Source of the DNA: Pseudomonadota bacterium
GTDB taxonomy: Bacteria; Pseudomonadota; Gammaproteobacteria; Steroidobacterales; Steroidobacteraceae
Direction of reading: 5' to 3'
Assembly: GCA_025351005.1 (NCBI GenBank)
Contig: JANXWS010000049.1
Location: forward strand, 1-64,000
DNA: 64,000 nt
This document shows, piece after piece, positions 1-64,000 of this stretch (positions are counted from its first letter, which is position 1; each line of letters starts with the position of its first letter). The notes beneath the pieces are model-generated. The model did no database searches. It had not been told where the DNA came from and was given only the letters and a program-made list of their open reading frames with translations. The position numbers and the translations under genes were made by a program.

Positions 1-464
1 GCCACTGCTGCGGCGAGTTGGGCAGCCGACGTCGCGTAGACTGCTGATCGATACTGGGTGCCGACGTCATTTCCCTGGCGCATGCTCTGCGTAGGGTCGT
101 GCGACTCCCAGAACACCTTCAGGAGGTCCGCGAAGTCCAGCCGCTCCCGATCGTAAACGACGCGCACGACCTCGGCGTGGCCCGTGCGGCCGGAGCAGAC
201 TTCTTCGTAGCTGGGATTGGCGGTAAAGCCGCCCGCGTAGCCTGCGGCCGTCGAGTACACGCCCGTCAGTTGCCAAAAGCGACGTTCGGCGCCCCAGAAA
301 CAACCGAGGCCGAATAACGCCAGCTCCAGATTCGCGGAAAACGGCGGCACCATCCGATTGCCGTTCACGAAATGACGCGGCGGCACGCGCACGCCTTCGG
401 TACGCCCTGGAAGGGCCTCATCCGCGGTCGGCAGCACGGTCTTGCGAGTCTGGAATAGGGCCAC
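1..464 (-). CDS. msrA: Peptide methionine sulfoxide reductase MsrA (C-terminus cut off by window edge)
   Basis: MsrA reduces methionine-S-sulfoxide in oxidised proteins using thioredoxin. The reading frame, about 154 residues up to the edge, shows the catalytic GCFWG motif (Cys near residue 54) and the family segments [30 protein letters not shown] and GTQYRSA. It has the longer N-terminal extension ([12 protein letters not shown]) seen in E. coli-type MsrA. The in-frame start is GTG at 464 with a GGAG-type ribosome site about 7 bases upstream; the ATG at 492 is out of frame. The gene runs off the left end, so the C-terminal recycling cysteines cannot be checked. It is divergent from the VOC gene at 565. 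The family call is certain; the start is probable. Confidence 0.93.
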
Positions 465-498
465 GACCTTTCTCCGCCGTTCGGCGGACATTCTAGAC

Positions 499-504
499 TT
501 ATAG
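499..504 (-). promoter_or_regulatory. Possible -10 element for msrA
   Basis: On the minus strand this reads TATAAG, five of six matches to the sigma-70 -10 consensus, in an otherwise GC-rich 100-base gap between the divergent msrA and VOC genes. No convincing -35 hexamer lies 17 bases upstream. The distance to the GTG start is reasonable (about 35 bases). Weak prediction. Confidence 0.3.
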
Positions 505-564
505 GTTCTGCTTTGCCGGTTCCCGGCGTCGGGTATCCTGCCGCCATCGGCGGAGCTGCGGAAC

Positions 565-1533
565 ATGATCTCCGGCATCGAATGCGTCACCCTTGGGGTT
601 CAGGAGCTGGGCCCGGCGCTGCGCTTTTTCAAGGATGTCTGCGGCTTCCGCATCGAGTCCGATACCCGCGCGTCGGTCAGTCTGCTGTCGGTCTGGGGTC
701 TCCCGCCGTATGCCGACGTGCGCCTGATCGAGCTGTCCTGCGACGGTTACTACTTCGGGCGCGTCCGGCTCGCCGTCTTTCCCGGGTCCGCGGCCCGGGC
801 CACGCGCCGCGACCACGGCCCCGGGGCGACCGATGACCCGACCGACGTCGGTCCTAAGGCGCTGGATCTCTACGTCGCCGCACCACTCGAGGCCGCCATC
901 GCGTTGCTGGGCTCCGCCGGGATACCGCTGCGAGCCGGACCGGTCCGCTTCGTTGTGCGGGATAGCGACACCGAGGAAGCGCTGGTTACCGGACCCGGGG
1001 ACACGCCTGTGCTGCTGATGCTCGGCCACCGCCACCCGCCGCGCGCGCAGCGCGCGACGCCGCCGCCCGGGCGGACGAGCGAGGTTGCGACTGTATCGGT
1101 CATCGTGGCAGACCTGGTCGCGACGCGCCGGTTCTACGTCGACGGACTCGGCCTGCGCGCAACCGACATCGACGACGAACTCACCGGTGACGAGAGGTCG
1201 CGTGTGTGCCGCCTGTTCGGCGTGGCAGAAGACAGCCGCGTATCGCTGGTGCTGTTCCGCGACCCGGCGCAGCCGAGCGGCAAGGTACTAGGCGTACATT
1301 TCCACGAGCGCACGACGCGCGAGCTTGCCCACCCGATGCGTCCCGGCAACGCCGGCATCAACCTGTTCAGCACCCGGTGCAGCCACCTTGAGGCGCTGCG
1401 CGAGCGACTGCAGGCGGCCGGCCTTGCGGAGCACCTGCCGATCCTGCACGTCGCGCTGGGCGACGGCATGCCGGCGCGCGTCATGCTGACGCGCGGACCG
1501 AACGGCGAGTTGTTCGAGTTTATCGAGCGTTAA
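565..1533 (+). CDS. VOC (glyoxalase/dioxygenase superfamily) protein with two VOC domains
   Basis: This 322-residue protein has two tandem vicinal-oxygen-chelate folds. The first runs about residues 4-155, opening with [21 protein letters not shown]. The second runs about 172-320, containing [21 protein letters not shown] and ending in [11 protein letters not shown], the usual C-terminal strand of VOC domains. Such proteins are metal-dependent lyases, dioxygenases or antibiotic-binding proteins, and the substrate cannot be read from the sequence. The metal ligands of the first domain look degenerate, while the second has an HFHE segment and the terminal Glu. GGAG lies 9 bases before the ATG. 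It stands alone and is divergent from msrA. Family call firm, function unknown. Confidence 0.8.
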
Positions 1534-1652
1534 GCGCCGCTCCGGAGCAGAGCAGCCCTCCGGCGTGACACGCCCGGCACCGGCAGTGGGCCGCACCCCT
1601 TCCACGTCAGGCGCCGATTCGGTAGCGTCACGTGATCCGAGGAAGGCTATCC

Positions 1653-1919
1653 ATGAGCATCGCCAACGAACACAACCTGCATCTCGGCCCCGAGCCGGCC
1701 GTCCGCCCGTTCGGCATCCGCGTCAAGCTGCGCACCGGCGACCCGTTCCGGCTGCTGCTCGGCGGCGACTGGCAGCAGTTCCACTGGTTCCCATCCGGCC
1801 GCGAACGCGACGCGGCGCTCGCCGACATGAGCCGGCGACACGAGTACTCGCGCATCGGCGATGAGCCCGCGATGCTCTTCGAGAAGGTGGAGCGGCTGGC
1901 CGAGAGCCGGGGCCGGTAG
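1653..1919 (+). CDS. Small conserved-looking hypothetical protein (88 aa)
   Basis: The predicted product begins MSIANEHNLHLGPEPAVRPF and is soluble, with no signal peptide or membrane segment. It contains a WQQFHWF stretch and a charged C-terminal helix (LFEKVERLAESRG). The start chosen is ATG 1653, because AGGAAGG lies 6 bases upstream; an earlier in-frame ATG at 1632 lacks such a site. Codon use resembles the neighbouring genes, with strong G/C in third positions. I do not recognise the family. It lies alone between the VOC gene and the convergent PAP2 gene. The 190 bases after it (1920-2109) show no other gene. Confidence 0.6.
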   Translation: MSIANEHNLHLGPEPAVRPFGIRVKLRTGDPFRLLLGGDWQQFHWFPSGRERDAALADMSRRHEYSRIGDEPAMLFEKVERLAESRGR

Positions 1920-2109
1920 CAGCCGCGCCTAGACGTTGGTAGTAGAACCTGCGGTCGATCTGCAACCGACGCCCACGTACCGGGGCCCGGCCGACGCGTC
2001 TACGCGCGGGGCCGCAATGCGATGCCACCGAAATCCTACCGACGGGGCGAGGGATCCGGCGGACGCTGCCGAACGGTCGCGGCCGACGTCGGCCGGGCGT
2101 GCACCGAGG

Positions 2110-2673
2110 TCACGCCAGCGCGAGCGTACCGAGCGCTAGTCCGCTGCCGATCAGCGCTCCGGCCAAGACGTCACTCGGGTAATGCAGCCCGAGTACAACG
2201 CGCGACGCGGCGACCAGTACCGCAAACGGTACCAGCACCCAGGCGAGCGCCGGGAAGAAAGCGACCGCGATCACCGTGAACGAGACGGCGTGCAGCGTGT
2301 GCCCGGATGGGAAGCTGTAGCGGTCGAGCGGCACGCTGCCGGCGCGGATCCCGGCGAAGGTCACATATGGGCGCTCGCGCACGAGCCGCTGTTTGAGCAC
2401 CTTGTAGACACCCACGCCAACCACGCCCGTCATAGCCATCAGCAGAGCAGGCTTCAGTCCCGCGTCGCCGAAGCGCACTGGCAGCAGCAGCATGACGAGG
2501 TACCAGAACACGCCGTCGCCGAGCTGGCTGACGACGCGGAACAGGTTGCGCACGGCCGCGCGATGGCAGGCGCGGTTGAGGCTGCGGCAGAGCCGGTGCT
2601 CGAACGCGTCGACCCGCTGAAACAACCGTGCGCTGCGACTCGCCAACATCGTCGGCGGCTCCCGGCGGGGCAT
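2110..2673 (-). CDS. PAP2-family membrane phosphatase
   Basis: This 187-residue integral membrane phosphatase belongs to the type 2 phosphatidic acid phosphatase family, which dephosphorylates lipid phosphates such as phosphatidate, undecaprenyl pyrophosphate or phosphatidylglycerophosphate. All three signature motifs are present: KQRLVRERP (94-102), PSGH (122-125) and SRVVLGLHYPSD (157-168), with the catalytic histidines near 125 and 164. Hydrophobic helices flank them, for example 56-65, 75-90 and 131-155. ATG 2673 is preceded by AGGG; ATG 2649 is an alternative. It converges on the small gene at 1653. The substrate cannot be assigned; a role in undecaprenyl phosphate recycling is one possibility. 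Confidence 0.85.
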   Translation of the reverse strand: MPRREPPTMLASRSARLFQRVDAFEHRLCRSLNRACHRAAVRNLFRVVSQLGDGVFWYLVMLLLPVRFGDAGLKPALLMAMTGVVGVGVYKVLKQRLVRERPYVTFAGIRAGSVPLDRYSFPSGHTLHAVSFTVIAVAFFPALAWVLVPFAVLVAASRVVLGLHYPSDVLAGALIGSGLALGTLALA

Positions 2674-3196
2674 GGGGCCCTGCCTAGGCTGAGGCTGCAC
2701 CTTCAATGCGTCGCAACCGTGACTCTGCCGTGACAAAATGATTAAAGTCAGTGCTTTGCACGTTTTTTCGACGCGAGTTCTCAACTTTGCGCGGGGGCAG
2801 CCCGCGAGCCAACGGGCATGTGTGACCGCCGTCCCATTCGTTCGGACGGTGCGACTCGGCCAAACGGCCCGTAGAGAGTGGCGCACACGCAGCCACCGGC
2901 ACGGGAACAGACGCTGCACGGTCGCATCGCAACGCCTCGTTCGTTCGCCGCAGCGTCGACACCGTGATCGGCGGTGATCCGCGTACTCCGTGTAAAACCA
3001 GGCCCAGGGCGCGCTCGCCGCATCCCGGTCGTCGGCGAAGGTGCGCAGGAGCAAGATGCCGCGCGTGGACGAGCGCGTGGCGCGGATTCGGAAACCCGAA
3101 GGCCGCTTCACGCCCGGGTGGCGTCGAACCCTGTGATAAAATTAGGGTTTAAATCGCGCCCGGCGCACGGGCCGCGTTCCCAGGGAGCAGCACTCG
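2674..3196. other. 523-base intergenic region between divergent PAP2 and icd genes
   Basis: No credible gene is seen; open frames here have poor codon bias and no recognisable product. Two AT-rich islands stand out. Around 2735-2770 the minus strand carries TTTAAT (2741-2746, five of six -10 matches), a possible promoter for the PAP2 gene. Around 3131-3155 the plus strand reads GTGATAAAATTAGG then TTTAAAT, a possible promoter for icd, whose start is about 45 bases on; no good -35 hexamer is visible. The rest is GC-rich and featureless to my reading. Confidence 0.4.
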
Positions 3197-4495
<1,299 letters not shown>

Positions 4496-4503
4496 CCGCC
4501 GGC

Positions 4504-6231
4504 GTGCCGACCGCGACGCTGGCGCGCGACTGCGCCTCCAACGCGGTCGACGCGTTCGAACACTACAACGCAGAATTCCGCGCGATCACGCGCCGCGCGC
4601 CGCTGCGCTTCGAGGCTCGTGACTGGCACGCCAGCCAGCGCGATGCCGTCGAGAGGATCGAGCTCTACGACCGCTACGTCGATCGCACGGTGGCTGCGCT
4701 CAGGTTGCGGCTCGGCGCCGACGCGACCGACCGGTTGCTTTGGAGCGCCATCAAGCGCGAGTTCGAGCGCCTGATCGAAGCGCTGCCGGACGCCGAGTTT
4801 CGCAAGACATTCTTCAACTCCCTGACGCGCCGGTTCTTCGGCACGGTCGGCGTGTCGCCGGAGATCGAGTTCGTCGCTCCCGATCTCGACCCGCTGGCGC
4901 GGGTCGCCGACTACGACTTCCTGAATACCTACCAGAACCGCGGCTCGCTGCGGCTGCTGCTCGAGGAAGTGCTGTCCGATTTCCGCTGCAAGGCGCCGTG
5001 GCGCGACTTCGACCGCAGTATCCAGAACGTTGCCGCGGAGATCGAGCGGCATTGTCACGCGCACGCCGATCCAGGGACCGTGACGCGGGTGGAGATGATC
5101 CGGCCCGCGTTCTTCCAGATCACGCGCGCCTATCTGGTCGGGCGGGTCGTCGGCGACGGCTGGCACGTGCCGCTGGTGATCGTGCTCAAGAATACCGAGC
5201 GCGGCATGCTGGTCGACGCAGTCATGACCCGCGACTCCGACGTCTCGGTGCTGTTCAGCTTCACGCGTTCCTATTTCCACGTCGATCTGGAGCGCGTCGG
5301 CAGGGCGTTGCTGTTCCTGAAGCAGCTGATGCCGCACAAGCCGGTAAGCGAACTGTTCACGGTGCTCGGCCGCGCCAAGCAGGGCAAGACCGAGCGCTAC
5401 CGCGAGCTGTTCCGCCACCTGCAAACGGCGACCGACCAGTTCGTGCCCGCGCCCGGGGAGCGCGGCCTCGTCATGGTCGTATTCACGCTGCCGTCCTTCG
5501 ACGTCGTCTTCAAGCTGATCCGCGACCGCTTCCCGGCGCAGAAGAACATCGTCCGCCAGGACGTGCTGACGAAGTACGAGTTCGTCTTCAAGCACGATCG
5601 TGCCGGCCGCCTGGTGGACGCCCAGGAATTCAAGCGGCTGCGCTTTTCGCAGCGCCTCTTCTCGCCGCCGCTGCTCGCCGAGCTGCTCGCGGAGGCCGCC
5701 GACTCGGTGCACGAGGATGGCGATGACCTGATCATCGACCATTGCTACATCGAACGGCGCATGACGCCGCTCAACATCTACGTGCGCGAGGCGGGCGCGG
5801 ACGAGGCCGCCCAGGCGGTACTCGACTACGGCCAGGCCATACGTGACCTCGCCCACACGAACATCTTCGCCGGCGACCTGCTGCTGAAGAACTTCGGGGT
5901 GACGCGCAACCGCCGCGTGATCTTCTACGACTACGACGAGCTCTGCCTGGTCACCGACTGCCGCTTCCGAGAGCTGCCGGCGCCGGCCTCCGACGAGGAC
6001 GAAATGCGGGCCGAGACCTGGTACTACGTCGCCGATAACGACGTGTTCCCGGAAACCTTCATCAACTTCCTCGGCCTCGACGACTCGCTGCGCGACGTGT
6101 TCCTGAAGGCGCACGGCGAGGTCCTGACGGCCCACTGGTGGCGCAGCGCCCAGGCCCGCCTGCGCGCCGACGAGGTCATCGAAGTGCTGCCGTACGCGGC
6201 GCACCGCGTCAGCGTCGCGAGCAGCGCCTGA
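4504..6231 (+). CDS. aceK: Isocitrate dehydrogenase kinase/phosphatase
   Basis: AceK phosphorylates and dephosphorylates isocitrate dehydrogenase on its active-site serine, diverting isocitrate into the glyoxylate shunt. The 575-residue product has the normal family length. It shows AceK-specific blocks such as RFEARDWHASQRDAVERI, the regulatory-domain stretch EFVAPDLDP, VGRVVGDGWHVPLVIVLKN, LTKYEFVFKHDRAGRLVD and YIERRMTPLNIYV, and the kinase-like DLLLKNFGV near the ATP site. The start is taken as GTG 4504, eight bases after the icd stop; an earlier in-frame ATG (4456) would lie inside icd. In enteric bacteria aceK sits with aceB-aceA; here it is paired with its substrate icd, and no shunt enzymes are in the window. 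Confidence 0.95.
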   Translation: MPTATLARDCASNAVDAFEHYNAEFRAITRRAPLRFEARDWHASQRDAVERIELYDRYVDRTVAALRLRLGADATDRLLWSAIKREFERLIEALPDAEFRKTFFNSLTRRFFGTVGVSPEIEFVAPDLDPLARVADYDFLNTYQNRGSLRLLLEEVLSDFRCKAPWRDFDRSIQNVAAEIERHCHAHADPGTVTRVEMIRPAFFQITRAYLVGRVVGDGWHVPLVIVLKNTERGMLVDAVMTRDSDVSVLFSFTRSYFHVDLERVGRALLFLKQLMPHKPVSELFTVLGRAKQGKTERYRELFRHLQTATDQFVPAPGERGLVMVVFTLPSFDVVFKLIRDRFPAQKNIVRQDVLTKYEFVFKHDRAGRLVDAQEFKRLRFSQRLFSPPLLAELLAEAADSVHEDGDDLIIDHCYIERRMTPLNIYVREAGADEAAQAVLDYGQAIRDLAHTNIFAGDLLLKNFGVTRNRRVIFYDYDELCLVTDCRFRELPAPASDEDEMRAETWYYVADNDVFPETFINFLGLDDSLRDVFLKAHGEVLTAHWWRSAQARLRADEVIEVLPYAAHRVSVASSA

Positions 6232-6255
6232 GCACCCGGTTCGCGCGGGCCGCCG

Positions 6256-7428
6256 CTAGCGGAAGGCGGCATCCAGCGCCGCGCTCAGGTCGGCCTGCAG
6301 GTCGTCCGGATCCTCGATGCCGATCGACAGGCGCGCGGTGGTCGGGGTAATGCACGACCAGCCGCCCTGCTCGAGAGTGAGCCCGCGCGGTTGCTGCAGC
6401 TGCGGCGGCACAATCAACGACTCGGTCGAGCCCAGGCTCGCCGCGATCGCGAACAGTTCGAGCGAGTCGGCGAAGATGCGGCTCTGCTCGGCGGCGCCGG
6501 CGAGATCGACGCTGATGATCGACCCGAAGTCCGGCATCTGCGTGCGCGCGAGCGCGTGGCCGGGATCCTGCGCGAGACCCGGGTAGCGCACCCGCACGAC
6601 GCGCCGGTCGGCGGCCAGGAACGCGGCGATCCGCGCCGCCGAGTCGCACTGCGCCGCCCGGCGCAGGTGGTAAGTCCTCAGGCCGCGCTGCACCAGGAAG
6701 GCGGCATGCGGATCGAGTGTCTGCCCCAGCGCGAGCGCCTGCGTGCGAACCTTTTGCACGAGCTCGCTGCTCCCGATCACCGCGCCGCCCATGACATCGC
6801 CGTGCCCGCTCGCGTACTTGGTCAGGCTGTGCACGAACAGGTCGACCTGAAAGGCCGCGTGCGCTTCGAGGCCGGCGAGCGTGTTGTCGAGCACGGTCAG
6901 CGCGCCGTGGCGGCGGGCAGAGGCCGTCAAGTGCCCGATGTCGGCGACCTTGAGCACGGGGTTGGTCGGCGATTCGAACCACACCAGCTGCACCGGCCGG
7001 GCGGCAAGCGCCCGCTCGATTCCGGCGCGGTCCTCGATCGAGAGCAGCGTGTGGCCGACGCCGAAGCGCGCCAGCGTGCGCGCGAGCAGGCGCCGCGTCG
7101 GGGGGTAAGTCTCGACGAAGCCGAGCACGTGATCTCCCTGCGACACTAGCGCGATCAGCGTCACCGCCACAGCCGCCAGGCCCGTGCCCACTGCCACGCA
7201 GGCATCCCGGCCCTGCAGCTCGGCAAGCAGCAACTCGAGGTCGGCAACGGTCGGGTTGGCCTCGCGGCTGTAGTGGTAGCCGTCCGCGCGGCCGCTCCAC
7301 ACCCGCTCGGTCTGCTGGAGGTCGTCGAGCTCGAACTTGACCGACTGGTAGATCGGTGCCACCAGCGCGCGATTGCCGGCCGGCAGCGGTGTCTGCGGCG
7401 GGTGGTTGACGCGCGTGCGCGGCTTCAT
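6256..7428 (-). CDS. PLP-dependent trans-sulfuration enzyme (cystathionine gamma-synthase/lyase family)
   Basis: This 390-residue enzyme of the Cys/Met metabolism PLP family (fold type I) acts in sulfur amino-acid exchange: cystathionine gamma-synthase, gamma-lyase, methionine gamma-lyase or O-acylhomoserine sulfhydrylase. Visible features are YHYSREANPT, the glycine-rich VAVGTGLAAV, WFESPTNPVLKV, and the PLP lysine in SLTKYASGHGD (Lys204). ATG 7428 follows a strong GGAGGAG site. It stands alone on the minus strand between aceK and an acyl-CoA dehydrogenase, so context does not decide the reaction. Homology within the family is too broad to pick one reaction from sequence alone. Confidence 0.85.
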   Translation of the reverse strand: MKPRTRVNHPPQTPLPAGNRALVAPIYQSVKFELDDLQQTERVWSGRADGYHYSREANPTVADLELLLAELQGRDACVAVGTGLAAVAVTLIALVSQGDHVLGFVETYPPTRRLLARTLARFGVGHTLLSIEDRAGIERALAARPVQLVWFESPTNPVLKVADIGHLTASARRHGALTVLDNTLAGLEAHAAFQVDLFVHSLTKYASGHGDVMGGAVIGSSELVQKVRTQALALGQTLDPHAAFLVQRGLRTYHLRRAAQCDSAARIAAFLAADRRVVRVRYPGLAQDPGHALARTQMPDFGSIISVDLAGAAEQSRIFADSLELFAIAASLGSTESLIVPPQLQQPRGLTLEQGGWSCITPTTARLSIGIEDPDDLQADLSAALDAAFR

Positions 7429-7579
7429 CGCACTGTTCTCCTCCGGCGACGCCCGACATTCAAGCACACAGCCGCGCCCGAGGTCACGTACGCGTTTGCA
7501 ATGGCGGAGCCGCGCATAGGAAAATCATCGGGTGGCGCCCGCCGCCGGCCGCCGCGCACCCGTGCCCAGGAGACTTCCG

Positions 7580-8743
<1,164 letters not shown>

Positions 8744-8769
8744 GCGGCGCGCGGCCGCCCGCGCTTGAT

Positions 8770-9951
8770 TCAGAGGCGCGCGAGCCGCTCGGCGGCTGCC
8801 GCCAGCGTCGCATCCTCCTTCGCGAAGCAGAGCCTGACCAGGCGCTCGCGCGGCGGCGGAGCGGCACAGAACGGCGACACCGGGATGGCCGCGACACCGT
8901 GGCTGCGGATCAGCCCGAGCGCGAACTCCGTGTCGGGCAGGTCGGAAACCGCGCCGTAGTCGACCAGCTGAAAGTAGGTTGCGCGCGCCGGCGCGAGGCG
9001 CAGTCGCGACGGACGCAACAGTGCGACCAGGCGGTCGCGCTTCGCCTGGTAGAACGCCGGCAGCTCGTCCTCCCACTCCGGGTGCTCGCCCATGAAATCC
9101 GCAATCGCATACTGCAGCGGCGTCGCGATTGCAAACGTGACGAACTGGTGCACCTTGCGCAGCTCGGATGTGAGCGGTGCCGGGGCGACGCAGTAGCCGA
9201 TCTTCCAGCCGGTCGCGTGATAGGTCTTGCCGAACGACGAGGCGACGATGCTGCGCGCCGCGAGCTCGGCGTGGCCGTTCAGGCTCACGTGGCGGAGGCC
9301 GTCGAACACCATGTGCTCGTAGACCTCGTCGGCGAGCACGAAGGCCGGCGTGTCGCGCAGCGCCGCTGCCAGCCGGTCGAGGTCGGCGGCCGACAGACAG
9401 GCACCGCTCGGATTGTGCGGCGAATTCACGATCAGGAGGCGTGTCCGGTCGCCGAGTACGCCGGCGAGCCGCTGCCAGTCGATCCCGAAGTCCGGCCGCG
9501 TCAGCGGCACCCGCCGCACGACGCCGCCGCACAGGTCAACGATCGGTTCGTAGCTGTCGTAGGCGGGCTCGAGCAGCACGACCTCGTCACCGGCGTGCAC
9601 CAGCGCGAGGATCGACGACGAGAGCGCCTCGGTGCCGCCACAGGTCACCGTGATCTCCGCGTCGGGCGACGCGCTGCGGCCGTAGTGGCGCTTGAGCTTG
9701 GCCGCGATCGCCTCGCGCAGCGGCGCGGCGCCGGCCATCGGCGCGTACTGGTTGTGGTGCAGGCCTAGGTGCCGGCGGACCAGCTCGCGCAAGCGCTCCG
9801 GCGGGTCGAAGTCCGGGAAGCCCTGGCCCGTGTTGACGGCACCGAGCTCGGCGGCCAGCTGCGACATCACGGTGAAGATCGTGGTACCGACCTTCGGCAG
9901 CCGCGAGCGCAGCGGCGGCGCGGCCACGGGCAGCTCAGCGGCCGGCGGCAT
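8770..9951 (-). CDS. Class I/II PLP aminotransferase, YbdL/methionine aminotransferase type
   Basis: This 393-residue fold-type I aminotransferase is most like the methionine/kynurenine aminotransferase group (YbdL). Key segments are NTGQGFPDFDPPERL near the N-terminus, CGGTEALSSSI, NSPHNPSGACLS, the aspartate of VLADEVYEHMVF, and the PLP lysine in SSFGKTYHATGWKIGY (Lys242). Enzymes of this type transaminate methionine, often in methionine salvage, or aromatic amino acids. The ATG at 9951 lies 17 bases inside the end of ppgK, so the two are translationally coupled. This makes it the last gene of the long polyamine operon, a surprising companion; a role as an amine or keto-acid partner is possible but not shown. 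Confidence 0.85.
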   Translation of the reverse strand: MPPAAELPVAAPPLRSRLPKVGTTIFTVMSQLAAELGAVNTGQGFPDFDPPERLRELVRRHLGLHHNQYAPMAGAAPLREAIAAKLKRHYGRSASPDAEITVTCGGTEALSSSILALVHAGDEVVLLEPAYDSYEPIVDLCGGVVRRVPLTRPDFGIDWQRLAGVLGDRTRLLIVNSPHNPSGACLSAADLDRLAAALRDTPAFVLADEVYEHMVFDGLRHVSLNGHAELAARSIVASSFGKTYHATGWKIGYCVAPAPLTSELRKVHQFVTFAIATPLQYAIADFMGEHPEWEDELPAFYQAKRDRLVALLRPSRLRLAPARATYFQLVDYGAVSDLPDTEFALGLIRSHGVAAIPVSPFCAAPPPRERLVRLCFAKEDATLAAAAERLARL

Positions 9952-10684
9952 CGGCGGCGTACAGCGCGGCACCGACCACGCCGGCCGTCTGCCGCAGCTG
10001 CGCCGGAACGATTCGCGCGGGCGCGCGCAGCAAGTCGCCGAACTCCTCGAAGCGCTCGCTGACACCGCCGCCGATGATGTACAGGTCCGGCCACAGCAGC
10101 GCGTGGTAGCGCTCGAGCACTCGATTGACGCGCTCGCACCACGCCGGCCAGTCGAGCCGCTCGACGGTGCGTGTCCGTGCGCTCGCGCGATGCTCGGCCT
10201 CCTGCCCGTCGACCTCGAGGTGGCCGAGCTCGGTATTCGGCCACAGCCGGCCGTCGACAAAGAGCGCGGTGCCGATGCCCGTCCCGAACGTGAGCATCAT
10301 CACGACCCCGCGCTCGCCGCGCCCGGCGCCGGCCCGCATCTCCGCCATCCCGGCCGCGTCGGCGTCGTTGACGACGTAGCCGGGCCGGCCGGCGGCGGCC
10401 GTCAGCAGCGCCGCCGCATCCGTGCCGATCCAGGCCTGAGCGACGTTGGTGGCGGTATGGGCAACGCCGTGCTTGATCACCGACGGGAAGGCGAGCCCGA
10501 CCGCGCCGCCGCACTCGGGAAAACGCGCCACGAGCGTCGCCAGCGCGTCGCGCGTCGCCGCGAGCGGCGCTCCCGGGGGGGTGGGCACGGACTGCACCTC
10601 GCCGACGACCTTGCCCGCTGCGGCGTCGACGGCACCCGCCTTGATCGCGGATCCGCCGAGGTCGATGCCTAGCGTCGCGCGCAT
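9935..10684 (-). CDS. ppgK: Polyphosphate glucokinase (ROK family)
   Basis: This 249-residue kinase phosphorylates glucose using polyphosphate and/or ATP. The N-terminus has the ROK phosphate-binding loop GIDLGGSAIKAG (residues 6-17). YVVNDADAAGMAEM contains the catalytic aspartate, and MLTFGTGIGTALFVDG is the second phosphate loop. The block ELGHLEVDGQEAEHRAS is characteristic of the polyphosphate-using subfamily known from actinobacteria and some proteobacteria. Its ATG overlaps the potI stop (ATGA) and its 3' end overlaps the aminotransferase by 17 bases, so it is certainly inside the same operon. The family call is strong; why it sits among polyamine genes is unknown. Confidence 0.88.
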   Translation of the reverse strand: MRATLGIDLGGSAIKAGAVDAAAGKVVGEVQSVPTPPGAPLAATRDALATLVARFPECGGAVGLAFPSVIKHGVAHTATNVAQAWIGTDAAALLTAAAGRPGYVVNDADAAGMAEMRAGAGRGERGVVMMLTFGTGIGTALFVDGRLWPNTELGHLEVDGQEAEHRASARTRTVERLDWPAWCERVNRVLERYHALLWPDLYIIGGGVSERFEEFGDLLRAPARIVPAQLRQTAGVVGAALYAADAAGR

Positions 10685-11532
10685 CAGGATGCCGCCACCG
10701 CCGCTTGCGCCTCGCGCAGCCGCCGCCGGTCGCGCCTGGCCATGTAGGTGCCGGCGGCGACAACGACCACCGTCACGATCAGCACCAGGATCGAGGCAAG
10801 CGCGTTGATGTCGGGGCTCACGCCGAGGCGTACCTTCGAGAAGACGAGCTGCGGCAGCGTCGTCGAGCCCGGCCCGGACACGAAGCTCGTGATCACGATG
10901 TCGTCCCAGGAGAGGATGAACGCGAGCACCCATGCCGATGCGATCGCCGGCGCAATCAGCGGCAGCGTGATGACGAGAAACACCTTCCATGGGCGGGCAC
11001 CGAGATCCATGGCCGCGTCCTCGAGCGAACGGTCGACGGTCGCGAGCCGTGCCTGGATGACGACGATCGCATAGGCCATCGAGAAGGTCATGTGCGCGAT
11101 CGTGATCGTCGTCGCACCGCGTCCGGACGGCCAGCCGATCGTCTGCTCGAGCGCGACGAACAGCAGCAGCAGCGACAGCCCCGTGATCACCTCCGGCAGC
11201 ACCATCGGCGCGGTCGTCAGCAGGCCGAACAGGGCCCGCCCGCGAAAGCGCCGATAACGCTCGAGCGCAAACGCCGCAAGCGTGCCGAGGATCACGGCGC
11301 CGGTCGCGTTGACCGAGGCGATCCGCAGGCTGAGCCGCGCGGCGTCGAGGACCTGGGAATTGTGGAGCAGCTCGACGTACCAGCCGAGTGTCGGCGAGTT
11401 GGCCGAGTCCCAGACGGTGACGAGCCGCGAGGCGTTGAACGAGTAGGCGATCATCGCCAGGATCGGCACGTACAGGAACGCGAAGCCGAACGCCAGCATG
11501 CCGAGCACGAACAGCGAACGCCGGCCCGGCAT
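10684..11532 (-). CDS. potI: Putrescine/spermidine ABC transporter permease PotI-type
   Basis: The 282-residue inner-membrane permease is the second transmembrane subunit of a polyamine importer. It shows about six hydrophobic helices, starting LFVLGMLAFGFAFLYVPILA. The EAA-loop that contacts the ATPase is AAMDLGARPWKVFLVITLPLI, followed by WVLAFILSWDDIVITSF, typical of PotC/PotI. Start and stop overlap both neighbours by four bases (potH upstream, ppgK downstream), so the subunits are translationally coupled. Substrate is inferred from the operon: glutamylputrescine-pathway genes lie upstream and the binding protein is PotF-like. It could carry spermidine instead; the sequence alone does not separate these. 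Confidence 0.9.
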   Translation of the reverse strand: MPGRRSLFVLGMLAFGFAFLYVPILAMIAYSFNASRLVTVWDSANSPTLGWYVELLHNSQVLDAARLSLRIASVNATGAVILGTLAAFALERYRRFRGRALFGLLTTAPMVLPEVITGLSLLLLFVALEQTIGWPSGRGATTITIAHMTFSMAYAIVVIQARLATVDRSLEDAAMDLGARPWKVFLVITLPLIAPAIASAWVLAFILSWDDIVITSFVSGPGSTTLPQLVFSKVRLGVSPDINALASILVLIVTVVVVAAGTYMARRDRRRLREAQAAVAAS

Positions 11533-12467
11533 CAGGCTTCCCGCTCCTGCGCCTGCACGCGCTGTAGCAGCAGCACGAAGCCGGACAGGACCGCGAGCAG
11601 CACGATCGCGAGCGCGCTCGCGACCGGCCAGTCGCGGTTGGCGAAGAACTCGTCCCAGACGACCCGACCGATCATCAGCGTGTCGGGGCCGCCGAGCAGG
11701 GCCGGGATCACGTACTCGCCCACCGCCGGGATGAACACGAGCAGGCAGCCCGCGAAGATGCCCTCACGCGTCAGTGGCAGGGTGATCGTGAAAAAGGCCT
11801 TCGTCGGCCGGCATCCCAGGTCGGCGGCGGCCTCGAGCAGCGTCAGGTCGAGCTTCTCTATGGCTGAGTACAGCGGCAGCACCATGAACGGAAGGTACGA
11901 GTAGACCATGCCGAGGTAGACGGCGAAGTCTGTCTGCAGCAACTGCAGCGGCTCGTGGACGAGGCCGAGCTTCAGCAGCAGGCCGTTGACCAGGCCGCTG
12001 CGGCCGAGCAGTCCCATCCAGGCATAGACGCGCAGCAGGAACGACGTGAAGAACGGCAGCACAACCAGCAGGAACAGGATGTTGCGCCAGGTGCCCGGGG
12101 CGCGCGCGATGCCGTAGGCCATCGGGTAGCCGATCAGCAGCGCGAGCAGCGTCGAGACCCCGGCCACCTGCAGCGAGTTCAGGAACGCCGCGACGTAGAG
12201 CTGGTCGCCGAATACGAAGCTGAAGTTCGACAGGTGCAGCCGGATCTGCACGACCTGGTCCGCGGCCCAGCTGAACACCGGTTCGACCGGCGGCATCGAC
12301 AGTTGCACGTTCGAGAATGCGATCTTCAGCACAATCAGGAATGGCGCCAGGAAGAACACCGCCAGCCACAGGTAGGGCAGCGCGATGACCAGCCGGCGCC
12401 CGAGGGCCGGACGGGCAGCCACGGCCCGGCGCTGCAGACGCGCCGCCAGCGCGCCGGCCGCGTTCAC
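11532..12467 (-). CDS. potH: Putrescine/spermidine ABC transporter permease PotH-type
   Basis: This 311-residue inner-membrane permease pairs with PotI. It begins with a basic cytoplasmic segment, then LVIALPYLWLAVFFLAPFLI as the first helix. The EAA motif appears as EAAADLGCRPTKAFFTITLPL, followed by EYVIPALLGGPDTLMIG, a PotB/PotH hallmark. The start is taken as GTG 12467, because its GTGA overlaps the potG stop; an in-frame ATG at 12509 lies within potG and would add 14 residues. Expected to form a heterodimeric channel with PotI energised by PotG. Confidence 0.9.
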   Translation of the reverse strand: MNAAGALAARLQRRAVAARPALGRRLVIALPYLWLAVFFLAPFLIVLKIAFSNVQLSMPPVEPVFSWAADQVVQIRLHLSNFSFVFGDQLYVAAFLNSLQVAGVSTLLALLIGYPMAYGIARAPGTWRNILFLLVVLPFFTSFLLRVYAWMGLLGRSGLVNGLLLKLGLVHEPLQLLQTDFAVYLGMVYSYLPFMVLPLYSAIEKLDLTLLEAAADLGCRPTKAFFTITLPLTREGIFAGCLLVFIPAVGEYVIPALLGGPDTLMIGRVVWDEFFANRDWPVASALAIVLLAVLSGFVLLLQRVQAQEREA

Positions 12468-13594
12468 CGCGTCACCACGACCGTCGCCGACGGGTGCCAG
12501 TGCAGCCACACCGCCTCGTCGTGCGCCGGCCGCTCCTCGCGGCGGAACACGTTCGGAGCCGTGATGCGCAGCTCGAAGCCGGTCGGCAGACGGACCAGGT
12601 AGCGGGTCACGTCGCCGAGATAGGCGATGCCCGTGACCGTGCCGGACAGCACGTTGTCGACCTGCGGCGGGCGCTCGCGCGTCAGCTGGATCTTTTCCGG
12701 CCGGACCGCGACCGACACCTGCGCATCGGGCGGCGCGCTGACGCCATGGTCGACGAACACGGTGGTGCCGAGCTGCGGGCAGTCGATGCGCACATGATCG
12801 GGCTCGTCCTCGACGAGCTTGCCGTCGGTGAGATTGACCGAGCCGATGAAGTCAGCCACGAAGCGCGAGTTCGGAAACTCGTAGATGTCCGTCGGCGTGC
12901 CCACCTGCAGGATCTCGCCGGCGCGCATGACGCCGATCCGCGTCGCCAGCGTCATCGCCTCTTCCTGGTCGTGCGTGACAATGATGAACGTGACCCCGAG
13001 CCGGTCCTGCAGGTTGACCAGCTCGAACTGGGTGCGCTCCCGCAGCTTCTTGTCGAGTGCGCCGAGCGGCTCATCGAGCAGCAGCAGCTTCGGCCGCTTG
13101 ACCAGTGCGCGCGCGAGCGCGACGCGCTGCCGCTGGCCGCCCGACAGCTGGTGAGGCTTGCGCTTGTCGTAACCCTCGAGCTGCACCAGTGCCAGCATCT
13201 CGTGGACGCGCGTCGCTATCTCGGCACGCGCCGTGCCGTCTTGCCTGAGCCCGAAGGCGACGTTCTGCTCGACCGTCATGTGCGGGAACAGCGCATAGGC
13301 CTGGAACATCATGTTGACCGGCCGCTCGTACGGGGGCACGGCGGTCACGTCCACTCCGTCGATGAAGACCGCACCGCCCGTCGGCGCCTCGAAGCCCGCC
13401 AACATCCGCAGCAGTGTCGTCTTGCCGCAGCCCGAGCCGCCGAGCAGGCAGAAGATCTCGCCGCGAGCGATTTCGAGCGACACCTGCCGGACGGCCACGA
13501 AATCGCCGAACCGCTTGGTCAGGCCCTCGATGCGCACGTAAGGCTGGCCGGGCGGGGCTGCCGGCGTGGCGCGCGGCGCCGGGGCGGCTGTCAT
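12464..13594 (-). CDS. potG: Polyamine ABC transporter ATP-binding protein PotG-type
   Basis: This 376-residue cytoplasmic ATPase energises polyamine import. Visible motifs are Walker A GGSGCGKTT (52-60), Q-loop FQAYALFP, ABC signature LSGGQ (150-154), Walker B LLLLDEP (170-176), and the H-loop in IIVTHDQEEAMTLA. A C-terminal TOBE-like regulatory domain follows from about residue 250 (SVAVRPEKIQL, a typical segment). ATG 13594 lies 11 bases after the potF stop. The downstream potH GTG overlaps its stop. PotG and PotA paralogues are hard to separate; PotG is preferred from the neighbours. Confidence 0.92.
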   Translation of the reverse strand: MTAAPAPRATPAAPPGQPYVRIEGLTKRFGDFVAVRQVSLEIARGEIFCLLGGSGCGKTTLLRMLAGFEAPTGGAVFIDGVDVTAVPPYERPVNMMFQAYALFPHMTVEQNVAFGLRQDGTARAEIATRVHEMLALVQLEGYDKRKPHQLSGGQRQRVALARALVKRPKLLLLDEPLGALDKKLRERTQFELVNLQDRLGVTFIIVTHDQEEAMTLATRIGVMRAGEILQVGTPTDIYEFPNSRFVADFIGSVNLTDGKLVEDEPDHVRIDCPQLGTTVFVDHGVSAPPDAQVSVAVRPEKIQLTRERPPQVDNVLSGTVTGIAYLGDVTRYLVRLPTGFELRITAPNVFRREERPAHDEAVWLHWHPSATVVVTR

Positions 13595-13605
13595 CGGCGG
13601 ATCCC

Positions 13606-14748
13606 CTAGCGCCCGGTCCGGACGCGCGTCCACGCGCGATTCGCGTAGCGGGCGTAGCTCAGGGACTCGGCGCGGTGCGGCATCAGGCGTGCGACCACCT
13701 CCGCCGGCGGGAATACCAGCGGGTCCGCTCGCAACGCCGGGTCGACGAGCTTTTCGGCGGCCAGGTTCGCAGCCGGGTACTTCCGGAACTTGGTGAAGTC
13801 CGCCGAGATGTCGGCGCGCAGCAGAAAATTGATGAACTTGTGCGCGTTGTCCGGGTGCGGCGCGTCGGCCGGGATGGCCAGCATGTCGAACGAGCGCAGC
13901 GCGCCCTCCTTCGGTACCGCAAACCCGAGCTCGACACCCTTGCCTGCATCCCGCGCGCGATCGCGCGCCTGCAGCACGTCGCCGCTCCAGGCGACCGCGA
14001 TGCACGTCTCGCCGTTGGCGAGGTCGTTGATGTACTGCGAGCTGTGGAAGTAGCGGATGAACGGTCGCACTTTGAGCAGCAGCGCCTCGGCCGCTGCCAG
14101 GTCCTCGGGCCGTTCCGACGCCGGATCCAGCCCGAGCCAGATCTTGCTTGCGACGAACAGCTCCGTCTCCTGGTCGAGTACGGTGAAGCCGCACTCCTTC
14201 AGCCTGGCCGCATTGCGAGGGTCGAAGACGATGCCCCAGCTGTCGACCGGCATGCTGCCGAGCGCCTTGCGGACCCGCCCGATGTTGAAGCCGAGGCCGG
14301 TGATGACTCCGGCGTATGGCACGCCGAAACGGTTGCCGGGATCGGCGCCCTCGAGCCCGTGCAGCACGACCGGGTCGAGGTTGGCGAGATTCGGCAGTTT
14401 CGACTTGTCGAGCGGCAGCAGGATGCCCTGCTTCGCCTGTCGCTCGAGAAAGAAGTCGGTCGGCACGACGACGTCGTAGCCGGTGCGGCCGGTGAGCAGC
14501 TTGGTCTCCAGCACCTCGTTGCTGTCGAAGACGTCGTAGTTGACCTTGATGCCGGTCTCGCGCTCGAACTTGCCGAGCGTGTCGGGCGCAATGTAGTCCG
14601 ACCAGTTGAGGACGTTGAGTACCCTCTCCTCGGCGACCGGGGCGGGTGGCTGACCGCCCGCCGGCACCGTCTGCGGCCCGCCGCAGGCGGACAGCGCCGC
14701 CGCCGCCGCGCAGGCGAAGAGCACCAATCGGCCGCGACTCGCGGTCAT
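13606..14748 (-). CDS. potF: Polyamine-binding protein PotF-type, predicted lipoprotein
   Basis: The 380-residue solute-binding protein captures putrescine or a related polyamine outside the inner membrane. The N-terminus is a signal peptide ending in a lipobox, ALSACGG (Cys near residue 22), so it is probably a membrane-anchored lipoprotein; E. coli PotF is a free periplasmic protein. The mature part begins VLNVLNWSDYIAPDTL, a hallmark of PotD/PotF, and continues NYDVFDSNEVLETKLLTG and YDVVVPTDFFLERQ. It lies between the glutamylputrescine synthetase-like gene and potG in a single run of minus-strand genes. The aromatic and acidic ligands were not assigned individually. Confidence 0.92.
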   Translation of the reverse strand: MTASRGRLVLFACAAAAALSACGGPQTVPAGGQPPAPVAEERVLNVLNWSDYIAPDTLGKFERETGIKVNYDVFDSNEVLETKLLTGRTGYDVVVPTDFFLERQAKQGILLPLDKSKLPNLANLDPVVLHGLEGADPGNRFGVPYAGVITGLGFNIGRVRKALGSMPVDSWGIVFDPRNAARLKECGFTVLDQETELFVASKIWLGLDPASERPEDLAAAEALLLKVRPFIRYFHSSQYINDLANGETCIAVAWSGDVLQARDRARDAGKGVELGFAVPKEGALRSFDMLAIPADAPHPDNAHKFINFLLRADISADFTKFRKYPAANLAAEKLVDPALRADPLVFPPAEVVARLMPHRAESLSYARYANRAWTRVRTGR

Positions 14749-14767
14749 CAGCCCGTTCCCTCCCCGT

Positions 14768-16108
14768 TCAGACGTTCAGCAGCAGGTGCTCGCGCTCCCA
14801 GGCAGAGATTACCTGCAAAAAGGCCTCGTGCTCGCACTCCTTGACGGCGGCATAGGCACCGACGAAGCGCTCGCCGATGACGTCGACCAGCGGCCGGCAC
14901 TCGCGCAGCAGCCGCAGCGCCTCGGCCAGCGTGCGCGGCAGCTGGAACGGTAGGTCGTAAGCGCTGCCGCTGATGGGCTCGGTGGGCTTCAGGCCCTCGA
15001 CCATACCGAGGAAGCCGCACGCCAGCGACGCAGCCATTGCCAGATACGGGTTTGCGTCCGCGCCGCCGCAGCGGTTCTCGACTCGTCGGGCGGAAGCCGC
15101 CGACATCGGCACTCGCAGCCCGGCCGTGCGGTTGTCGTAGCCCCAATGCACGTTGATCGGCGCCGAGTTGTACGGCGTCGTGCGCCGGTAGCTGTTGACG
15201 TTCGGCGCGAACAGCGACATTGCCGCGGGCAGGTAGCGTTGCAAGCCGGCGATGTGCGAGAAGAACAGGTTGGTCGGCGAGCCGTCGGCCGCGCTGAAGA
15301 TGTTCTGGCGGGTCTCGGCGTTGATGATGCTCTGGTGCAGGTGCATGGCGCTGCCGGGCTCCTTCGCCATCGGCTTTGCCATGAACGTCGCGTACATCTT
15401 GTGGCGCAGCGCCGCTTCGCGGGCCGTACGCTTGAACATGAACGCCTGGTCGGCGAGCCCCATCGGGTAGCCGTGCAGCAGGTTGATTTCCATCTGCGCG
15501 GCGCCGGCCTCGTGGATCAGCGTGTCGATCTCGATTTCCTGCGCCTCGCAGAATGCGTAGACGTCGTCGAACAGGGGGTCGAACTCGTTGACCGCCGCGA
15601 TCGAGTAGCTCTGCCGGCCGATTTCGGGGCGTCCCGAGCGGCCGACCGGCGGCTTGAGCGGGTAGTCGGAGTCGATGTTCGGCTCCACCAGGAAGAACTC
15701 GAGCTCCGGCGCGATCACCGGCTCCCAGCCGTGGCTGGCGTACAGGTCGAGCACCCGGCGCAGCACGTAGCGCGGTGCCATCGGCACCGGCCGACCGTCG
15801 CCGTAGAAGCAGTCGTGGATCACCTGCGCGGTCGGCTCCGCCGCCCACGGCACGGTGCGGATCGTGGTCGGATCGGCCTTCAGAACGATGTCGATCTCGG
15901 ACGGGCTGATCGCGCTGTCGTCCTCGGGGTACTCGCCCGTCACCGTCTGCAGGAAGATCGATTCCGGCAGCCGCATCCCCTCCTCCTCCATGTACTTCGC
16001 CGCCGGCACGACCTTGCCGCGCGCGACGCCGGCGAGGTCCGGGATGATCGCCTCGACCTCGGAGATGCCGTGATCCTTCAGGAACTGTCGAATGGGACTC
16101 GTCGTCAT
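14768..16108 (-). CDS. puuA: Glutamine synthetase family protein, gamma-glutamylputrescine synthetase-like (PuuA)
   Basis: PuuA joins glutamate to putrescine with ATP, the first step of the glutamylated-putrescine route. The 446-residue protein has the glutamine synthetase fold. It shows the beta-grasp N-terminus (EAIIPDLAGVARGKVVPA), PELEFFLVEP with metal-binding glutamates, GAAQMEINLLHG, the nucleotide/metal region GSAMHLHQS, and ANPYLAMAASLACG. The N-terminus resembles PuuA more than GlnA, and the tail lacks the adenylylation loop of GlnA. It lies 3 bases after the puuD-like stop and 19 before potF, so it belongs to the polyamine operon. Other GS-like amine ligases (for example PauA) are possible, as the amine specificity cannot be read. 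Confidence 0.85.
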   Translation of the reverse strand: MTTSPIRQFLKDHGISEVEAIIPDLAGVARGKVVPAAKYMEEEGMRLPESIFLQTVTGEYPEDDSAISPSEIDIVLKADPTTIRTVPWAAEPTAQVIHDCFYGDGRPVPMAPRYVLRRVLDLYASHGWEPVIAPELEFFLVEPNIDSDYPLKPPVGRSGRPEIGRQSYSIAAVNEFDPLFDDVYAFCEAQEIEIDTLIHEAGAAQMEINLLHGYPMGLADQAFMFKRTAREAALRHKMYATFMAKPMAKEPGSAMHLHQSIINAETRQNIFSAADGSPTNLFFSHIAGLQRYLPAAMSLFAPNVNSYRRTTPYNSAPINVHWGYDNRTAGLRVPMSAASARRVENRCGGADANPYLAMAASLACGFLGMVEGLKPTEPISGSAYDLPFQLPRTLAEALRLLRECRPLVDVIGERFVGAYAAVKECEHEAFLQVISAWEREHLLLNV

Positions 16109-16111
16109 GGG

Positions 16112-16888
16112 TCACCTGCGGTCAGTCGCCCCGGCAGCGCCGCGAGCGTGCGCCCGCGCCGCGTCACCGAACGCGGCGAACAGGGCTCTGGAGAAGTCGT
16201 CCTGCATCACCTGCCACTCGGGATGCCACTGCACCGCCGCGGCGAAGCCCGGCGCGGCCGCCACCCGGACCGCCTCGACGACGCCGTCGGGCGCACGCGC
16301 CTCGACAACGAGGCCCGTGCCGAGCCGGTCGATGCCCTGCGAATGCAACGAATTGACGCGGATCTGCTCGCGGCCGGCGAGGCGCGCGAGCAGGCCACCG
16401 GGGGTGAGCCGTATCTCGTGCGACGGCCCGTACTGCTCGGCGAGCGGACGCGTCTCGTCTTCCTTGTGCATCAGCATGCCAGGCAGCTCGTGGAGTCTCT
16501 GGTGCAGCGTGCCGCCATAGGCCACGTTGAACTCCTGGAAGCCGCGGCAGACGGCGAACACCGGCAGCCCGGACGCCACGGCACGGGGAATCAGCGGCAG
16601 TGTCGTCGCATCGCGCTCCGGATCGTGCCAGGTCCCTGGCGCGCTCGGCGCGCCGGCGTAGCGGTGCGGCTCGACGTTTGACGGGCTGCCCGTCAGCAGC
16701 ACGCCGTCGCAGCGCTCGAGCAGCACTTCGAGCTCGAGCTGCGCCCCGAACGCCGGTATGACGAGCGGCACCACCCCGGCCGCCTCGACCAGCGCCGCCA
16801 GGTACTTCTCGCCAGCGCAATGAAACCAGTGACTGCCCAGCAGCCGACGGTCGGCGGGTACGCCTATGACGGGTTTGCGCGCGCTCAT
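16112..16888 (-). CDS. puuD: Class I glutamine amidotransferase-like hydrolase, gamma-glutamyl-GABA hydrolase type (PuuD)
   Basis: PuuD releases GABA and glutamate from gamma-glutamyl-GABA at the end of the glutamylated-putrescine pathway. The 258-residue protein has the peptidase C26 plan: KPVIGVPADRRLLG at the start, LLTGSPSNVEPHRY, the nucleophile in PVFAVCRGFQEFNVAYGG, HKEDETRP (family-typical), and the triad histidine/glutamate in VQWHPEW. ATG 16888 is the first gene of the operon and sits 2 bases from a PuuR-like operator. Enzymes for the middle steps (PuuB oxidase, PuuC dehydrogenase) are not in this operon. The aldehyde dehydrogenase at 25743 could serve, but that is speculation. Confidence 0.87.
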   Translation of the reverse strand: MSARKPVIGVPADRRLLGSHWFHCAGEKYLAALVEAAGVVPLVIPAFGAQLELEVLLERCDGVLLTGSPSNVEPHRYAGAPSAPGTWHDPERDATTLPLIPRAVASGLPVFAVCRGFQEFNVAYGGTLHQRLHELPGMLMHKEDETRPLAEQYGPSHEIRLTPGGLLARLAGREQIRVNSLHSQGIDRLGTGLVVEARAPDGVVEAVRVAAAPGFAAAVQWHPEWQVMQDDFSRALFAAFGDAARAHARGAAGATDRR

Positions 16889-16890
16889 GT

Positions 16891-16905
16891 TAATTATTTT
16901 GAACA
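16891..16905 (+). promoter_or_regulatory. Probable PuuR-type operator before the polyamine operon
   Basis: The plus strand reads TAATTATTTTGAACA, matching 11 of 15 positions of the E. coli PuuR consensus (AAAATATAATGAACA, as I recall it), including the conserved TGAACA core. It abuts the puuD-like start codon in an AT-rich island of GC-rich DNA, a position where a bound repressor would block transcription. A stronger copy lies before the PuuR-like gene. The rest of the gap (16906-17152) has no gene; no clear -35/-10 pair was found. Confidence 0.5.
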
Positions 16906-17152
16906 GCCACCGGACGAAACAAGTGGCGGATCGGGTACAATTTAAGCACAGGCGGGGCTCCGCCGTCGCCACCCCGACGGTACAAAACCGTCCTTCAACA
17001 GCCTATTTTTCGCATGCTGCGATGCGCCAGCAGCACTGCAACAGCTCCGGGAGCGTTTCCGGGACGAATCGGCGCGCCCGCCCGGCCCTCACAAGATCTT
17101 AAACGCCACCCTTGACAGATTGTCGTCTTTCGGGGCGCCCCGGGGACCTGGG

Positions 17153-19312
17153 TCAGGGCGGATGACGGATCAGGAAGCAGCGGTGGACGCGCGGCTGGCG
17201 CTCGAAATCGCGCGGGATGGTCAGCTTGGATATGTCCTCGACCAAGAGGCCTGGCAGCGCCGCCGCCTCGAGCTCGAAGCGCGAGAAATTGGTCGAGAAT
17301 ACGAGCACACCGCCCGGCGCGAGCAGGCGCGCGGTCGCCGTGATCAGCGCCGCGTGGTCGCGCTGAACGTCGAGCGTGCCGCTCATGCGTTTCGAGTTCG
17401 AGAACGTCGGCGGGTCGAGGAACACGAGGTCCCATCCGGCCGCTGGCGCCGCGCGCACCCATTCGCGCGCGTCGGCCTGGACCAGCACGTGCTCGCGCCC
17501 GCCGAAGCCGTTCAGCTCGAGGTTGCGGCGGGCCCAGTCGAGGTAGGTGCGCGACAGGTCGACGGTGGTGGTCGAATCCGCGCCGCCGGCCGCGGCGTAG
17601 ACGCTGGCCGTGCCGGTGTATCCAAACAGGTTCAGAAAGCGCCGCCCGGCCGCGAGCTCGCGCAGCCGCGCGCGCGTCAGGCGGTGGTCGAGGAACAGGC
17701 CGGTATCGAGGTAATCGTCGAAGTTGACGAGCAGACGCAGGCCGCCTTCCCGGACCTCGTGAAAGTCCTGCTCGGCGGCCAGCTTCGCATACTGCGCCGA
17801 CCCCCGCTGGCGGCGCCGGGTGCGGAACCAGATCCTCGAGTCGTCGAGGCCGAGCGCTTCCGGCAGCACGGCCACGGCCTCGGCGCGGCGCGTCCGTACC
17901 CGTTCCTCCAGGACGCTCGCCGGCGCCGCGTACTCCTGGACGTAGGCGTAGCGCTCGCCATTGCCGTACAGGTCGATCGCGAAGGCGTACTCCGGCATGT
18001 CGGCGTCGTACGCCCGGTAGCAGCTGACGTGCTCGCGCCGCGCCCAACGGCCGAGCGAGTCGAGGTTCTTGCGAAGCCGGTTCGCGAACATCTGCGCCCC
18101 GGGCGACTCGCGGCGGGCCGGGTCGACGGGCGGCAGCCGGCCGGGCCGGAACTCGCGGCTGTATCGCTCCGGCGCCACGTCGAAGCGCAGCAGCTGCACC
18201 TCGAGCGGGCCATTGAACAGGCGGTGGCGACGACGCGCCTCGATCTTGAGCTCGCGGCCGAGCGCCGGGTTGCCGGTCAGGACGCCGGCGCTCCAGCCGT
18301 TGAAGCGATCCTTCAGCAGCCGGCCGAGCTCGGCGTAGAGCGCGCGCAGCGCGTCCGCCTCGCCGATGCGCTCGCCGTACGGGGGATTGACGAGCAGGAG
18401 GCCGGACTCGGCCGGGCGCCGGACCGAGGCGAGCGGCAACCGCTCGATGCGGACCCGGTCCGCAATGCCGGCCAGCGCCGCTGCGCCCTGCGCCGCGGCG
18501 ACCGCGCGCGCATCGAGATCGCTGCCGAATATGCGGCCGCCGGGGTAGGCCGACGCCTCGCGGCGCACGCGCGCCTCGGCGACCAGCGATTCCCACAACG
18601 GCGCGTCGTGGCCGGCCCAGCCGAGGAAGCCGAAATACTCGCGGCCGAGCCCGGGCGCGACGTCGCAGGCCATCAGCGCCGCCTCGATCGGCAGCGTGCC
18701 CGAGCCGCACATCGGGTCGACGAACGCGCCGCCCGCGACGGCTATCCCCGGCCAGCCGCAGCGCAACAGCAGCGCCGCGGCGAGGTTCTCCTTGAGCGGC
18801 GCGGCGACGCCCGCGGTCCGCCAGCCGCGGCGGTGCAGGCTCTCGCCGGCCAGGTCGATCGCGAACACGGCCTCGTCGTCGACGACGCGGACATTGACGC
18901 GAACGCCCGGCCGGCCGGTGTCGACGTCAGGCCGGCTGCCGCGGCGCTCGCGGAGCTGGTCGACGATGGCGTCCTTCACCTTCAATGCGCCGTAGCGCGT
19001 GTGCGTCATCGTCGAGCGCGCCGTGTCGAAGTCGACGGCCAGCGTCGCCTGCGCGCCGATGTGGGCGCCCCAGTCGATCTCGCGGGCCGCCGCGTACAGC
19101 GCCTCGGGTGAGGCGGCCGGAGCCGCGTGCAGCCGCAGCAGGACCCGGCTCGCCAGCCGCGACCAGAGGCAGGCCCGGTACGCGGTCTCGAGCGTGCCGC
19201 TCCAGGTCACGCCCCACGGCCGTTCACGCCCGCCCTCGACTCCTTCGGCGGCCAGCTCCGCGGCCAGCAGGTCGGCCGCCCCGAGCGGCGCCGTGGCCAC
19301 GAAGTCCGGCAT
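17153..19312 (-). CDS. rlmL: Bifunctional 23S rRNA methyltransferase RlmKL
   Basis: This enzyme methylates 23S rRNA at G2445 (N2) and G2069 (N7) during large-subunit assembly. At 719 residues it is close to E. coli RlmL. Order of parts: a THUMP RNA-binding domain (about 45-160); a first methyltransferase with VDPMCGSGTLPIEA (198-211) and catalytic LLVNPPYGER (NPPY 309-312); a linker; then a second Rossmann methyltransferase with FLNLFGYTGTASVYAAAGGA and FLDPPTFSNSKRM. ATG 19312 overlaps the stop of the upstream exonuclease gene (ATGA), so the two are coupled. Complete and conventional. Confidence 0.96.
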   Translation of the reverse strand: MPDFVATAPLGAADLLAAELAAEGVEGGRERPWGVTWSGTLETAYRACLWSRLASRVLLRLHAAPAASPEALYAAAREIDWGAHIGAQATLAVDFDTARSTMTHTRYGALKVKDAIVDQLRERRGSRPDVDTGRPGVRVNVRVVDDEAVFAIDLAGESLHRRGWRTAGVAAPLKENLAAALLLRCGWPGIAVAGGAFVDPMCGSGTLPIEAALMACDVAPGLGREYFGFLGWAGHDAPLWESLVAEARVRREASAYPGGRIFGSDLDARAVAAAQGAAALAGIADRVRIERLPLASVRRPAESGLLLVNPPYGERIGEADALRALYAELGRLLKDRFNGWSAGVLTGNPALGRELKIEARRRHRLFNGPLEVQLLRFDVAPERYSREFRPGRLPPVDPARRESPGAQMFANRLRKNLDSLGRWARREHVSCYRAYDADMPEYAFAIDLYGNGERYAYVQEYAAPASVLEERVRTRRAEAVAVLPEALGLDDSRIWFRTRRRQRGSAQYAKLAAEQDFHEVREGGLRLLVNFDDYLDTGLFLDHRLTRARLRELAAGRRFLNLFGYTGTASVYAAAGGADSTTTVDLSRTYLDWARRNLELNGFGGREHVLVQADAREWVRAAPAAGWDLVFLDPPTFSNSKRMSGTLDVQRDHAALITATARLLAPGGVLVFSTNFSRFELEAAALPGLLVEDISKLTIPRDFERQPRVHRCFLIRHPP

Positions 19313-20730
19313 CAGCCGAGCTCGATGACGCGGGCGCCGGCCGGCGCCGCGAGAAAGCGCTTCAGGATCCGGTAGACGTCCGGGTCGAACGAGACGGCGT
19401 CCGCGTCGAGGCCGTCCGCGTCGGCGGCGTCGCGCACGGTGCCGAGATAGCGCCAGTCGTCGAGCACGTGCAGGTCCTGCTGGCCGCGCCAGTCGCGCTC
19501 GGCGACCAGGACGCGGCCGCGGTACGGCCACGGTGTCAGGCGCAGGCGGGCGAGCGCCAGCCGCAGGCGGGCGTTGTGTAACGCCGCGGGCTCGGCACCG
19601 ATGCAGGCGCCTTTGCAGCGCTTGAGCTGGTACGCGAAGCAGGACCCGGCCGTTCCCGGGCCGGCGCCGCGCTCGAGCCCGAGGACCAGCGCGCACAGCT
19701 GGTGCGCGCGCACGATCTCCTCGAGCGCACGCCACGCCACCGGCGCCTCACGGTAAAGCCCGTAGAGCTCGCCGCGCGCGGCGCGGCCGAGCGAGTCGAG
19801 TTCGACGACGGCGACGTGGTCGGGCGCCGCAGCGCCGGGCTCGAGCCGCAGCGTGTAGACGCCTTCCGCCGCCCGCAGCCGCCGGTTGTGCAGTGGGCGG
19901 TCGGCCCTGACCGCGCGCGTCTCGAGCAGCAGCGCGCCAAGCGCGCCGGCAGTCTCTGTCCAGGCGACCCGCTGCACCTGTCGCGCGAGTCGCTGCGCGC
20001 CCGCCGAGCGCTGCACGACGGCAAAGTGCTGCAGCACGCGGCTGCGGATGTTGTTGCTCTTGCCGACGTACAGCAGCGCGCCGTCCTCGCCGTAGAAGCG
20101 GTAAACGCCGGCGGACTCCGGCAGCTCGTCGGCGAGCCCCGCCGGTAGCTGCGGCGGTAGCGGCGCTTCCCGGAGGACCACCGCGACCGCGGCCGCGAGC
20201 GTTGCCGGCGCGACCTCCCGCCGCCACACGTCGAGCAGCTCGCGCAGCACGCGCGCGTCGCCGAGCGCCCGGTGGCGGGCCGCGCACGCGAGTCCGTGGC
20301 GGGCGATCACGGCGTCGAGGTTGTGGCGCGGCTGTTGCGGGAACAGCCGTCGCGACAGCTTGACGGTGCACAGCAGGCGCGCAGTGAAGCGAAGCTCGAG
20401 CCGGGCCAGCTCGGCGCGGATGAATCCGTAGTCGAAGCGCGCGTTGTGCGCGACGAAGACCCGACCGGCGAGCCGCGCGAGCAGCTCGCGATGCACGTCC
20501 TCAAATCGCGGCGCGTCCGCCACCATCTCGTCCGAGATGCCGGTGAAGGCCGCGATCTGCGGGGGAATGCGGGTCCCCGGGTTTACGAGTGTCGACCACT
20601 CGCGCACGCTGCCGTCACGGTCGATCTCGACGGTGCCGATTTCGATGATGCGGTGCCACGTGGCATTGCCGCCGGTCGTCTCGAGGTCGACGCAGACCAG
20701 GTCCGCATCGATTCCCGGCGCCTCGCTCAC
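19312..20730 (-). CDS. DnaQ-like 3'-5' exonuclease fused to a GIY-YIG (UvrC/Cho-type) nuclease domain
   Basis: The 472-residue protein joins two nuclease modules. Residues 10-165 form a DEDDh exonuclease: CVDLETTG (Asp15, Glu17), AHNARFDYGFI (Asp100) and HRALGDA (His153, Asp158). Residues about 203-285 form a GIY-YIG domain (SAGVYRFYG, LLYVGKSNNIRSRV) like the N-terminal incision half of UvrC or Cho. The tail has Cys-containing SCFAYQLKRCKGAC, similar to the UvrC/Cho linker that carries an FeS site. The start GTG 20730 is chosen for a GGAG 8 bases upstream. Probably a DNA-repair nuclease; substrate not known from sequence. It is coupled to rlmL without an obvious functional link. Confidence 0.85.
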   Translation of the reverse strand: MSEAPGIDADLVCVDLETTGGNATWHRIIEIGTVEIDRDGSVREWSTLVNPGTRIPPQIAAFTGISDEMVADAPRFEDVHRELLARLAGRVFVAHNARFDYGFIRAELARLELRFTARLLCTVKLSRRLFPQQPRHNLDAVIARHGLACAARHRALGDARVLRELLDVWRREVAPATLAAAVAVVLREAPLPPQLPAGLADELPESAGVYRFYGEDGALLYVGKSNNIRSRVLQHFAVVQRSAGAQRLARQVQRVAWTETAGALGALLLETRAVRADRPLHNRRLRAAEGVYTLRLEPGAAAPDHVAVVELDSLGRAARGELYGLYREAPVAWRALEEIVRAHQLCALVLGLERGAGPGTAGSCFAYQLKRCKGACIGAEPAALHNARLRLALARLRLTPWPYRGRVLVAERDWRGQQDLHVLDDWRYLGTVRDAADADGLDADAVSFDPDVYRILKRFLAAPAGARVIELG

Positions 20731-20945
20731 GGACACCGCTCCGGCGCTGGCGGGGCGTCGCCACCGCCCGTCGCTGCCGGCCTCAGTCCGCGCCGCGTCC
20801 GGGGTGTCGCAACGCCCAGCGGCGCGAACGGCACGTCGTGGAGTGCCGGCAGCGGGGGACGTTCGGGCCGGGCGGGCGCCGAATTGACGGCGACGGCAGG
20901 TACCACGGGGCTCTCCGGCATTGATGGGATATGCCCTGGCGCGGC

Positions 20946-21500
20946 TCACGGGCCCGGCAGCGTGCACGCGCTGATGATCTCACAGTCGTCGTCGTTGGGA
21001 TTCCGGAACCGGTGCGGGACGGCCGCCGAGAAATAGTAGGCGTCACCCGCTTCGAGCACGCGAGTCGCGCTGCCCGCGGTCACTTCGACGCGGCCACGGA
21101 TCACGACGCCGCCCTCCTCGCCCGGATGCGACCGCATCTCCGGGCCGGTGTCGGCGCCTGGCGCATACCGCGCGTGCAGGATCGACATCGTGCGCTGCGG
21201 CCGGCCCGCGGCGACGAGCCGCAGCTCGACGGGTGGCGCGGAGATTTCCGCCAACTCACGGCGCGCGTAGAACACTGGCGGCGGCACCGCGAGGTCCATC
21301 GTGAAGAATTCGGCGAGCGACATCGGGATGCCGTCGAGAACCTTCTTCAGGGAACTCACAGAGGGGCTGACGCGATTCTGCTCGATCAGCGAGATCATGC
21401 CGTTGGTGACGCCGGTGCGCTTCGCCAGCTCGCGCTGGGAGAGCCCGTGCAGTTGCCGGATCGCGCGCAGGTGGCTGCCGACGTCGATGCCGGTCGTCAC
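20946..21500 (-). CDS. puuR: PuuR-like transcriptional regulator (HTH_3 plus cupin)
   Basis: This 184-residue regulator has an N-terminal Xre-type helix-turn-helix (about 8-62: LRAIRQLHGLSQRELAKRTG then MISLIEQNRVSPSVSSLKKVL) and a C-terminal cupin sensor domain (about 110-180, with EEGGVVIRGRVEVTAG and AVPHRFRNP). This is the PuuR architecture, which represses putrescine-use genes. The start is GTG 21500. A near-perfect PuuR-type box lies 13 bases upstream, and another lies before the puuD-like operon 4 kb away, so autoregulation and control of that operon are both likely. Other members of this HTH-cupin group regulate unrelated genes, so ligand identity is inferred. Confidence 0.85.
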   Translation of the reverse strand: MTTGIDVGSHLRAIRQLHGLSQRELAKRTGVTNGMISLIEQNRVSPSVSSLKKVLDGIPMSLAEFFTMDLAVPPPVFYARRELAEISAPPVELRLVAAGRPQRTMSILHARYAPGADTGPEMRSHPGEEGGVVIRGRVEVTAGSATRVLEAGDAYYFSAAVPHRFRNPNDDDCEIISACTLPGP

Positions 21501-21513
21501 GTGCCGTCTGCGT

Positions 21514-21528
21514 AAAGAATAATGAACA
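21514..21528 (+). promoter_or_regulatory. PuuR-type operator in front of the puuR-like gene
   Basis: The plus strand reads AAAGAATAATGAACA, matching 13 of 15 positions of the E. coli PuuR consensus (AAAATATAATGAACA, as I recall it). It lies between the predicted transcription start and the GTG codon of the HTH-cupin gene. That is ideal for negative autoregulation. A related but weaker sequence (9 of 15) overlaps the -35 region at 21563-21577. Confidence 0.6.
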
Positions 21529-21539
21529 TTTCGGCCTGA

Positions 21540-21568
21540 ATCTCACTCGATTATGGCCAAAGTGTCAA
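21540..21568 (-). promoter_or_regulatory. Predicted sigma-70 promoter of the puuR-like gene
   Basis: On the minus strand TTGACA (21563-21568, perfect -35) is followed after exactly 17 bases by TGAGAT (21540-21545, three of six -10 matches). The expected start falls near 21533, just upstream of the operator at 21514-21528. The remaining bases of this 307-base gap (21578-21807) are GC-rich, and I see nothing in them beyond the ribosome site of the next gene. Confidence 0.5.
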
Positions 21569-21807
21569 TTATTCTAGCCATGCTTCGGGACGCCGGCGGC
21601 GACGACCGGCGACCGGATCGATACCCAAGGCCGGGCGCGGCCCCGAACTGACGGCGACGCCGGGCGGCGTCGCGGCGGCTGCCCTGCGTGTACCACCCAT
21701 TGGCGCGAATTCCCTGCGCTCGCCCGAAAATCTCCCTACCCCCTCGCTCGCGCGCGGACGTAGCATGACTGCCGATGCAGCGTCGGCTGAGACACGGGGG
21801 CGCGATC

Positions 21808-22164
21808 ATGACTGCCCGACTGATTCCGGAAGTGGGTCACTGGTACGCGCACCGCGACAAGGGCGCGATGTTCCAGGTCGTCGCAGTGGATGAGGACGGC
21901 GGCTGCGTCGAGATCCAGGACTTCGACGGCGACGTTGACGAAGTCGACCTCGATGCCTGGTTCGCGATGCCGATCGACCATGCCGAGGCACCCGAGGACT
22001 GGAAGGGTCCGGTCGACGACGTCGAATCCGACGGTCCCGACGATGCGCCCTCGCCCGGCAGGACGCGGCTGTCGCTCGGCGTACAGCTCAACGAGATCGC
22101 GACCGAGATGCAGGACGCCATCGAGGCGGCGGACCCCGAAGAGGAATACGACGCCAGGCACTGA
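21808..22164 (+). CDS. Small acidic conserved protein, DUF6763-like
   Basis: This 118-residue acidic protein begins MTARLIPEVGHWYAHRDKGA. Its core, FQVVAVDEDGGCVEIQDFDGDVDEVDLDAW, resembles the small gammaproteobacterial family I remember as DUF6763; the assignment is from memory and not checked. The tail is rich in Asp and Glu and ends PEEEYDARH. It has no signal peptide or membrane segment. ATG 21808 is preceded by a G-rich ribosome site; an in-frame ATG at 21775 is less likely. It converges on the UspE-like gene. Function unknown. Confidence 0.7.
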   Translation: MTARLIPEVGHWYAHRDKGAMFQVVAVDEDGGCVEIQDFDGDVDEVDLDAWFAMPIDHAEAPEDWKGPVDDVESDGPDDAPSPGRTRLSLGVQLNEIATEMQDAIEAADPEEEYDARH

Positions 22165-22206
22165 CGGCGCCGGCCGCGAGCGAGGCGAACGCGGCGCGTG
22201 CCACCG

Positions 22207-23181
22207 TCAGAGCGGCGGGAACACGACCGGGCGGCTGATCGCGCGGCGCGGCACCGGCGTCTTAAACCCCTCCGGCTTGACGATCAGCACGTCGCACTTC
22301 AGCCGGTCGATGACACTCTCGGCGGTGCTGCCGATGAACAGCCGCCGCAGGCCGCTGCGCGACACCGCCCCCATGACGACGATGCTCGCGTCGAGCTCCT
22401 GCGCGAGGTCCGGCAGCTCGTCGATCGGCAGCCCGGTGCGCAGGTGCGTCTGGCGCGGGCCGAGGCGGTACGGGCCGACCAGCGCGTCGAAGGCAGCGTG
22501 GACGTCGGCGCTGTGCTGCTCGGCGACTTCCGGCGGCAGCGGCAGCGGCTCGACCATGAACCCGGTCGCGAACGGCATGGCCAGCATGTAGAAGTGGGCG
22601 ACGTGCAGCCGGCCGCCGAACGTCTCCGCGATCGCGGCGGCGGTCGCCAGCAACCGCGCGTCGAGCGCGGCGGGCTTCCCGTGCACGTGCAGCGGATCGA
22701 TCGACGCCACGACGCGCGGGCGCTGGTAGCGATCCCTCATCTTCACGAGCAGCAGCGGACAGGGGCAGAGCCGGATCAGCTGCCAGTCGGAGTTGCCGAG
22801 CACCATGCGGGCGGCGGCGCCGTGCCGGTGGCTGTCGATCACCAGCAGGTCGACCTTCTCGCGCAGCACCTCGCGGACGATGCTCTCGTGCACCGGGTAG
22901 TCCCACCGCACCCGGAGGTGGACCGCAATTCCCACCGCCGCCAGCGGCCGCGCGAGACGCTGGAGCTGGCTTTTGCGTGCGTTGACGGCAGTCTCGACGT
23001 CGCGCTGCAGGTCGAGCGGGCTGTAGAACTGCTCGCCCGCGACGTATGGGCTGTACAGGCTATGAAACAGCGTCACACGGGCGCCGGTCTTCAGTGCGAG
23101 TTCGAGGGCGCGGGAGACGGCGGGCGACGGCTTCGCGCCTGGGTCGGCGACTGCGACCAGGATGTGCTTGGATTCAAACAT
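22207..23181 (-). CDS. uspE: Tandem universal stress protein, UspE-like
   Basis: The 324-residue protein carries two universal stress protein domains, about 5-145 (KHILVAVADPGAKPSPAVSRALELA to LLVIDSHRHG and CPLLLVK) and 155-310 (RVVASIDPLH to IVVMGAVSRSGLRRLFIGSTAE and CDVLIVKP). That length and layout match UspE. These cytoplasmic proteins support stress survival, motility or adhesion in enterics, with no defined reaction. The second domain keeps a G-x9-GS nucleotide-loop-like sequence (GAVSRSGLRRLFIGST); the first is more degenerate. Stands alone. Family call firm, role by analogy. Confidence 0.85.
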   Translation of the reverse strand: MFESKHILVAVADPGAKPSPAVSRALELALKTGARVTLFHSLYSPYVAGEQFYSPLDLQRDVETAVNARKSQLQRLARPLAAVGIAVHLRVRWDYPVHESIVREVLREKVDLLVIDSHRHGAAARMVLGNSDWQLIRLCPCPLLLVKMRDRYQRPRVVASIDPLHVHGKPAALDARLLATAAAIAETFGGRLHVAHFYMLAMPFATGFMVEPLPLPPEVAEQHSADVHAAFDALVGPYRLGPRQTHLRTGLPIDELPDLAQELDASIVVMGAVSRSGLRRLFIGSTAESVIDRLKCDVLIVKPEGFKTPVPRRAISRPVVFPPL

Positions 23182-23270
23182 CGTCTGCTGCTCCGCGACC
23201 GTGCTGCAGCGAGCCTACGCCGCCGGTGACGCGGGCGGGATCGACGGTTCCTCGTACGGCCTTGCGTCCA

Positions 23271-24233
23271 TTACCTAACGGCGGGGATCCACGGCAGCGT
23301 GTCCAGGTCGGCGTTGCCGCCGGTCAGAATCACCGCGACCCGCGTCGCGCGCGCCCGGCCCTCGAGCAGCGCGGCCACCGGCACCGCCGCCGACGCCTCG
23401 ACGACCACCTTCAGGCTGTCGAACAGCAGGCGCATGGCGGCCACGATGCCGTCCTCGCTGACCGTGACGATGTCGTCGACGTTCGCGCGCGCCAGTCGCA
23501 GGGTGCGCGCCGACAGCGCGCCGCGCAGGCCGTCGGCGATCGTGTGGGGATCGCGCTGCGCCACCAGCTCGCCGCCGTGAAACGAGCGGCACGCGTCGTC
23601 GGCGCCCGCCGGTTCGACGCCGATCACGAGTGCCTGCGGCCAGAGGCGACGGCAGGCAAGGGCCGTGCCGGCGAGCAGGCCGCCGCCACCGACCGGCACC
23701 AGCACCAGCTCCGGGGCCGCGACCTGGACGGCGAGCTCGAGCACGATCGTGCCCTGCCCGGCAATGACCCACGGATCGTCGTAGGGGTGCACGAGCGTGG
23801 CGCCCGACCGGAGCACCAGCTCGGCCGCAGCCGATTCGCGCGCCGCGAGGCTGGGCTCGCATTCGGTGATGCGGCCACCGTAGGCCTCGACCGCGGCTCG
23901 CTTGATGCGGGCCGCGCCGCGCGGCATCACGATGTAGCTCGGGATGCCGCGCAGCCGGGCGGCACGCGCCAGGGCCGCGGCATGGTTGCCCGACGAGTGC
24001 GTGGCGACGCCGTGTGCGGCGGCGGCCGCGTCGAGCGCGAACACGGCATTGCAGGCACCACGCGACTTGAAGGCGCCTGCCGCCTGCAGGTTCTCGCACT
24101 TGAACTCGACGCCGGCACCGAGCGTGCGCGAGAGCTCCGGGGAGCTCAGCACCGGGGTGCGGCGCACGTACGGCTCGATGCGCCGGGCGGCGGCTTCGAG
24201 GTCGTCGAATTGCGGGTCGACGTCTGCGCTCAA
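23271..24233 (-). CDS. Threonine dehydratase/serine racemase-type PLP enzyme
   Basis: This 320-residue fold-type II PLP enzyme has the PLP lysine in AGAFKSRGACNAVF, the phosphate-binding glycine loop VGGGGLLAG, and THSSGNHAAALA for the carboxylate site. It lacks the C-terminal ACT domain of IlvA. Length and layout fit catabolic threonine dehydratase, serine racemase or threo-3-hydroxyaspartate ammonia-lyase; these cannot be told apart by eye. The start is TTG 24233 with GGAGG 5 bases upstream. It is divergent from the amino-acid permease at 24364, which may supply its substrate. Confidence 0.85.
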   Translation of the reverse strand: MSADVDPQFDDLEAAARRIEPYVRRTPVLSSPELSRTLGAGVEFKCENLQAAGAFKSRGACNAVFALDAAAAAHGVATHSSGNHAAALARAARLRGIPSYIVMPRGAARIKRAAVEAYGGRITECEPSLAARESAAAELVLRSGATLVHPYDDPWVIAGQGTIVLELAVQVAAPELVLVPVGGGGLLAGTALACRRLWPQALVIGVEPAGADDACRSFHGGELVAQRDPHTIADGLRGALSARTLRLARANVDDIVTVSEDGIVAAMRLLFDSLKVVVEASAAVPVAALLEGRARATRVAVILTGGNADLDTLPWIPAVR

Positions 24234-24363
24234 GCAATCCTCCCCGGTACCGCCGGTTCCGTGCGGCGGACCGACGCCGTCATTGTAGAACCGGCTGCCC
24301 CCGGCCGCGGCATTGTGTAACCTCTAGGGCAGCGCCGACCCGGCGCCCCGCAGCCGAACACCC

Positions 24364-25746
24364 ATGACCCAGATCGCCGCCGCGGCCCCCGCCGACGACC
24401 AGGCCCTCAGCCGGTCGCTCAAGTCCCGCCACGTGTCGATGATCACGATCGGCGGGATCGTCGGCGCTGGCCTCTTCGTCGGCAGCAGCGCGGCGATCGC
24501 GGCCGCGGGCCCGGCCAGCGTCCTCAGCTACGCGCTGACCGGCCTGCTGGTGCTGCTGGTCATGCGCATGCTTGGCGAAATGGCCGTCGACATGCCGCAA
24601 GTGCGTTCGTTCACCGAGTTCGCCCGGGCCGGACTCGGCAACTGGGCCGGGTTCTCGGTCGGCTGGCTGTACTGGTACTTCTGGGTGATCGTCATCCCGG
24701 TCGAGGCGATCGCCGGCGCCCAGATCCTGCAGCAGTGGGTACCGCTGCAGGACTGGCAGATCGGCGCGGTGCTGATGATGATGATGACCGCCGTCAACCT
24801 GATGTCCGCCCTCGCTTACGGCGAGTTCGAGTTCTGGTTCGCCTCGATCAAAGTCACGGCAATCATCGTGTTCATCCTGATTGCCGCGGCGCATGCCTTT
24901 GGCTACCACTCGGCGACCGGCCCGACCTTCGGCAACCTCGTCAACTACGGGGGCTTCGCGCCGCAGGGTCCGTTCGCGGTGCTGGCCACCGTCGTGACCG
25001 TGATCTTCTCCATGATGGGCGCCGAGGTGGTGACGATCGCGGCGGCGGAGTCGGCCGAACCGGCGCGGGCAGTCGCGCGCATGACCTCGACGATCATCTT
25101 CCGGATCCTGATCTTCTACGTCGGCTCGATCTTCATGATCGTCAGCGTCCTGCGCTGGGACGTCGTGACGCCCGGGACATCGCCGTTCACCCTCGCGCTC
25201 GACGCGATGCGCGTTCCGTGGGCGGCGACAATCATGAGCGGGATCATCCTGACGGCCGTGCTGTCCTGCCTCAACTCGGCGTTCTACGTCGCCTCGCGAG
25301 TACTGTTCGTACTCGCCTCGCGCGGCGATGCGCCGCACTGGCTCGTCAGGACGAACGCCCGCCACGTGCCGGCGCGCTCGGTGCTGCTCGCGAGCGTCGC
25401 AGGCTTCGCCGGCGTGGCCGCCGCGCACTTCTCGTTCAGCGGCGTGTTTCGCTTCCTGGTCAACGCGTCCGGGGCCTTGATCGTGTTCATCTACATCGCG
25501 ATCGCGGTGTCGCAGGTGCGCCTGCGCCGCCAGGGGGAGCGCGCCGGCCGGCCGACGCCAACGCTGCCGATCTGGTTGTTTCCGTGGCTCAGCTACCTGG
25601 CGATCGCGGGCCTCGTGCTGGTACTGGTCGCGATGGGGCTGAAGGAATCGCACCGCAGCGAGCTGGCCGCGAGCATCGTTTCGGTCGCGATCGTGCTGCT
25701 CGCCTATGCGGTGCTGCGCCGCCGGCGGGCCGCCTCGAAGCCATGA
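24364..25746 (+). CDS. APC-family amino acid permease, GabP-like
   Basis: The 460-residue inner-membrane protein has about twelve hydrophobic helices and the amino-acid transporter signature near the N-terminus (SRHVSMITIGGIVGAGLFVGSS). FSMMGAEVVTIAAAESAEPARAV contains the conserved glutamates of helix 6-7. Overall pattern matches the GabP/AnsP/ProY branch: proton-coupled uptake of GABA or a neutral amino acid. Its stop overlaps the start of the aldehyde dehydrogenase (ATGA), so the two are one unit. GABA would link it to the putrescine route, but this is inference. It is divergent from the threonine dehydratase relative. Confidence 0.85.
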   Translation: MTQIAAAAPADDQALSRSLKSRHVSMITIGGIVGAGLFVGSSAAIAAAGPASVLSYALTGLLVLLVMRMLGEMAVDMPQVRSFTEFARAGLGNWAGFSVGWLYWYFWVIVIPVEAIAGAQILQQWVPLQDWQIGAVLMMMMTAVNLMSALAYGEFEFWFASIKVTAIIVFILIAAAHAFGYHSATGPTFGNLVNYGGFAPQGPFAVLATVVTVIFSMMGAEVVTIAAAESAEPARAVARMTSTIIFRILIFYVGSIFMIVSVLRWDVVTPGTSPFTLALDAMRVPWAATIMSGIILTAVLSCLNSAFYVASRVLFVLASRGDAPHWLVRTNARHVPARSVLLASVAGFAGVAAAHFSFSGVFRFLVNASGALIVFIYIAIAVSQVRLRRQGERAGRPTPTLPIWLFPWLSYLAIAGLVLVLVAMGLKESHRSELAASIVSVAIVLLAYAVLRRRRAASKP

Positions 25747-27182
25747 GCGCACAACCGTCCGCCGTCGGCGACGCCGCGGAGATCACGCGGCTGAGGTCAC
25801 TCTTCGCGCGCCAGCAAACCGCATTCCTGGCGCACCCCTATCCCGCCGCCAGCGAGCGCCGGGCCCACCTGAAGGCGCTGCGCGCGGCGCTCCGGCGCCA
25901 CCAGGACCGCATCGCGCAGGCCATCGGCGACGACTTCGGCGGTCGCGCGCCGTTCGAGTCGAAGCTCGTCGACGTGCTCGGCCCGGTGCTCGAGATCAAC
26001 CACGCGCTCGGCCACCTCGGGAGCTGGATGCGCTCGCGCGGCCGGCGCACGGAGCTCGTGTTCGCGACCAACCGGGCGTACGTGATGTACCAGCCGAAGG
26101 GCGTGGTCGGCGTCATCGCTCCGTGGAACTACCCGGTCTATCTCGCGCTCGGCCCGCTGACGGCGGCGCTCGCGGCCGGCAACCGCGCGATGCTCAAGAT
26201 GTCGGAATTCACGCCGCGCACCTGCGTCGCGGTGCGCACGATGCTGGCCGAGTGCTTTGACGAGGACCGGGTCGCCGTGGTCGGCGGCGCCGTCGAGGCC
26301 GCGCAGGCGTTCGCCGGGCTGCCGTTCGACCATCTGGTATTCACGGGCTCGCCGGCAATCGCGCCACACGTCATGCGCGCCGCCGCCGCCAACCTGACGC
26401 CGGTGACGCTGGAGCTGGGCGGCAAGTCACCGGCGATAGTCGCCCCCGGCGCGGACCTGGCTGCGGCGGCGCGCGCCGTTGCGCACGGCAAGGCGTTCAA
26501 CGGCGGCCAGACCTGCGTCGCGCCGGACTACGCGCTGGTGCCGCGGGCCCAGGTCGGCGTGTTCGCGGCGGCCGTCGCAGCGGCGTTTCGGGCGCTCTAT
26601 CCGACAGTCACCAACGTCGCCGACTACACCGCGATCGTGACCGACCGCCAGTACGCACGCCAGCTCGCGCTGCTCGCCGACGCCCGTGCTGGCGGCGCCA
26701 GCGTCGAGGCGGTGGGCGCAACCGGCGGCGACCGGCGCCTGCCGCTGCACGTCATCACGGGTGTCACGGACGGGATGCGAGTCGCGCGCGAAGAAATCTT
26801 CGGACCGCTGCTGCCGGTGATCGGCTACGACCAGGTCGCGGACGCGATCGCCTACGTCGCGGCCCGGCCGCGACCGCTCGCGCTCTACCCGTTCGGGTTC
26901 GGCGGCGAGGCGCTCGCGACGCTGCTCGAGCGTACCCACGCCGGCGGCGTCACCGTCAATGACTGGGGCTGGCACGTCTTCAACCACGATCTGCCGTTCG
27001 GCGGGTCCGGCACCTCCGGCATGGGCACCTACCACGGCGCAGAAGGCTTTCGCGAACTGTCGCATGCCAAGGCGGTGTTCAAGCGCCACCGGTTCTTTCC
27101 GGTCTGGCTGTTCTATCCACCCTACGGCACGCTCGTGCAGCGCCTGGTCGTCTGGCTCTACCTCGGTCGGCGACCTCCCTGA
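25743..27182 (+). CDS. calB: Aldehyde dehydrogenase, coniferyl aldehyde dehydrogenase type
   Basis: This 479-residue NAD(P)-dependent aldehyde dehydrogenase has QPKGVVGVIAPWNYPVYL (119-136), the catalytic glutamate in LELGGK (Glu224), the nucleophile in FNGGQTCVAPDY (Cys258), and EEIFGPLLPV. The hydrophobic C-terminal end (FFPVWLFYPPYGTLVQRLV) is typical of the CalB group and of fatty-aldehyde dehydrogenases. ATG 25743 overlaps the permease stop. The 3' end overlaps the convergent acetyltransferase gene by 25 bases. It could act on aromatic or aliphatic aldehydes; a role in oxidising an amine-derived aldehyde imported by the permease is a guess. Confidence 0.87.
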   Translation: MSAQPSAVGDAAEITRLRSLFARQQTAFLAHPYPAASERRAHLKALRAALRRHQDRIAQAIGDDFGGRAPFESKLVDVLGPVLEINHALGHLGSWMRSRGRRTELVFATNRAYVMYQPKGVVGVIAPWNYPVYLALGPLTAALAAGNRAMLKMSEFTPRTCVAVRTMLAECFDEDRVAVVGGAVEAAQAFAGLPFDHLVFTGSPAIAPHVMRAAAANLTPVTLELGGKSPAIVAPGADLAAAARAVAHGKAFNGGQTCVAPDYALVPRAQVGVFAAAVAAAFRALYPTVTNVADYTAIVTDRQYARQLALLADARAGGASVEAVGATGGDRRLPLHVITGVTDGMRVAREEIFGPLLPVIGYDQVADAIAYVAARPRPLALYPFGFGGEALATLLERTHAGGVTVNDWGWHVFNHDLPFGGSGTSGMGTYHGAEGFRELSHAKAVFKRHRFFPVWLFYPPYGTLVQRLVVWLYLGRRPP

Positions 27183-27730
27183 GCGGGCCGCGCGTGCCAT
27201 GCGGCGCGCGTCTGACCGAACGCGTCCACTTCCTGGCCGAGCGGCGGCGGCAGGACGACCCGGCGCAGCCAGCTCGAGCCGAGCCGCTGGGCGAGCGCGC
27301 GCGAGCGCTCGTTCTGTGCATCGATGCAGTGGATCACGTCCTGCCAGCCGAGCGTTGCGAATGCCCAGTCGATCGCGGCGACCGCAGCCTCGAAGGCGAT
27401 GCCGCGGCCCCAGGCGTCGCGCACGATGCCCCACCCGATCTCGTTGCCGGGCCAGCCATCCGGCCGCCACGGCCCGAGCCGCCCGAGCCACCGTCCCGTC
27501 GCCTTCTCGATCACCGAGAACATGCCAAAGCCGTACAGCGCCCACGAGCCGGCCATCAGCCCGAACGCGCGCCAGGCGACGGGCCGCGGCTGCTCGCCCC
27601 CCATGAAACGCATGGACTCCGCGTCGGCGGCGAACGCCGCCCAGCCCTCGAAATCCCCGACCCGGGTCGGTCGCAGGATCAGCCGCGCCGTCTCGAGCGC
27701 CGGTCCGTCGCTTGGCGGCACGGCGCTCAC
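27158..27730 (-). CDS. GNAT-family N-acetyltransferase (RimJ-like)
   Basis: This 190-residue acetyltransferase contains LETARLILRPTRVGDFEGWAAF at the start, typical of the RimJ/RimL branch. NEIGWGIVRDAWGRGIAFEA follows as motif A for acetyl-CoA binding, then VIHCIDAQNERSRALAQRLG. The start is taken as GTG 27730 because it overlaps the stop of the upstream GST reading frame (GTGA); GTG 27736 is an alternative. The C-terminus overlaps the convergent aldehyde dehydrogenase by 25 bases. The acceptor substrate cannot be predicted. Confidence 0.82.
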   Translation of the reverse strand: MSAVPPSDGPALETARLILRPTRVGDFEGWAAFAADAESMRFMGGEQPRPVAWRAFGLMAGSWALYGFGMFSVIEKATGRWLGRLGPWRPDGWPGNEIGWGIVRDAWGRGIAFEAAVAAIDWAFATLGWQDVIHCIDAQNERSRALAQRLGSSWLRRVVLPPPLGQEVDAFGQTRAAWHARPAQGGRRPR

Positions 27731-28361
27731 GTCCACTCGGTCAGACCTTCGCGCTCGTTCAGCAACCGGAACGACGGCCGGGCCTTGAGCGCGGCCACGA
27801 GCACGCCGACCGCCGGCCAGGTGGTCGCCGGGCGCGACATGTTGCGTGACCAGCGCGCGAGCATCGCAGCATGGAAGTCCACTGCCGTTGGACCCCGGCC
27901 CGCGATCCAGGGCCCTTCGGCCGCGAGAGGTGCGCCTCGAGCCGGTCAAAAGCCGCCTCGATCCGGCCGCGGGCGCGCTCCTGGACCACTGCCACGTGCT
28001 CGGGACCCGCCGCTTCGTCGGGGTAGAACCAGTTGCGGAACGCCGGCTGCAGCGTGTTGGCGAGGTGCAGCATCCACTGCAGGTACGGTACACGCGCCGG
28101 CGCTCCGGCCGGCGGGGCGAGTCCCGCCTGCGGATGGCGCTCCGCGAGCAGCATCGCGATCGCGGCGGCCTCGTAGACCGGCCTGCCGTCGCAGATCAGC
28201 ACCGGCACGAGCCCGTTCGGGTTGAGCGCCAGGTAGCTCGCCTGCTTGTGCTCGCGGCGCTCGCCATCGATGCGCCGCAGCTCGTGCGTGGCACCGATCT
28301 CGAGCAGCAACCAGTGGACGACGAAGCTGGCCGCGCCCGGCATGTAATACAACGTATACAT
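27727..28361 (-). pseudogene. Glutathione S-transferase, interrupted by a frameshift near 27925
   Basis: The first part (MYTLYYMPGAASFVVHWLLL through RLEAHL, about 145 residues) is a normal GST N-terminal thioredoxin domain and half of the helical domain. After the codon at 27927-27929 the frame breaks down. In another minus frame the protein resumes as AAEGPWIAGRGPTAVDFHAA and then LARWSRNM, a good GST C-terminus ending TEWT with stop at 27727. One base lost or two gained near 27925 explains it. The restored stop overlaps the acetyltransferase GTG, which supports the full frame as the original gene. Either a recent inactivation or a sequencing/assembly error. ATG 28361 follows GGGGAG. Confidence 0.8.
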
Positions 28362-28475
28362 TGGCTCCCCCTGCCGCGCCCGCCGGCCTGAACGGCCATT
28401 ATGCCGACTGGGCGCACGCCCGCCGGTCATTCATAATGGAGGGCCGCCGCTCCCCGGCCTCGCGAGCCCGACCGC

Positions 28476-29543
28476 ATGTCCGCAGCCCCCGCCCGTCCGC
28501 CCGTGCCGACGACGACCGCCAGCTACAGCATCATGCGTCTGCGCGAGATGCTGTCGTCGTACTACAACCGCTCGACGGCGCTCGCGCTCCTCGGCGCCGA
28601 CGCCGTGCTCTTCGTCGCCGGCGAGTGGCTGGTCGCGCGCGGCGGCTCGCTCTGGCTCGCCCTCGGTGGCGGCGCGCTCGCGACGCTCGCGATCGTGAGG
28701 CTCTTCATCATCGGCCATGACGCCTGCCACGGCAGCCTGACCGACCACGCGACGCTGAACAAGGTGCTCGGCCGGATCGCGTTTCTGCCGTCGCTGACCC
28801 CGTTCTCGCTCTGGCGCGTCGGCCACAACGTCGTCCACCACGGTTTCAACAACCTCAAGGGCCGTGATTTCGTCTGGGAGCCGCTCGATCCGGTGGAGTG
28901 GCAAGCGCTGTCGCGGCGCCGCCAGCTGCTCGAACGCATCTATCGCAGTGCGTTCGGGCCGTTGCCCTATTACCTGGTCGAGATCTGGTGGCGCCGGCTG
29001 TACTTCCCGGGCAGGGAGAATGCGCCCGGGCAGCGCGCCGAGTTCATGTGGGACTCGCTGCTCGTGACTGTGTTCGCGCTCGGCTGGGCCGGGCTGCTGG
29101 TCGCCTCCGCCGGCGGCGCGCCCGGCCGGACCGCGCTCGCGCTCACGCTCGGCTTCGTCGTGCCGTTCCTGGTCTGGAACTGGACGGTCGGCTTCGTCGT
29201 CTACCTGCACCACACCAATCCCGACGTCGTCTGGTATGCCGACAAGTCGATGTGGCTGAAGGCGCAGGGCATCCTGCAAGGCACCGTCCGCTACCGGGTG
29301 CGACCGTGGTGGAACTGGCTGCTGCACAACATCATGGAGCACGCGGCCCACCACCTCGACCCGCGCATCCCGCTGTACCGGCTGCAGGCGGCGCAGGCCG
29401 CGCTGGCGCGCCAGGTACCGGACATCCCGGTGGTCGAGCTCTCGCTGCGCACGTACTGGCGCGCCGTGCGGCGTTGCAAGCTGTTTGATTGCGATCGGCG
29501 CGAGTGGGTCGTCTTCCCGCGCCGCGTCGCCGGCCCGGCCTGA
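28476..29543 (+). CDS. Membrane fatty acid desaturase
   Basis: This 355-residue integral membrane di-iron enzyme introduces a double bond into an acyl chain. The three histidine boxes are present: HDACHG (81-86), HNVVHH (117-122) and HAAHH (289-293). Long hydrophobic segments surround them, about 38-53, 57-80, 195-212 and 220-245. The spacing fits the acyl-lipid or acyl-CoA desaturase branch (omega-6/delta-12-like). No electron-transfer partner adjoins it. It is divergent from the GST and convergent with the small gene at 29562. Regiospecificity is not readable from sequence. Confidence 0.87.
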   Translation: MSAAPARPPVPTTTASYSIMRLREMLSSYYNRSTALALLGADAVLFVAGEWLVARGGSLWLALGGGALATLAIVRLFIIGHDACHGSLTDHATLNKVLGRIAFLPSLTPFSLWRVGHNVVHHGFNNLKGRDFVWEPLDPVEWQALSRRRQLLERIYRSAFGPLPYYLVEIWWRRLYFPGRENAPGQRAEFMWDSLLVTVFALGWAGLLVASAGGAPGRTALALTLGFVVPFLVWNWTVGFVVYLHHTNPDVVWYADKSMWLKAQGILQGTVRYRVRPWWNWLLHNIMEHAAHHLDPRIPLYRLQAAQAALARQVPDIPVVELSLRTYWRAVRRCKLFDCDRREWVVFPRRVAGPA

Positions 29544-29561
29544 CGGTGGCACGCGGCGCCG

Positions 29562-29939
29562 TCAGCCGCCGATGCTGAGCGCAGTGCGCGGAAACGCGTC
29601 GCTGTCGTCCTCGTCCGGCCGGCTCGTCAGGCACGGGAAATCCTTCTCGACCAGGATCTGGAGCGCGCCGCGACCGAGCGGCAGCTCGGCGTGCAACGCC
29701 ACGTCCGCCGACCGCGCCCAGCCGTCGACCGCCGCCTTCGGCACCGTGACGACGAGCGCACCCGCCGTCGAACGCGCAACGATCGCGGCCGCCGCCGCGT
29801 CGGCCTCGAGCTCGTAGCCAAGCACGGAACCATCCGGGAAATGCGTCGATTCCGCGACCCGGCCGCGGTCCACCAGTTCGCGGACCTCGCTGCGGGTCAG
29901 CCGCAGGCGAATCGAGTCACCCTTGATCCTGAGTTTCAT
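29562..29939 (-). CDS. Small uncharacterised protein (DUF7009-like) at the end of the formate dehydrogenase operon
   Basis: The 125-residue protein begins MKLRIKGDSIRLRLTRSEV and has a compact beta-rich middle (STHFPDGSVLGYELEA, ALVVTVPKAAVDGWA), ending with EKDFPCLTSRPDEDDSDAFP. It resembles a family I recall as DUF7009; not verified. No signal peptide, no membrane helix, one Cys in the tail (FPCLTSRP). It starts 22 bases after the fdhD stop on the same strand, so it is probably co-transcribed with the selenocysteine/formate dehydrogenase genes. Function unknown; position hints at formate dehydrogenase maturation or molybdenum/selenium handling. Confidence 0.7.
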   Translation of the reverse strand: MKLRIKGDSIRLRLTRSEVRELVDRGRVAESTHFPDGSVLGYELEADAAAAAIVARSTAGALVVTVPKAAVDGWARSADVALHAELPLGRGALQILVEKDFPCLTSRPDEDDSDAFPRTALSIGG

Positions 29940-29961
29940 AATGCCCCTCGTGGGCGCCCGG

Positions 29962-30807
29962 CTAGGGACGCATGCGCTCGCCGTTCGCGTAGATGACGTG
30001 CCGATCGGGTCGCGCAAACCCGACCAGCGTGACGCCGAACTGGCGTGCTGCGCGGATGGCGAATGCGGTCGGCGCAGACACCGCCACGACCGCCGCGATG
30101 CCGACGGTCGCCGCCTTCTGCACGATCTCGTAGCTCGCACGGCTGGTGACGATCGCATAGCCGCAGGCGAGATCCTCGCCGCCCCGCACCAGCGCGCCGA
30201 TCACCTTGTCGAGCGCGTTGTGCCGGCCGACATCCTCGCGGACCAGCACGACGCCGCGCGCCGGCACGACCCAGGCGGCGGCGTGAATGCTGCCGGTGCG
30301 CGCGTTGAGGGCCTGCCGCTCGGCGAGCGTGGCGAGCGCCGCCTGCAGCGCCCGTGACGACAGCTCGAGGCCCGGACCGAGCGCCGGCGGGGCGCGGATC
30401 GCGTCGGCGAGCGTCTCCGCGCCGCACATGCCGCAGCCCGTGCGGCCGGTCAGGTTGCGGTGGCGCTGCAGCAGCGACGCGAAGCGCTCCGGCGCGATAT
30501 CCAGGTGCACCTCGAGCGCGTCGTCGACGACCTGCACGCCGACCGAGCGGATCTCGTCGGGTGCGGCGACGATCGCCTCGCTGAGCGTGAAGCCGACGGC
30601 GAGGTCCTCGAGATCGGCGGGCGTCGCCAGCATCACGACGTGCGACACGCCGTGGTACCTGAAGGCGACGGCGCGCTCGTCGGCGACCTCGTCGCTGGCG
30701 TGCTCGACGACGCCCGCGCTCCAGCGCTCGACCTCGACCGGCACGACCGCCGGCGGCATGCCGGTGGTGCCGGTCTCGCCGCGCCAGGCGTTCGGGGACT
30801 TGCTCAC
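29962..30807 (-). CDS. fdhD: Formate dehydrogenase sulfurtransferase FdhD
   Basis: FdhD carries sulfur from a cysteine desulfurase to the molybdenum cofactor of formate dehydrogenase, without which the enzyme is inactive. The 281-residue product has RYHGVSHVVMLATPADLEDLA, VGFTLSEAIV, the reactive cysteine loop TGRTGCGMCGAETL, and RTGSIHAAAWV. Next come the nucleotide-binding-like VREDVGRHNALDKVIGAL and VTSRASYEIVQKAA. The start is GTG 30807, 9 bases after the selD stop. It is the penultimate gene of the operon, exactly where a maturation factor for the upstream FdnG would be useful. Confidence 0.94.
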   Translation of the reverse strand: MSKSPNAWRGETGTTGMPPAVVPVEVERWSAGVVEHASDEVADERAVAFRYHGVSHVVMLATPADLEDLAVGFTLSEAIVAAPDEIRSVGVQVVDDALEVHLDIAPERFASLLQRHRNLTGRTGCGMCGAETLADAIRAPPALGPGLELSSRALQAALATLAERQALNARTGSIHAAAWVVPARGVVLVREDVGRHNALDKVIGALVRGGEDLACGYAIVTSRASYEIVQKAATVGIAAVVAVSAPTAFAIRAARQFGVTLVGFARPDRHVIYANGERMRP

Positions 30808-30816
30808 GGCGCGATG

Positions 30817-31875
30817 CTACGCGACCGCGACCGTCGCTGTCCCGGCCGCGAGCCTGCCGATGACCGCGGCCTCGCTGCCGCCGTGGCGCCGGAACTCCGT
30901 GAGCACGCCGTCGACCGCGTCCGGCGCGCAGCTGACGAGCAGCCCGCCCGACGTCTGCGGGTCGGTCAGCAGCGCGCGCCGCGGCGCATCGATGCCGGGA
31001 CCGAGACGGACGGCCGGGCCGTAGGAGTCCCAGTTGCGGGCCGACGCGCCGGTCACACAGCCCTCCGCGGCGAGCCGCATCACGCCCGGCAGCACCGGCA
31101 GCGCCTCGTCGCTGAGCGTCGCGCAGAGGCCCGAACCGCGGCACATGCCGAGCAGGTGGCCGAGCAGCCCGAAGCCGGTGACGTCGGTGAGGCCGTGGAC
31201 GCCGGGCAGGCGCGCGAGGCCGGGTCCGGCCAGGTTGAGGCGCGTGGTCGTATCGATCAGCGTCCGGTAGCCGGCCGCGTCGAGCGCGCCGCTCTTCAGC
31301 GCCGCCGACAGGATGCCGACGCCGAGCGCCTTGCCGAGCACCAACCGGTCACCGGCCTGCGCGTCGCAGTTCCGCTTCAGGTCGCGCGGCGCGACCAGTC
31401 CGACGACCACCAGCCCGTAGATCGGCTCGACCGAGTCGATCGAGTGGCCGCCGGCGACCGGGATGCCGGCGGCGGCGCACACCGACTCGCCGCCGCCCAG
31501 GATCTCGCGGATCACCGACGGCGGCAGGACCTTGAGCGGCATGCCGACGATCGCCAGCGCAAACAGCGGCGCGCCGCCCATCGCATAGACGTCCGAGAGC
31601 GCGTTGCAGGCGGCGATGCGCCCGAAGTCGAACGGATCGTCGACGATCGGCATGAAGAAGTCGGTCGTCGCCACGATCGCCTGAGTGTCGTTCAGCTGAT
31701 AGACCGCCGCGTCGTCGCCGGTCTCGCGCCCGACCAGCAGCGCTGCCGGAACCGACGAGGGCAGGCTGTCCCGCAGGAGCTCGGCGAGCACGGCGGGCGC
31801 GATCTTGCAGCCGCAGCCGCCGCCGTGCGAGAGCGACGTCAGGCGCGGAACTGGATCGAGCGGCAGCGTTGGCAC
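30817..31875 (-). CDS. selD: Selenide, water dikinase SelD
   Basis: SelD makes selenophosphate from selenide and ATP, the selenium donor for Sec-tRNA. The 352-residue protein has the glycine-rich N-terminal loop SLSHGGGCGCKIAP with the catalytic Cys (a Cys-form, not a Sec-form, enzyme). It also has a lysine (GCKI), VYQLNDTQAIVATTDFFMP, the metal aspartates (NALSDVYAMGG), GGHSIDS and LTDVTGFGLLGH. The start is GTG 31875, 16 bases after the tRNA-Sec. A longer open frame upstream runs through the tRNA and is not real. It lies within the operon between selC and fdhD. Confidence 0.94.
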   Translation of the reverse strand: MPTLPLDPVPRLTSLSHGGGCGCKIAPAVLAELLRDSLPSSVPAALLVGRETGDDAAVYQLNDTQAIVATTDFFMPIVDDPFDFGRIAACNALSDVYAMGGAPLFALAIVGMPLKVLPPSVIREILGGGESVCAAAGIPVAGGHSIDSVEPIYGLVVVGLVAPRDLKRNCDAQAGDRLVLGKALGVGILSAALKSGALDAAGYRTLIDTTTRLNLAGPGLARLPGVHGLTDVTGFGLLGHLLGMCRGSGLCATLSDEALPVLPGVMRLAAEGCVTGASARNWDSYGPAVRLGPGIDAPRRALLTDPQTSGGLLVSCAPDAVDGVLTEFRRHGGSEAAVIGRLAAGTATVAVA

Positions 31876-31891
31876 GGCCGGGCCCCGGGTG

Positions 31892-31987
31892 TGGCGGAAG
31901 GCAGCAGGAGTCGAACCTACCAAGAAGCGGCTGACGCCCCCTGCTGGGGTTGAAGCCCAGCCGCATCGCCGGATGCGTATGCCTTCC
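31892..31987 (-). tRNA. selC: tRNA-Sec (UCA anticodon), selC
   Basis: The 96-base gene, encoded CCA included, folds as a bacterial selenocysteine tRNA. It has an 8-bp acceptor stem (GGAAGGCA/TGCCTTCC) with G73, and a 6-bp D stem with a 4-base loop (CGCATC-CGGC-GATGCG). The 5-bp anticodon stem has loop CTTCAAC and anticodon TCA at 31951-31953. A long variable arm (about 8 bp with several G-U pairs) precedes a 5-bp T stem with TTCGACT. The 8+5 acceptor/T arrangement and long D stem set it apart from tRNA-Ser. It sits 18 bases after selB and 16 before selD on the same strand, so it is probably cut out of the operon mRNA. Confidence 0.96.
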
Positions 31988-32005
31988 AGTCGCGCCGATC
32001 GTAGC

Positions 32006-33919
32006 CTATCGCGAACCGCGCCAGCCACTGCCCGGCCGCAGCACGTGGCGTTCGCCCAGCCGGCGCGTGTAGCCGACACGGTCGAAGAACTCAAGGATCT
32101 GGATCGCCCGCTTGCGCCCTACGCCGAGCCGGTCGCGGAACCGCGCGGCCGTCGCGCCCTCTGCCTCCGTCGCCAGCGACGCGACGATCGCCGCGAGCTC
32201 GTCGACCACCTCGCGCGCGTAGTAGAGGTCGGGAACGACTGCGCAGACGCGCCCTTCCCGGCCGACGGCGGCGAGCACCTGCCGGACGCGCGCTTCGGGC
32301 TCGCCGCTGCTGCGCCCGAGCTCGCGCACCCACGGCGGATCGAGACGACCCGCAGCGCAGAGCGGCAGCAGCTTGTCGATGAGCTCGCGGTCGCGCGCGT
32401 TCAGCTCCAGGGCGTGCGCGGGCAGCTGCAGCCAGGCGCCCGCGCGCCGGATCCGGCCGGACGCCACCAGTTCCTCGACAAGCGCCCGCCACAAGCGCTC
32501 GGGCGCGAGCGGCGCGACGATGCGACGCAGCCGTGCGACGTCCGGTCCCGGTTCCGCCGGGTGCGCGGCGTGGAAGGCCGCGAGCGCCGCGAGTGCGGCG
32601 TCCGCTGCGCACCGCCAGTGCACCTCCGCCACCAGGAACTCGTCGTCGTCGGCGCCCGTGCGAATGCGCCGCGTACCGTCCGGCAGAGTCAATGCCGCGA
32701 GCGGCGCCGCAGTTGCAAGCCTGAGCTCCGCCCGGCTCAGGCCCCACGGTGCCACCGCGAGCAGCGGCGCCGCGTCGGCGCGCTCGAGCGCCTGCTCGAG
32801 GGCCGCGAGCCATGCGCGCCGCGCGGCACTGCGCCGGCGACGGGCCGGCGCACGCGGATCGAGCAGCACGCCGCCGCCGATCGTGCGCCGGGCGGATGCG
32901 TCGCGGACGATGAACCGCTCGCCGGGCGCGCCGCAGACCGGACGGTCGAAGACGAGCTGGGCGTGTGCCGACTCACCCGGGACGAGCCGCTCGCCCGCGA
33001 GCGGCAGCAGGTGTGCGGTCGCGTGTGCCGCGCCGAAATGCACGTGCACCGGTGCATAGCCGCCGAGCGGTTCCGGCTCGCTTCCGAGGAGCGTGAAGCG
33101 CGCGTCGATGCGGATCGTCGGCAGCAAGGTGCCCGGGACCGCGAGCCAGTCGCCGCGGCGGATCGCGGCCGGCTCGATGCCGGCGAGGTTGAGCGCGCAA
33201 CGTTCGCCGGCGCAACCCGCATCCGCGACCCGGTTCTGGCTGCGGATGCCGCGCACACGCACCGCGACCCCGGCGGGCAGCAGCTCGAGCGTGGCGCCGG
33301 TCTCGACCCGCCCGGCGAAGGCGGTGCCGGTAACGACGGTGCCGTGGCCGGCAAGCGTGAACGCCCGGTCGACCGCGAGCCGGAACAGCCCGTCCGCGCG
33401 CCGCGCCGGGAGTCCGGTCGCCGCGGCGCGGAGCAGGCGGGCGAGCCTGGCGACGCCCGGGTCGGCCGGGTCCGTCCCGTTGACCGCGACCAGCGGCGCA
33501 CCGGCCAGGCGGGTCGGCGCGAGCAGCAGCCGGACCTCGTGCTCGACCTCAGCCTGGCGCGCGTGGTCGGTGCGATCCGCTTTCGAGAGGGCCACCGCGC
33601 CGCACGCGACGCCGAGCAGGTCGAGGATCGCGACGTGCTCGCGCGTCTGCGGCATCACGCCGTCGTCGACGGCGACCACGAGCAGCGCGAAGTCGATGCC
33701 GCAGGCGCCGGCCAGCATCGTGTGCACCAGCCGCTCGTGGCCGGGCACGTCGATGAAACCGAGCGTGGCCCCGTCGTCCGCCGGCGCGTAGGCGTAACCC
33801 AGCTCGATCGAGATGCCGCGCGCCTTCTCCTCGGCGAGCCGGTCGGTGTCGACGCCGGTGAGCGCGCGCACCAGCGTCGTCTTGCCGTGGTCGATGTGAC
33901 CCGCGGTGCCGACGATCAT
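32006..33919 (-). CDS. selB: Selenocysteine-specific elongation factor SelB
   Basis: SelB is the EF-Tu-like GTPase that brings Sec-tRNA to UGA codons by binding the SECIS hairpin. The 637-residue protein begins MIVGTAGHIDHGKTTLVRAL (G1), then ISIELGYAYAP (switch region), FIDVPGHERLVHTMLAGA (G3) and ALSKADRTD (G4). Domains II-III follow to about 350. C-terminal winged helices run from about 430 to the end (for example RFRDRLGVGRKRAIQILEFFDRVGYTRR), which bind the mRNA hairpin. ATG 33919 overlaps the selA stop (ATGA); the longer open frame upstream is inside selA. Client: the UGA of fdnG in the same operon. Confidence 0.95.
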   Translation of the reverse strand: MIVGTAGHIDHGKTTLVRALTGVDTDRLAEEKARGISIELGYAYAPADDGATLGFIDVPGHERLVHTMLAGACGIDFALLVVAVDDGVMPQTREHVAILDLLGVACGAVALSKADRTDHARQAEVEHEVRLLLAPTRLAGAPLVAVNGTDPADPGVARLARLLRAAATGLPARRADGLFRLAVDRAFTLAGHGTVVTGTAFAGRVETGATLELLPAGVAVRVRGIRSQNRVADAGCAGERCALNLAGIEPAAIRRGDWLAVPGTLLPTIRIDARFTLLGSEPEPLGGYAPVHVHFGAAHATAHLLPLAGERLVPGESAHAQLVFDRPVCGAPGERFIVRDASARRTIGGGVLLDPRAPARRRRSAARRAWLAALEQALERADAAPLLAVAPWGLSRAELRLATAAPLAALTLPDGTRRIRTGADDDEFLVAEVHWRCAADAALAALAAFHAAHPAEPGPDVARLRRIVAPLAPERLWRALVEELVASGRIRRAGAWLQLPAHALELNARDRELIDKLLPLCAAGRLDPPWVRELGRSSGEPEARVRQVLAAVGREGRVCAVVPDLYYAREVVDELAAIVASLATEAEGATAARFRDRLGVGRKRAIQILEFFDRVGYTRRLGERHVLRPGSGWRGSR

Positions 33920-35340
33920 GCGTGCCGGCGGCCGAGCTCCGCGAGCAGCGCCGCCTCGTCGTCCGCGGCGAGGCAACGCAGGTCCAGCCACAGCGCGTCG
34001 TCCGCAACCCGGCCGATGACCGGCCGCTCGAGCGCGCGCAGCGAGCCGTTGAGCGGCTCGATGCCCGCGGGCCGTGCGCCCGCGGCACGGCGCACCGCGA
34101 GGCCTGCGCTCGGCAGCGTCGCGCCCGGCTGCGCGCCGCTGCCAATCTGGCTCTCGAGCGGTTCCGGCGTGACGAGGTAGCCGCACCCGAGCACCGCTGC
34201 CACCGCCGGCGCGAGCCGGGTCGCCTGCTCCCAGATCGCGGCGCGCGGCCGGGTCAGCAGCGCGAGCGTCGTCAGCCGCTCCGGCAGTCGCTCGGGGGCA
34301 CGGTACAGCGCGAGCACGGCCTCGAGCGCGGCGATGGTCAACTTGCCCACGCGCAGCGCTCGCTTGAGCGGGTCGCGGTCGAGACGCGCGACGAGCGCAC
34401 GCCGGCCGACGATTAGTCCGGCCTGCGGACCGCCGAGCAGCTTGTCGCCGCTGAACGTCACGAGGTCGGCGCCGGCGGCAACGACGTCACCGACGACCGG
34501 CTCCGCCGGCAGCCCGTAGCGCCGCAGATCGACGAGCGCGCCGCTGCCGAGGTCGACGGCAAACGGCACGCCCCGCTCCCGGGCGAGCGCCGCGACCTCG
34601 GCCGTGGCGACCTCGGCCGTGAAGCCGCGGATCACGTAGTTGCTGGGGTGGACGCGCAGCAGCAGCGCCGTCCGCGGACCGATGGCCTGCTGGTAGTCGG
34701 CCAGGTGCGTGCGGTTGGTCGTGCCTACCTCGACGAGGCGCGCGCCGGCCGCGCGCATGATGTCGGGCAGCCGGAACGAGCCGCCGATCTCGATCAGCTC
34801 GCCGCGCGACACGACCACCTCGCGGCGCGCCGCGAGCGCGTGCAGCACGAGCACGAGCGCCGCTGCGTTGTTGTTCACGACCGTCGCTGCCTCGGCGCCG
34901 GTGAGCTCGGCGAGGGCACGCGCCGCCGCCCGGTCGCGCTCGCCGCGCCGGCCGGTGTCGAGGTCGAATTCCAGGTTGACGGGCGAACGCATGGCGGTCA
35001 GCACCGCCGCGACCGCCGCCTCCGGCAGCGGCGCGCGGCCGAAGTTCGTGTGCAGCACCGTGCCGGTCAGGTTGAAGAGCGCACGCAGCCGTGGGCGGCT
35101 GGCGGCCGCCACCCGTGCGGCAATGGCGGCCCCTAGCGCCGCGGGCTCGAGCGTCGCGGGCGCGAGCCGCCCGGCGAGCGCCGCGGCGCGCAGCGCCTCC
35201 AGATGCGAGCGCGCGGCATCCAGCACCAGCGTGTGGCCCTCGCCGGCGGCGAGCGCCGCGACCGGCTCGAGCCGGAGCAGCCGGTCCACCGAGGGCAGCT
35301 GCCCGGGCCGCACGGCATCCCGCACCGGCCGCGCGCCCAT
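33916..35340 (-). CDS. selA: L-seryl-tRNA(Sec) selenium transferase SelA
   Basis: SelA converts Ser-tRNA(Sec) to Sec-tRNA(Sec) using selenophosphate; it is a large PLP-dependent ring complex. The 474-residue protein has the N-terminal tRNA-binding helices (QLPSVDRLLR), FNLTGTVLHTNFGRAPLP, NNNAAALVLVL, ELIEIGGSFRLPDIM, and DLGSGALVDL. The PLP lysine lies in DLVTFSGDKLLGGPQAGLIVG. It starts 3 bases after the fdhE stop and overlaps selB by 4. Length is close to the E. coli enzyme (463). Full and intact. Confidence 0.95.
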   Translation of the reverse strand: MGARPVRDAVRPGQLPSVDRLLRLEPVAALAAGEGHTLVLDAARSHLEALRAAALAGRLAPATLEPAALGAAIAARVAAASRPRLRALFNLTGTVLHTNFGRAPLPEAAVAAVLTAMRSPVNLEFDLDTGRRGERDRAAARALAELTGAEAATVVNNNAAALVLVLHALAARREVVVSRGELIEIGGSFRLPDIMRAAGARLVEVGTTNRTHLADYQQAIGPRTALLLRVHPSNYVIRGFTAEVATAEVAALARERGVPFAVDLGSGALVDLRRYGLPAEPVVGDVVAAGADLVTFSGDKLLGGPQAGLIVGRRALVARLDRDPLKRALRVGKLTIAALEAVLALYRAPERLPERLTTLALLTRPRAAIWEQATRLAPAVAAVLGCGYLVTPEPLESQIGSGAQPGATLPSAGLAVRRAAGARPAGIEPLNGSLRALERPVIGRVADDALWLDLRCLAADDEAALLAELGRRHA

Positions 35341-35343
35341 GCC

Positions 35344-36261
35344 TCAGCCGGCCGGCTGCCAGAGGAGCGGGTGCGCGCTGGCGCGCTGGTAGCCGGCTGC
35401 GGCAAGCAGCAGGTCGAGCGCCATGCTGGCGAGATCGTCCGCGACCGCCTCGACGCCGTCGTCATGCTCCTGGTAGAAGATCTTGCGATAGCAGCGGCAG
35501 CGCTCGCAGGTCTCGGCGCGAATCGCCGCCGGTCCGCCCTCGATCGACTGGTAGCTGATGCCGTCGGTTGCGCCGCACTGCGTGCACTCGACCCGCACGC
35601 GGTGCCACTCGCTGGCGCAGAGCCCGCACTGCAGGTAGCGATAGCCGGCGTAGGGCGCGTGACTTCGGACGATGCTCGCGAGCGGCAGCATGCCGCAGAC
35701 CGGGCAGACGGCGGCCGCCGCGTCGAGCGGCACGTCCCCGAGCGCGCGGCCCGAGGCGAGCACGACCCAGTACACCTGCAGCGCGGCAATCACGAACGGC
35801 GCGGCCGCGGGTTCGGCATCGCGGCCATCGGCCGCGAGCAGGCGCTCGGCGCGGGCCTCGAGAAGCGCCACCGGCTCGGCGCCGAGCAGCAGCCCGGCGC
35901 GCGCGACCGGCGCCGGGAACCGGCCGCCGCCGAGCGCGGCCAGGATCGCCGCGAGCGCGTCGCGCCACTCCGCCCCACGTCGCAGCCCGCGCGCCGGCAG
36001 GATCGGCATGCCGTGGGCGCGCGCCGCGGCCTGCACGCCGGGTTCCGGCGCGCCCGGCGCGAGCCCCGCCGCCGCGTCGTGCTGCGCGCGCGCGAGCGCG
36101 GCGGCGAAGGTCAGGTAGCCGCCGAGCGGGTCGCGGGATGCGAGGGCCTCGAGCCGCGTCGCGCGTGCGGCAAACACGCGCTCGCGCGCCGGCAGCACCA
36201 GGCGGGGTACCGAGCGCGACGCGAGCGCTTCGATCTGTCCGGGCTCGAGAATTCTCTGCAC
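35344..36261 (-). CDS. fdhE: Formate dehydrogenase accessory protein FdhE
   Basis: FdhE is a cytoplasmic iron-binding protein needed to activate membrane formate dehydrogenases, acting on the catalytic subunit before Tat export. The 305-residue product has the expected rubredoxin-like cysteine pairs: CPVCGMLP, CGLCASEWH, CTQCGATDG and CERCRCYRK, in the C-terminal half. YLTFAAALARAQHDAA in the N-terminal half is typical of the helical domain. It starts at GTG 36261, 69 bases after fdnI, and leads directly into selA. Conventional gene; placement between structural genes and selA supports one maturation operon. Confidence 0.9.
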   Translation of the reverse strand: MQRILEPGQIEALASRSVPRLVLPARERVFAARATRLEALASRDPLGGYLTFAAALARAQHDAAAGLAPGAPEPGVQAAARAHGMPILPARGLRRGAEWRDALAAILAALGGGRFPAPVARAGLLLGAEPVALLEARAERLLAADGRDAEPAAAPFVIAALQVYWVVLASGRALGDVPLDAAAAVCPVCGMLPLASIVRSHAPYAGYRYLQCGLCASEWHRVRVECTQCGATDGISYQSIEGGPAAIRAETCERCRCYRKIFYQEHDDGVEAVADDLASMALDLLLAAAGYQRASAHPLLWQPAG

Positions 36262-36330
36262 GACGCGTCACCGCCGACGCGCACGGGAGGTGCGCCGGAC
36301 GAGTATAGCGCCGGGACCCCGCGCCGCCGG

Positions 36331-36978
36331 CTAGCGTCCCGAGGACGGCCGGGTCATCTCGCGAAACCAGGCGCGGTGGTGCTTGTAGGCCCAGCCGAGC
36401 GTCACGGTGCCGAGCGTCATGGCGCGGATGGAGCCCTTGACCCAAACGGCGGCCGCGACGTGCACGATCGTCGCGAATACCAGCACGAACGCCGCGAGCG
36501 CATGCACGACCGCGGCGAAGCGCACGACGCCGACTGCGAAGAAGCCGGAGAAGTAGCGACGCCAGAGCAGCAGGCCCGACAGCAGCAGCAACGCGACGCA
36601 GGCGACCGTGGCGATGTACAGGACTTTCTGACCGGCGTTGTACTTGCCGGCCTCCGGAAGGCGCTCGTCGCGGTTGTCGACGACGTCGCGCAGCCGGTCG
36701 AGCCAGATGCGGTCGCCCGCCGTCAGCCGGTTCAGCTCCCACAGCGGCAGCGCGAACAGGCCGAATGCCAGCGCCATCGCGAGGCCGACGAACGGGTGCA
36801 GCAGCGCGCTCCACGGGCCGCCGCCGAGCAGGTTGGTCAGGAAGAACAGCGCCGGATGGAACAGCGCGAGGCCGGACGCCGCGGCGAACACGAACGCGAC
36901 GGCGACCAGCCAGTGCAGCAGGCGCTCCCGGGTGGCGTGCCGCGGCAACAGGTCGGGGGCCGGGATACGGTCAGCCAT
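36331..36978 (-). CDS. fdnI: Formate dehydrogenase cytochrome b556 (gamma) subunit
   Basis: This 215-residue inner-membrane subunit carries two b-type hemes and passes electrons from the beta subunit to quinone. It has four transmembrane helices (about 20-45, 60-80, 118-140 and 152-178). Histidines for the hemes are visible: [32 protein letters not shown] and VHVAAAVW. The ending [24 protein letters not shown] is typical of FdnI/FdoI. ATG 36978 overlaps the fdnH end by 8 bases, so the subunits are coupled. FdnI and FdoI cannot be separated by eye. Confidence 0.93.
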
Positions 36979-37876
36979 CGGTGCGCTCCTTGGCGCGCTC
37001 GGCGGCGCGCTCGTCGTCGGCGTCGGCCTCCTTCGGACCGACGCGGACGTAGTTCAGCCAGCCGGCGAGTGCCGCGACCAGCAGGCCGCCGAGCGCGAGC
37101 GGCTTGGCCGCACCCTTCCACAGCCGCACCATCGCGCTGACGTGCGGCCGTTCCGGCAGCCCGTTGTAGAGCCCCGGCTGGTCGGCGTGGTGCAGCACGT
37201 ACATCACGTGCGTGCCGCCGACGCCCGCCGGGTCGTACAGGCCCGCGTTCTCGAAGCCGCGCGACTTCAGGTCGACAACCCGCTCGGCGGCGTCGTGCTG
37301 CATCTGCTGTTTAGTGCCGAAGGTGATCGCGCCGGTAGGGCAGGTCTTGACGCAGGCGGGTTCGAGGCCGACCGCAACGCGGTCCGAGCACAGCGTGCAC
37401 TTGTACGCCTTGTTGTCCTTCTTCGAGATGCGCGGCACGTCGAACGGGCAGCCGGCGATGCAGTAGCCGCAGCCGATGCAGTGCTCCTCGTGAAAATCGA
37501 CGATGCCGTTCGCGTACTGCACGATCGCGCCCGGTGACGGGCACGCCTTCAGGCAGCCCGGGTCCGCGCAGTGCATGCAGCCGTCCTTGCGGATCAGCCA
37601 CTCGAGGTCGCCCTTCGGGTTCTCGTACTCGGCGAAGCGCATCACCGTCCACGACTCGGCGGTCAGGTCGCGCGGGTTGTCATAGGTGCCGTTGCAGTCG
37701 CCGACCTCGTCGCGCAGGTCGTTCCACTCCATGCAGGCGGTCTGGCAGGCCTTGCAGCCGATGCACTTCGTGGTGTCGATCAGCTTGGCGAGTTCGACGG
37801 TGGCCTCGGCCCGGACGCCCGGTGGGCTCGTCGTGGTCGCGGAGCGCTGCTTGATGTCCAGTGATTGCAGTGCCAT
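36971..37876 (-). CDS. fdnH: Formate dehydrogenase iron-sulfur (beta) subunit
   Basis: The 301-residue electron-transfer subunit holds four [4Fe-4S] clusters. Cysteine motifs are [42 protein letters not shown] and CTLCSDRV, with [10 protein letters not shown] completing the set. A single C-terminal membrane helix (about 262-282, [19 protein letters not shown]) anchors it, as in FdnH/FdoH. It starts 10 bases after the fdnG stop. It has no signal peptide of its own and would be exported through Tat together with the alpha subunit. The acidic, basic tail after the helix ([14 protein letters not shown]) is ordinary. Confidence 0.95.
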
Positions 37877-37886
37877 GGCGCCGCCC

Positions 37887-40800
37887 CTAGATCCGCTCGA
37901 CCTTGACCAGGAAGGCTTTGAATTCCGGCGTCTGGGAGTTGGCGTCGCCGACGACCGGCGTCAGCGTGTTGGCGAGGAAGCCGGGCTTCGCGACGCCCTT
38001 GAAACCCCAGTGGATCGGAATGCCGACGGTGTGCACGGTCTTGCCCTCGATCGTCATCGGCTTGATCCGCTTCGTGACCACCGCGACCGCCTTGATGAAG
38101 CCGCGGTTCGAGCTGACGCGCACGCGGTCGCCGGCCTTGACGCCGAGGTCCTTGGCGAGCACTTCGCCGATCTCGACGAACTGCTCCGGCTGCATGACCG
38201 CGTTCAGGCGCACGTGCTTGGTCCAGTAGTGAAAGTGCTCGGTCAGCCGGTAGGTGGTCGCGACGTGCGGGAACGCGTCGACCTTGCCGAGCGCCTCGCG
38301 GTCGCGCTTGAAGATGCGGGCGGCCGGATTCTGCGTCGAACGCGGTTCCTTCGGGTGCAGTGGGTTGTAACCGAGCGGCGACTCGAAGGGCTCGTAGTGC
38401 TCCGGGAACGGTCCCTCGGCCATGCCGCCGCGGGCGAAGAAACGCGCCACGCCCTCGGGGTTCATGATGAACGGCCCCATGCCGCCGGCCGGGTCCTCGT
38501 CGGCCTTGAAGTCCGGCACGTCGACGCCGCCCCAGGCCTTGCCGTTCCATGACACCAGCGAGCGCGCGGGATTGAAGGGCTTGCCGGCCGGGTCACAGGA
38601 CGCGCGGTTGTACATGACGCGCCGGTTGGCGGGCCAGGACCACGCCCAGTTGCGGCTTTGACCGATCCCGGTGGGATCGGAGTTGTCGCGCCGCGCCATC
38701 AGGTTGCCGGCCTCGGTCCAGGCACCGCAGTAGATCCAGCAGCCGCTCGAAGTCGAGCCGTCTTCGCGCAGCTCGCCGAAGCCCGCGAGCTGCTCGCCCG
38801 CCTTGCGGAGCACCTTGGTCGGGTCCTTCGGATCGAACACGTCGGCAAGCGCCTTGCCGTTGTACTCCCGCGCGAGCTCCTCCGGGGTCGGCTCGGCCGG
38901 ACGCGCGTACGGCCACGACAGCTTGACGACCGGCTCCGGGACGGCGCCGCCGTCCGTTTCGTACAGGCGCCGGATCCGCGTGTAGAGGCCCGCCATGATC
39001 GAGATGTCGCTCTTCGACTCACCGGGTGGCTCGACACCCTTCCAGTGCCACTGCAGCCAGCGCGCCGAGCTCACCATGGCGCCGTCTTCCTCGGCGAAGC
39101 AGGTGGTCGGCAGCCGGAACACCTCGGTCTCGATCAGCGCCGCATCGACGTCGTTGTGCTCGCCGAAGTTGCGCCAGAATTCGGAGGTCTCGGTCGCCAG
39201 CGGGTCCATGATGACCAGGAACTTGAGCTTGCTGAGGGCGGCCGTCATCTGCGCCTTGTTCGGCGCCGCGGCGAGCGGGTTGAAGCCCTGGCAGAGGTAG
39301 CCGTTGACCTTGCCTTCGGTCATCATCTCAAAGGTCTGCAGCATGTCGTAGGACTTGTCGAGCTTCGGCAGGTAGTCGTAGCCCCAGTGATTGTCGGCTG
39401 TCGCCGCGGCCCCCCACCACGACTTCATCAGGCTGACGAAGAACCTGTTGTAGTTCTGCCAGTAGCTCATCTGGTTGGGGCGCAGCGGCTTCAGCGCCCG
39501 CGCCGCAATGTAGGCGGCGTAGTCCTGTTCCGCCTGGCTCGGCAGCGTCATGTAGCCGGGCAGCAGGTTCGACAGCAGCCCCAGGTCCGTCAGGCCCTGG
39601 ATGTTCGAGTGGCCCCGCAGCGCGTTCATGCCGCCGCCGGCGACGCCGATGTTACCTAGCAGCAGCTGCACCATGGCGCCCGTGCGAATCATCTGCGAGC
39701 CGACCGAGTGCTGGGTCCAGCCGAGCGCGTACATGATGGTCGCCGCGCGCGTCGGTGTCGACGTCGAGGCCAGCAGCTTGCAGACCTCGAGGAACTTGTC
39801 CTGCGGGGAGCCGCACGCGCTCGCGACCATGTCCGGCGTGTAGCGCGCGTAGTGCTGCTTCATCAGGTTGAAGACGGTACGCGGGTGCTGGAGCGTCGGG
39901 TCGCTCTTGACGAAACCGTCCGGCCCGCGCTCGTAGTCCCACGTGCTGCGGTCGTACTTGTGCTTGTCGGCGTCGTAGCCGGAGTACAGGCCGTCCGCGA
40001 ACGCGTAATCCTCGCGAACGATGAAGCTCAGGTCGGTGTAGTTGTTGACGTACTCGTGCTGGATCGCATCGTTCGACAGCAGGTAGTTGATGACGCCGCC
40101 CAGGAACACGATGTCGGTGCCAGGCCGGATCGGCACGTACAGGTCGGCGACCGACGCCGAGCGCGTGAAGCGCGGGTCAACGACGATCAGCCGCGCCTTG
40201 TTATGCGCCTTGGCCTCGACCACCCACTTGAAGCCGCACGGATGGGCTTCCGCGGCATTGCCACCCATGATGAGGACGACGTCGGCATTCTTGATGTCGA
40301 CCCAGTGATTCGTCATCGCTCCACGGCCAAACGTCGGGGCAAGACCTGCCACCGTCGGGCCGTGTCACACACGGGCCTGATTGTCGAAAGACAGGACGCC
40401 GAGGCTGCGCATCACCTTGTGGGTGATGTAGCCGGTCTCGTTGCTGCTCGCCGACGCCGCCAGCATGCCGGTCGTCAGCCAGCGGTTGACCGTCAGCCCG
40501 TCGGCGGTCTTGGCGACGAAGTTCTGGTCGCGGTCCTTCTTCATCAGGCCCGCAATCTTGTCGAACGCCTCATCCCAGCTGATCCGCTGCCACTCGGCGG
40601 AGCGTGGCGCGCGGTACTCGGGGTACTGCAGGCGGCTGTCGCTGTGCAGGAAGTCGATCAGGCTCGCGCCCTTCGGGCAGAGCGTGCCCCGATTGACCGG
40701 GTGGTCCGGATCGCCCTCGATATGGAAGATCGCGCTCTTGGCGTTCTTGGCCCGGTCGCCGGTGCCGTACATCAGCACGCCGCAGGCGACCGAGCAGTAT

Positions 40801-40955
40801 GGACAGGTGTTACGGGTCTCGGTGGCCCGCGCCAGCTTGAATTGTCGTACCTCGGCCAGCGCCGTCTCGGGAGTGAATCCGAGCAGGACGAGGCTGGATC
40901 CCGCCAGCGACGCCCCGGTGAATTTCAGGAATTCACGTCTGGTGACTTCCGCCAT
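37887..40955 (-). CDS. fdnG: Selenocysteine-containing formate dehydrogenase catalytic (alpha) subunit, in-frame UGA at 40365-40367
   Basis: The full-length protein is 1022 residues if the TGA at codon 197 is read as selenocysteine, matching E. coli FdnG (Sec196). The first part has a twin-arginine signal ([10 protein letters not shown] to ALA), the [4Fe-4S] motif CPYCSVACG and [11 protein letters not shown], and ends FDNQARV-UGA. The frame continues [20 protein letters not shown] without break, the same residues as in E. coli. Downstream come molybdopterin motifs such as [32 protein letters not shown] and the C-terminal [13 protein letters not shown]. It oxidises formate to CO2 in the periplasm. 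The chosen start, ATG 40955, has a GGGGGG-type ribosome site. Annotation pipelines would split it into two genes. Confidence 0.97.
40336..40367 (-). promoter_or_regulatory. Sec codon (TGA) and bacterial SECIS element of fdnG
   Basis: The TGA lies at 40365-40367. Eleven bases downstream the mRNA forms a hairpin (40336-40353): GG, a bulged U, GGCA, apical loop GGUCU, UGCC, CC. This matches the E. coli fdhF/fdnG SECIS, including the bulged U and the GGUCU loop that SelB recognises. The selB and selC genes needed to read it are in the same operon. Confidence 0.93.
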
Positions 40956-41188
40956 GACACCCCCCTGCCGAGAAGACCGGGACCTCGTGAGTGTAGGCCG
41001 GGCGGCGACGGGGGAGCAAGCAACGGGCTGCAGCGCCAGGCGTGCTGACCACACCGTCGGCGGCGGGGTCGGTCGGGGCGGTCGCGGCCATCAGCCGGAC
41101 GGCGGCAGCCTCGTCGGACGCAAACGCGCCGCGGCCGGGTACTGCGCTGGCGTTCCGGGCACCTCGGACGACGCTTGAGATTCGGAAT

Positions 41189-41265
41189 TGGTGGCTAGGG
41201 GGAGACTCGAACTCCCGACCCCGGGGTTATGAATCCCGTGCTCTAACCGGCTGAGCTACCTAGCC
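41189..41265 (-). tRNA. tRNA-Met (CAU anticodon, elongator type)
   Basis: The 77-base gene with encoded CCA has acceptor stem GGCTAGG/CCTAGCC plus A73, a D arm with GCTCAGCCGGTTAGAGC, loop TTCATAA with anticodon CAT (41229-41231), and T arm GGGAG-TTCGAGT-CTCCC. The paired 1-72 G-C and the A-type D loop make it elongator rather than initiator; a tRNA-Ile with modified C34 cannot be fully excluded. It lies upstream of fdnG on the same strand. The gap 40956-41188 is GC-rich and presumably holds the fdnG promoter, but no convincing one was seen. Confidence 0.93.
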
Positions 41266-41342
41266 ACGCGTGGCCGCCAGCGGCGGCCAGCTGGACGGAC
41301 GCGGATTCTGTGCACCGCGGCGCGGCGCGTCAAGGCACGCCG

Positions 41343-43331
41343 TCAAAAGAGCGAGAACCATGAGAGCGAGGTGTTCGGCACGTTGATGCCGTCGCCCAGG
41401 ATCACGAGCTTCTGCGGCGACACGACGTAGATGACGAGCCCGGTGCCACCCAGGATCGTCCGGGTCACGGCGGCGATCGCGCGGCCCGTCGCGCCATCGA
41501 GCGCGTAGGTGCCGGTCAGGTTGCCGCCGATCGAGCCGTTCGAGAACTGCAGCTGCGGGGCGAGCGTGATCGGCGAGGTCGCGCCGGCGTAAAGCGTGCC
41601 GCCGACGTAGGAGGCAATCGGAAATACCGTATACGGGGCACCCTGCTGCAGGTCGAGGATGCCGAAGTTGCCGACCGGGCTCGCCGGCTCGAGCAGGTAG
41701 CCGCCGCCGGCGCCATCGGCATAGACGACGAAATTGCGCGCGGCGGTGCCGCTGCCGAACGACAGCGAGCCGCGTCCGTTGGCCGTGATCGCGTACGGGA
41801 CGGCCGGGTAGTAGGTGTTGACGACGCTGGTACCGCGGTCGGTGACGTCGAGGAGCAGGTTGATGGTCCCGGACGCGGGCACGGCGCCCGACAGCAGGCC
41901 CGCCGACATCGAGGCCACCGGCAGGCCGCCGGAGTAGGACGATCCCCACAGGCTCAGCACTGCCGGCGAGGCGAGCGCCGCCGAGCCGATCGTGCCGGCG
42001 CCGGTCTGGCGCGTCATGCGGCCGGCGAGCCGCGGTGTGGTCAGCGTCAAGTCCGCGCTGACGACGTAGACGGTGTTGCTGTTGATGACGTAGTAGGCGA
42101 CCGGCAGCGACAGGCTGCCGACCGCGAGCGTCGCCGTGCCGCGGCCGTTGGTGTCCGGCGCGGTCAGCGAGCCCGTGAGCGCGACGTTGGCGAGCGGCGT
42201 CGCTGCGTTGTCGTCGGCAACGCCGTTCGAGATCACGCCGGTGGCGTCGAGCGTCAAGCGCCCGACCAGCCCGAGCCGGCGCTTCGCGCCGTCGTCGCCG
42301 ATCAGCGCGAACACCCAGTCGCCGGCAAGCGCCGCCTGCGTGAACGCGGTCGCGTCCTGCTGGAAGAACTGCCCGGAGCCGATGATACCGCTGCCGTCGT
42401 CCTGCTCCAGCTGGCCGGCGAGCAGCGAACTGGTGACGGCGTAGTCGAACGACTCGTTGCCGGCCGCCGATCCGGACGTGAACACGCCGCGGTTCGCGGT
42501 GGAGGTCGTGCAGGTGCCGGCGGTTACCGCGGTCGCGGCGTGACCGACGCCGGAGTCCTTGTAATCGAAGATGCCGGTGACGTTGCCGCTGCCGTCGACG
42601 TTGAAACTGCCGCCGCGCGTGACCGGCAGGCCGTTGCGAAATCCCGTGAACAGGTACCCGAACCGGCCCTGCAGCAGGCACGCGCTCGCCGGGTTGATGA
42701 CCTGGGTCACGGTGGCCGATGCACTTGCGCCGGTCGAGTCCTTCGTGGTCAGCGTGAAGGTGAACGATCCGAGGGTGTTCGGAACGCCGGTGATGCCGAC
42801 CGTGCTGGTCGCGCTGCCGTCCAGGGCGAGGCCTGGCGGCAGCGTGCCGGTGAACGACCACGTGTACGGCGCGACGCCGCCGGCGACACTGATGTACGTG
42901 GCGTAGGCGACGTTCAGGTCGGCAGGGAACAGGACCGGTTGCGCGATCGTCGGGGAGCCGTTGACCGTCAGCGTGACCTGCGCGTACTTGGTGGCGTCGG
43001 TGATCGACGTTGCCGTCAGCGTCGCGAACAGGGCGCCAGCCACGGTTGCCGGCGCCTGGAACATTGCCGCGGTGGTCGTGCTGCTCGTGAGCGTTCCGGC
43101 GCCGGTCGCCGGCACCAGGGTCCAGGTGACGCCCTTGCCGGACGTGTCGCCCGGGGTCTGCGCGTCGATCTCGATCGTCGTCCCCTGCTGGACCAGGGTC
43201 GTGCCGCTCGGCGAGCTCAGCGTGACGCCGATGCTGACGCCCACGGGCGCGACCGCCTTGCTGCCACCGCAGGCCGCGAGCGCGAGGCCGCAGAGCATCG
43301 AGACGGCACGGAGCAGCAGTACTTTCTTCAC
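41343..43331 (-). CDS. Predicted lipoprotein with Ig-like repeats, function unknown
   Basis: This 662-residue secreted protein begins with a signal peptide and lipobox (KKVLLLRAV, then CGLALAACGG). Two beta-sandwich regions follow: an Ig-like domain about 30-130 (VTWTLVPATGAGTLTSST), then a putative-Ig segment about 135-225 with the classic GVAPYTWSFTGTLPPGLALD. The C-terminal 430 residues contain repeated beta-strand units rich in Gly, Ser and Thr (GSFNVDGSGNVTGIFDY, GRLTLDATGVISNG, GTYALDGATGRAIA), typical of a family of acidobacterial and proteobacterial surface proteins. The start is taken as GTG 43331, with AGGG 6 bases upstream; ATG 43337 is an alternative. Probably outer-membrane anchored. 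No partner nearby. Confidence 0.75.
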   Translation of the reverse strand: MKKVLLLRAVSMLCGLALAACGGSKAVAPVGVSIGVTLSSPSGTTLVQQGTTIEIDAQTPGDTSGKGVTWTLVPATGAGTLTSSTTTAAMFQAPATVAGALFATLTATSITDATKYAQVTLTVNGSPTIAQPVLFPADLNVAYATYISVAGGVAPYTWSFTGTLPPGLALDGSATSTVGITGVPNTLGSFTFTLTTKDSTGASASATVTQVINPASACLLQGRFGYLFTGFRNGLPVTRGGSFNVDGSGNVTGIFDYKDSGVGHAATAVTAGTCTTSTANRGVFTSGSAAGNESFDYAVTSSLLAGQLEQDDGSGIIGSGQFFQQDATAFTQAALAGDWVFALIGDDGAKRRLGLVGRLTLDATGVISNGVADDNAATPLANVALTGSLTAPDTNGRGTATLAVGSLSLPVAYYVINSNTVYVVSADLTLTTPRLAGRMTRQTGAGTIGSAALASPAVLSLWGSSYSGGLPVASMSAGLLSGAVPASGTINLLLDVTDRGTSVVNTYYPAVPYAITANGRGSLSFGSGTAARNFVVYADGAGGGYLLEPASPVGNFGILDLQQGAPYTVFPIASYVGGTLYAGATSPITLAPQLQFSNGSIGGNLTGTYALDGATGRAIAAVTRTILGGTGLVIYVVSPQKLVILGDGINVPNTSLSWFSLF

Positions 43332-43392
43332 AGGCATCCCTGGCATCGGGCGGAGCTTGCGGGCGGGCGGCAGAGCATAACGCCGGTGCGCG

Positions 43393-44484
43393 TCAGACGT
43401 TGAACCGAAAATGCATGACATCGCCCTCGCGGACGACGTAGTCCTTGCCCTCCAGCCGCAACCGGCCCGCTTCGCGGGCACCTGTTTCGCCGCGGCCGAC
43501 GACGTAGTCTTCGTAACCGATGACCTCGGCGCGGATGAAGCCGCGTTCGAAGTCCGTGTGGATGACCCCGGCAGCCTGCGGCGCGGTGCTGCCCCGCCGG
43601 ACGGTCCAGGCGCGGACTTCCTTCGGACCCGCCGTGAAGTAGGTCTGCAGGCCGAGGAGGCGGTAGGCGGCGCGGATCACCCGGTTGAGACCAGGCTCCT
43701 CGAGCCCGAGTTCCTTCAGGAACTCGGCGCGATCGGCATCCTCGAGCTGCGCGATCTCGGCCTCGATGGCCGCGCAGACTGCGACCACCTGGGCTCCTTC
43801 CGCCGCGGCCCGCGCCTCCACCGCCGCCAGCAGCGGATTGTCGCGGAAGCCGGACTCGTTGACGTTGGCGACGTACAGCACCGGCTTCATCGTCAGCAGC
43901 TGCAGCTCGCGCGCCAGCGCGCGCTCCTGCTCGTCGAGCGCGGCCGTACGCGCCGCAAGGCCTTCATTCAGGCCGTCGCGGATGCGGCGAATCACGTCGC
44001 GAACGCGCGTCGCGTCCTTGTCCTGGGCCCGCGCGGCCTTTTCGGCGCGCGCGAGTCCCTTGTCCGCGGTGTCGAGGTCGGCGAGGGCGAGCTCGGTGTT
44101 GATCGTCTCAATGTCGGCAAGCGGATGCACGCGCCCGGCAACGTGCACGACGTCACTGTCCTCGAAGCAGCGCACGACGTGCACGATCGCGTCGACCTCG
44201 CGGATGTGGGCGAGAAACTTGTTGCCGAGACCCTCGCCCGTCGACGCGCCCTTGACGATGCCGGCGATGTCGACGAACTCGACGGTCGTCGGCAGGATCT
44301 TCTCCGGCTTCGCGATCGCGGCGAGCTCGGCGAGCCGCGGGTCCGGCACCGGCACGACGCCGACGTTCGGGTCGATGGTGCAGAACGGGTAGTTCTCCGC
44401 CGGGATCTGTGCCCGCGTGAGCGCGTTGAAGAGGGTCGACTTGCCGACGTTTGGCAGCCCGACGATGCCGCAGCGGATCCCCAC
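43393..44484 (-). CDS. ychF: Redox-responsive ATPase/GTPase YchF
   Basis: YchF (Ola1) is a universally conserved P-loop ATPase that binds ribosomes and influences oxidative stress responses. The 363-residue protein has the P-loop [14 protein letters not shown] (9-22), [22 protein letters not shown] (G3 region), the coiled-coil insert (about 130-200), and YVANVNES in place of the usual NKxD, as in the family. It ends with the TGS-domain [39 protein letters not shown]. Start GTG 44484 is two bases after the pth stop, the common gammaproteobacterial pth-ychF pair. Confidence 0.96.
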
Positions 44485-44485
44485 G

Positions 44486-45085
44486 CTAATCTCCCAGGGT
44501 CGCCGGTGCGCGCCGGTGGAGGCTGTTCATCACCCGGTCGGCGCCGTCGCACAGCAGCCGCGGCACGACCGCGGCTGCGGCGACGACCGCGGCGTCGAGC
44601 AGAGCCTGTTCGCCCGCTGGTGCTTGCCGCAGTACGTAGTCAATGACCTCCTCGCGGACCTGCGGGTGGCCGATGCCGAAGCGCAGGCGCCAGATTCCCT
44701 CGCCGATCTGCGTGATCAGGTCCTTGAGCCCGTTGTGGCCACCAGGGCCGCCGCCCTGCTTGAGCCGCAATACCCCGACGCCGAGGTCCAGGTCGTCGTG
44801 GGCTACCAGCGTTTCGGCCGGCGTGATCCTCAGGTAATCGGTCAGCGCGCGAACCGCGAGCCCGCTGCGGTTCATGTAGGTCGTCGGCTTCAGCAACCAC
44901 AGCTCCTGCCCCTCGACCGTGATCCGGCCGACCTCGCCCTGGTAGCGCGCGTGCGGGCGCAGGCTGCCGCCGGCGTCGGCCGCGAGCCGGTCGACGAACC
45001 AGAAGCCCGCGTTGTGACGCGTGTCGGCGTGCTCGGGCCCGGGGTTGCCGAGTCCGACGATGAGCCTGAGTGAAAGACCAGCCAT
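44486..45085 (-). CDS. pth: Peptidyl-tRNA hydrolase
   Basis: Pth frees tRNA from peptidyl-tRNA dropped off ribosomes. The 199-residue protein has [21 protein letters not shown], with the catalytic His of the TRHNAG motif, [15 protein letters not shown], and HDDLDLGVG. The substrate-binding [16 protein letters not shown] follows. ATG 45085 lies 81 bases after rplY. Normal length and fully conserved active site. Part of the rplY-pth-ychF run. Confidence 0.97.
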
Positions 45086-45166
45086 GGCGAGGCCGCGCTG
45101 CCGCTGAAAGCCGCCGGGCCGCGCCCCGCAGACGGGCGCGCCCCGACGGCTCGCGACGGGTACGCG

Positions 45167-45949
45167 TTACTTCTTGGCGTCCTTCTTGGCGTCGGCCTTC
45201 TTCGGCTCCGCCTTCTTCGCCTCGTCCTTCTTGGGCTCTTCCTTCTTGGCCTCGCCGGCCTTCTTGTCGCCCGCCGCCGCCGGCGCTGCCGCCGCTGCCG
45301 CCGGCGCCCCAGCGGCACCCGCAACCGGCGCCGCACCCTCGGCCGCAGCCGCGACCGGCACCTCGACCTCCTCGGCGCGCATCGCGTGCACGGCGACGAT
45401 CGAGGGGTTCTTGCCACCCTCGAGCGCGACCGCAACGACGCCGGCGGGCAGCTTGATGTCGGCGACGTGCAGCGACTCGTTCAGATGCAGCCCCGACACG
45501 TCGACCTCCAGGTACTCCGGCAGGTCCTTCGGCAGGCACTCGACGTCGATCTCGTTCATCAGGTGCGAGACCATGCCGCCCTCGGTCTTGACGCCCGGCG
45601 CCGACGCCTCGCCGCTGTAGTGCAGCGGCACGGCCAGACGGATCTTCTGGTCCTCGTAGACGCGCTGCAGGTCGACGTGCAGCACCTGGTTCTTCCACGG
45701 GTGGCGCTGCACGTCGCGCAGGATCGCCGTCTGCGTCTGCTCGCCGACCTTGAGCCGCATGATCGAGGAGTAGAACTTCTCGTTGTCCAGCGCCAGCTGC
45801 AGTCTGGTGTGGTCAAGCGACAGCGCGCGGGGTTCGCGCGTGCCGCCGTACAGGATCGCGGGAACGCGTCCGGCGTGACGCAGGCGGCGGCTCGCACCCT
45901 TCCCCTGGTCATCGCGGAACTCCGCGGTCAGTTCAAAAGAGGTCTTCAT
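45167..45949 (-). CDS. rplY: Ribosomal protein bL25 (long CTC type) with Lys/Ala-rich tail
   Basis: bL25 binds 5S rRNA; the long CTC form adds a beta-domain. Residues 1-95 are the L25 domain (FRDDQGKGASRRLRHAGRVPAILYGG, HPWKNQVLHVDLQ). Residues 95-195 are the TL5/CTC domain (LHYSGEASAPGVKTEGGMV, CLPKDLPEYLEVDVSGL, AVHAMRAEEVEVP). Residues 200-226 are almost all Ala, Gly and Pro, and 227-260 is a run of KK-acidic repeats (GEAKKEEPKKDEAKKAEPKK). The tail is longer than in E. coli (94 aa) and most CTC forms. ATG 45949 has GGAAGGAG 6 bases upstream. Lies between pth and prs. Confidence 0.93.
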   Translation of the reverse strand: MKTSFELTAEFRDDQGKGASRRLRHAGRVPAILYGGTREPRALSLDHTRLQLALDNEKFYSSIMRLKVGEQTQTAILRDVQRHPWKNQVLHVDLQRVYEDQKIRLAVPLHYSGEASAPGVKTEGGMVSHLMNEIDVECLPKDLPEYLEVDVSGLHLNESLHVADIKLPAGVVAVALEGGKNPSIVAVHAMRAEEVEVPVAAAAEGAAPVAGAAGAPAAAAAAPAAAGDKKAGEAKKEEPKKDEAKKAEPKKADAKKDAKK

Positions 45950-46041
45950 CGTCATCTCCTTCCGAGTAGAGCCCGGACCGTCCCGCGACCAGGAACACTC
46001 CGGGCCCGTTGCCCCGCGGCACCGTGCCGCAGGGCGAAAAT

Positions 46042-46995
46042 TCAATCGATGTACAGCGAGCTCACCGATTCCTCCTCGCGGATCCGCCGCATCGTCTCGG
46101 CCAGCAGGCCGGCCACCGACAGCTGGCGGATCTTCGCGCAGGCGCGCGCCGCAACGCTGAGCGGAATCGTGTCGGTCACGACCAGCTCGTCGAGCACCGA
46201 GGCGCCGATCCGGTCGACCGCGCCACCCGACAGCACCGGATGCGTGATGTAGGCGACGACCCGCAGCGCGCCCTCGTCCTTGAGCGCCTGCGCCGCCTGG
46301 CACAGCGTGCCGGCCGTGTCGACCATGTCGTCGACCATCACGCAGCTCTTGCCCTCGACGTCTCCTATGATGTTCATGACCTTCGACTCGTTCGGTCGCG
46401 GCCGCCGCTTGTCGATGATCGCGAGATCCGCGTCGTCGAGGCGCTTCGCGAGCGCGCGGGCGCGGACCACGCCGCCGACGTCCGGCGAGACCACGATCAT
46501 GTTGTCGTGGTGCTGCGTCCACGCGTCGCCGAGCAGCACCGGCGAGGCATAGACGTTGTCGACCGGGATGTCGAAGAAGCCCTGGATCTGGTCGGCGTGC
46601 AGGTCGATCGTCAGCATGCGGTTGACGCCCGCGCTCGCGATCATGTTGGCGACCAGTTTGGCGGTGATCGCGACGCGGGTCGCGCGCGGCCGCCGGTCCT
46701 GGCGGGCGTAGCCGAAGTACGGAATCACGGCCGTGATCCGCATCGCGCTCGCGCGCCGGCAGGCGTCGGCCATCACCAGCAGTTCCATCAGGTGGTCGTT
46801 GGCCGGCGGACAGGTCGGCTGGACGATGAACACGTCGCGGCCGCGAACGTTGTCCAGGAGTTCGACCGTGACCTCGCCGTCGCTGAAGCGGCCGACGTGC
46901 GCGCGGCCGAGCGGCAGCATCAGGTGGCGCGCCACATCGTGCGCGAGCGCGGGGTTCGAGTTACCCGCGAACACTGCCATCTGCGACTCGGACAC
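46042..46995 (-). CDS. prs: Ribose-phosphate pyrophosphokinase
   Basis: Prs makes PRPP from ribose-5-phosphate and ATP for nucleotide, histidine and tryptophan synthesis. The 317-residue protein follows E. coli Prs almost throughout: [85 protein letters not shown], and the PRPP-binding [15 protein letters not shown]. The start is taken as GTG 46995 because GGAG lies 8 bases upstream; a GTG at 47004 overlaps that site. It is flanked by tRNA-Gln and rplY, the typical arrangement. Confidence 0.97.
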
Positions 46996-47037
46996 TGCAT
47001 GCACTCCGCGAATCTCAACCCTCGGCGGCCGGCGAAG

Positions 47038-47112
47038 TGGCTGGGGCGGAAGGATTCGAACCTTCGCATGGCGGAATCAAAATCCGCTGCCGTACCACTT
47101 GGCTACGCCCCA
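47038..47112 (-). tRNA. tRNA-Gln (UUG anticodon)
   Basis: The 75-base gene with encoded CCA has the weak first pair typical of tRNA-Gln (TGGGGCG with CGCCCCA, then G73). Its D arm contains GCCAAGTGGTACGGC; the anticodon stem/loop is GCGGA-TTTTGAT-TCCGC with anticodon TTG; the T arm is GAAGG-TTCGAAT-CCTTC. It sits between ispE and prs, as in many gammaproteobacteria. Confidence 0.96.
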
Positions 47113-47121
47113 ACCGCAACC

Positions 47122-48018
47122 CTAGCGGCATTCCGGCGCGTCCCGGGCGCCGCGCTCGGCCGCGAGCCGCGCGCCAAGGGGCGAGCGACGCAGGCCTTCG
47201 ACCGCAAAACCCGACCAGCCCGCCGGCAGATCCCGGAGCGCCGCCTGCGCCGCGGGCCGGTCCGCGAAGGCCGCAAAGACGCTCCCGCCCGATCCCGTCA
47301 GCCTTGCGGTCGCGCGCGCGCCGAGCCAGTCAAGCGCCGCGCGCACCGCCGGGTAACGTGCCCGCACCACGGACTCGAGGTCGTTGCGGCCCGGCAGCCG
47401 GGCGGACGTCACTGCCGGCGATGGTAAGCCGCGCATTGTGATCGTCGAGGAATTTCTTGTCAATTCAGGCGCCTGGAAGACCTCGGCGGTCGATACCGAC
47501 GTTCCGGGGTAGACGATCGCGTAGGCGAGCGGCGGCAGTTCAACCGGCTCGAGCCGCTCGCCGATGCCGCGGCCGATCGCATTCTCGCCGCGCACGAACA
47601 CCGGCACGTCGGCGCCAAGCTCGCGACCGAGTTCGGCCAGTTGCCCGACGGCGAGGCCCAGGCCCCACAGCGCGTTCAGCGCGACCAGCGTCGTCGCTGC
47701 GTCAGAGCTGCCACCGCCGAGACCGGCGCCGAGCGGGATGCGCTTGCGGATCTCGAGGTCGGCGCCGAGCGCGGGAGTGCCGGCGCGCTCGCGCAGCAGC
47801 CGCGCGGCGCGCACGGCGAGGTCCAGGCTGGCGTCGACGCCCGGGTTGGCACCCTGCCGGGCGATCGTGCCGTCGCCACGGACTCCGATCCGCAGCTCAT
47901 CTGCCAGGTCAACGATCTGGAACAGCGTCTCAAGCTCGTGGTAGCCGTCGGGGCGGCGGCCCGTGACGTGCAGGAACAGGTTCAGCTTGGCCGGTGCCGG
48001 CCACGCGGCGTCGCTCAT
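47122..48018 (-). CDS. ispE: 4-diphosphocytidyl-2-C-methyl-D-erythritol kinase
   Basis: IspE phosphorylates CDP-methylerythritol in the non-mevalonate isoprenoid pathway. The 298-residue GHMP kinase has PAPAKLNLFLHVTGRRPDGYHELET at the N-terminus (catalytic Lys), the ATP loop KRIPLGAGLGGGSSDAATTL, DVPVFVRGENAIGRGIGE (catalytic Asp), and the C-terminal glycine motif ARLTGSGGSVFAAF. ATG 48018 overlaps the lolB stop (ATGA). Canonical lolB-ispE-tRNA(Gln)-prs order. Confidence 0.97.
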   Translation of the reverse strand: MSDAAWPAPAKLNLFLHVTGRRPDGYHELETLFQIVDLADELRIGVRGDGTIARQGANPGVDASLDLAVRAARLLRERAGTPALGADLEIRKRIPLGAGLGGGSSDAATTLVALNALWGLGLAVGQLAELGRELGADVPVFVRGENAIGRGIGERLEPVELPPLAYAIVYPGTSVSTAEVFQAPELTRNSSTITMRGLPSPAVTSARLPGRNDLESVVRARYPAVRAALDWLGARATARLTGSGGSVFAAFADRPAAQAALRDLPAGWSGFAVEGLRRSPLGARLAAERGARDAPECR

Positions 48019-48602
48019 CGCCCGCCTACCTGCCAGTGGTCGACCACGAGGCGGATGCGGGTCGAGGACCGGCTCAGCTCCAGGCGGGCCGGCAGCGGGC
48101 CGGGAGCCCCCGTAACCACCACGTACTCGGTGACCGCGATGCGCCAGCCACCCTGCTCGAAGTCCGCACCCGTGGCGGTGCTCGGCAGGTCCGGGGCCGG
48201 CACGCCGAGCACCCAGTATCTCAGCGGCGCGAGCGGCAGCGGAAAGCCGAGCCGGGCGACCAGTGCCGGCTCCGCGGCCGCGAACGGGGCCGCCAGGTCG
48301 AGCGGCGGGTCGCGGCCGGATTCGATGTGGATCAGCGCCGGCTCGACGCTGATCTGGACGGCGCCGGCGCCGAACGGTCCGCGTACCGCGAGTTCGCCGC
48401 GGCCGGCGAGCTGTCGCCAGTCGAAACTCACGTGCAGCCCCTCGCTGCCGGTGCGCACCGCGACCCGGCCGGTCGCGTGCCAGGCGTCGAGCGCCGCGAG
48501 CGCCGCGCGGGTGGCAGGATCGGCGGGCGGGATCGGGCGGGTCGGCGCGCTGGCGCAGCCGGCGAGTGCAAGCAGCAGGGCGAGGGCCGCCCCGCGGGTC
48601 AT
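48015..48602 (-). CDS. lolB: Outer-membrane lipoprotein receptor LolB
   Basis: LolB accepts lipoproteins from LolA and inserts them into the outer membrane. The 195-residue product is itself a lipoprotein: signal peptide then lipobox LALAGCASAP (Cys near 16). The mature part has WHATGRVAVRTGSEGLHVSFDWRQLAGRGELAVRGPFG, the usual LolB beta-barrel start, and RYWVLGVPAPDL. ATG 48602 overlaps the TPR gene stop and its own stop overlaps ispE. Sequence is diverged, but length, lipobox and locus settle the call. Confidence 0.9.
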   Translation of the reverse strand: MTRGAALALLLALAGCASAPTRPIPPADPATRAALAALDAWHATGRVAVRTGSEGLHVSFDWRQLAGRGELAVRGPFGAGAVQISVEPALIHIESGRDPPLDLAAPFAAAEPALVARLGFPLPLAPLRYWVLGVPAPDLPSTATGADFEQGGWRIAVTEYVVVTGAPGPLPARLELSRSSTRIRLVVDHWQVGGR

Positions 48603-50260
48603 GAACCGGGGCCGAGGTGGCTCTCGATCGCTTTCGTCAGGTGGCGCTCGCCGGGGTTGCGCAGCAGCGACTCGCGCCAGCTGTGCTCCGCGGCAGCGTG
48701 ATCGCCGAGTGCCCACTGGGCTTCGCCGAGGTGTGCGGCGATTTCCGGGTCCGGGTCCAGCACGAACGCCCGCTGCAGCCAGCCGAGGCCGTCGGCGGTC
48801 CGCCCGCGCCGGTGCAGCACCCAGCCGAGGCTGTCCATGATGGCGGCGCTGTCGGGCCGCTCGGCGAGCGCTGCGCGGATGCGCCGCTCGGCCTCCGCGA
48901 AGCTGCGGTTGTGATCGGCGAGCGTGAAGCCGAGCGCATTCTGGGCGTTCGGGTCCTCGGGCCGCAGGGTCGCGACCGCACGCAGCTCCTCGAGCGCGCC
49001 CTCGATCTGGCCGCCGCGCTCGAGCACGGTCGCGCGCGCGTAGCGAAGTTCCTCGCGATCCGGGTACGTCGTGATGGCCCGCCCGAGCAGTGCCAGCGCC
49101 TCGCCCGGTCGGCCGAGCTCCGCCAGTATCTGCGCGCGCCCGGCCGTGGCCGCGACCCGCTGGTCGGGTGCGACAGCGACGAAGTCATCGAGCAGGCGGG
49201 CGGCCATCGTCGCGTCGCCGCGTTCGAGCTCGAGCCGGTAGGCGCGCAGCTGCGCGGGGACCGCGCGCGGCCCGGCCGTGACGCGGCCGTAGAGCCTGAT
49301 CGCCCGCTCGGCGTCGCCACGCCGATCCGCCACGAGCGCCAGACCGTAAAGGGCGCGCTCCGCGTCGTGGCCGCTCGACAGCACCTCGCCATAGCGGTTG
49401 GCGGCCTCGTCGAAGCGCCGCGCGTCGAGGTCGTAGCCAGCCAGGCCCTCGAGGGCCTCGGCCCGCACGGTGCGACTGCTGGCGAGGTCAGCGAAATAGG
49501 CGTGCGCGTCGATGCTCCGGTCGCAGGCGGACAGCAGCCACGCGTGCACGAGCCGGTCACCGTCGCTCGCTTCGGCGGCAATCGCGCCGCTCTCCTTCAG
49601 GCCCTCGTCGCAGCGGCCGGCGGCGACCAGCGCGCGGGCAGCGGTCCAGCGCGCATCGCGGCGCCCGGGCTCGCGCGCGAGCACACGACGCGCCGCGGCC
49701 AGCGCCGTCGGCGAGTCGCCGGCGGCGAGGGCGAGCTGCGCGCTCGCGAGCTGCGCCTCCGGCAGGTCCGGGTAGCGCGCCGCGAGACGCGCCACGACGC
49801 GCGCGACGCCGGTGTCGTTGCGCAGCTGCGAGAGCGACTCCGCCAGGCCCGCGAAGGCCTCGGCGGGTGTTGCATAGGCCGTCGTGAGCAGCAGCGCGAG
49901 CTCGCGCTCGGCGTCGGCGCGACGGTCGAGCTCGAGCAGCGCCACCGCGAGGAAACGGCGCGCGACCTCGCTGTTCGGCGAGCGCGCGAGCCACTCGCGG
50001 GCGAGCTGCTCGAGCGCTTGGATCTGGCCATTCTCGAAGGCGAGGCGCGCGCCGCGCGCGGCGATGTTCTCGTCGTGGCTGGTCGCGGCGGCAACGCCGT
50101 AGCGGCGCACCGCCTGGACGTACTCGCCGCGCTCGGCGGCGACCTCGGCCATCAGCAGCTGCTCGCCGGCCGGCATGCGGCCGAGTCCGGTGCAGGCCGA
50201 GAGCAATGTCGCCAGGCCCAGCCAGCGCGGCAGGACACGCAACGGAAGTCCGTGCATCAT
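48599..50260 (-). CDS. TPR-repeat lipoprotein upstream of lolB
   Basis: The 553-residue protein has a signal peptide with lipobox ATLLSACTG (Cys near 22) and then about ten or more tetratricopeptide repeats. Good examples are AVALLELDRRADAERELALL, ARALVAAGRCDEGLKESGAI and ALGFTLADHNRSFAEAERRI then SLGWVLHRRGRTADGLGWLQ. Such a lipoprotein is often found just before lolB in gammaproteobacteria; it presumably acts in outer-membrane assembly as a scaffold, but no function is established from sequence. Adjacent in-frame ATGs occur at 50260 and 50257. It is divergent from hemA. Confidence 0.87.
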   Translation of the reverse strand: MMHGLPLRVLPRWLGLATLLSACTGLGRMPAGEQLLMAEVAAERGEYVQAVRRYGVAAATSHDENIAARGARLAFENGQIQALEQLAREWLARSPNSEVARRFLAVALLELDRRADAERELALLLTTAYATPAEAFAGLAESLSQLRNDTGVARVVARLAARYPDLPEAQLASAQLALAAGDSPTALAAARRVLAREPGRRDARWTAARALVAAGRCDEGLKESGAIAAEASDGDRLVHAWLLSACDRSIDAHAYFADLASSRTVRAEALEGLAGYDLDARRFDEAANRYGEVLSSGHDAERALYGLALVADRRGDAERAIRLYGRVTAGPRAVPAQLRAYRLELERGDATMAARLLDDFVAVAPDQRVAATAGRAQILAELGRPGEALALLGRAITTYPDREELRYARATVLERGGQIEGALEELRAVATLRPEDPNAQNALGFTLADHNRSFAEAERRIRAALAERPDSAAIMDSLGWVLHRRGRTADGLGWLQRAFVLDPDPEIAAHLGEAQWALGDHAAAEHSWRESLLRNPGERHLTKAIESHLGPGS

Positions 50261-50373
50261 GCGGGCACTATATATCCCACGCGACCGGCGCGCCCGCGAC
50301 GCCGGTCCGGCCGCTTGCCCTGCCCGCCCGCGTACCCGACAATCCCGCGCCACCCGACCCGTCCAGGCCCCGC
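50261..50373. promoter_or_regulatory. Divergent intergenic region between TPR lipoprotein and hemA
   Basis: An AT-rich spot (ACTATATATCCC, about 50267-50278) in otherwise GC-rich DNA gives TATATA on either strand and may supply a -10 element. On the minus strand it lies only about 10 bases before the ATG, which would give a very short leader. No clear -35 hexamer was found on either strand. Confidence 0.3.
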
Positions 50374-51624
50374 ATGCCCCTCGTTGTCGTCGGGATCAAC
50401 CATCGCACGGCGCCCCTCGAGGTGCGTGAGAAGGTGGTCTTCGACCCTGCCCAGCTTCCGGACGCCCTCCGGGCGCTCGCCAGTGGCGGTGCGCGCGAGA
50501 ACGTGATCGTCTCGACCTGCAACCGCACGGAGCTCTACTGCGTGGTCGACACCGCGGGCGAGCTTGGCGCCTGGCTCGAGCGCTACCACGGCGTCGGCCG
50601 GAGCCTCGCCGGCAGTCTCTACGAGCACCGGGATGCGGACGCGGTGGCGCATGCGTTCGCGGTCGCCTCGGGCCTCGACTCGATGGTCCTCGGCGAGGCC
50701 CAGATTCTCGGCCAGCTGAAGGACGCCTACCGCGCGGCGCAGCAGACCGGCACGTCCGGGCCGCTCCTGAACCGGCTGTTCCAGGCGAGCTTCTCGGTGG
50801 CCAAGCGGGTGCGCACCGAGACCCGCATCGGCGCCAACGCGGTGTCGGTCGCCTATGCCGCCGTCAGCCTGGCGCGGCAGATCTTCGCCGGGTTCTCGCA
50901 GCACACGGCGCTGCTGGTCGGCGCAGGCGAGACGGTCGCGCTCGCCGCGCGCCACCTGCACTCGCAGGGACTGAAGCGGATGATCATCGCCAACCGCAGC
51001 CTCGACCGCGCGCAGTCGCTCGCGGCCGAGTTCAACGCGTCGGCGATCGGGCTCGACGCACTGCCGAACCACCTGGCCGAGGCCGACATCGTCTTCAGCT
51101 CGACGGCGAGTCCGGAACCGGTGATCACGGTCGCCGACGTCGATGCGGCGCTCATCGCGCGCCGCCACCGGCCGATGTTCATGGTCGACATCGCCGTGCC
51201 GCGTGACATCGAGGCGGGCGTCGCCGACTTCGAGGACGTCTACCTCTACACCATCGACGACCTGCAGGGCGTCGTCACCGAGAACCTGAAGGCCCGCGAG
51301 CACGGCGCCAGCGAAGCCCGCATCCTGATCGACGAGGAGGTCGCGCGCTTCATGTCAGGGCTGCGGGGCCAGCACGCCGTGCCGACGATCCGCGAGCTGC
51401 GCACCGGCGCCGAGAGCATGCGCGCGCAGACGCTCGAGCAGGCACGGCGCCTGCTCGCCGCCGGCCGCCCGACCGCGGAGGTGCTCGAGTACCTCGCCGA
51501 CACGCTGACCCACCGGCTGATGCACTCCCCGACGCATGCGTTGCGCGAGGCCGGCGAGGCCGGCGACGAGGCGGTCGTGGCCGCGGCGCGGCGGCTGTTC
51601 CAGCTCGACGAAGACGCCGAATGA
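50374..51624 (+). CDS. hemA: Glutamyl-tRNA reductase
   Basis: HemA reduces Glu-tRNA to glutamate-1-semialdehyde, committing carbon to tetrapyrrole synthesis. The 416-residue protein has [15 protein letters not shown], the catalytic cysteine in [10 protein letters not shown] (Cys49), [17 protein letters not shown], the NADPH loop [16 protein letters not shown] and the SSTASPEP segment. A C-terminal dimer helix follows. ATG 50374 is chosen; the longer upstream frame starts inside the TPR gene. Its stop overlaps prfA (ATGA), the typical hemA-prfA-prmC operon. Confidence 0.97.
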
Positions 51625-52700
51625 GGGACTCCATCCGGCGTCGCCTCGCGCGGCTCGCCGAGCGCTACGAGGAGGTCGGGCGCCTGCTCGCCGACCCGGC
51701 GCTACCGGGCCGCAGCGACCGCTTCCGCGAACTGTCGATCGAGTACGCGCGGCTGCAGCCGGTGGCCGTGCGCTTCGGCGCCTTCGTCGCGCTCGAGCGC
51801 GACGCGCGTGCCGCGAGCGAGCTGGCCCTCGACGCCGACCCGCAGATGCGCATGCTCGGCGCCGACGAGCAGCGCTCGGTCGCGACCCGGCTGGCCGCGG
51901 CCGATGCCGAACTGCAGCGGCTGCTGATCCCGAGGGACCCGCACGACGACGGCAACATCTTCCTCGAGATCCGCGCCGGTGCCGGCGGCGATGAGGCGGC
52001 GATCTTCGCCGGCGACCTGCTCAGGATGTACACGCGTTACGCCGACGCTCAGGGCTGGAAGGTCGAGCTGCTGTCGGAGAGCCGCGGCGAACACGGCGGC
52101 TACCGCGAGATCATCTGCCGGATCGTCGGTCAGGGAGCGTACTCGCGCCTCAAGTTTGAGTCCGGCACGCACCGCGTGCAGCGCGTGCCCGCGACCGAGG
52201 CGCAGGGCCGCGTCCACACGTCGACCTGCACGGTCGCGATCCTGCCGGAGCTCGCGGCGGTCGAGGACGTGCCGATCGCCGATGCCGACCTGCGCATCGA
52301 CACTTACCGGTCATCCGGCGCCGGCGGTCAGCACGTCAACAAGACCGACTCCGCGGTGCGCATCACGCACCTGCCGAGCGGCATCGTGGTCGAGTGCCAG
52401 GACGAGCGCTCGCAGCACAAGAACCGGGCGCGCGCGCTCGCGCTGCTCAAGGCCCGTCTGCTGCAGGCGGAACGCGACCAGCAGGCGTCGGCGCAGGCGG
52501 CGACCCGCAAGCTGCAGGTCGGCACCGGCGACCGCTCGGAACGTATCCGCACCTACAACTTTCCGCAGGGCCGGCTCACCGACCACCGGGTCGAGCTCAC
52601 CCTCTACAGGCTCGAGGACGTCATCAACGGCGACCTCGACGAGGTGCTGGGGCCGCTCGCGCGCGAGTACGAGGCCGAGCAGCTCGCCGCGCTCGAATGA
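51621..52700 (+). CDS. prfA: Peptide chain release factor 1
   Basis: RF1 ends translation at UAA and UAG. The 359-residue protein has the GGQ catalytic motif ([20 protein letters not shown]), the stop-reading PAT-type loop region in [18 protein letters not shown], and [20 protein letters not shown]. That RF1 does not read UGA is relevant to the Sec codon in fdnG, where RF2 is the competitor. It overlaps hemA and prmC by four bases each. Complete. Confidence 0.97.
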
Positions 52701-53524
52701 TCGCCGCCCTGCTGGAGCGCGCCGCCCGGCGCCTCGCCGGCGTCTCGGCCACGCCGCGCCTCGACGTCGAGCTGCTGCTCGCCCACGCGCTCGGCGTCGA
52801 ACGCGCGCGCCTGCTGGCACTCGACGCGCTCGCGCCGGACGCGGGCGCGGCCTTCGAGCGCCTGCTGGCGCGGCGCGCGACCGGCGAGCCGGTCGCCTAC
52901 CTGCTCGGCCGTCGCGAGTTCTGGACGCTGACGCTCGAGGTCGGGCCCGGAGTGCTGGTGCCGCGTCCCGAGACCGAGCTGCTCGTCGAGCTCGCGCTCG
53001 CCGCGATCGCCGGGCGACCGCAGCCGTCGATACTCGATCTGGGCGCCGGCAGCGGAGCGATCGGCTTCGCGATTGCGGCCTCGGTCGCGTCTGCCGCGGT
53101 CGACCTGGTCGAGGCGAGCCCGGCCGCGCTCGCGTTCGCCGAGCGCAACCGGCGGCGGCTCGGCCTCGCGAATGCGCGGCTGCTCGCCGGCAACTGGTTC
53201 GAGCCGGTCGCGGGACGGCGCTACGACGTGATCGTCTCGAACCCGCCCTATCTCGCGGCCGGCGATCCGCACCTCGAGGCGCCGGAGCTCGGCCACGAAC
53301 CGCGCGCGGCGCTGGTCGCCGGTGACAGCGGACTCGAGGCACTGGCCGCGATCGCGACGGCCTGCGGCCCCTACCTCGCGCCGGGCGGCGCGCTGATCCT
53401 CGAGCACGGCGCGCTGCAGGCCGCGGCCGTCCGGGACCTGCTGCACACGGCCGGGCTCGTGCAGGTGCAGAGCCACGCGGACCTCGCCGGACTCGAACGG
53501 GCGACGCAGGGGCGCCGGCGCTAG
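52697..53524 (+). CDS. prmC: Release factor glutamine methyltransferase
   Basis: PrmC methylates the GGQ glutamine of release factors. The 275-residue protein has the N-terminal helical domain ([21 protein letters not shown]), [29 protein letters not shown] motif [17 protein letters not shown] (112-127), and catalytic [11 protein letters not shown] (NPPY 182-185). ATG 52697 overlaps the prfA stop. Follows its substrate gene as usual. Confidence 0.96.
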
Positions 53525-53566
53525 AATGTCGCTGCGGCGGCCCGCTTTCCCGCCGGGAGGACCTTC

Positions 53567-54055
53567 GTGCTCAAGTTTCAGACCTCGCTCGGCAGCTTCA
53601 TGGTCGAGCTGCACACCCAGGACGCCCCGATCAGCTGCAAGAACTTCCTCGACTACGTCGCCGCCGGGCACTTCGACGGCACGGTCTTCCACCGCGTGAT
53701 CCCGAAGTTCGTGATCCAGGGTGGTGGCATCACGGCCGACCTGCAGCCGAAGAAGACCCGCGCGCCGATCCGCAACGAGGCATCCAACGGCCTCAAGAAC
53801 CGGCGCGGCAGCCTGTCGATGGCGCGCACGAACGATTCCGACAGTGCCACCTCGCAGTTCTTCGTCAACCTGAAAGACAACGCCTTCCTCGACGCCGGCC
53901 GTGGCAACGCGGGCTACGCCGTGTTCGCGCACGTGATGCAGGGCATGGACGTGGTCGACAAGATCGCGGCGGTCGCCACCGGCTCGCGCGGCCACCACGA
54001 GGACGTGCCGGTCGAGCCGGTGGTGATCGAGTCGGTGACAGCGGTCGCGAGCTGA
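53567..54055 (+). CDS. ppiB: Peptidyl-prolyl cis-trans isomerase, cyclophilin B type
   Basis: This 162-residue cytoplasmic cyclophilin speeds proline isomerisation in protein folding. It has no signal peptide. Conserved parts are FKNF-like [67 protein letters not shown] and [17 protein letters not shown]. Start GTG 53567 has GGGAGG 6 bases upstream. A possible -10 (TAGAAT, 53522-53527) lies at the prmC stop, so it may have its own promoter. Confidence 0.95.
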
Positions 54056-54068
54056 CGTCGCCCCGCCG

Positions 54069-54788
54069 ATGGCGAACGGCCGCGGGTTCCTGCGCCGGGT
54101 CCGCAACGCTCTACTGTGGCTGGTCGGCGGCTTCCTCGCGCTCACCGCGGTCGCAGTGCTGGTGCTGCGCTGGCTGCCACCGCCGACCAGCGCCTTCATC
54201 GTCCATGATTACGCGAGCGCGTGGCTCTCCCGCGACTTCCGCTGGCACGCCGACTACCGTTGGACGCCCTACGAGCGGATTTCGCGCCACGCCCGGCTGG
54301 CCGTGATCGCGTCGGAGGACCAGAAGTTTCCGTTCCATCCAGGCTTCGACTTCGAGGCGATCGACGCGGCGATCCAGGAGCGCGAGCGCGGCCGGCGGCT
54401 GCGCGGCGCGAGCACGATCTCGCAGCAGGTGGCCAAGAACCTGTTCCTGTGGCGCGGCCAGAGCTTCATCCGCAAGGGCCTGGAGGCCTACCTGACGCTG
54501 CTGATCGAGGTCAGCTGGCCGAAGCGGCGGATCCTCGAGGTGTACCTGAACCTCGCCGAGTTCGGCCCCGGCACCTACGGCGTCGGCGCCGCGGCACCGC
54601 GCTTCTTTCACACCGACCCGGCACACCTGTCGCAGTCGCAGAGCGCGCTGCTCGCAGCCGTGCTGCCGAGCCCGAAGCACCTGCGGGTCGAGCGGCCGAG
54701 CCCGTACCTGCAGCGGCGCCAGGCCTGGATCATCGAGCAGATGGACGCGCTCGGCGGCGCGGGCTACATGCGCCAGCTCGACCGCTAG
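54069..54788 (+). CDS. mtgA: Monofunctional biosynthetic peptidoglycan transglycosylase
   Basis: MtgA polymerises lipid II glycan strands. The 239-residue protein has one N-terminal membrane helix (ALLWLVGGFLALTAVAVLVL) and a GT51 domain. It shows LAVIASEDQKFPFHPGFD (catalytic Glu), RLRGASTISQQVAKNLFLW, EVYLNLAEFGPGTYGVGAAA and the family ending SPYLQRRQAWI. No transpeptidase domain follows. It is convergent with hslO. Complete. Confidence 0.95.
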   Translation: MANGRGFLRRVRNALLWLVGGFLALTAVAVLVLRWLPPPTSAFIVHDYASAWLSRDFRWHADYRWTPYERISRHARLAVIASEDQKFPFHPGFDFEAIDAAIQERERGRRLRGASTISQQVAKNLFLWRGQSFIRKGLEAYLTLLIEVSWPKRRILEVYLNLAEFGPGTYGVGAAAPRFFHTDPAHLSQSQSALLAAVLPSPKHLRVERPSPYLQRRQAWIIEQMDALGGAGYMRQLDR

Positions 54789-54809
54789 CCGCTCGGCCCG
54801 CCCGCCCGG

Positions 54810-55724
54810 CTACTGCAGCGCGCGCGGGCCGTCCACCGGGTCGCCGGCCGCGAACAGTCTCGCCACGTCGACCGCGTCGTACTGCCAGGCCCGGTTGCAG
54901 AACTCGCAGCGCACCTCGACCGCACCGCGCTCGCGCAGGATGTCGTGCACCTCGCCGGTGCCGAGCGCGCGCAGGATGCCGCTGACCCGTTTGCGCGAGC
55001 AGTTGCACCGGAAGAACACCGGCTGCGGCTCGAAGACGCGCACGTCCTCCTCGTGGAACAGGCGCCGCAGCAGCTCGCCGCCCGGCAGCGCCGCGAGCTC
55101 CGGTTCCGACAGCGTGCCCGCGAGGTGCAGGATCCGGCTCCAGTCCTCGTCGCCGCTGGCCGCCGAATGCTCGAGCTCCTCGGACGAGGCGCTCGCGCCG
55201 CTCGGCAGGCGCTGCAGCAGCAGCCCGGCCGCGCCGTCCGCGCCCGCGGTCAGCCACAGCCGCGTCGGCAGCTGCTCGGAGCGCGCGAAGTAGCCCTCGA
55301 AGCAGTCCGCAATGCGCAGCCCACTGAGCGGCACGACCCCCTGGTAGCGCGAACGCTGGTCGTCGTGCTCCACCGTCACCGTCAGCCGGCCGCCGCCCGA
55401 CAGCGCCGTGAGGCTCGGCCGCGCCAGCGGCAGCTCGCCGTGCCAGCGGGCGACCCCGCGCAGCGCCCGGCGATGGGTCGCCTGCACGACCAGCAGGTGC
55501 ATGGGGCCCGGCCCCTGCACCTGCAGCGTCAGCAGCCCCTCGAACTTCAGCGTCGCGGCCAGCAGCATGGTCGCCGCCGCCGCCTCGCCGAGGGTATCGC
55601 GAATCGTGTCGGGGTAGGCGTGGTGCTCGGTCAGCGCCCGCCACGAGGCATCGAGGTGCACGACGTAGCCGCGCACCGGCAAGCCCTCGAACACGAAGCG
55701 CCGCAGAGTGTCGCTGTCGCGCAA
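54810..55724 (-). CDS. hslO: Redox-activated chaperone Hsp33
   Basis: Hsp33 is a holdase switched on by oxidation of a zinc-bound cysteine cluster. The 304-residue protein has the N-terminal domain (TLKFEGLLTLQVQGPGPMHLLVV, RYQGVVPLSG, DYF-like EGYFARSEQLPTRLWL). The C-terminal zinc ligands are Cys240, Cys242 (RCNCSRKR), Cys273 and Cys276 (RCEFCNRAW), the CXC-CXXC pattern. The start is TTG 55724, six bases after the gatB stop, with only a weak ribosome site, so it may rely on coupling to gatB. It is convergent with mtgA. Confidence 0.93.
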   Translation of the reverse strand: MRDSDTLRRFVFEGLPVRGYVVHLDASWRALTEHHAYPDTIRDTLGEAAAATMLLAATLKFEGLLTLQVQGPGPMHLLVVQATHRRALRGVARWHGELPLARPSLTALSGGGRLTVTVEHDDQRSRYQGVVPLSGLRIADCFEGYFARSEQLPTRLWLTAGADGAAGLLLQRLPSGASASSEELEHSAASGDEDWSRILHLAGTLSEPELAALPGGELLRRLFHEEDVRVFEPQPVFFRCNCSRKRVSGILRALGTGEVHDILRERGAVEVRCEFCNRAWQYDAVDVARLFAAGDPVDGPRALQ

Positions 55725-55730
55725 CGGATC

Positions 55731-57197
55731 TCAGGGCGCCGCGAGCTTCTTCAGCAGCAGCTCGTTCAGCTGTGCCGGGTTTGCCTTGCCGTGGGTGGCC
55801 TTCATCGCCTGGCCGACGAAGAAGCCGAACAGCTTGTCCTTGCCCGCGCGGTACTCGGCCAGCTGCTTCGGATTGGCCGCCATCACGGCCTCGATCGCCG
55901 CCTCGATCGCGGCGCCGTCCGTGATCTGCCGCAGGCCCTTGGCGTCGATGACCGCGTCGGCCGGCCGCTGCTCGGCCCACATCAGCTCGAAGACTTCCTT
56001 GGCAATCTTCCCGGAAATCGTATCGTCCTGGATCCGGCGCAGGAGCCCGGCGAGCCCCGTGGCGCCGACCCGCGCGGCGGCGACGTCGAGCCCGTCACGG
56101 TTGAGGGCTGCGGAAAGGTCGCCCATCACCCAGTTCGCCGCCAGCTTCGCGGCCGCCGTACCGGCGCCGACCGCGGCAACGACGGCCTCGTAGTAGTCGG
56201 CAAGTTCGCGGCTCGCGGTGAGCACGCCCGCGTCGTAGGGCGAGAGCCCGTAGGCCGCGGCGAAGCGCCCGGCCTTCTCGTCGGGCAGCTCCGGCAGCGT
56301 GGCGCGCACCGCCTCGATCAGGTCGGGCTCGATCGCCAGCGGCAGCAGGTCCGGGTCCGGGAAGTAGCGGTAATCGTTGGCCTCCTCCTTGGAGCGCATC
56401 GGCCGCGTCTCGTCCCTGGCAGAGTCGTAGAGCCGGGTCTCCTGGACGATTTTGCCGCCGCCCTCGAGGACGTCGATCTGGCGCGCGACCTCGAAGTGGA
56501 TCGCCTTCTCGACGTAGCGGAACGAGTTGACGTTCTTGATCTCGCAGCGGGTGCCGAGCTCGGTCGCGCCCTGGCGCCGCACAGAGACGTTGGCGTCGCA
56601 CCGGAACGAGCCTTCCTGCATGTTGCCGTCGCAGATCTCGAGGTAGCGGACCAGCGTGTGCACCTTTTTCAGGTAGGCGACCGCCTCGCGCGCCGAGCGC
56701 AGGTCCGGCTCCGAGACTATCTCGAGCAAGGGCGTGCCGGCGCGGTTCAGGTCGATGCCGCTCGCGTCCGGCAGCCCCTCGTGCAGCGACTTGCCGGCGT
56801 CCTCCTCGAGGTGCGCGCGCGTGATGCCGATGACCTTGCGGCTGCCGTCCTCGGCCACGATCTCGAGCGAGCCGCCCTCGACCACCGGGCGCTCGTACTG
56901 GCTGATCTGGTAGCCCTTCGGCAGGTCCGGATAGAAATAGTTCTTGCGCGCAAAGATCGACCGCGGCGCGATCCTCGCACCGGTCGCAAGTCCGAACTTG
57001 ACTGCCATGCGCACCGCCGCCTGATTCAGCACCGGCAGCGTCCCCGGGTAACCCAGGTCGACCAGCCCGGCCTGCGAGTTCGGTGCGGCGCCATAGGCGG
57101 TGGCCGAGCCGGAGAAGATCTTCGAGGCGGTCGCGAGCTGGGCGTGGATCTCGAGCCCGATCACGACCTCCCAGCCTTCCCTGACGGACGGGCTCAC
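55731..57197 (-). CDS. gatB: Aspartyl/glutamyl-tRNA amidotransferase subunit B
   Basis: GatB, with GatA and GatC, converts Glu-tRNA(Gln) and/or Asp-tRNA(Asn) to the amidated forms. The 488-residue protein has [22 protein letters not shown], the kinase-type phosphorylation region [25 protein letters not shown]-like [39 protein letters not shown] and the C-terminal YqeY-like tail ([12 protein letters not shown] to LNELLLKKL). Start GTG 57197. Ten bases follow the gatA stop. Presence of GatCAB implies at least one indirect route to Gln- or Asn-tRNA. Confidence 0.97.
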
Positions 57198-57207
57198 GGC
57201 GGCGACC

Positions 57208-58668
57208 TCAGGCGTACGCCGCCGGCAGGCGTCGATGGAAGTCGGTGGCCAGCTGATAGGCGTGCGCGGCGGCGAGCAGGCGGCTCTCGCCGAAGTGCGG
57301 CGCGATCAGCTGCAGTCCGACCGGCAGCTGGCCCACGAATCCGCACGGTACGGACATGGCCGGCAGGCCGGCGAGGTTGGCGCCGATCGTGTAGATGTCA
57401 TTCAGGTACATCGTGATCGGATCGTCGACCTTGGCGCCGATCGCGAATGCGGGTGTGGGCGAGGTCGGCCCGACCAGCAGATCGACGCGTCCGAAGGCGC
57501 GCTTGAAGTCGTCGCTGATCAGCGTCCTGACCTTCTGCGCCTTCAGGTAGTAGGCGTCGAAGTAGCCGGCCGAGAGCACGTAGGTGCCGGTCATGATGCG
57601 GCGCTTGACCTCGGGCCCGAAGCCCTCGCCGCGCGAGCGCGTGTACAGGTCCGTCAGGTCGCGCGGCTCCCGGCAGCGGTGCCCGAAGCGCACGCCGTCG
57701 AAGCGCGACAGGTTCGAGGAGCATTCCGCCGGCGCCACGACGTAGTAGGTCGGCACGGACAGCGGCAGGTTCGGGCAGCTGACCGCGACCACCTCGGCGC
57801 CCTGCCGGCCGAGCTCGGCGATCGCGGCCGTCACCAGCGCGCCGGTCGCGGCCTCGAGCCCGGGCCCGAGGAACTCCTCGAGCACACCGATGCGCACGCC
57901 CCGGAGCGGCGCGCCGAGCTCGGCCACGTAGTCGGGCACGGGGCGGTCGACCGAGGTGGAGTCGCGCGGGTCGAAGCCGGCCATCGCCGCGAGCAGCAGC
58001 GCACAGTCGGCCGCCGCCGGCGCGAGCACACCGGCCTGGTCGAGGCTGGAGGCGAACGCGACCAGCCCGTAGCGCGACACGCGCCCGTAGGTCGGCTTGA
58101 TGCCCGAGACGCCGACCAGCGCCGCCGGCTGCCGGATCGAGCCGCCGGTGTCGGTGCCGGTGGCGGCCGGCGCCAGTCGCGCGGCGACCGCGGCGGCCGA
58201 GCCGCCCGACGAGCCGCCCGGCACGCAGCGCGGGTCCCACGGATTGCGTACCGGCCCGTAGTAGCTGGTCTCGTTCGACGAGCCCATCGCGAACTCGTCC
58301 ATGTTGGTCTTGCCGAGCGATACGGTGCCGGCCGCGTCGAGCCGCTCGACCACGGTCGCGTCGTACGGCGCCACGAAGTTGTCGAGCATCCGCGAACCGC
58401 AGCTGGTGCGGACGCCGTCGGTGCAGAACAGGTCCTTGTGCGCGATCGGGACGCCGGTCAGCGGCCCGGCGCGGCCGGCCGCGCGGGCCGCGTCGGCGCG
58501 CCGCGCCTGGGCGAGCGCACGTTCCGCGGTCACGGTCACGAAGGCGTTCAGCGCGCCGTTGGCGGCGTCGATGCGCGCGAGGAAGTGCTCGGCGAGCTCG
58601 ACCGCCGAGAACTCCTTGTGCGCCAGGCCGGCTGCAAGCTCGGCAACCGAGCGCGTGTGCAGCGTCAC
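57208..58668 (-). CDS. gatA: Aspartyl/glutamyl-tRNA amidotransferase subunit A
   Basis: GatA is the amidase that frees ammonia from glutamine for tRNA-bound Glu/Asp. The 486-residue amidase-signature protein has the triad Lys in [68 protein letters not shown] (cis-Ser), and [14 protein letters not shown] (nucleophile Ser). The start GTG 58668 overlaps the gatC stop (GTGA). Complete and standard. Confidence 0.97.
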
Positions 58669-58955
58669 TCGATCACCTTCGGAACGACGTACAGGCCAGC
58701 CACGACCAGCGGCGCGTTCCGCTGGAACTTCTCGCGCTGGTCGGTCTCCGTGACCGCGTCCGGCCGCAGGCGCTGCAGTTCGCCGGCGAGCGGGTGCGCC
58801 ATCGGCTCCGTCGACGCCGTCTGTGCCGAGTTCAGTTGCTCGACGAAGGACAGGATCTTCGACAGGCTGTCCGCGTAGACCGGGAGTTCGGCCGCGGTGA
58901 TTTCGAGGCGCGCGAGGCGCGCGATCGCCTCGACGTCGCTACGGGTCAGGCTCAT
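58665..58955 (-). CDS. gatC: Aspartyl/glutamyl-tRNA amidotransferase subunit C
   Basis: This small subunit wraps around and stabilises GatA. The 96-residue protein begins [20 protein letters not shown], with [15 protein letters not shown] and the family ending [20 protein letters not shown] 58955 lacks a clear ribosome site. It is the first gene of gatCAB and diverges from mreB. Confidence 0.95.
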
Positions 58956-60167
<1,212 letters not shown>

Positions 60168-60188
60168 GCGGCTGAACGGAGTATCCGG

Positions 60189-61097
60189 TTGCCGGTCCTG
60201 CGAGAGCCCGGTGCCCGTTACGCTCCGCCGCGCGTCTCGGCGCTCGGCCTGCGGGCGCTGCTGCTGATCGGCGTCTCGCTCGGCCTGATGGTCGTCGACC
60301 ACCGCCAGCACGAACTGCAGATGATCCGCGCCACGGCGTCGATGGTGGTCTGGCCGTTGCAGCGGCTGGTGAACGCGCCGGCCGCGGCGTGGGAGTGGAT
60401 GCAGTCCTCACTCGCGACCCAGCACGCGCTGCTCGCGGAAAACCAGTCGCTGCGAGCGGCGGCGCGCGAGTCGAGCCTCCGGCTGCTGCGCCTCGAATCC
60501 ATCGAGCAGGAGAACCTGCGGCTTCGCGCCCTCGTGCAGGTGGAGCCCCGGGAGGCGGAGCGCGTGCAGGCGGCGACCGTGCTGCGCGTCGACCTCGACC
60601 CGCTGCGGCACCGCGTGCTGATCGACCGCGGCACGCGCGACGGCGTCAGCCGCGGGCAGCCGGTGATTGACGCGAGCGGCGTCGTCGGGCAGACGACCAA
60701 CGTCGGCCCGCTGGCCGCCGAGGTCATCCTGCTCTCCGATCCGACCCACGCCATGCCGGTGCAGGTGGTGCGCAACGGGCTGCGGACCATCGCCGTCGGC
60801 AGCGGCGACGCCGGCCGCCTGATGCTGCCGTACCTGCCACGCAACGCCGACGTGCAGGTCGACGACCTGCTGGTGTCGTCGGGCCTCGGCGGGGTGTTTC
60901 CGGGGGGGCTGCCGGTCGCCCGCGTCGTCGAGGTCAGGCGCGACCCGAGCCAGCCGCTCGCCACCGTGTCCGCGGTGCCCGCCGCCGCACTCGACCGTGA
61001 CCGGGAGGTGCTGCTGCTCTGGTATCCGGCGCGCGTGCCGCCGCCGGGCGCGCCCGAGACCGCGCCGCGCGCGCGCGACAAGGGCCCGCCGCGATGA
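60189..61097 (+). CDS. mreC: Rod shape-determining protein MreC
   Basis: MreC links MreB to the periplasmic wall synthesis enzymes. The 302-residue protein has one N-terminal membrane helix (GLRALLLIGVSLGLMVV), a coiled coil about 60-110, and the beta-domain with VLIDRGTRDGVSRGQPVID, GVVGQTTNVGP and VLLLSDPTHAMPVQV-type repeats (VILLSDPTHAMPVQVVRNG). The start is TTG 60189 with GGAG 7 bases before it. Stop overlaps mreD (ATGA). The tail after residue 280 is Pro/Arg-rich. Confidence 0.94.
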   Translation: MPVLREPGARYAPPRVSALGLRALLLIGVSLGLMVVDHRQHELQMIRATASMVVWPLQRLVNAPAAAWEWMQSSLATQHALLAENQSLRAAARESSLRLLRLESIEQENLRLRALVQVEPREAERVQAATVLRVDLDPLRHRVLIDRGTRDGVSRGQPVIDASGVVGQTTNVGPLAAEVILLSDPTHAMPVQVVRNGLRTIAVGSGDAGRLMLPYLPRNADVQVDDLLVSSGLGGVFPGGLPVARVVEVRRDPSQPLATVSAVPAAALDRDREVLLLWYPARVPPPGAPETAPRARDKGPPR

Positions 61098-61573
61098 CCG
61101 ATGGCGATCGCCGCTCGCGCCTGCTGCTGACGGCCGTCGCGCCGGTGGCGCTCGTGCTGTGCGCGCTGCCGCTGCCGCGGCTGCTCGACCCGCTGCGGCC
61201 CGACCTGCTGCTGCTGATCGTCATCTGGTTCGCCCTCATGATGCCGCGCACGGGCGGGCTGCTGTTCGCGTGGGCTGCGGGCCTCGGGCTCGATGCTTTC
61301 CGCGGCGTCGTGCTCGGCGAAAATGCGCTCGCGTTCGTCGTGGTCGCCTACCTCGTGCACCGCTTCCACTTGCGCGTGCGGATGTTCCCGCTCGCCCACC
61401 AGTCGCTGGTGGTGCTGTCGCTGCTGTTCATCTACCAGTTCCTGCTGTTCTGGATCGATGGCGTCACCGGCCATCCGCTGACCGACTGGGCGCGCTGGCT
61501 GCCGGTGCTGACGGGAGCGCTGTGCTGGCCGCTGCTCGCCGGCCTGCTCGGCCGGCTCGCGATCCGCGGCTGA
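61094..61573 (+). CDS. mreD: Rod shape-determining protein MreD
   Basis: MreD is a small membrane protein of the elongasome. The 159-residue protein has about five hydrophobic helices and the family blocks LLLIVIWFALMMPRTGGLLFAW, GLGLDAFRGVVLGENALAFV and SLLFIYQFLLFWIDG. It overlaps mreC and lies 4 bases before mrdA. Typical length. Confidence 0.93.
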   Translation: MTDGDRRSRLLLTAVAPVALVLCALPLPRLLDPLRPDLLLLIVIWFALMMPRTGGLLFAWAAGLGLDAFRGVVLGENALAFVVVAYLVHRFHLRVRMFPLAHQSLVVLSLLFIYQFLLFWIDGVTGHPLTDWARWLPVLTGALCWPLLAGLLGRLAIRG

Positions 61574-61577
61574 CGCC

Positions 61578-63506
61578 ATGAGACGCACCGTCCGCATCAA
61601 GGATCACTGGGGCGAACAGCGATTGTTCGTCGGTCGCACGATTTTCTTCGGCATCGCGGCGGCGGTGCTGATGCTGGTCGTGCTCGGCCGGCTGTTCGTG
61701 CTGCAGGTGCTGCGGCACGAGTACTACGCCGACCTGTCGCAGGGCAACCGCGTCCGCCGCGAGGCGCTGCCGCCGGACAGAGGCCTGATCTACGACCGCG
61801 ACGGCAAGGTGATGGCGGAGAACACGCCGGCCTACCAGCTCGAGCTGATACCCGAACAGGTCGCGGACGTGCCCGGCACGCTGCGGCGGCTGGCGGCGGT
61901 CGGTCTGATCGAGCCCGAGCAGGTCGCGCCGCTCGAACGCCTGATCCGCACCGGCCGCAAGTTCGAGGCGGTGCCGCTGCGACTGTCGCTGTCCGACGAG
62001 GCGATCGCCACCTTCGCGGTGCGCCAGTACGAGTTCCCGGGCGTCGAGATCCAGACGCGCCTGGCGCGCTGGTACCCGTACGGCACCGCCGGCGCGCACG
62101 CCCTCGGTTACGTCGCCGCGATTTCCGAGGACGACCTGCGGCGCATCGACCCGGATCAGTACGCGGGCTCGCTGCTGATCGGCAAGATCGGGCTCGAGAG
62201 CGCCTACGAGCAGGAACTGCACGGCACGGCCGGCTACCGCCAGGTGCTGGTGAACGCGCAGGGCCGGCGCGTCGAGCGGCTCGGATCGGCGGCGGTGAAG
62301 CTCGACACGCGCCAGCCGCGCGCCGGCAACGACCTGTTCCTCGGCCTCGACATGCGCGTGCAGCGGGTCGCCGAGGAGGCGCTGGCCGGTCGCCGCGGAG
62401 CGGTGGTCGCGATCGAGCCCGACACCGGCAACGTCGTGGCGCTCGTGTCGGTGCCGACCTTCGATCCGAACAAGTTCACGCGCGGCATCTCCGGCCGGGA
62501 ATTCGCGACACTGCGCGACGACATCGACCGGCCGCTGTTCAATCGCGCGCTGCGCGGCACCTATCCGCCCGGCTCGACCGTGAAGCCGATGATGGCGCTC
62601 GCCGGCCTCGAGTACGCCGTGATCGACCCGAATGCGCTGCGCTACTGTCACGGCTACTTCACGCTGCCGGGCTCGAGCCGCCACTATCGCGACTGGAAGA
62701 AGGAAGGTCACGGCGCCGTCGACATGCGCAAGGCGATCGCGACGTCGTGCGACGTCTATTTCTACGGCCTCGCCGAACTGCTCGGCATCGACCGCATCAA
62801 CAACGCGATGACGGCGCTCGGCTTCGGCCGCGGGACCGGCCTCGACATCGGCGGTGAGCGCCCGGGCCTGATGCCGACGCCGGCCTGGAAGATGGAGACC
62901 TACAAGCAGGCCTGGTATCCGGGCGAGACCGTGATCGTCGGCATCGGCCAGGGTTACCTGCTGGCGACGCCGATGCAGCTGGCGCACGCGGCGGCGATCA
63001 TCGCCGCGCGCGGCCGCAACGTCCGCCCGCGGCTCGTCACGGGCGTGCGCGATGCGGCCACCGGCACGCTGCGCAAGCTCGCTCCGGTGTTCGACGCACC
63101 GGTCGAGCTCAAGGATCCCGCCAACTGGGACGTCGTCATCGAAGGCATGGAGCGCGTCACCGAGGCGGGCGGCACGGCGGTCGTCGCGACCCGCGGCGCG
63201 CCGTACCGGATCGCGGCCAAGACCGGCACCGCGCAGGTGTTCAGCCTCGGCCAGAACGAGAAGTACAGCGAGCAGAACGTCAGCGAGCGCCTGCGCGACC
63301 ACGCGCTGTTCATTGCCTTCGCCCCGGCGGACGCGCCGCGGCTTGCGGTCGCGGTGCTGGTCGAGAACGGCGGCCACGGCTCGAGCGCCGCAGCGCCGGT
63401 CGCGCGGCGGGTGTTCGACGCGTACCTGCTCGGCAAGTACGACGCAGCCCCGGTGCCGGTGCCGGTGCCGGTGCCGGTGCCGGTGCCGGTGCCGGCGGGC
63501 GAGTGA
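61578..63506 (+). CDS. mrdA: Penicillin-binding protein 2 (elongasome transpeptidase) with Pro-Val repeat tail
   Basis: PBP2 cross-links peptidoglycan during cell elongation. The 642-residue protein has an N-terminal membrane helix (FFGIAAAVLMLVVLGRLFVLQ), a PBP dimer domain (EALPPDRGLIYDRDGKVMAENTPAY-type start), and a transpeptidase domain. Catalytic Ser333 lies in YPPGSTVKPM (SXXK), SCDVYFYG is the SXN-type motif, and KTGTAQVF is the KTG motif. The last about 20 residues are an unusual run of Pro-Val pairs ending AGE, encoded by a hexanucleotide repeat. ATG 61578 follows mreD by 4 bases; rodA follows. Confidence 0.96.
   Translation: MRRTVRIKDHWGEQRLFVGRTIFFGIAAAVLMLVVLGRLFVLQVLRHEYYADLSQGNRVRREALPPDRGLIYDRDGKVMAENTPAYQLELIPEQVADVPGTLRRLAAVGLIEPEQVAPLERLIRTGRKFEAVPLRLSLSDEAIATFAVRQYEFPGVEIQTRLARWYPYGTAGAHALGYVAAISEDDLRRIDPDQYAGSLLIGKIGLESAYEQELHGTAGYRQVLVNAQGRRVERLGSAAVKLDTRQPRAGNDLFLGLDMRVQRVAEEALAGRRGAVVAIEPDTGNVVALVSVPTFDPNKFTRGISGREFATLRDDIDRPLFNRALRGTYPPGSTVKPMMALAGLEYAVIDPNALRYCHGYFTLPGSSRHYRDWKKEGHGAVDMRKAIATSCDVYFYGLAELLGIDRINNAMTALGFGRGTGLDIGGERPGLMPTPAWKMETYKQAWYPGETVIVGIGQGYLLATPMQLAHAAAIIAARGRNVRPRLVTGVRDAATGTLRKLAPVFDAPVELKDPANWDVVIEGMERVTEAGGTAVVATRGAPYRIAAKTGTAQVFSLGQNEKYSEQNVSERLRDHALFIAFAPADAPRLAVAVLVENGGHGSSAAAPVARRVFDAYLLGKYDAAPVPVPVPVPVPVPVPAGE
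63451..63492 (+). repeat. Seven tandem CGGTGC hexanucleotides in mrdA
   Basis: Exactly seven head-to-tail copies of CGGTGC (42 bases) encode the Pro-Val tail of PBP2. Being a multiple of three, copy-number slippage would change tail length without breaking the frame. The opposite strand would read an Arg-His repeat, which is a shadow. Confidence 0.9.
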
Positions 63507-63508
63507 GC

Positions 63509-64000
63509 ATGCTGTACGAGGAGAGCCAGTCCTCGGCGACCCGCCGCACGCTGACCGCCTCGGCACTGCTGCTGCGGCGGCTGCACCTCGACGGCCCGCT
63601 GCTCGCCTCGCTCGCGGCTGTGGTCGCGTTCGGGCTTTTCGTGCTCTACAGCGCCGCCGGCGAGAACCTCGGCCTGTGGCTGAACCAGGTGGAGCGCCTC
63701 GCGCTCGCGCTGGTGGCCATGCTGGTGCTGGCGCAGGTGCCGCCGCCGTGGCTGCGGCGGGCCTCGCCGCTGCTCTACGGCGCCGGCATCGTGCTGCTGG
63801 TGGCGGTCGCGGTGCACGGAACCGTCGGCAACGGGGCGCAGCGCTGGCTGGACCTGCGCATCGTCCGCTTCCAGCCGTCCGAGATCATGAAGCTCGGCGT
63901 GCCGATGATGTGCGCCTGGTACGTGCACGAGCGGCCGCTGCCGCCGTCGCTGCGCGACGCCCTCGTGCTGCTCCTCATCATCGCGGTGCCGGCGTGGCTG
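63509..64000 (+). CDS. rodA: Rod shape-determining SEDS protein RodA (partial, cut off by window edge)
   Basis: RodA is the glycan polymerase partner of PBP2. The visible 164 residues begin MLYEESQSS. They show LHLDGPLLASLAAVVAFGLFVLYSA (first helix), hydrophobic LALALVAMLVLAQVPP, and the SEDS segment NGAQRWLDLRIVRFQPSEIMKLGVPM. This is followed by the catalytic-region continuation beyond the edge. An alternative GTG start at 63503 overlaps the mrdA stop (GTGA). The C-terminal half is not in the window. Confidence 0.95.
   Translation, partial: MLYEESQSSATRRTLTASALLLRRLHLDGPLLASLAAVVAFGLFVLYSAAGENLGLWLNQVERLALALVAMLVLAQVPPPWLRRASPLLYGAGIVLLVAVAVHGTVGNGAQRWLDLRIVRFQPSEIMKLGVPMMCAWYVHERPLPPSLRDALVLLLIIAVPAWL

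Follow-up and report, generated by a model that had tools for sequence, protein, structure and literature searches.

At positions 29562-40955 of the window, meaning the whole 64,000-nucleotide stretch of Steroidobacteraceae DNA analysed here, we found a minus-strand run of ten genes in the order fdnG(Sec)-fdnH-fdnI-fdhE-selA-selB-selC-selD-fdhD-DUF7009, each at its expected place (Table 1). Read from fdnG to DUF7009, the intergenic gaps measure 10, -8, 69, 3, -4, 18, 16, 9 and 22 bases. FdnG, FdnH, FdnI, FdhE, SelA, SelB, SelD and FdhD all score above their curated NCBIfam cut-offs, the TIGR01553 (fdnG) and TIGR00476 (selD) scores being those of translations read from an upstream start. These protein family and RNA matches, together with intergenic distances between -8 and 69 bases, bear out two claims of the original prediction: that ten closely spaced genes share one strand, and that they include a complete selenocysteine (Sec) system with a formate dehydrogenase (FDH) as its client.

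Table 1. Features of the locus and its flank, with the evidence for each assignment (bit scores are given against the cut-off).
Feature	Position	Strand	Evidence
tRNA-Met, far flank of the proposed insertion site	41189..41265	-	ARAGORN; nearness to fdhD in five relatives
tRNA-Met/fdnG intergenic region (233 bp), promoter-like word CTACACT ahead of fdnG	40956..41188	-	word weak across all four carriers
fdnG, Sec-containing formate dehydrogenase-N alpha subunit, 1022 residues, Sec at 197	37887..40955	-	TIGR01553 1472.4 vs 814.2; in-frame TGA
SECIS element over the UGA	40312..40370	-	RF01989 (SECIS_3) 82.2 vs 63
fdnH, FDH beta (iron-sulfur) subunit	36971..37876	-	TIGR01582 442.3 vs 334.7
fdnI, FDH gamma (cytochrome b) subunit	36331..36978	-	TIGR01583 171.7 vs 115.85
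fdnI-fdhE gap with word GGCGCTATACT, candidate internal promoter	36262..36330	-	11-mer common to 4/4 genus carriers
fdhE, FDH accessory protein	35344..36261	-	TIGR01562 247.3 vs 187.65
selA, selenocysteine synthase	33916..35340	-	TIGR00474 564.6 vs 267.9
selB, Sec-specific elongation factor	32006..33919	-	TIGR00475 398.7 vs 242.25
selB-selC gap with word GGCTACGAT, candidate selC promoter	31988..32005	-	9-mer common to the 3 carriers whose gap was compared
selC, tRNA-Sec (UCA)	31892..31987	-	ARAGORN; Rfam RF01852 66.5 vs 47
selD, selenophosphate synthetase, Cys form	30817..31875	-	TIGR00476 415.2 vs 125; N-terminal motif
fdhD, FDH sulfurtransferase; resident, outside the eight-gene block	29962..30807	-	TIGR00129 200.6 vs 140.9; genus distribution
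DUF7009 gene, small, last in the row; resident neighbour of fdhD	29562..29939	-	PF22668 105.6 vs 27

Codon 197 of fdnG is an in-frame TGA (40367-40365) in the context NQARV-U-HGPTV, and selA, selB, selC and selD are all present alongside this SECIS-bearing gene, the full set that marks a bacterial Sec-decoding trait. Likewise, the three subunit genes above curated cut-offs and the Sec codon in the alpha subunit identify the enzyme, by sequence, as formate dehydrogenase N. SelD is of the Cys form and carries HGGGCGCK near its N terminus, which we take to be the active-site motif. SelD makes selenophosphate, and SelA turns Ser-tRNA-Sec into Sec-tRNA-Sec, which SelB would here carry to the UGA of fdnG by way of the SECIS element. 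FdhD and FdhE mature formate dehydrogenase, and FdnGHI hands formate electrons to quinone; the membrane complex predicted here would do the same.

The window belongs to a draft genome bin of 2.71 Mb in 90 contigs (G000; 85.8% complete), in which selA, selB, selD and TIGR01553 have one above-cut-off match apiece and further, weaker matches below the cut-offs; the search for second sel copies that the original prediction had proposed thus returned single ones. The selenouridine synthase gene (mnmH/ybbB) had no match in this 85.8% complete bin and none above cut-off in any of the 15 genus genomes, seven of which gave short weak matches. A second candidate tRNA-Sec on contig C78 (RF01852 48.3 bits, above the cut-off) was set aside, being a tRNA-Ser(TGA) according to ARAGORN. 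As far as the families searched in the draft bin go, formate dehydrogenase is the sole Sec client.

Two gaps within the run hold words conserved among the genus carriers, the 11-mer GGCGCTATACT before fdhE and the 9-mer GGCTACGAT before selC, and neither length was reached in any of 2000 sets of randomised gaps, which follow first-order base statistics and take no account of common descent. The word before fdnG is weaker: the longest one common to all four carriers has 7 bases, a length reached by 107 of 2000 randomised sets, and 12 bases are common only when G001 is omitted. A sigma-70 consensus scan gave two promoter-like sites (41333-41305 and 39761-39733), both of them away from the conserved words, and terminator-like sites within the run were no more frequent than in shuffled sequence. 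Among 25 loci hand-picked from 87, with the genus carrier G010 included, CTANNNT stands before fdnG in 13 of 24 loci (4.5 expected), before fdhE in 7 of 25 (1.8 expected), before selC in 5 of 25 (1.3 expected) and before selD in 2 of 17 (0.5 expected); by these counts most other genera do not show the words before fdhE and selC. Given the conserved promoter-like words at these two places, it is uncertain that the run forms one operon. Judged from these motifs, fdhE-selAB and selC-selD(-fdhD) may be transcribable apart from fdnGHI.

Within the genus, whose genomes are draft bins, fdnG (TIGR01553) and selD score above cut-off in the identical 4 of 15 genomes, and neither does so in the other 11. 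By contrast with this patchy block, fdhD is found in all 15 genomes, block present or absent, and DUF7009 adjoins it in 12 of them, the window counted. We scanned the genus loci with ARAGORN, introns allowed and some long false tRNAs disregarded, and found that five of the 15 (G004, G005, G008, G010 and G012) have only about 100-280 bp between tRNA-Met and fdhD. The same interval spans 10.4 kb in the window, where eight genes occupy it, and it is also longer in G006 and G014. The carrier G010 has the block and fdhD on different contigs (C14 and C6), G001 has no fdhD match within 15 kb after selD, and altogether the block lies in at least three neighbourhoods among the four carriers. The remaining 14 genus genomes have a probable NAD-type formate dehydrogenase, of which no counterpart was found in the window lineage. 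The selD stop codon opens a TAGCAT word, and four relatives have a similar word upstream of fdhD.

Outside the genus, the link of DUF7009 with formate dehydrogenase is thin. Order-wide matches fell in 142 of 296 genomes, and among the 30 best loci (2.3-3.4 kb each) none has fdhD beside DUF7009, and two have fdsG- and fdsB-like genes after it. A Pfam scan of the neighbours at four of the DUF7009 loci returned fdsG/fdsB-like genes at one (L137) and unrelated genes at the others (L122, L125 and L127). The name DUF7009 turned up no paper in the literature collection searched.

In both operon trees the genus carriers form one clade with support 1.000, four of them in the FdnGHI tree and three in the FdhE-SelA-SelB-SelD tree. 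Inside the clade, a concatenation of seven operon proteins joins the window to G010, and the pairing G001+G010 is rejected (AU p = 0.005); housekeeping proteins in turn reject window+G010+G012 (p = 1e-10 with seven genes, 0.023 with five). All of these housekeeping genes lie around the insertion site, and the tree they give therefore does not stand for a species tree drawn from whole genomes. Support for the conflict is uneven. For FdnGHI combined the housekeeping order falls just short of rejection (p = 0.053). The single-gene topology tests covered selA, selB, selD and fdnG; selA, fdnG and selD do not reject the housekeeping order, and selB rejects it (0.007) yet favours window+G001. The window and G010 are 81% identical in FdnGHI and 67% identical in the sel set; their housekeeping proteins are 83% identical when five genes are used and 75% when seven are, and these values do not point to a recent event.

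We consider it probable that the eight genes from fdnG to selD (30817-40955, 10.1 kb), comprising the Sec-decoding factors and one client, are a cassette that was placed as a block between tRNA-Met and a resident fdhD-DUF7009 pair. That the four carriers have it in at least three different places suggests movement as a block, and the cassette may have travelled as one segment and crossed from species to species within the genus. The resident FdhD would now mature the Sec formate dehydrogenase. The universal presence of fdhD, the short tRNA-Met/fdhD interval in five genomes, the differing neighbourhoods and the tree conflict together make fdhD and DUF7009 look resident, and older at the site than the arrival of the block. 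The earlier claim of a portable unit therefore holds for the eight genes, given their differing neighbourhoods, the short sister interval and the tree conflict, and fails for fdhD and the small gene, as fdhD occurs in every genus genome.

The strongest alternative is vertical inheritance from the genus ancestor, with loss in most members, ordinary rearrangement and no transfer between species. It would account for the single clade of carriers in the operon trees and for the similar window-G010 identities of FdnGHI and the five housekeeping proteins, but we regard it as unlikely: it requires several simultaneous losses of eight genes as well as no fewer than two relocations, and the operon and housekeeping data sets reject one another's topology. 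That all ten genes form one operon and one portable unit is very improbable, for although only 9 and 22 bases follow selD and fdhD and the strand is common to all, fdhD occurs regardless of the block, DUF7009 sits beside it in most genus genomes, and only one of 87 loci has an fdhD match near the block, on the opposite strand. Least probable is an assembly or binning artefact, which the fragmented, incomplete draft bin might invite and which the gene-by-gene agreement of both flanks with genus genomes, the clustering of the block with genus copies and the even GC content contradict.

The cassette reading can also be set against the usual marks of mobile DNA. An adjacent tRNA gene, here tRNA-Met 233 bp before fdnG, is one mark of tRNA-integrated genomic islands. 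No integrase or transposase was found among 20 predicted neighbours scanned, no 9-mer is common to the junction regions 41151-41300 and 30651-30950, and GC content shows no compositional break (0.718 vs 0.706 and 0.714). Terminal repeats and foreign composition are therefore unsupported as marks of transfer by the junction and GC comparisons.

We put forward more tentatively, as somewhat doubtful, that the cassette is self-sufficient, turning selenium-free species of the genus into users of a Sec-dependent respiratory FDH in one step, with the host supplying only FdhD. In the window lineage, in which the NAD-type enzyme was not found, it would have landed directly before fdhD, with the selD stop opening TAGCAT. 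Within the genus, carriers can be compared with sisters whose corresponding site has no block, a small natural experiment in which the seeming traveller (eight genes) can be told apart from the host contribution (FdhD) and which lends itself to the question of what a genome must have to acquire the 21st amino acid in one step.

Clusters of this type are well described, and the arrangement has been known before from related bacteria. The contiguity that the original prediction held to be unusual is not so: 41 of the 80 nearest named SelA loci have the same order from fdnG to selD, and two papers report such clusters (PMC1794560, 2006; PMC5029168, 2016). There, Alpha-, Beta- and Gammaproteobacteria are described with selA-selB-selC and an adjoining Sec-FDH gene as the sole selenoprotein, with the key genes, selD among them, near each other or in single operons, and horizontal transfer of the Sec gene set is inferred (PMC1794560; PMC5029168). 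Relative to the selABC(D)-FDH clusters of those papers, what we add is the mapping of the resident fdhD-DUF7009 pair and of the short block-free sister interval, which are details and not a new kind of cluster. Clusters of Achromobacter, Bordetella, Luteimonas, Lysobacter, Stenotrophomonas and Rudaea have the identical eight-gene order, with about 1.8 kb of extra DNA before selD in many Achromobacter clusters and 3.2 kb before fdhE in Rudaea; unlike the window, the named eight-gene clusters have no fdhD match after selD in the stretches compared. In Sinorhizobium meliloti 1021 the megaplasmid pSymA, a replicon typed as conjugative, carries matches to fdnG, fdnH, fdnI, fdhE, selA and selB in the same order, and tRNA-Sec and selD are also found within 19 kb; the differences are that tRNA-Sec follows the selB match at a distance of about 4.6 kb and that selD has the opposite orientation.

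The window carries a genuine and complete selenocysteine cluster, in which fdnG, fdnH, fdnI, fdhE, selA, selB, selC, selD, fdhD and a DUF7009 gene are separated, from fdnG onward, by 10, -8, 69, 3, -4, 18, 16, 9 and 22 bases. FdnG, FdnH, FdnI, FdhE, SelA, SelB, SelD and FdhD each exceeded their curated NCBIfam cut-off, tRNA-Sec (selC) was called by both ARAGORN and Rfam, and SelD is the cysteine form; NCBIfam, Pfam, Rfam and ARAGORN together showed the gene content and coordinates of the original prediction to be correct. Duplicates of selA, selB and selD were sought in the window's assembly (2.71 Mb, 90 contigs, 85.8% complete), which gave one above-cut-off match for each, as for the FdnG family profile TIGR01553, in keeping with the predicted single set. 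tRNA 2-selenouridine synthase had no match in this assembly and exceeded its cut-off in 0 of the 15 genus genomes. Formate dehydrogenase is, as far as tested, the single selenocysteine client, a statement confined to the selenoprotein families tested because the genome-wide search took in only those. A second above-cut-off tRNA-Sec-like match in the assembly was a tRNA-Ser and not a second tRNA-Sec.

Mapped features of the selenocysteine cluster in the window
Feature	Position	Strand	Remark
Ten-gene run, fdnG to DUF7009 gene	40955-29562	minus	
FdnG in-frame UGA	40367-40365	minus	codon 197; beneath Rfam SECIS_3 match, 82.2 bits
DUF7009 gene	29562-29939	minus	Pfam; last gene of run

The original prediction had placed fdhD and the small gene within one portable unit, a boundary that comparison within the genus appears to shift: fdhD is present in all 15 genomes, window included, and fdnG and selD, the ends of the block, in four. 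TIGR01553 and selD exceeded their cut-offs in the same 4/15 genomes (the window's own G000, plus G001, G010 and G012), and three of these carriers also gave selA, the exception being G012, which is 83% complete and whose fdn contig stops inside fdhE. In the window the eight genes fill a 10.4-kb interval between tRNA-Met and fdhD. The corresponding distance to the fdhD match is about 100 to 280 bp in G004, G005, G008, G010 and G012, which share the window's PKD-domain gene, YchF and Pth past tRNA-Met, and 3.9 to 13.5 kb, without block matches, in G006, G007, G011 and G014; the two genes do not occur together on the stretches compared in G001, G002, G003, G009 and G013. Because of these intervals, the universal fdhD and the DUF7009 gene that adjoins it in 12 of 15 genomes (window included; not G004, G005 or G008), fdhD and DUF7009 look resident and fdnG to selD added. 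The argument that the eight genes are one unit, inserted at the site mapped here, is a fair one. The selD stop TAG, 9 bases ahead of the fdhD GTG, begins a TAGCAT word that also stands upstream of fdhD in G004, G005, G010 and G012 and is absent in G008; it may be a junction mark or chance.

Over the ten genus genomes with both genes on one stretch (loci L198-L201 among them), the tRNA-Met-fdhD interval measures anywhere between about 0.1 and 13.5 kb, and the site may take up insertions readily. Upstream of fdhD, G014 (L201:14378-15526) and G009 (L205:9810-10958) encode 382-residue proteins with 100% identity, while the housekeeping tree sets the two genomes apart.

The block was also predicted to be able to move as a single unit. 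Outside the window it lies on contig C14 in G010, with fdhD on C6; in G012, some 3 kb away from genes that have matches about 8 kb from the block in G010; and in G001, in a further neighbourhood, as a copy divided between two contigs. In operon trees that added 23 named loci chosen by hand, all genus copies fell into a single clade (support 1.000 both for FdnGHI, with four carriers, and for FdhE-SelA-SelB-SelD, with three). The topology tests took three of the carriers, with seven outgroups; there, the concatenation of seven operon proteins favoured window+G010 (AU p 0.994) and rejected G001+G010 (0.005) and window+G001 (0.010). FdnGHI alone did not quite reject G001+G010 (p 0.053), and the sel set rejected it (p 0.0008) but did not reject window+G001 (0.11). 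Among single genes, selA (p 0.098), fdnG (0.24) and selD (0.53) did not reject G001+G010; selB did (p 0.007), preferring window+G001. Housekeeping proteins rejected window+G010+G012 with seven genes (p 1e-10; fdhD and the PKD protein included) and with five (0.023), in a tree distinct from a genome-wide species tree because every housekeeping gene neighbours the insertion site. This conflict between operon and housekeeping topologies speaks for the block having passed from one lineage to another. Any transfer would be old: window and G010 are 81% identical in FdnGHI and 67% in the sel set, and their housekeeping proteins 83% over five genes and 75% over seven. Loss in some lineages combined with relocation, instead of transfer, is possible. 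No integrase or transposase was found among the 20 neighbours scanned, no 9-mer is common to both junction regions, and GC is level across block and flanks, without a compositional break.

Within the block, the fdnI-fdhE gap holds a word common to 4/4 carriers, GGCGCTATACT, and the selB-selC gap one common to the three carriers with the gap covered, GGCTACGAT; shared words of equal length arose in 0/2000 randomised sets in each case, sets that ignore common descent, by which relatives share words. The remainder of both gaps looks, by eye, to have diverged. Ahead of fdnG, CTACACT is common to three carriers with one change in G001, and the word shared by all four is weak, its length being reached in 107/2000 randomised sets. 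A simple sigma-70 scan detected none of the words before fdnG, fdhE and selC. We infer that they are candidate -10 elements, and on that reading fdhE-selAB and selC-selD(-fdhD) might be transcribed separately from fdnGHI.

The other 14 genus genomes have a second alpha protein resembling that of formate dehydrogenase, which stays below the cut-off of TIGR01553 (partial in G012); it had no match in the 85.8% complete window assembly, where it was either lost or falls in the absent part of the bin. Since fdsG- and fdsB-like genes lie near it in all four genomes examined (G004, G010, G011, G013), this enzyme is probably NAD-type; of the two queries, fdsG passes its cut-off as formate dehydrogenase subunit gamma, and fdsB hits the NuoF family without reaching cut-offs. 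G123, another member of the order, has DUF7009 immediately ahead of such genes and a weak fdhD match farther along. DUF7009 directly precedes fdsG-/fdsB-like genes in 2 of the best 30 order-level loci (L137, L131) and adjoins fdhD in 12 of 15 genus genomes, a thin hint that the family might serve formate dehydrogenase. No paper in the collection searched names DUF7009.

The contiguity of the genes, originally thought unusual, proved common among near relatives. Searching genome contigs for SelA gave 120 confirmed places. The best 80, all named loci, thus sample near SelA relatives, not Sec-using bacteria at large; together with seven stretches from five further relatives they made up 87 loci, in which tblastn and ARAGORN were used to compare gene order. 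The order fdnG-fdnH-fdnI-fdhE-selA-selB-selC-selD on one strand recurred in 42 of the 87 loci (41 of the 80 named loci, the best of 120), and 12 more of the 87 kept it to selC with selD not next, loci interrupted by contig ends being scored as misses. By hit edges, 19 of the 80 combined a selC-selD gap below 150 bases with an fdnI-fdhE gap of at most 417. In loci L023 and L024, from order-level relatives G055 and G041, the selA-selB-selC set is far more distant, at 34-47% identity. No fdnG match was found in these stretches; the client may be another gene or located elsewhere.

Clusters of this type have already been described, and the window adds a member. PMC1794560 (2006) describes similar selA-selB-selC operons in Sec-decoding Alpha-, Beta- and Pseudomonadales bacteria, next to fdhA as the sole selenoprotein gene of each, and infers horizontal transfer. 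According to PMC5029168 (2016), most donors and recipients have their key genes, selD included, and their one selenoprotein gene in single operons or very near each other. PMC1273633 (2005), on a smaller set, has selD seldom adjoining selA-selB, nearer to the original prediction. On pSymA, typed as conjugative, fdnGHI, fdhE, selA and selB matches follow the same order, and a stretch of 19 kb also takes in tRNA-Sec and selD.
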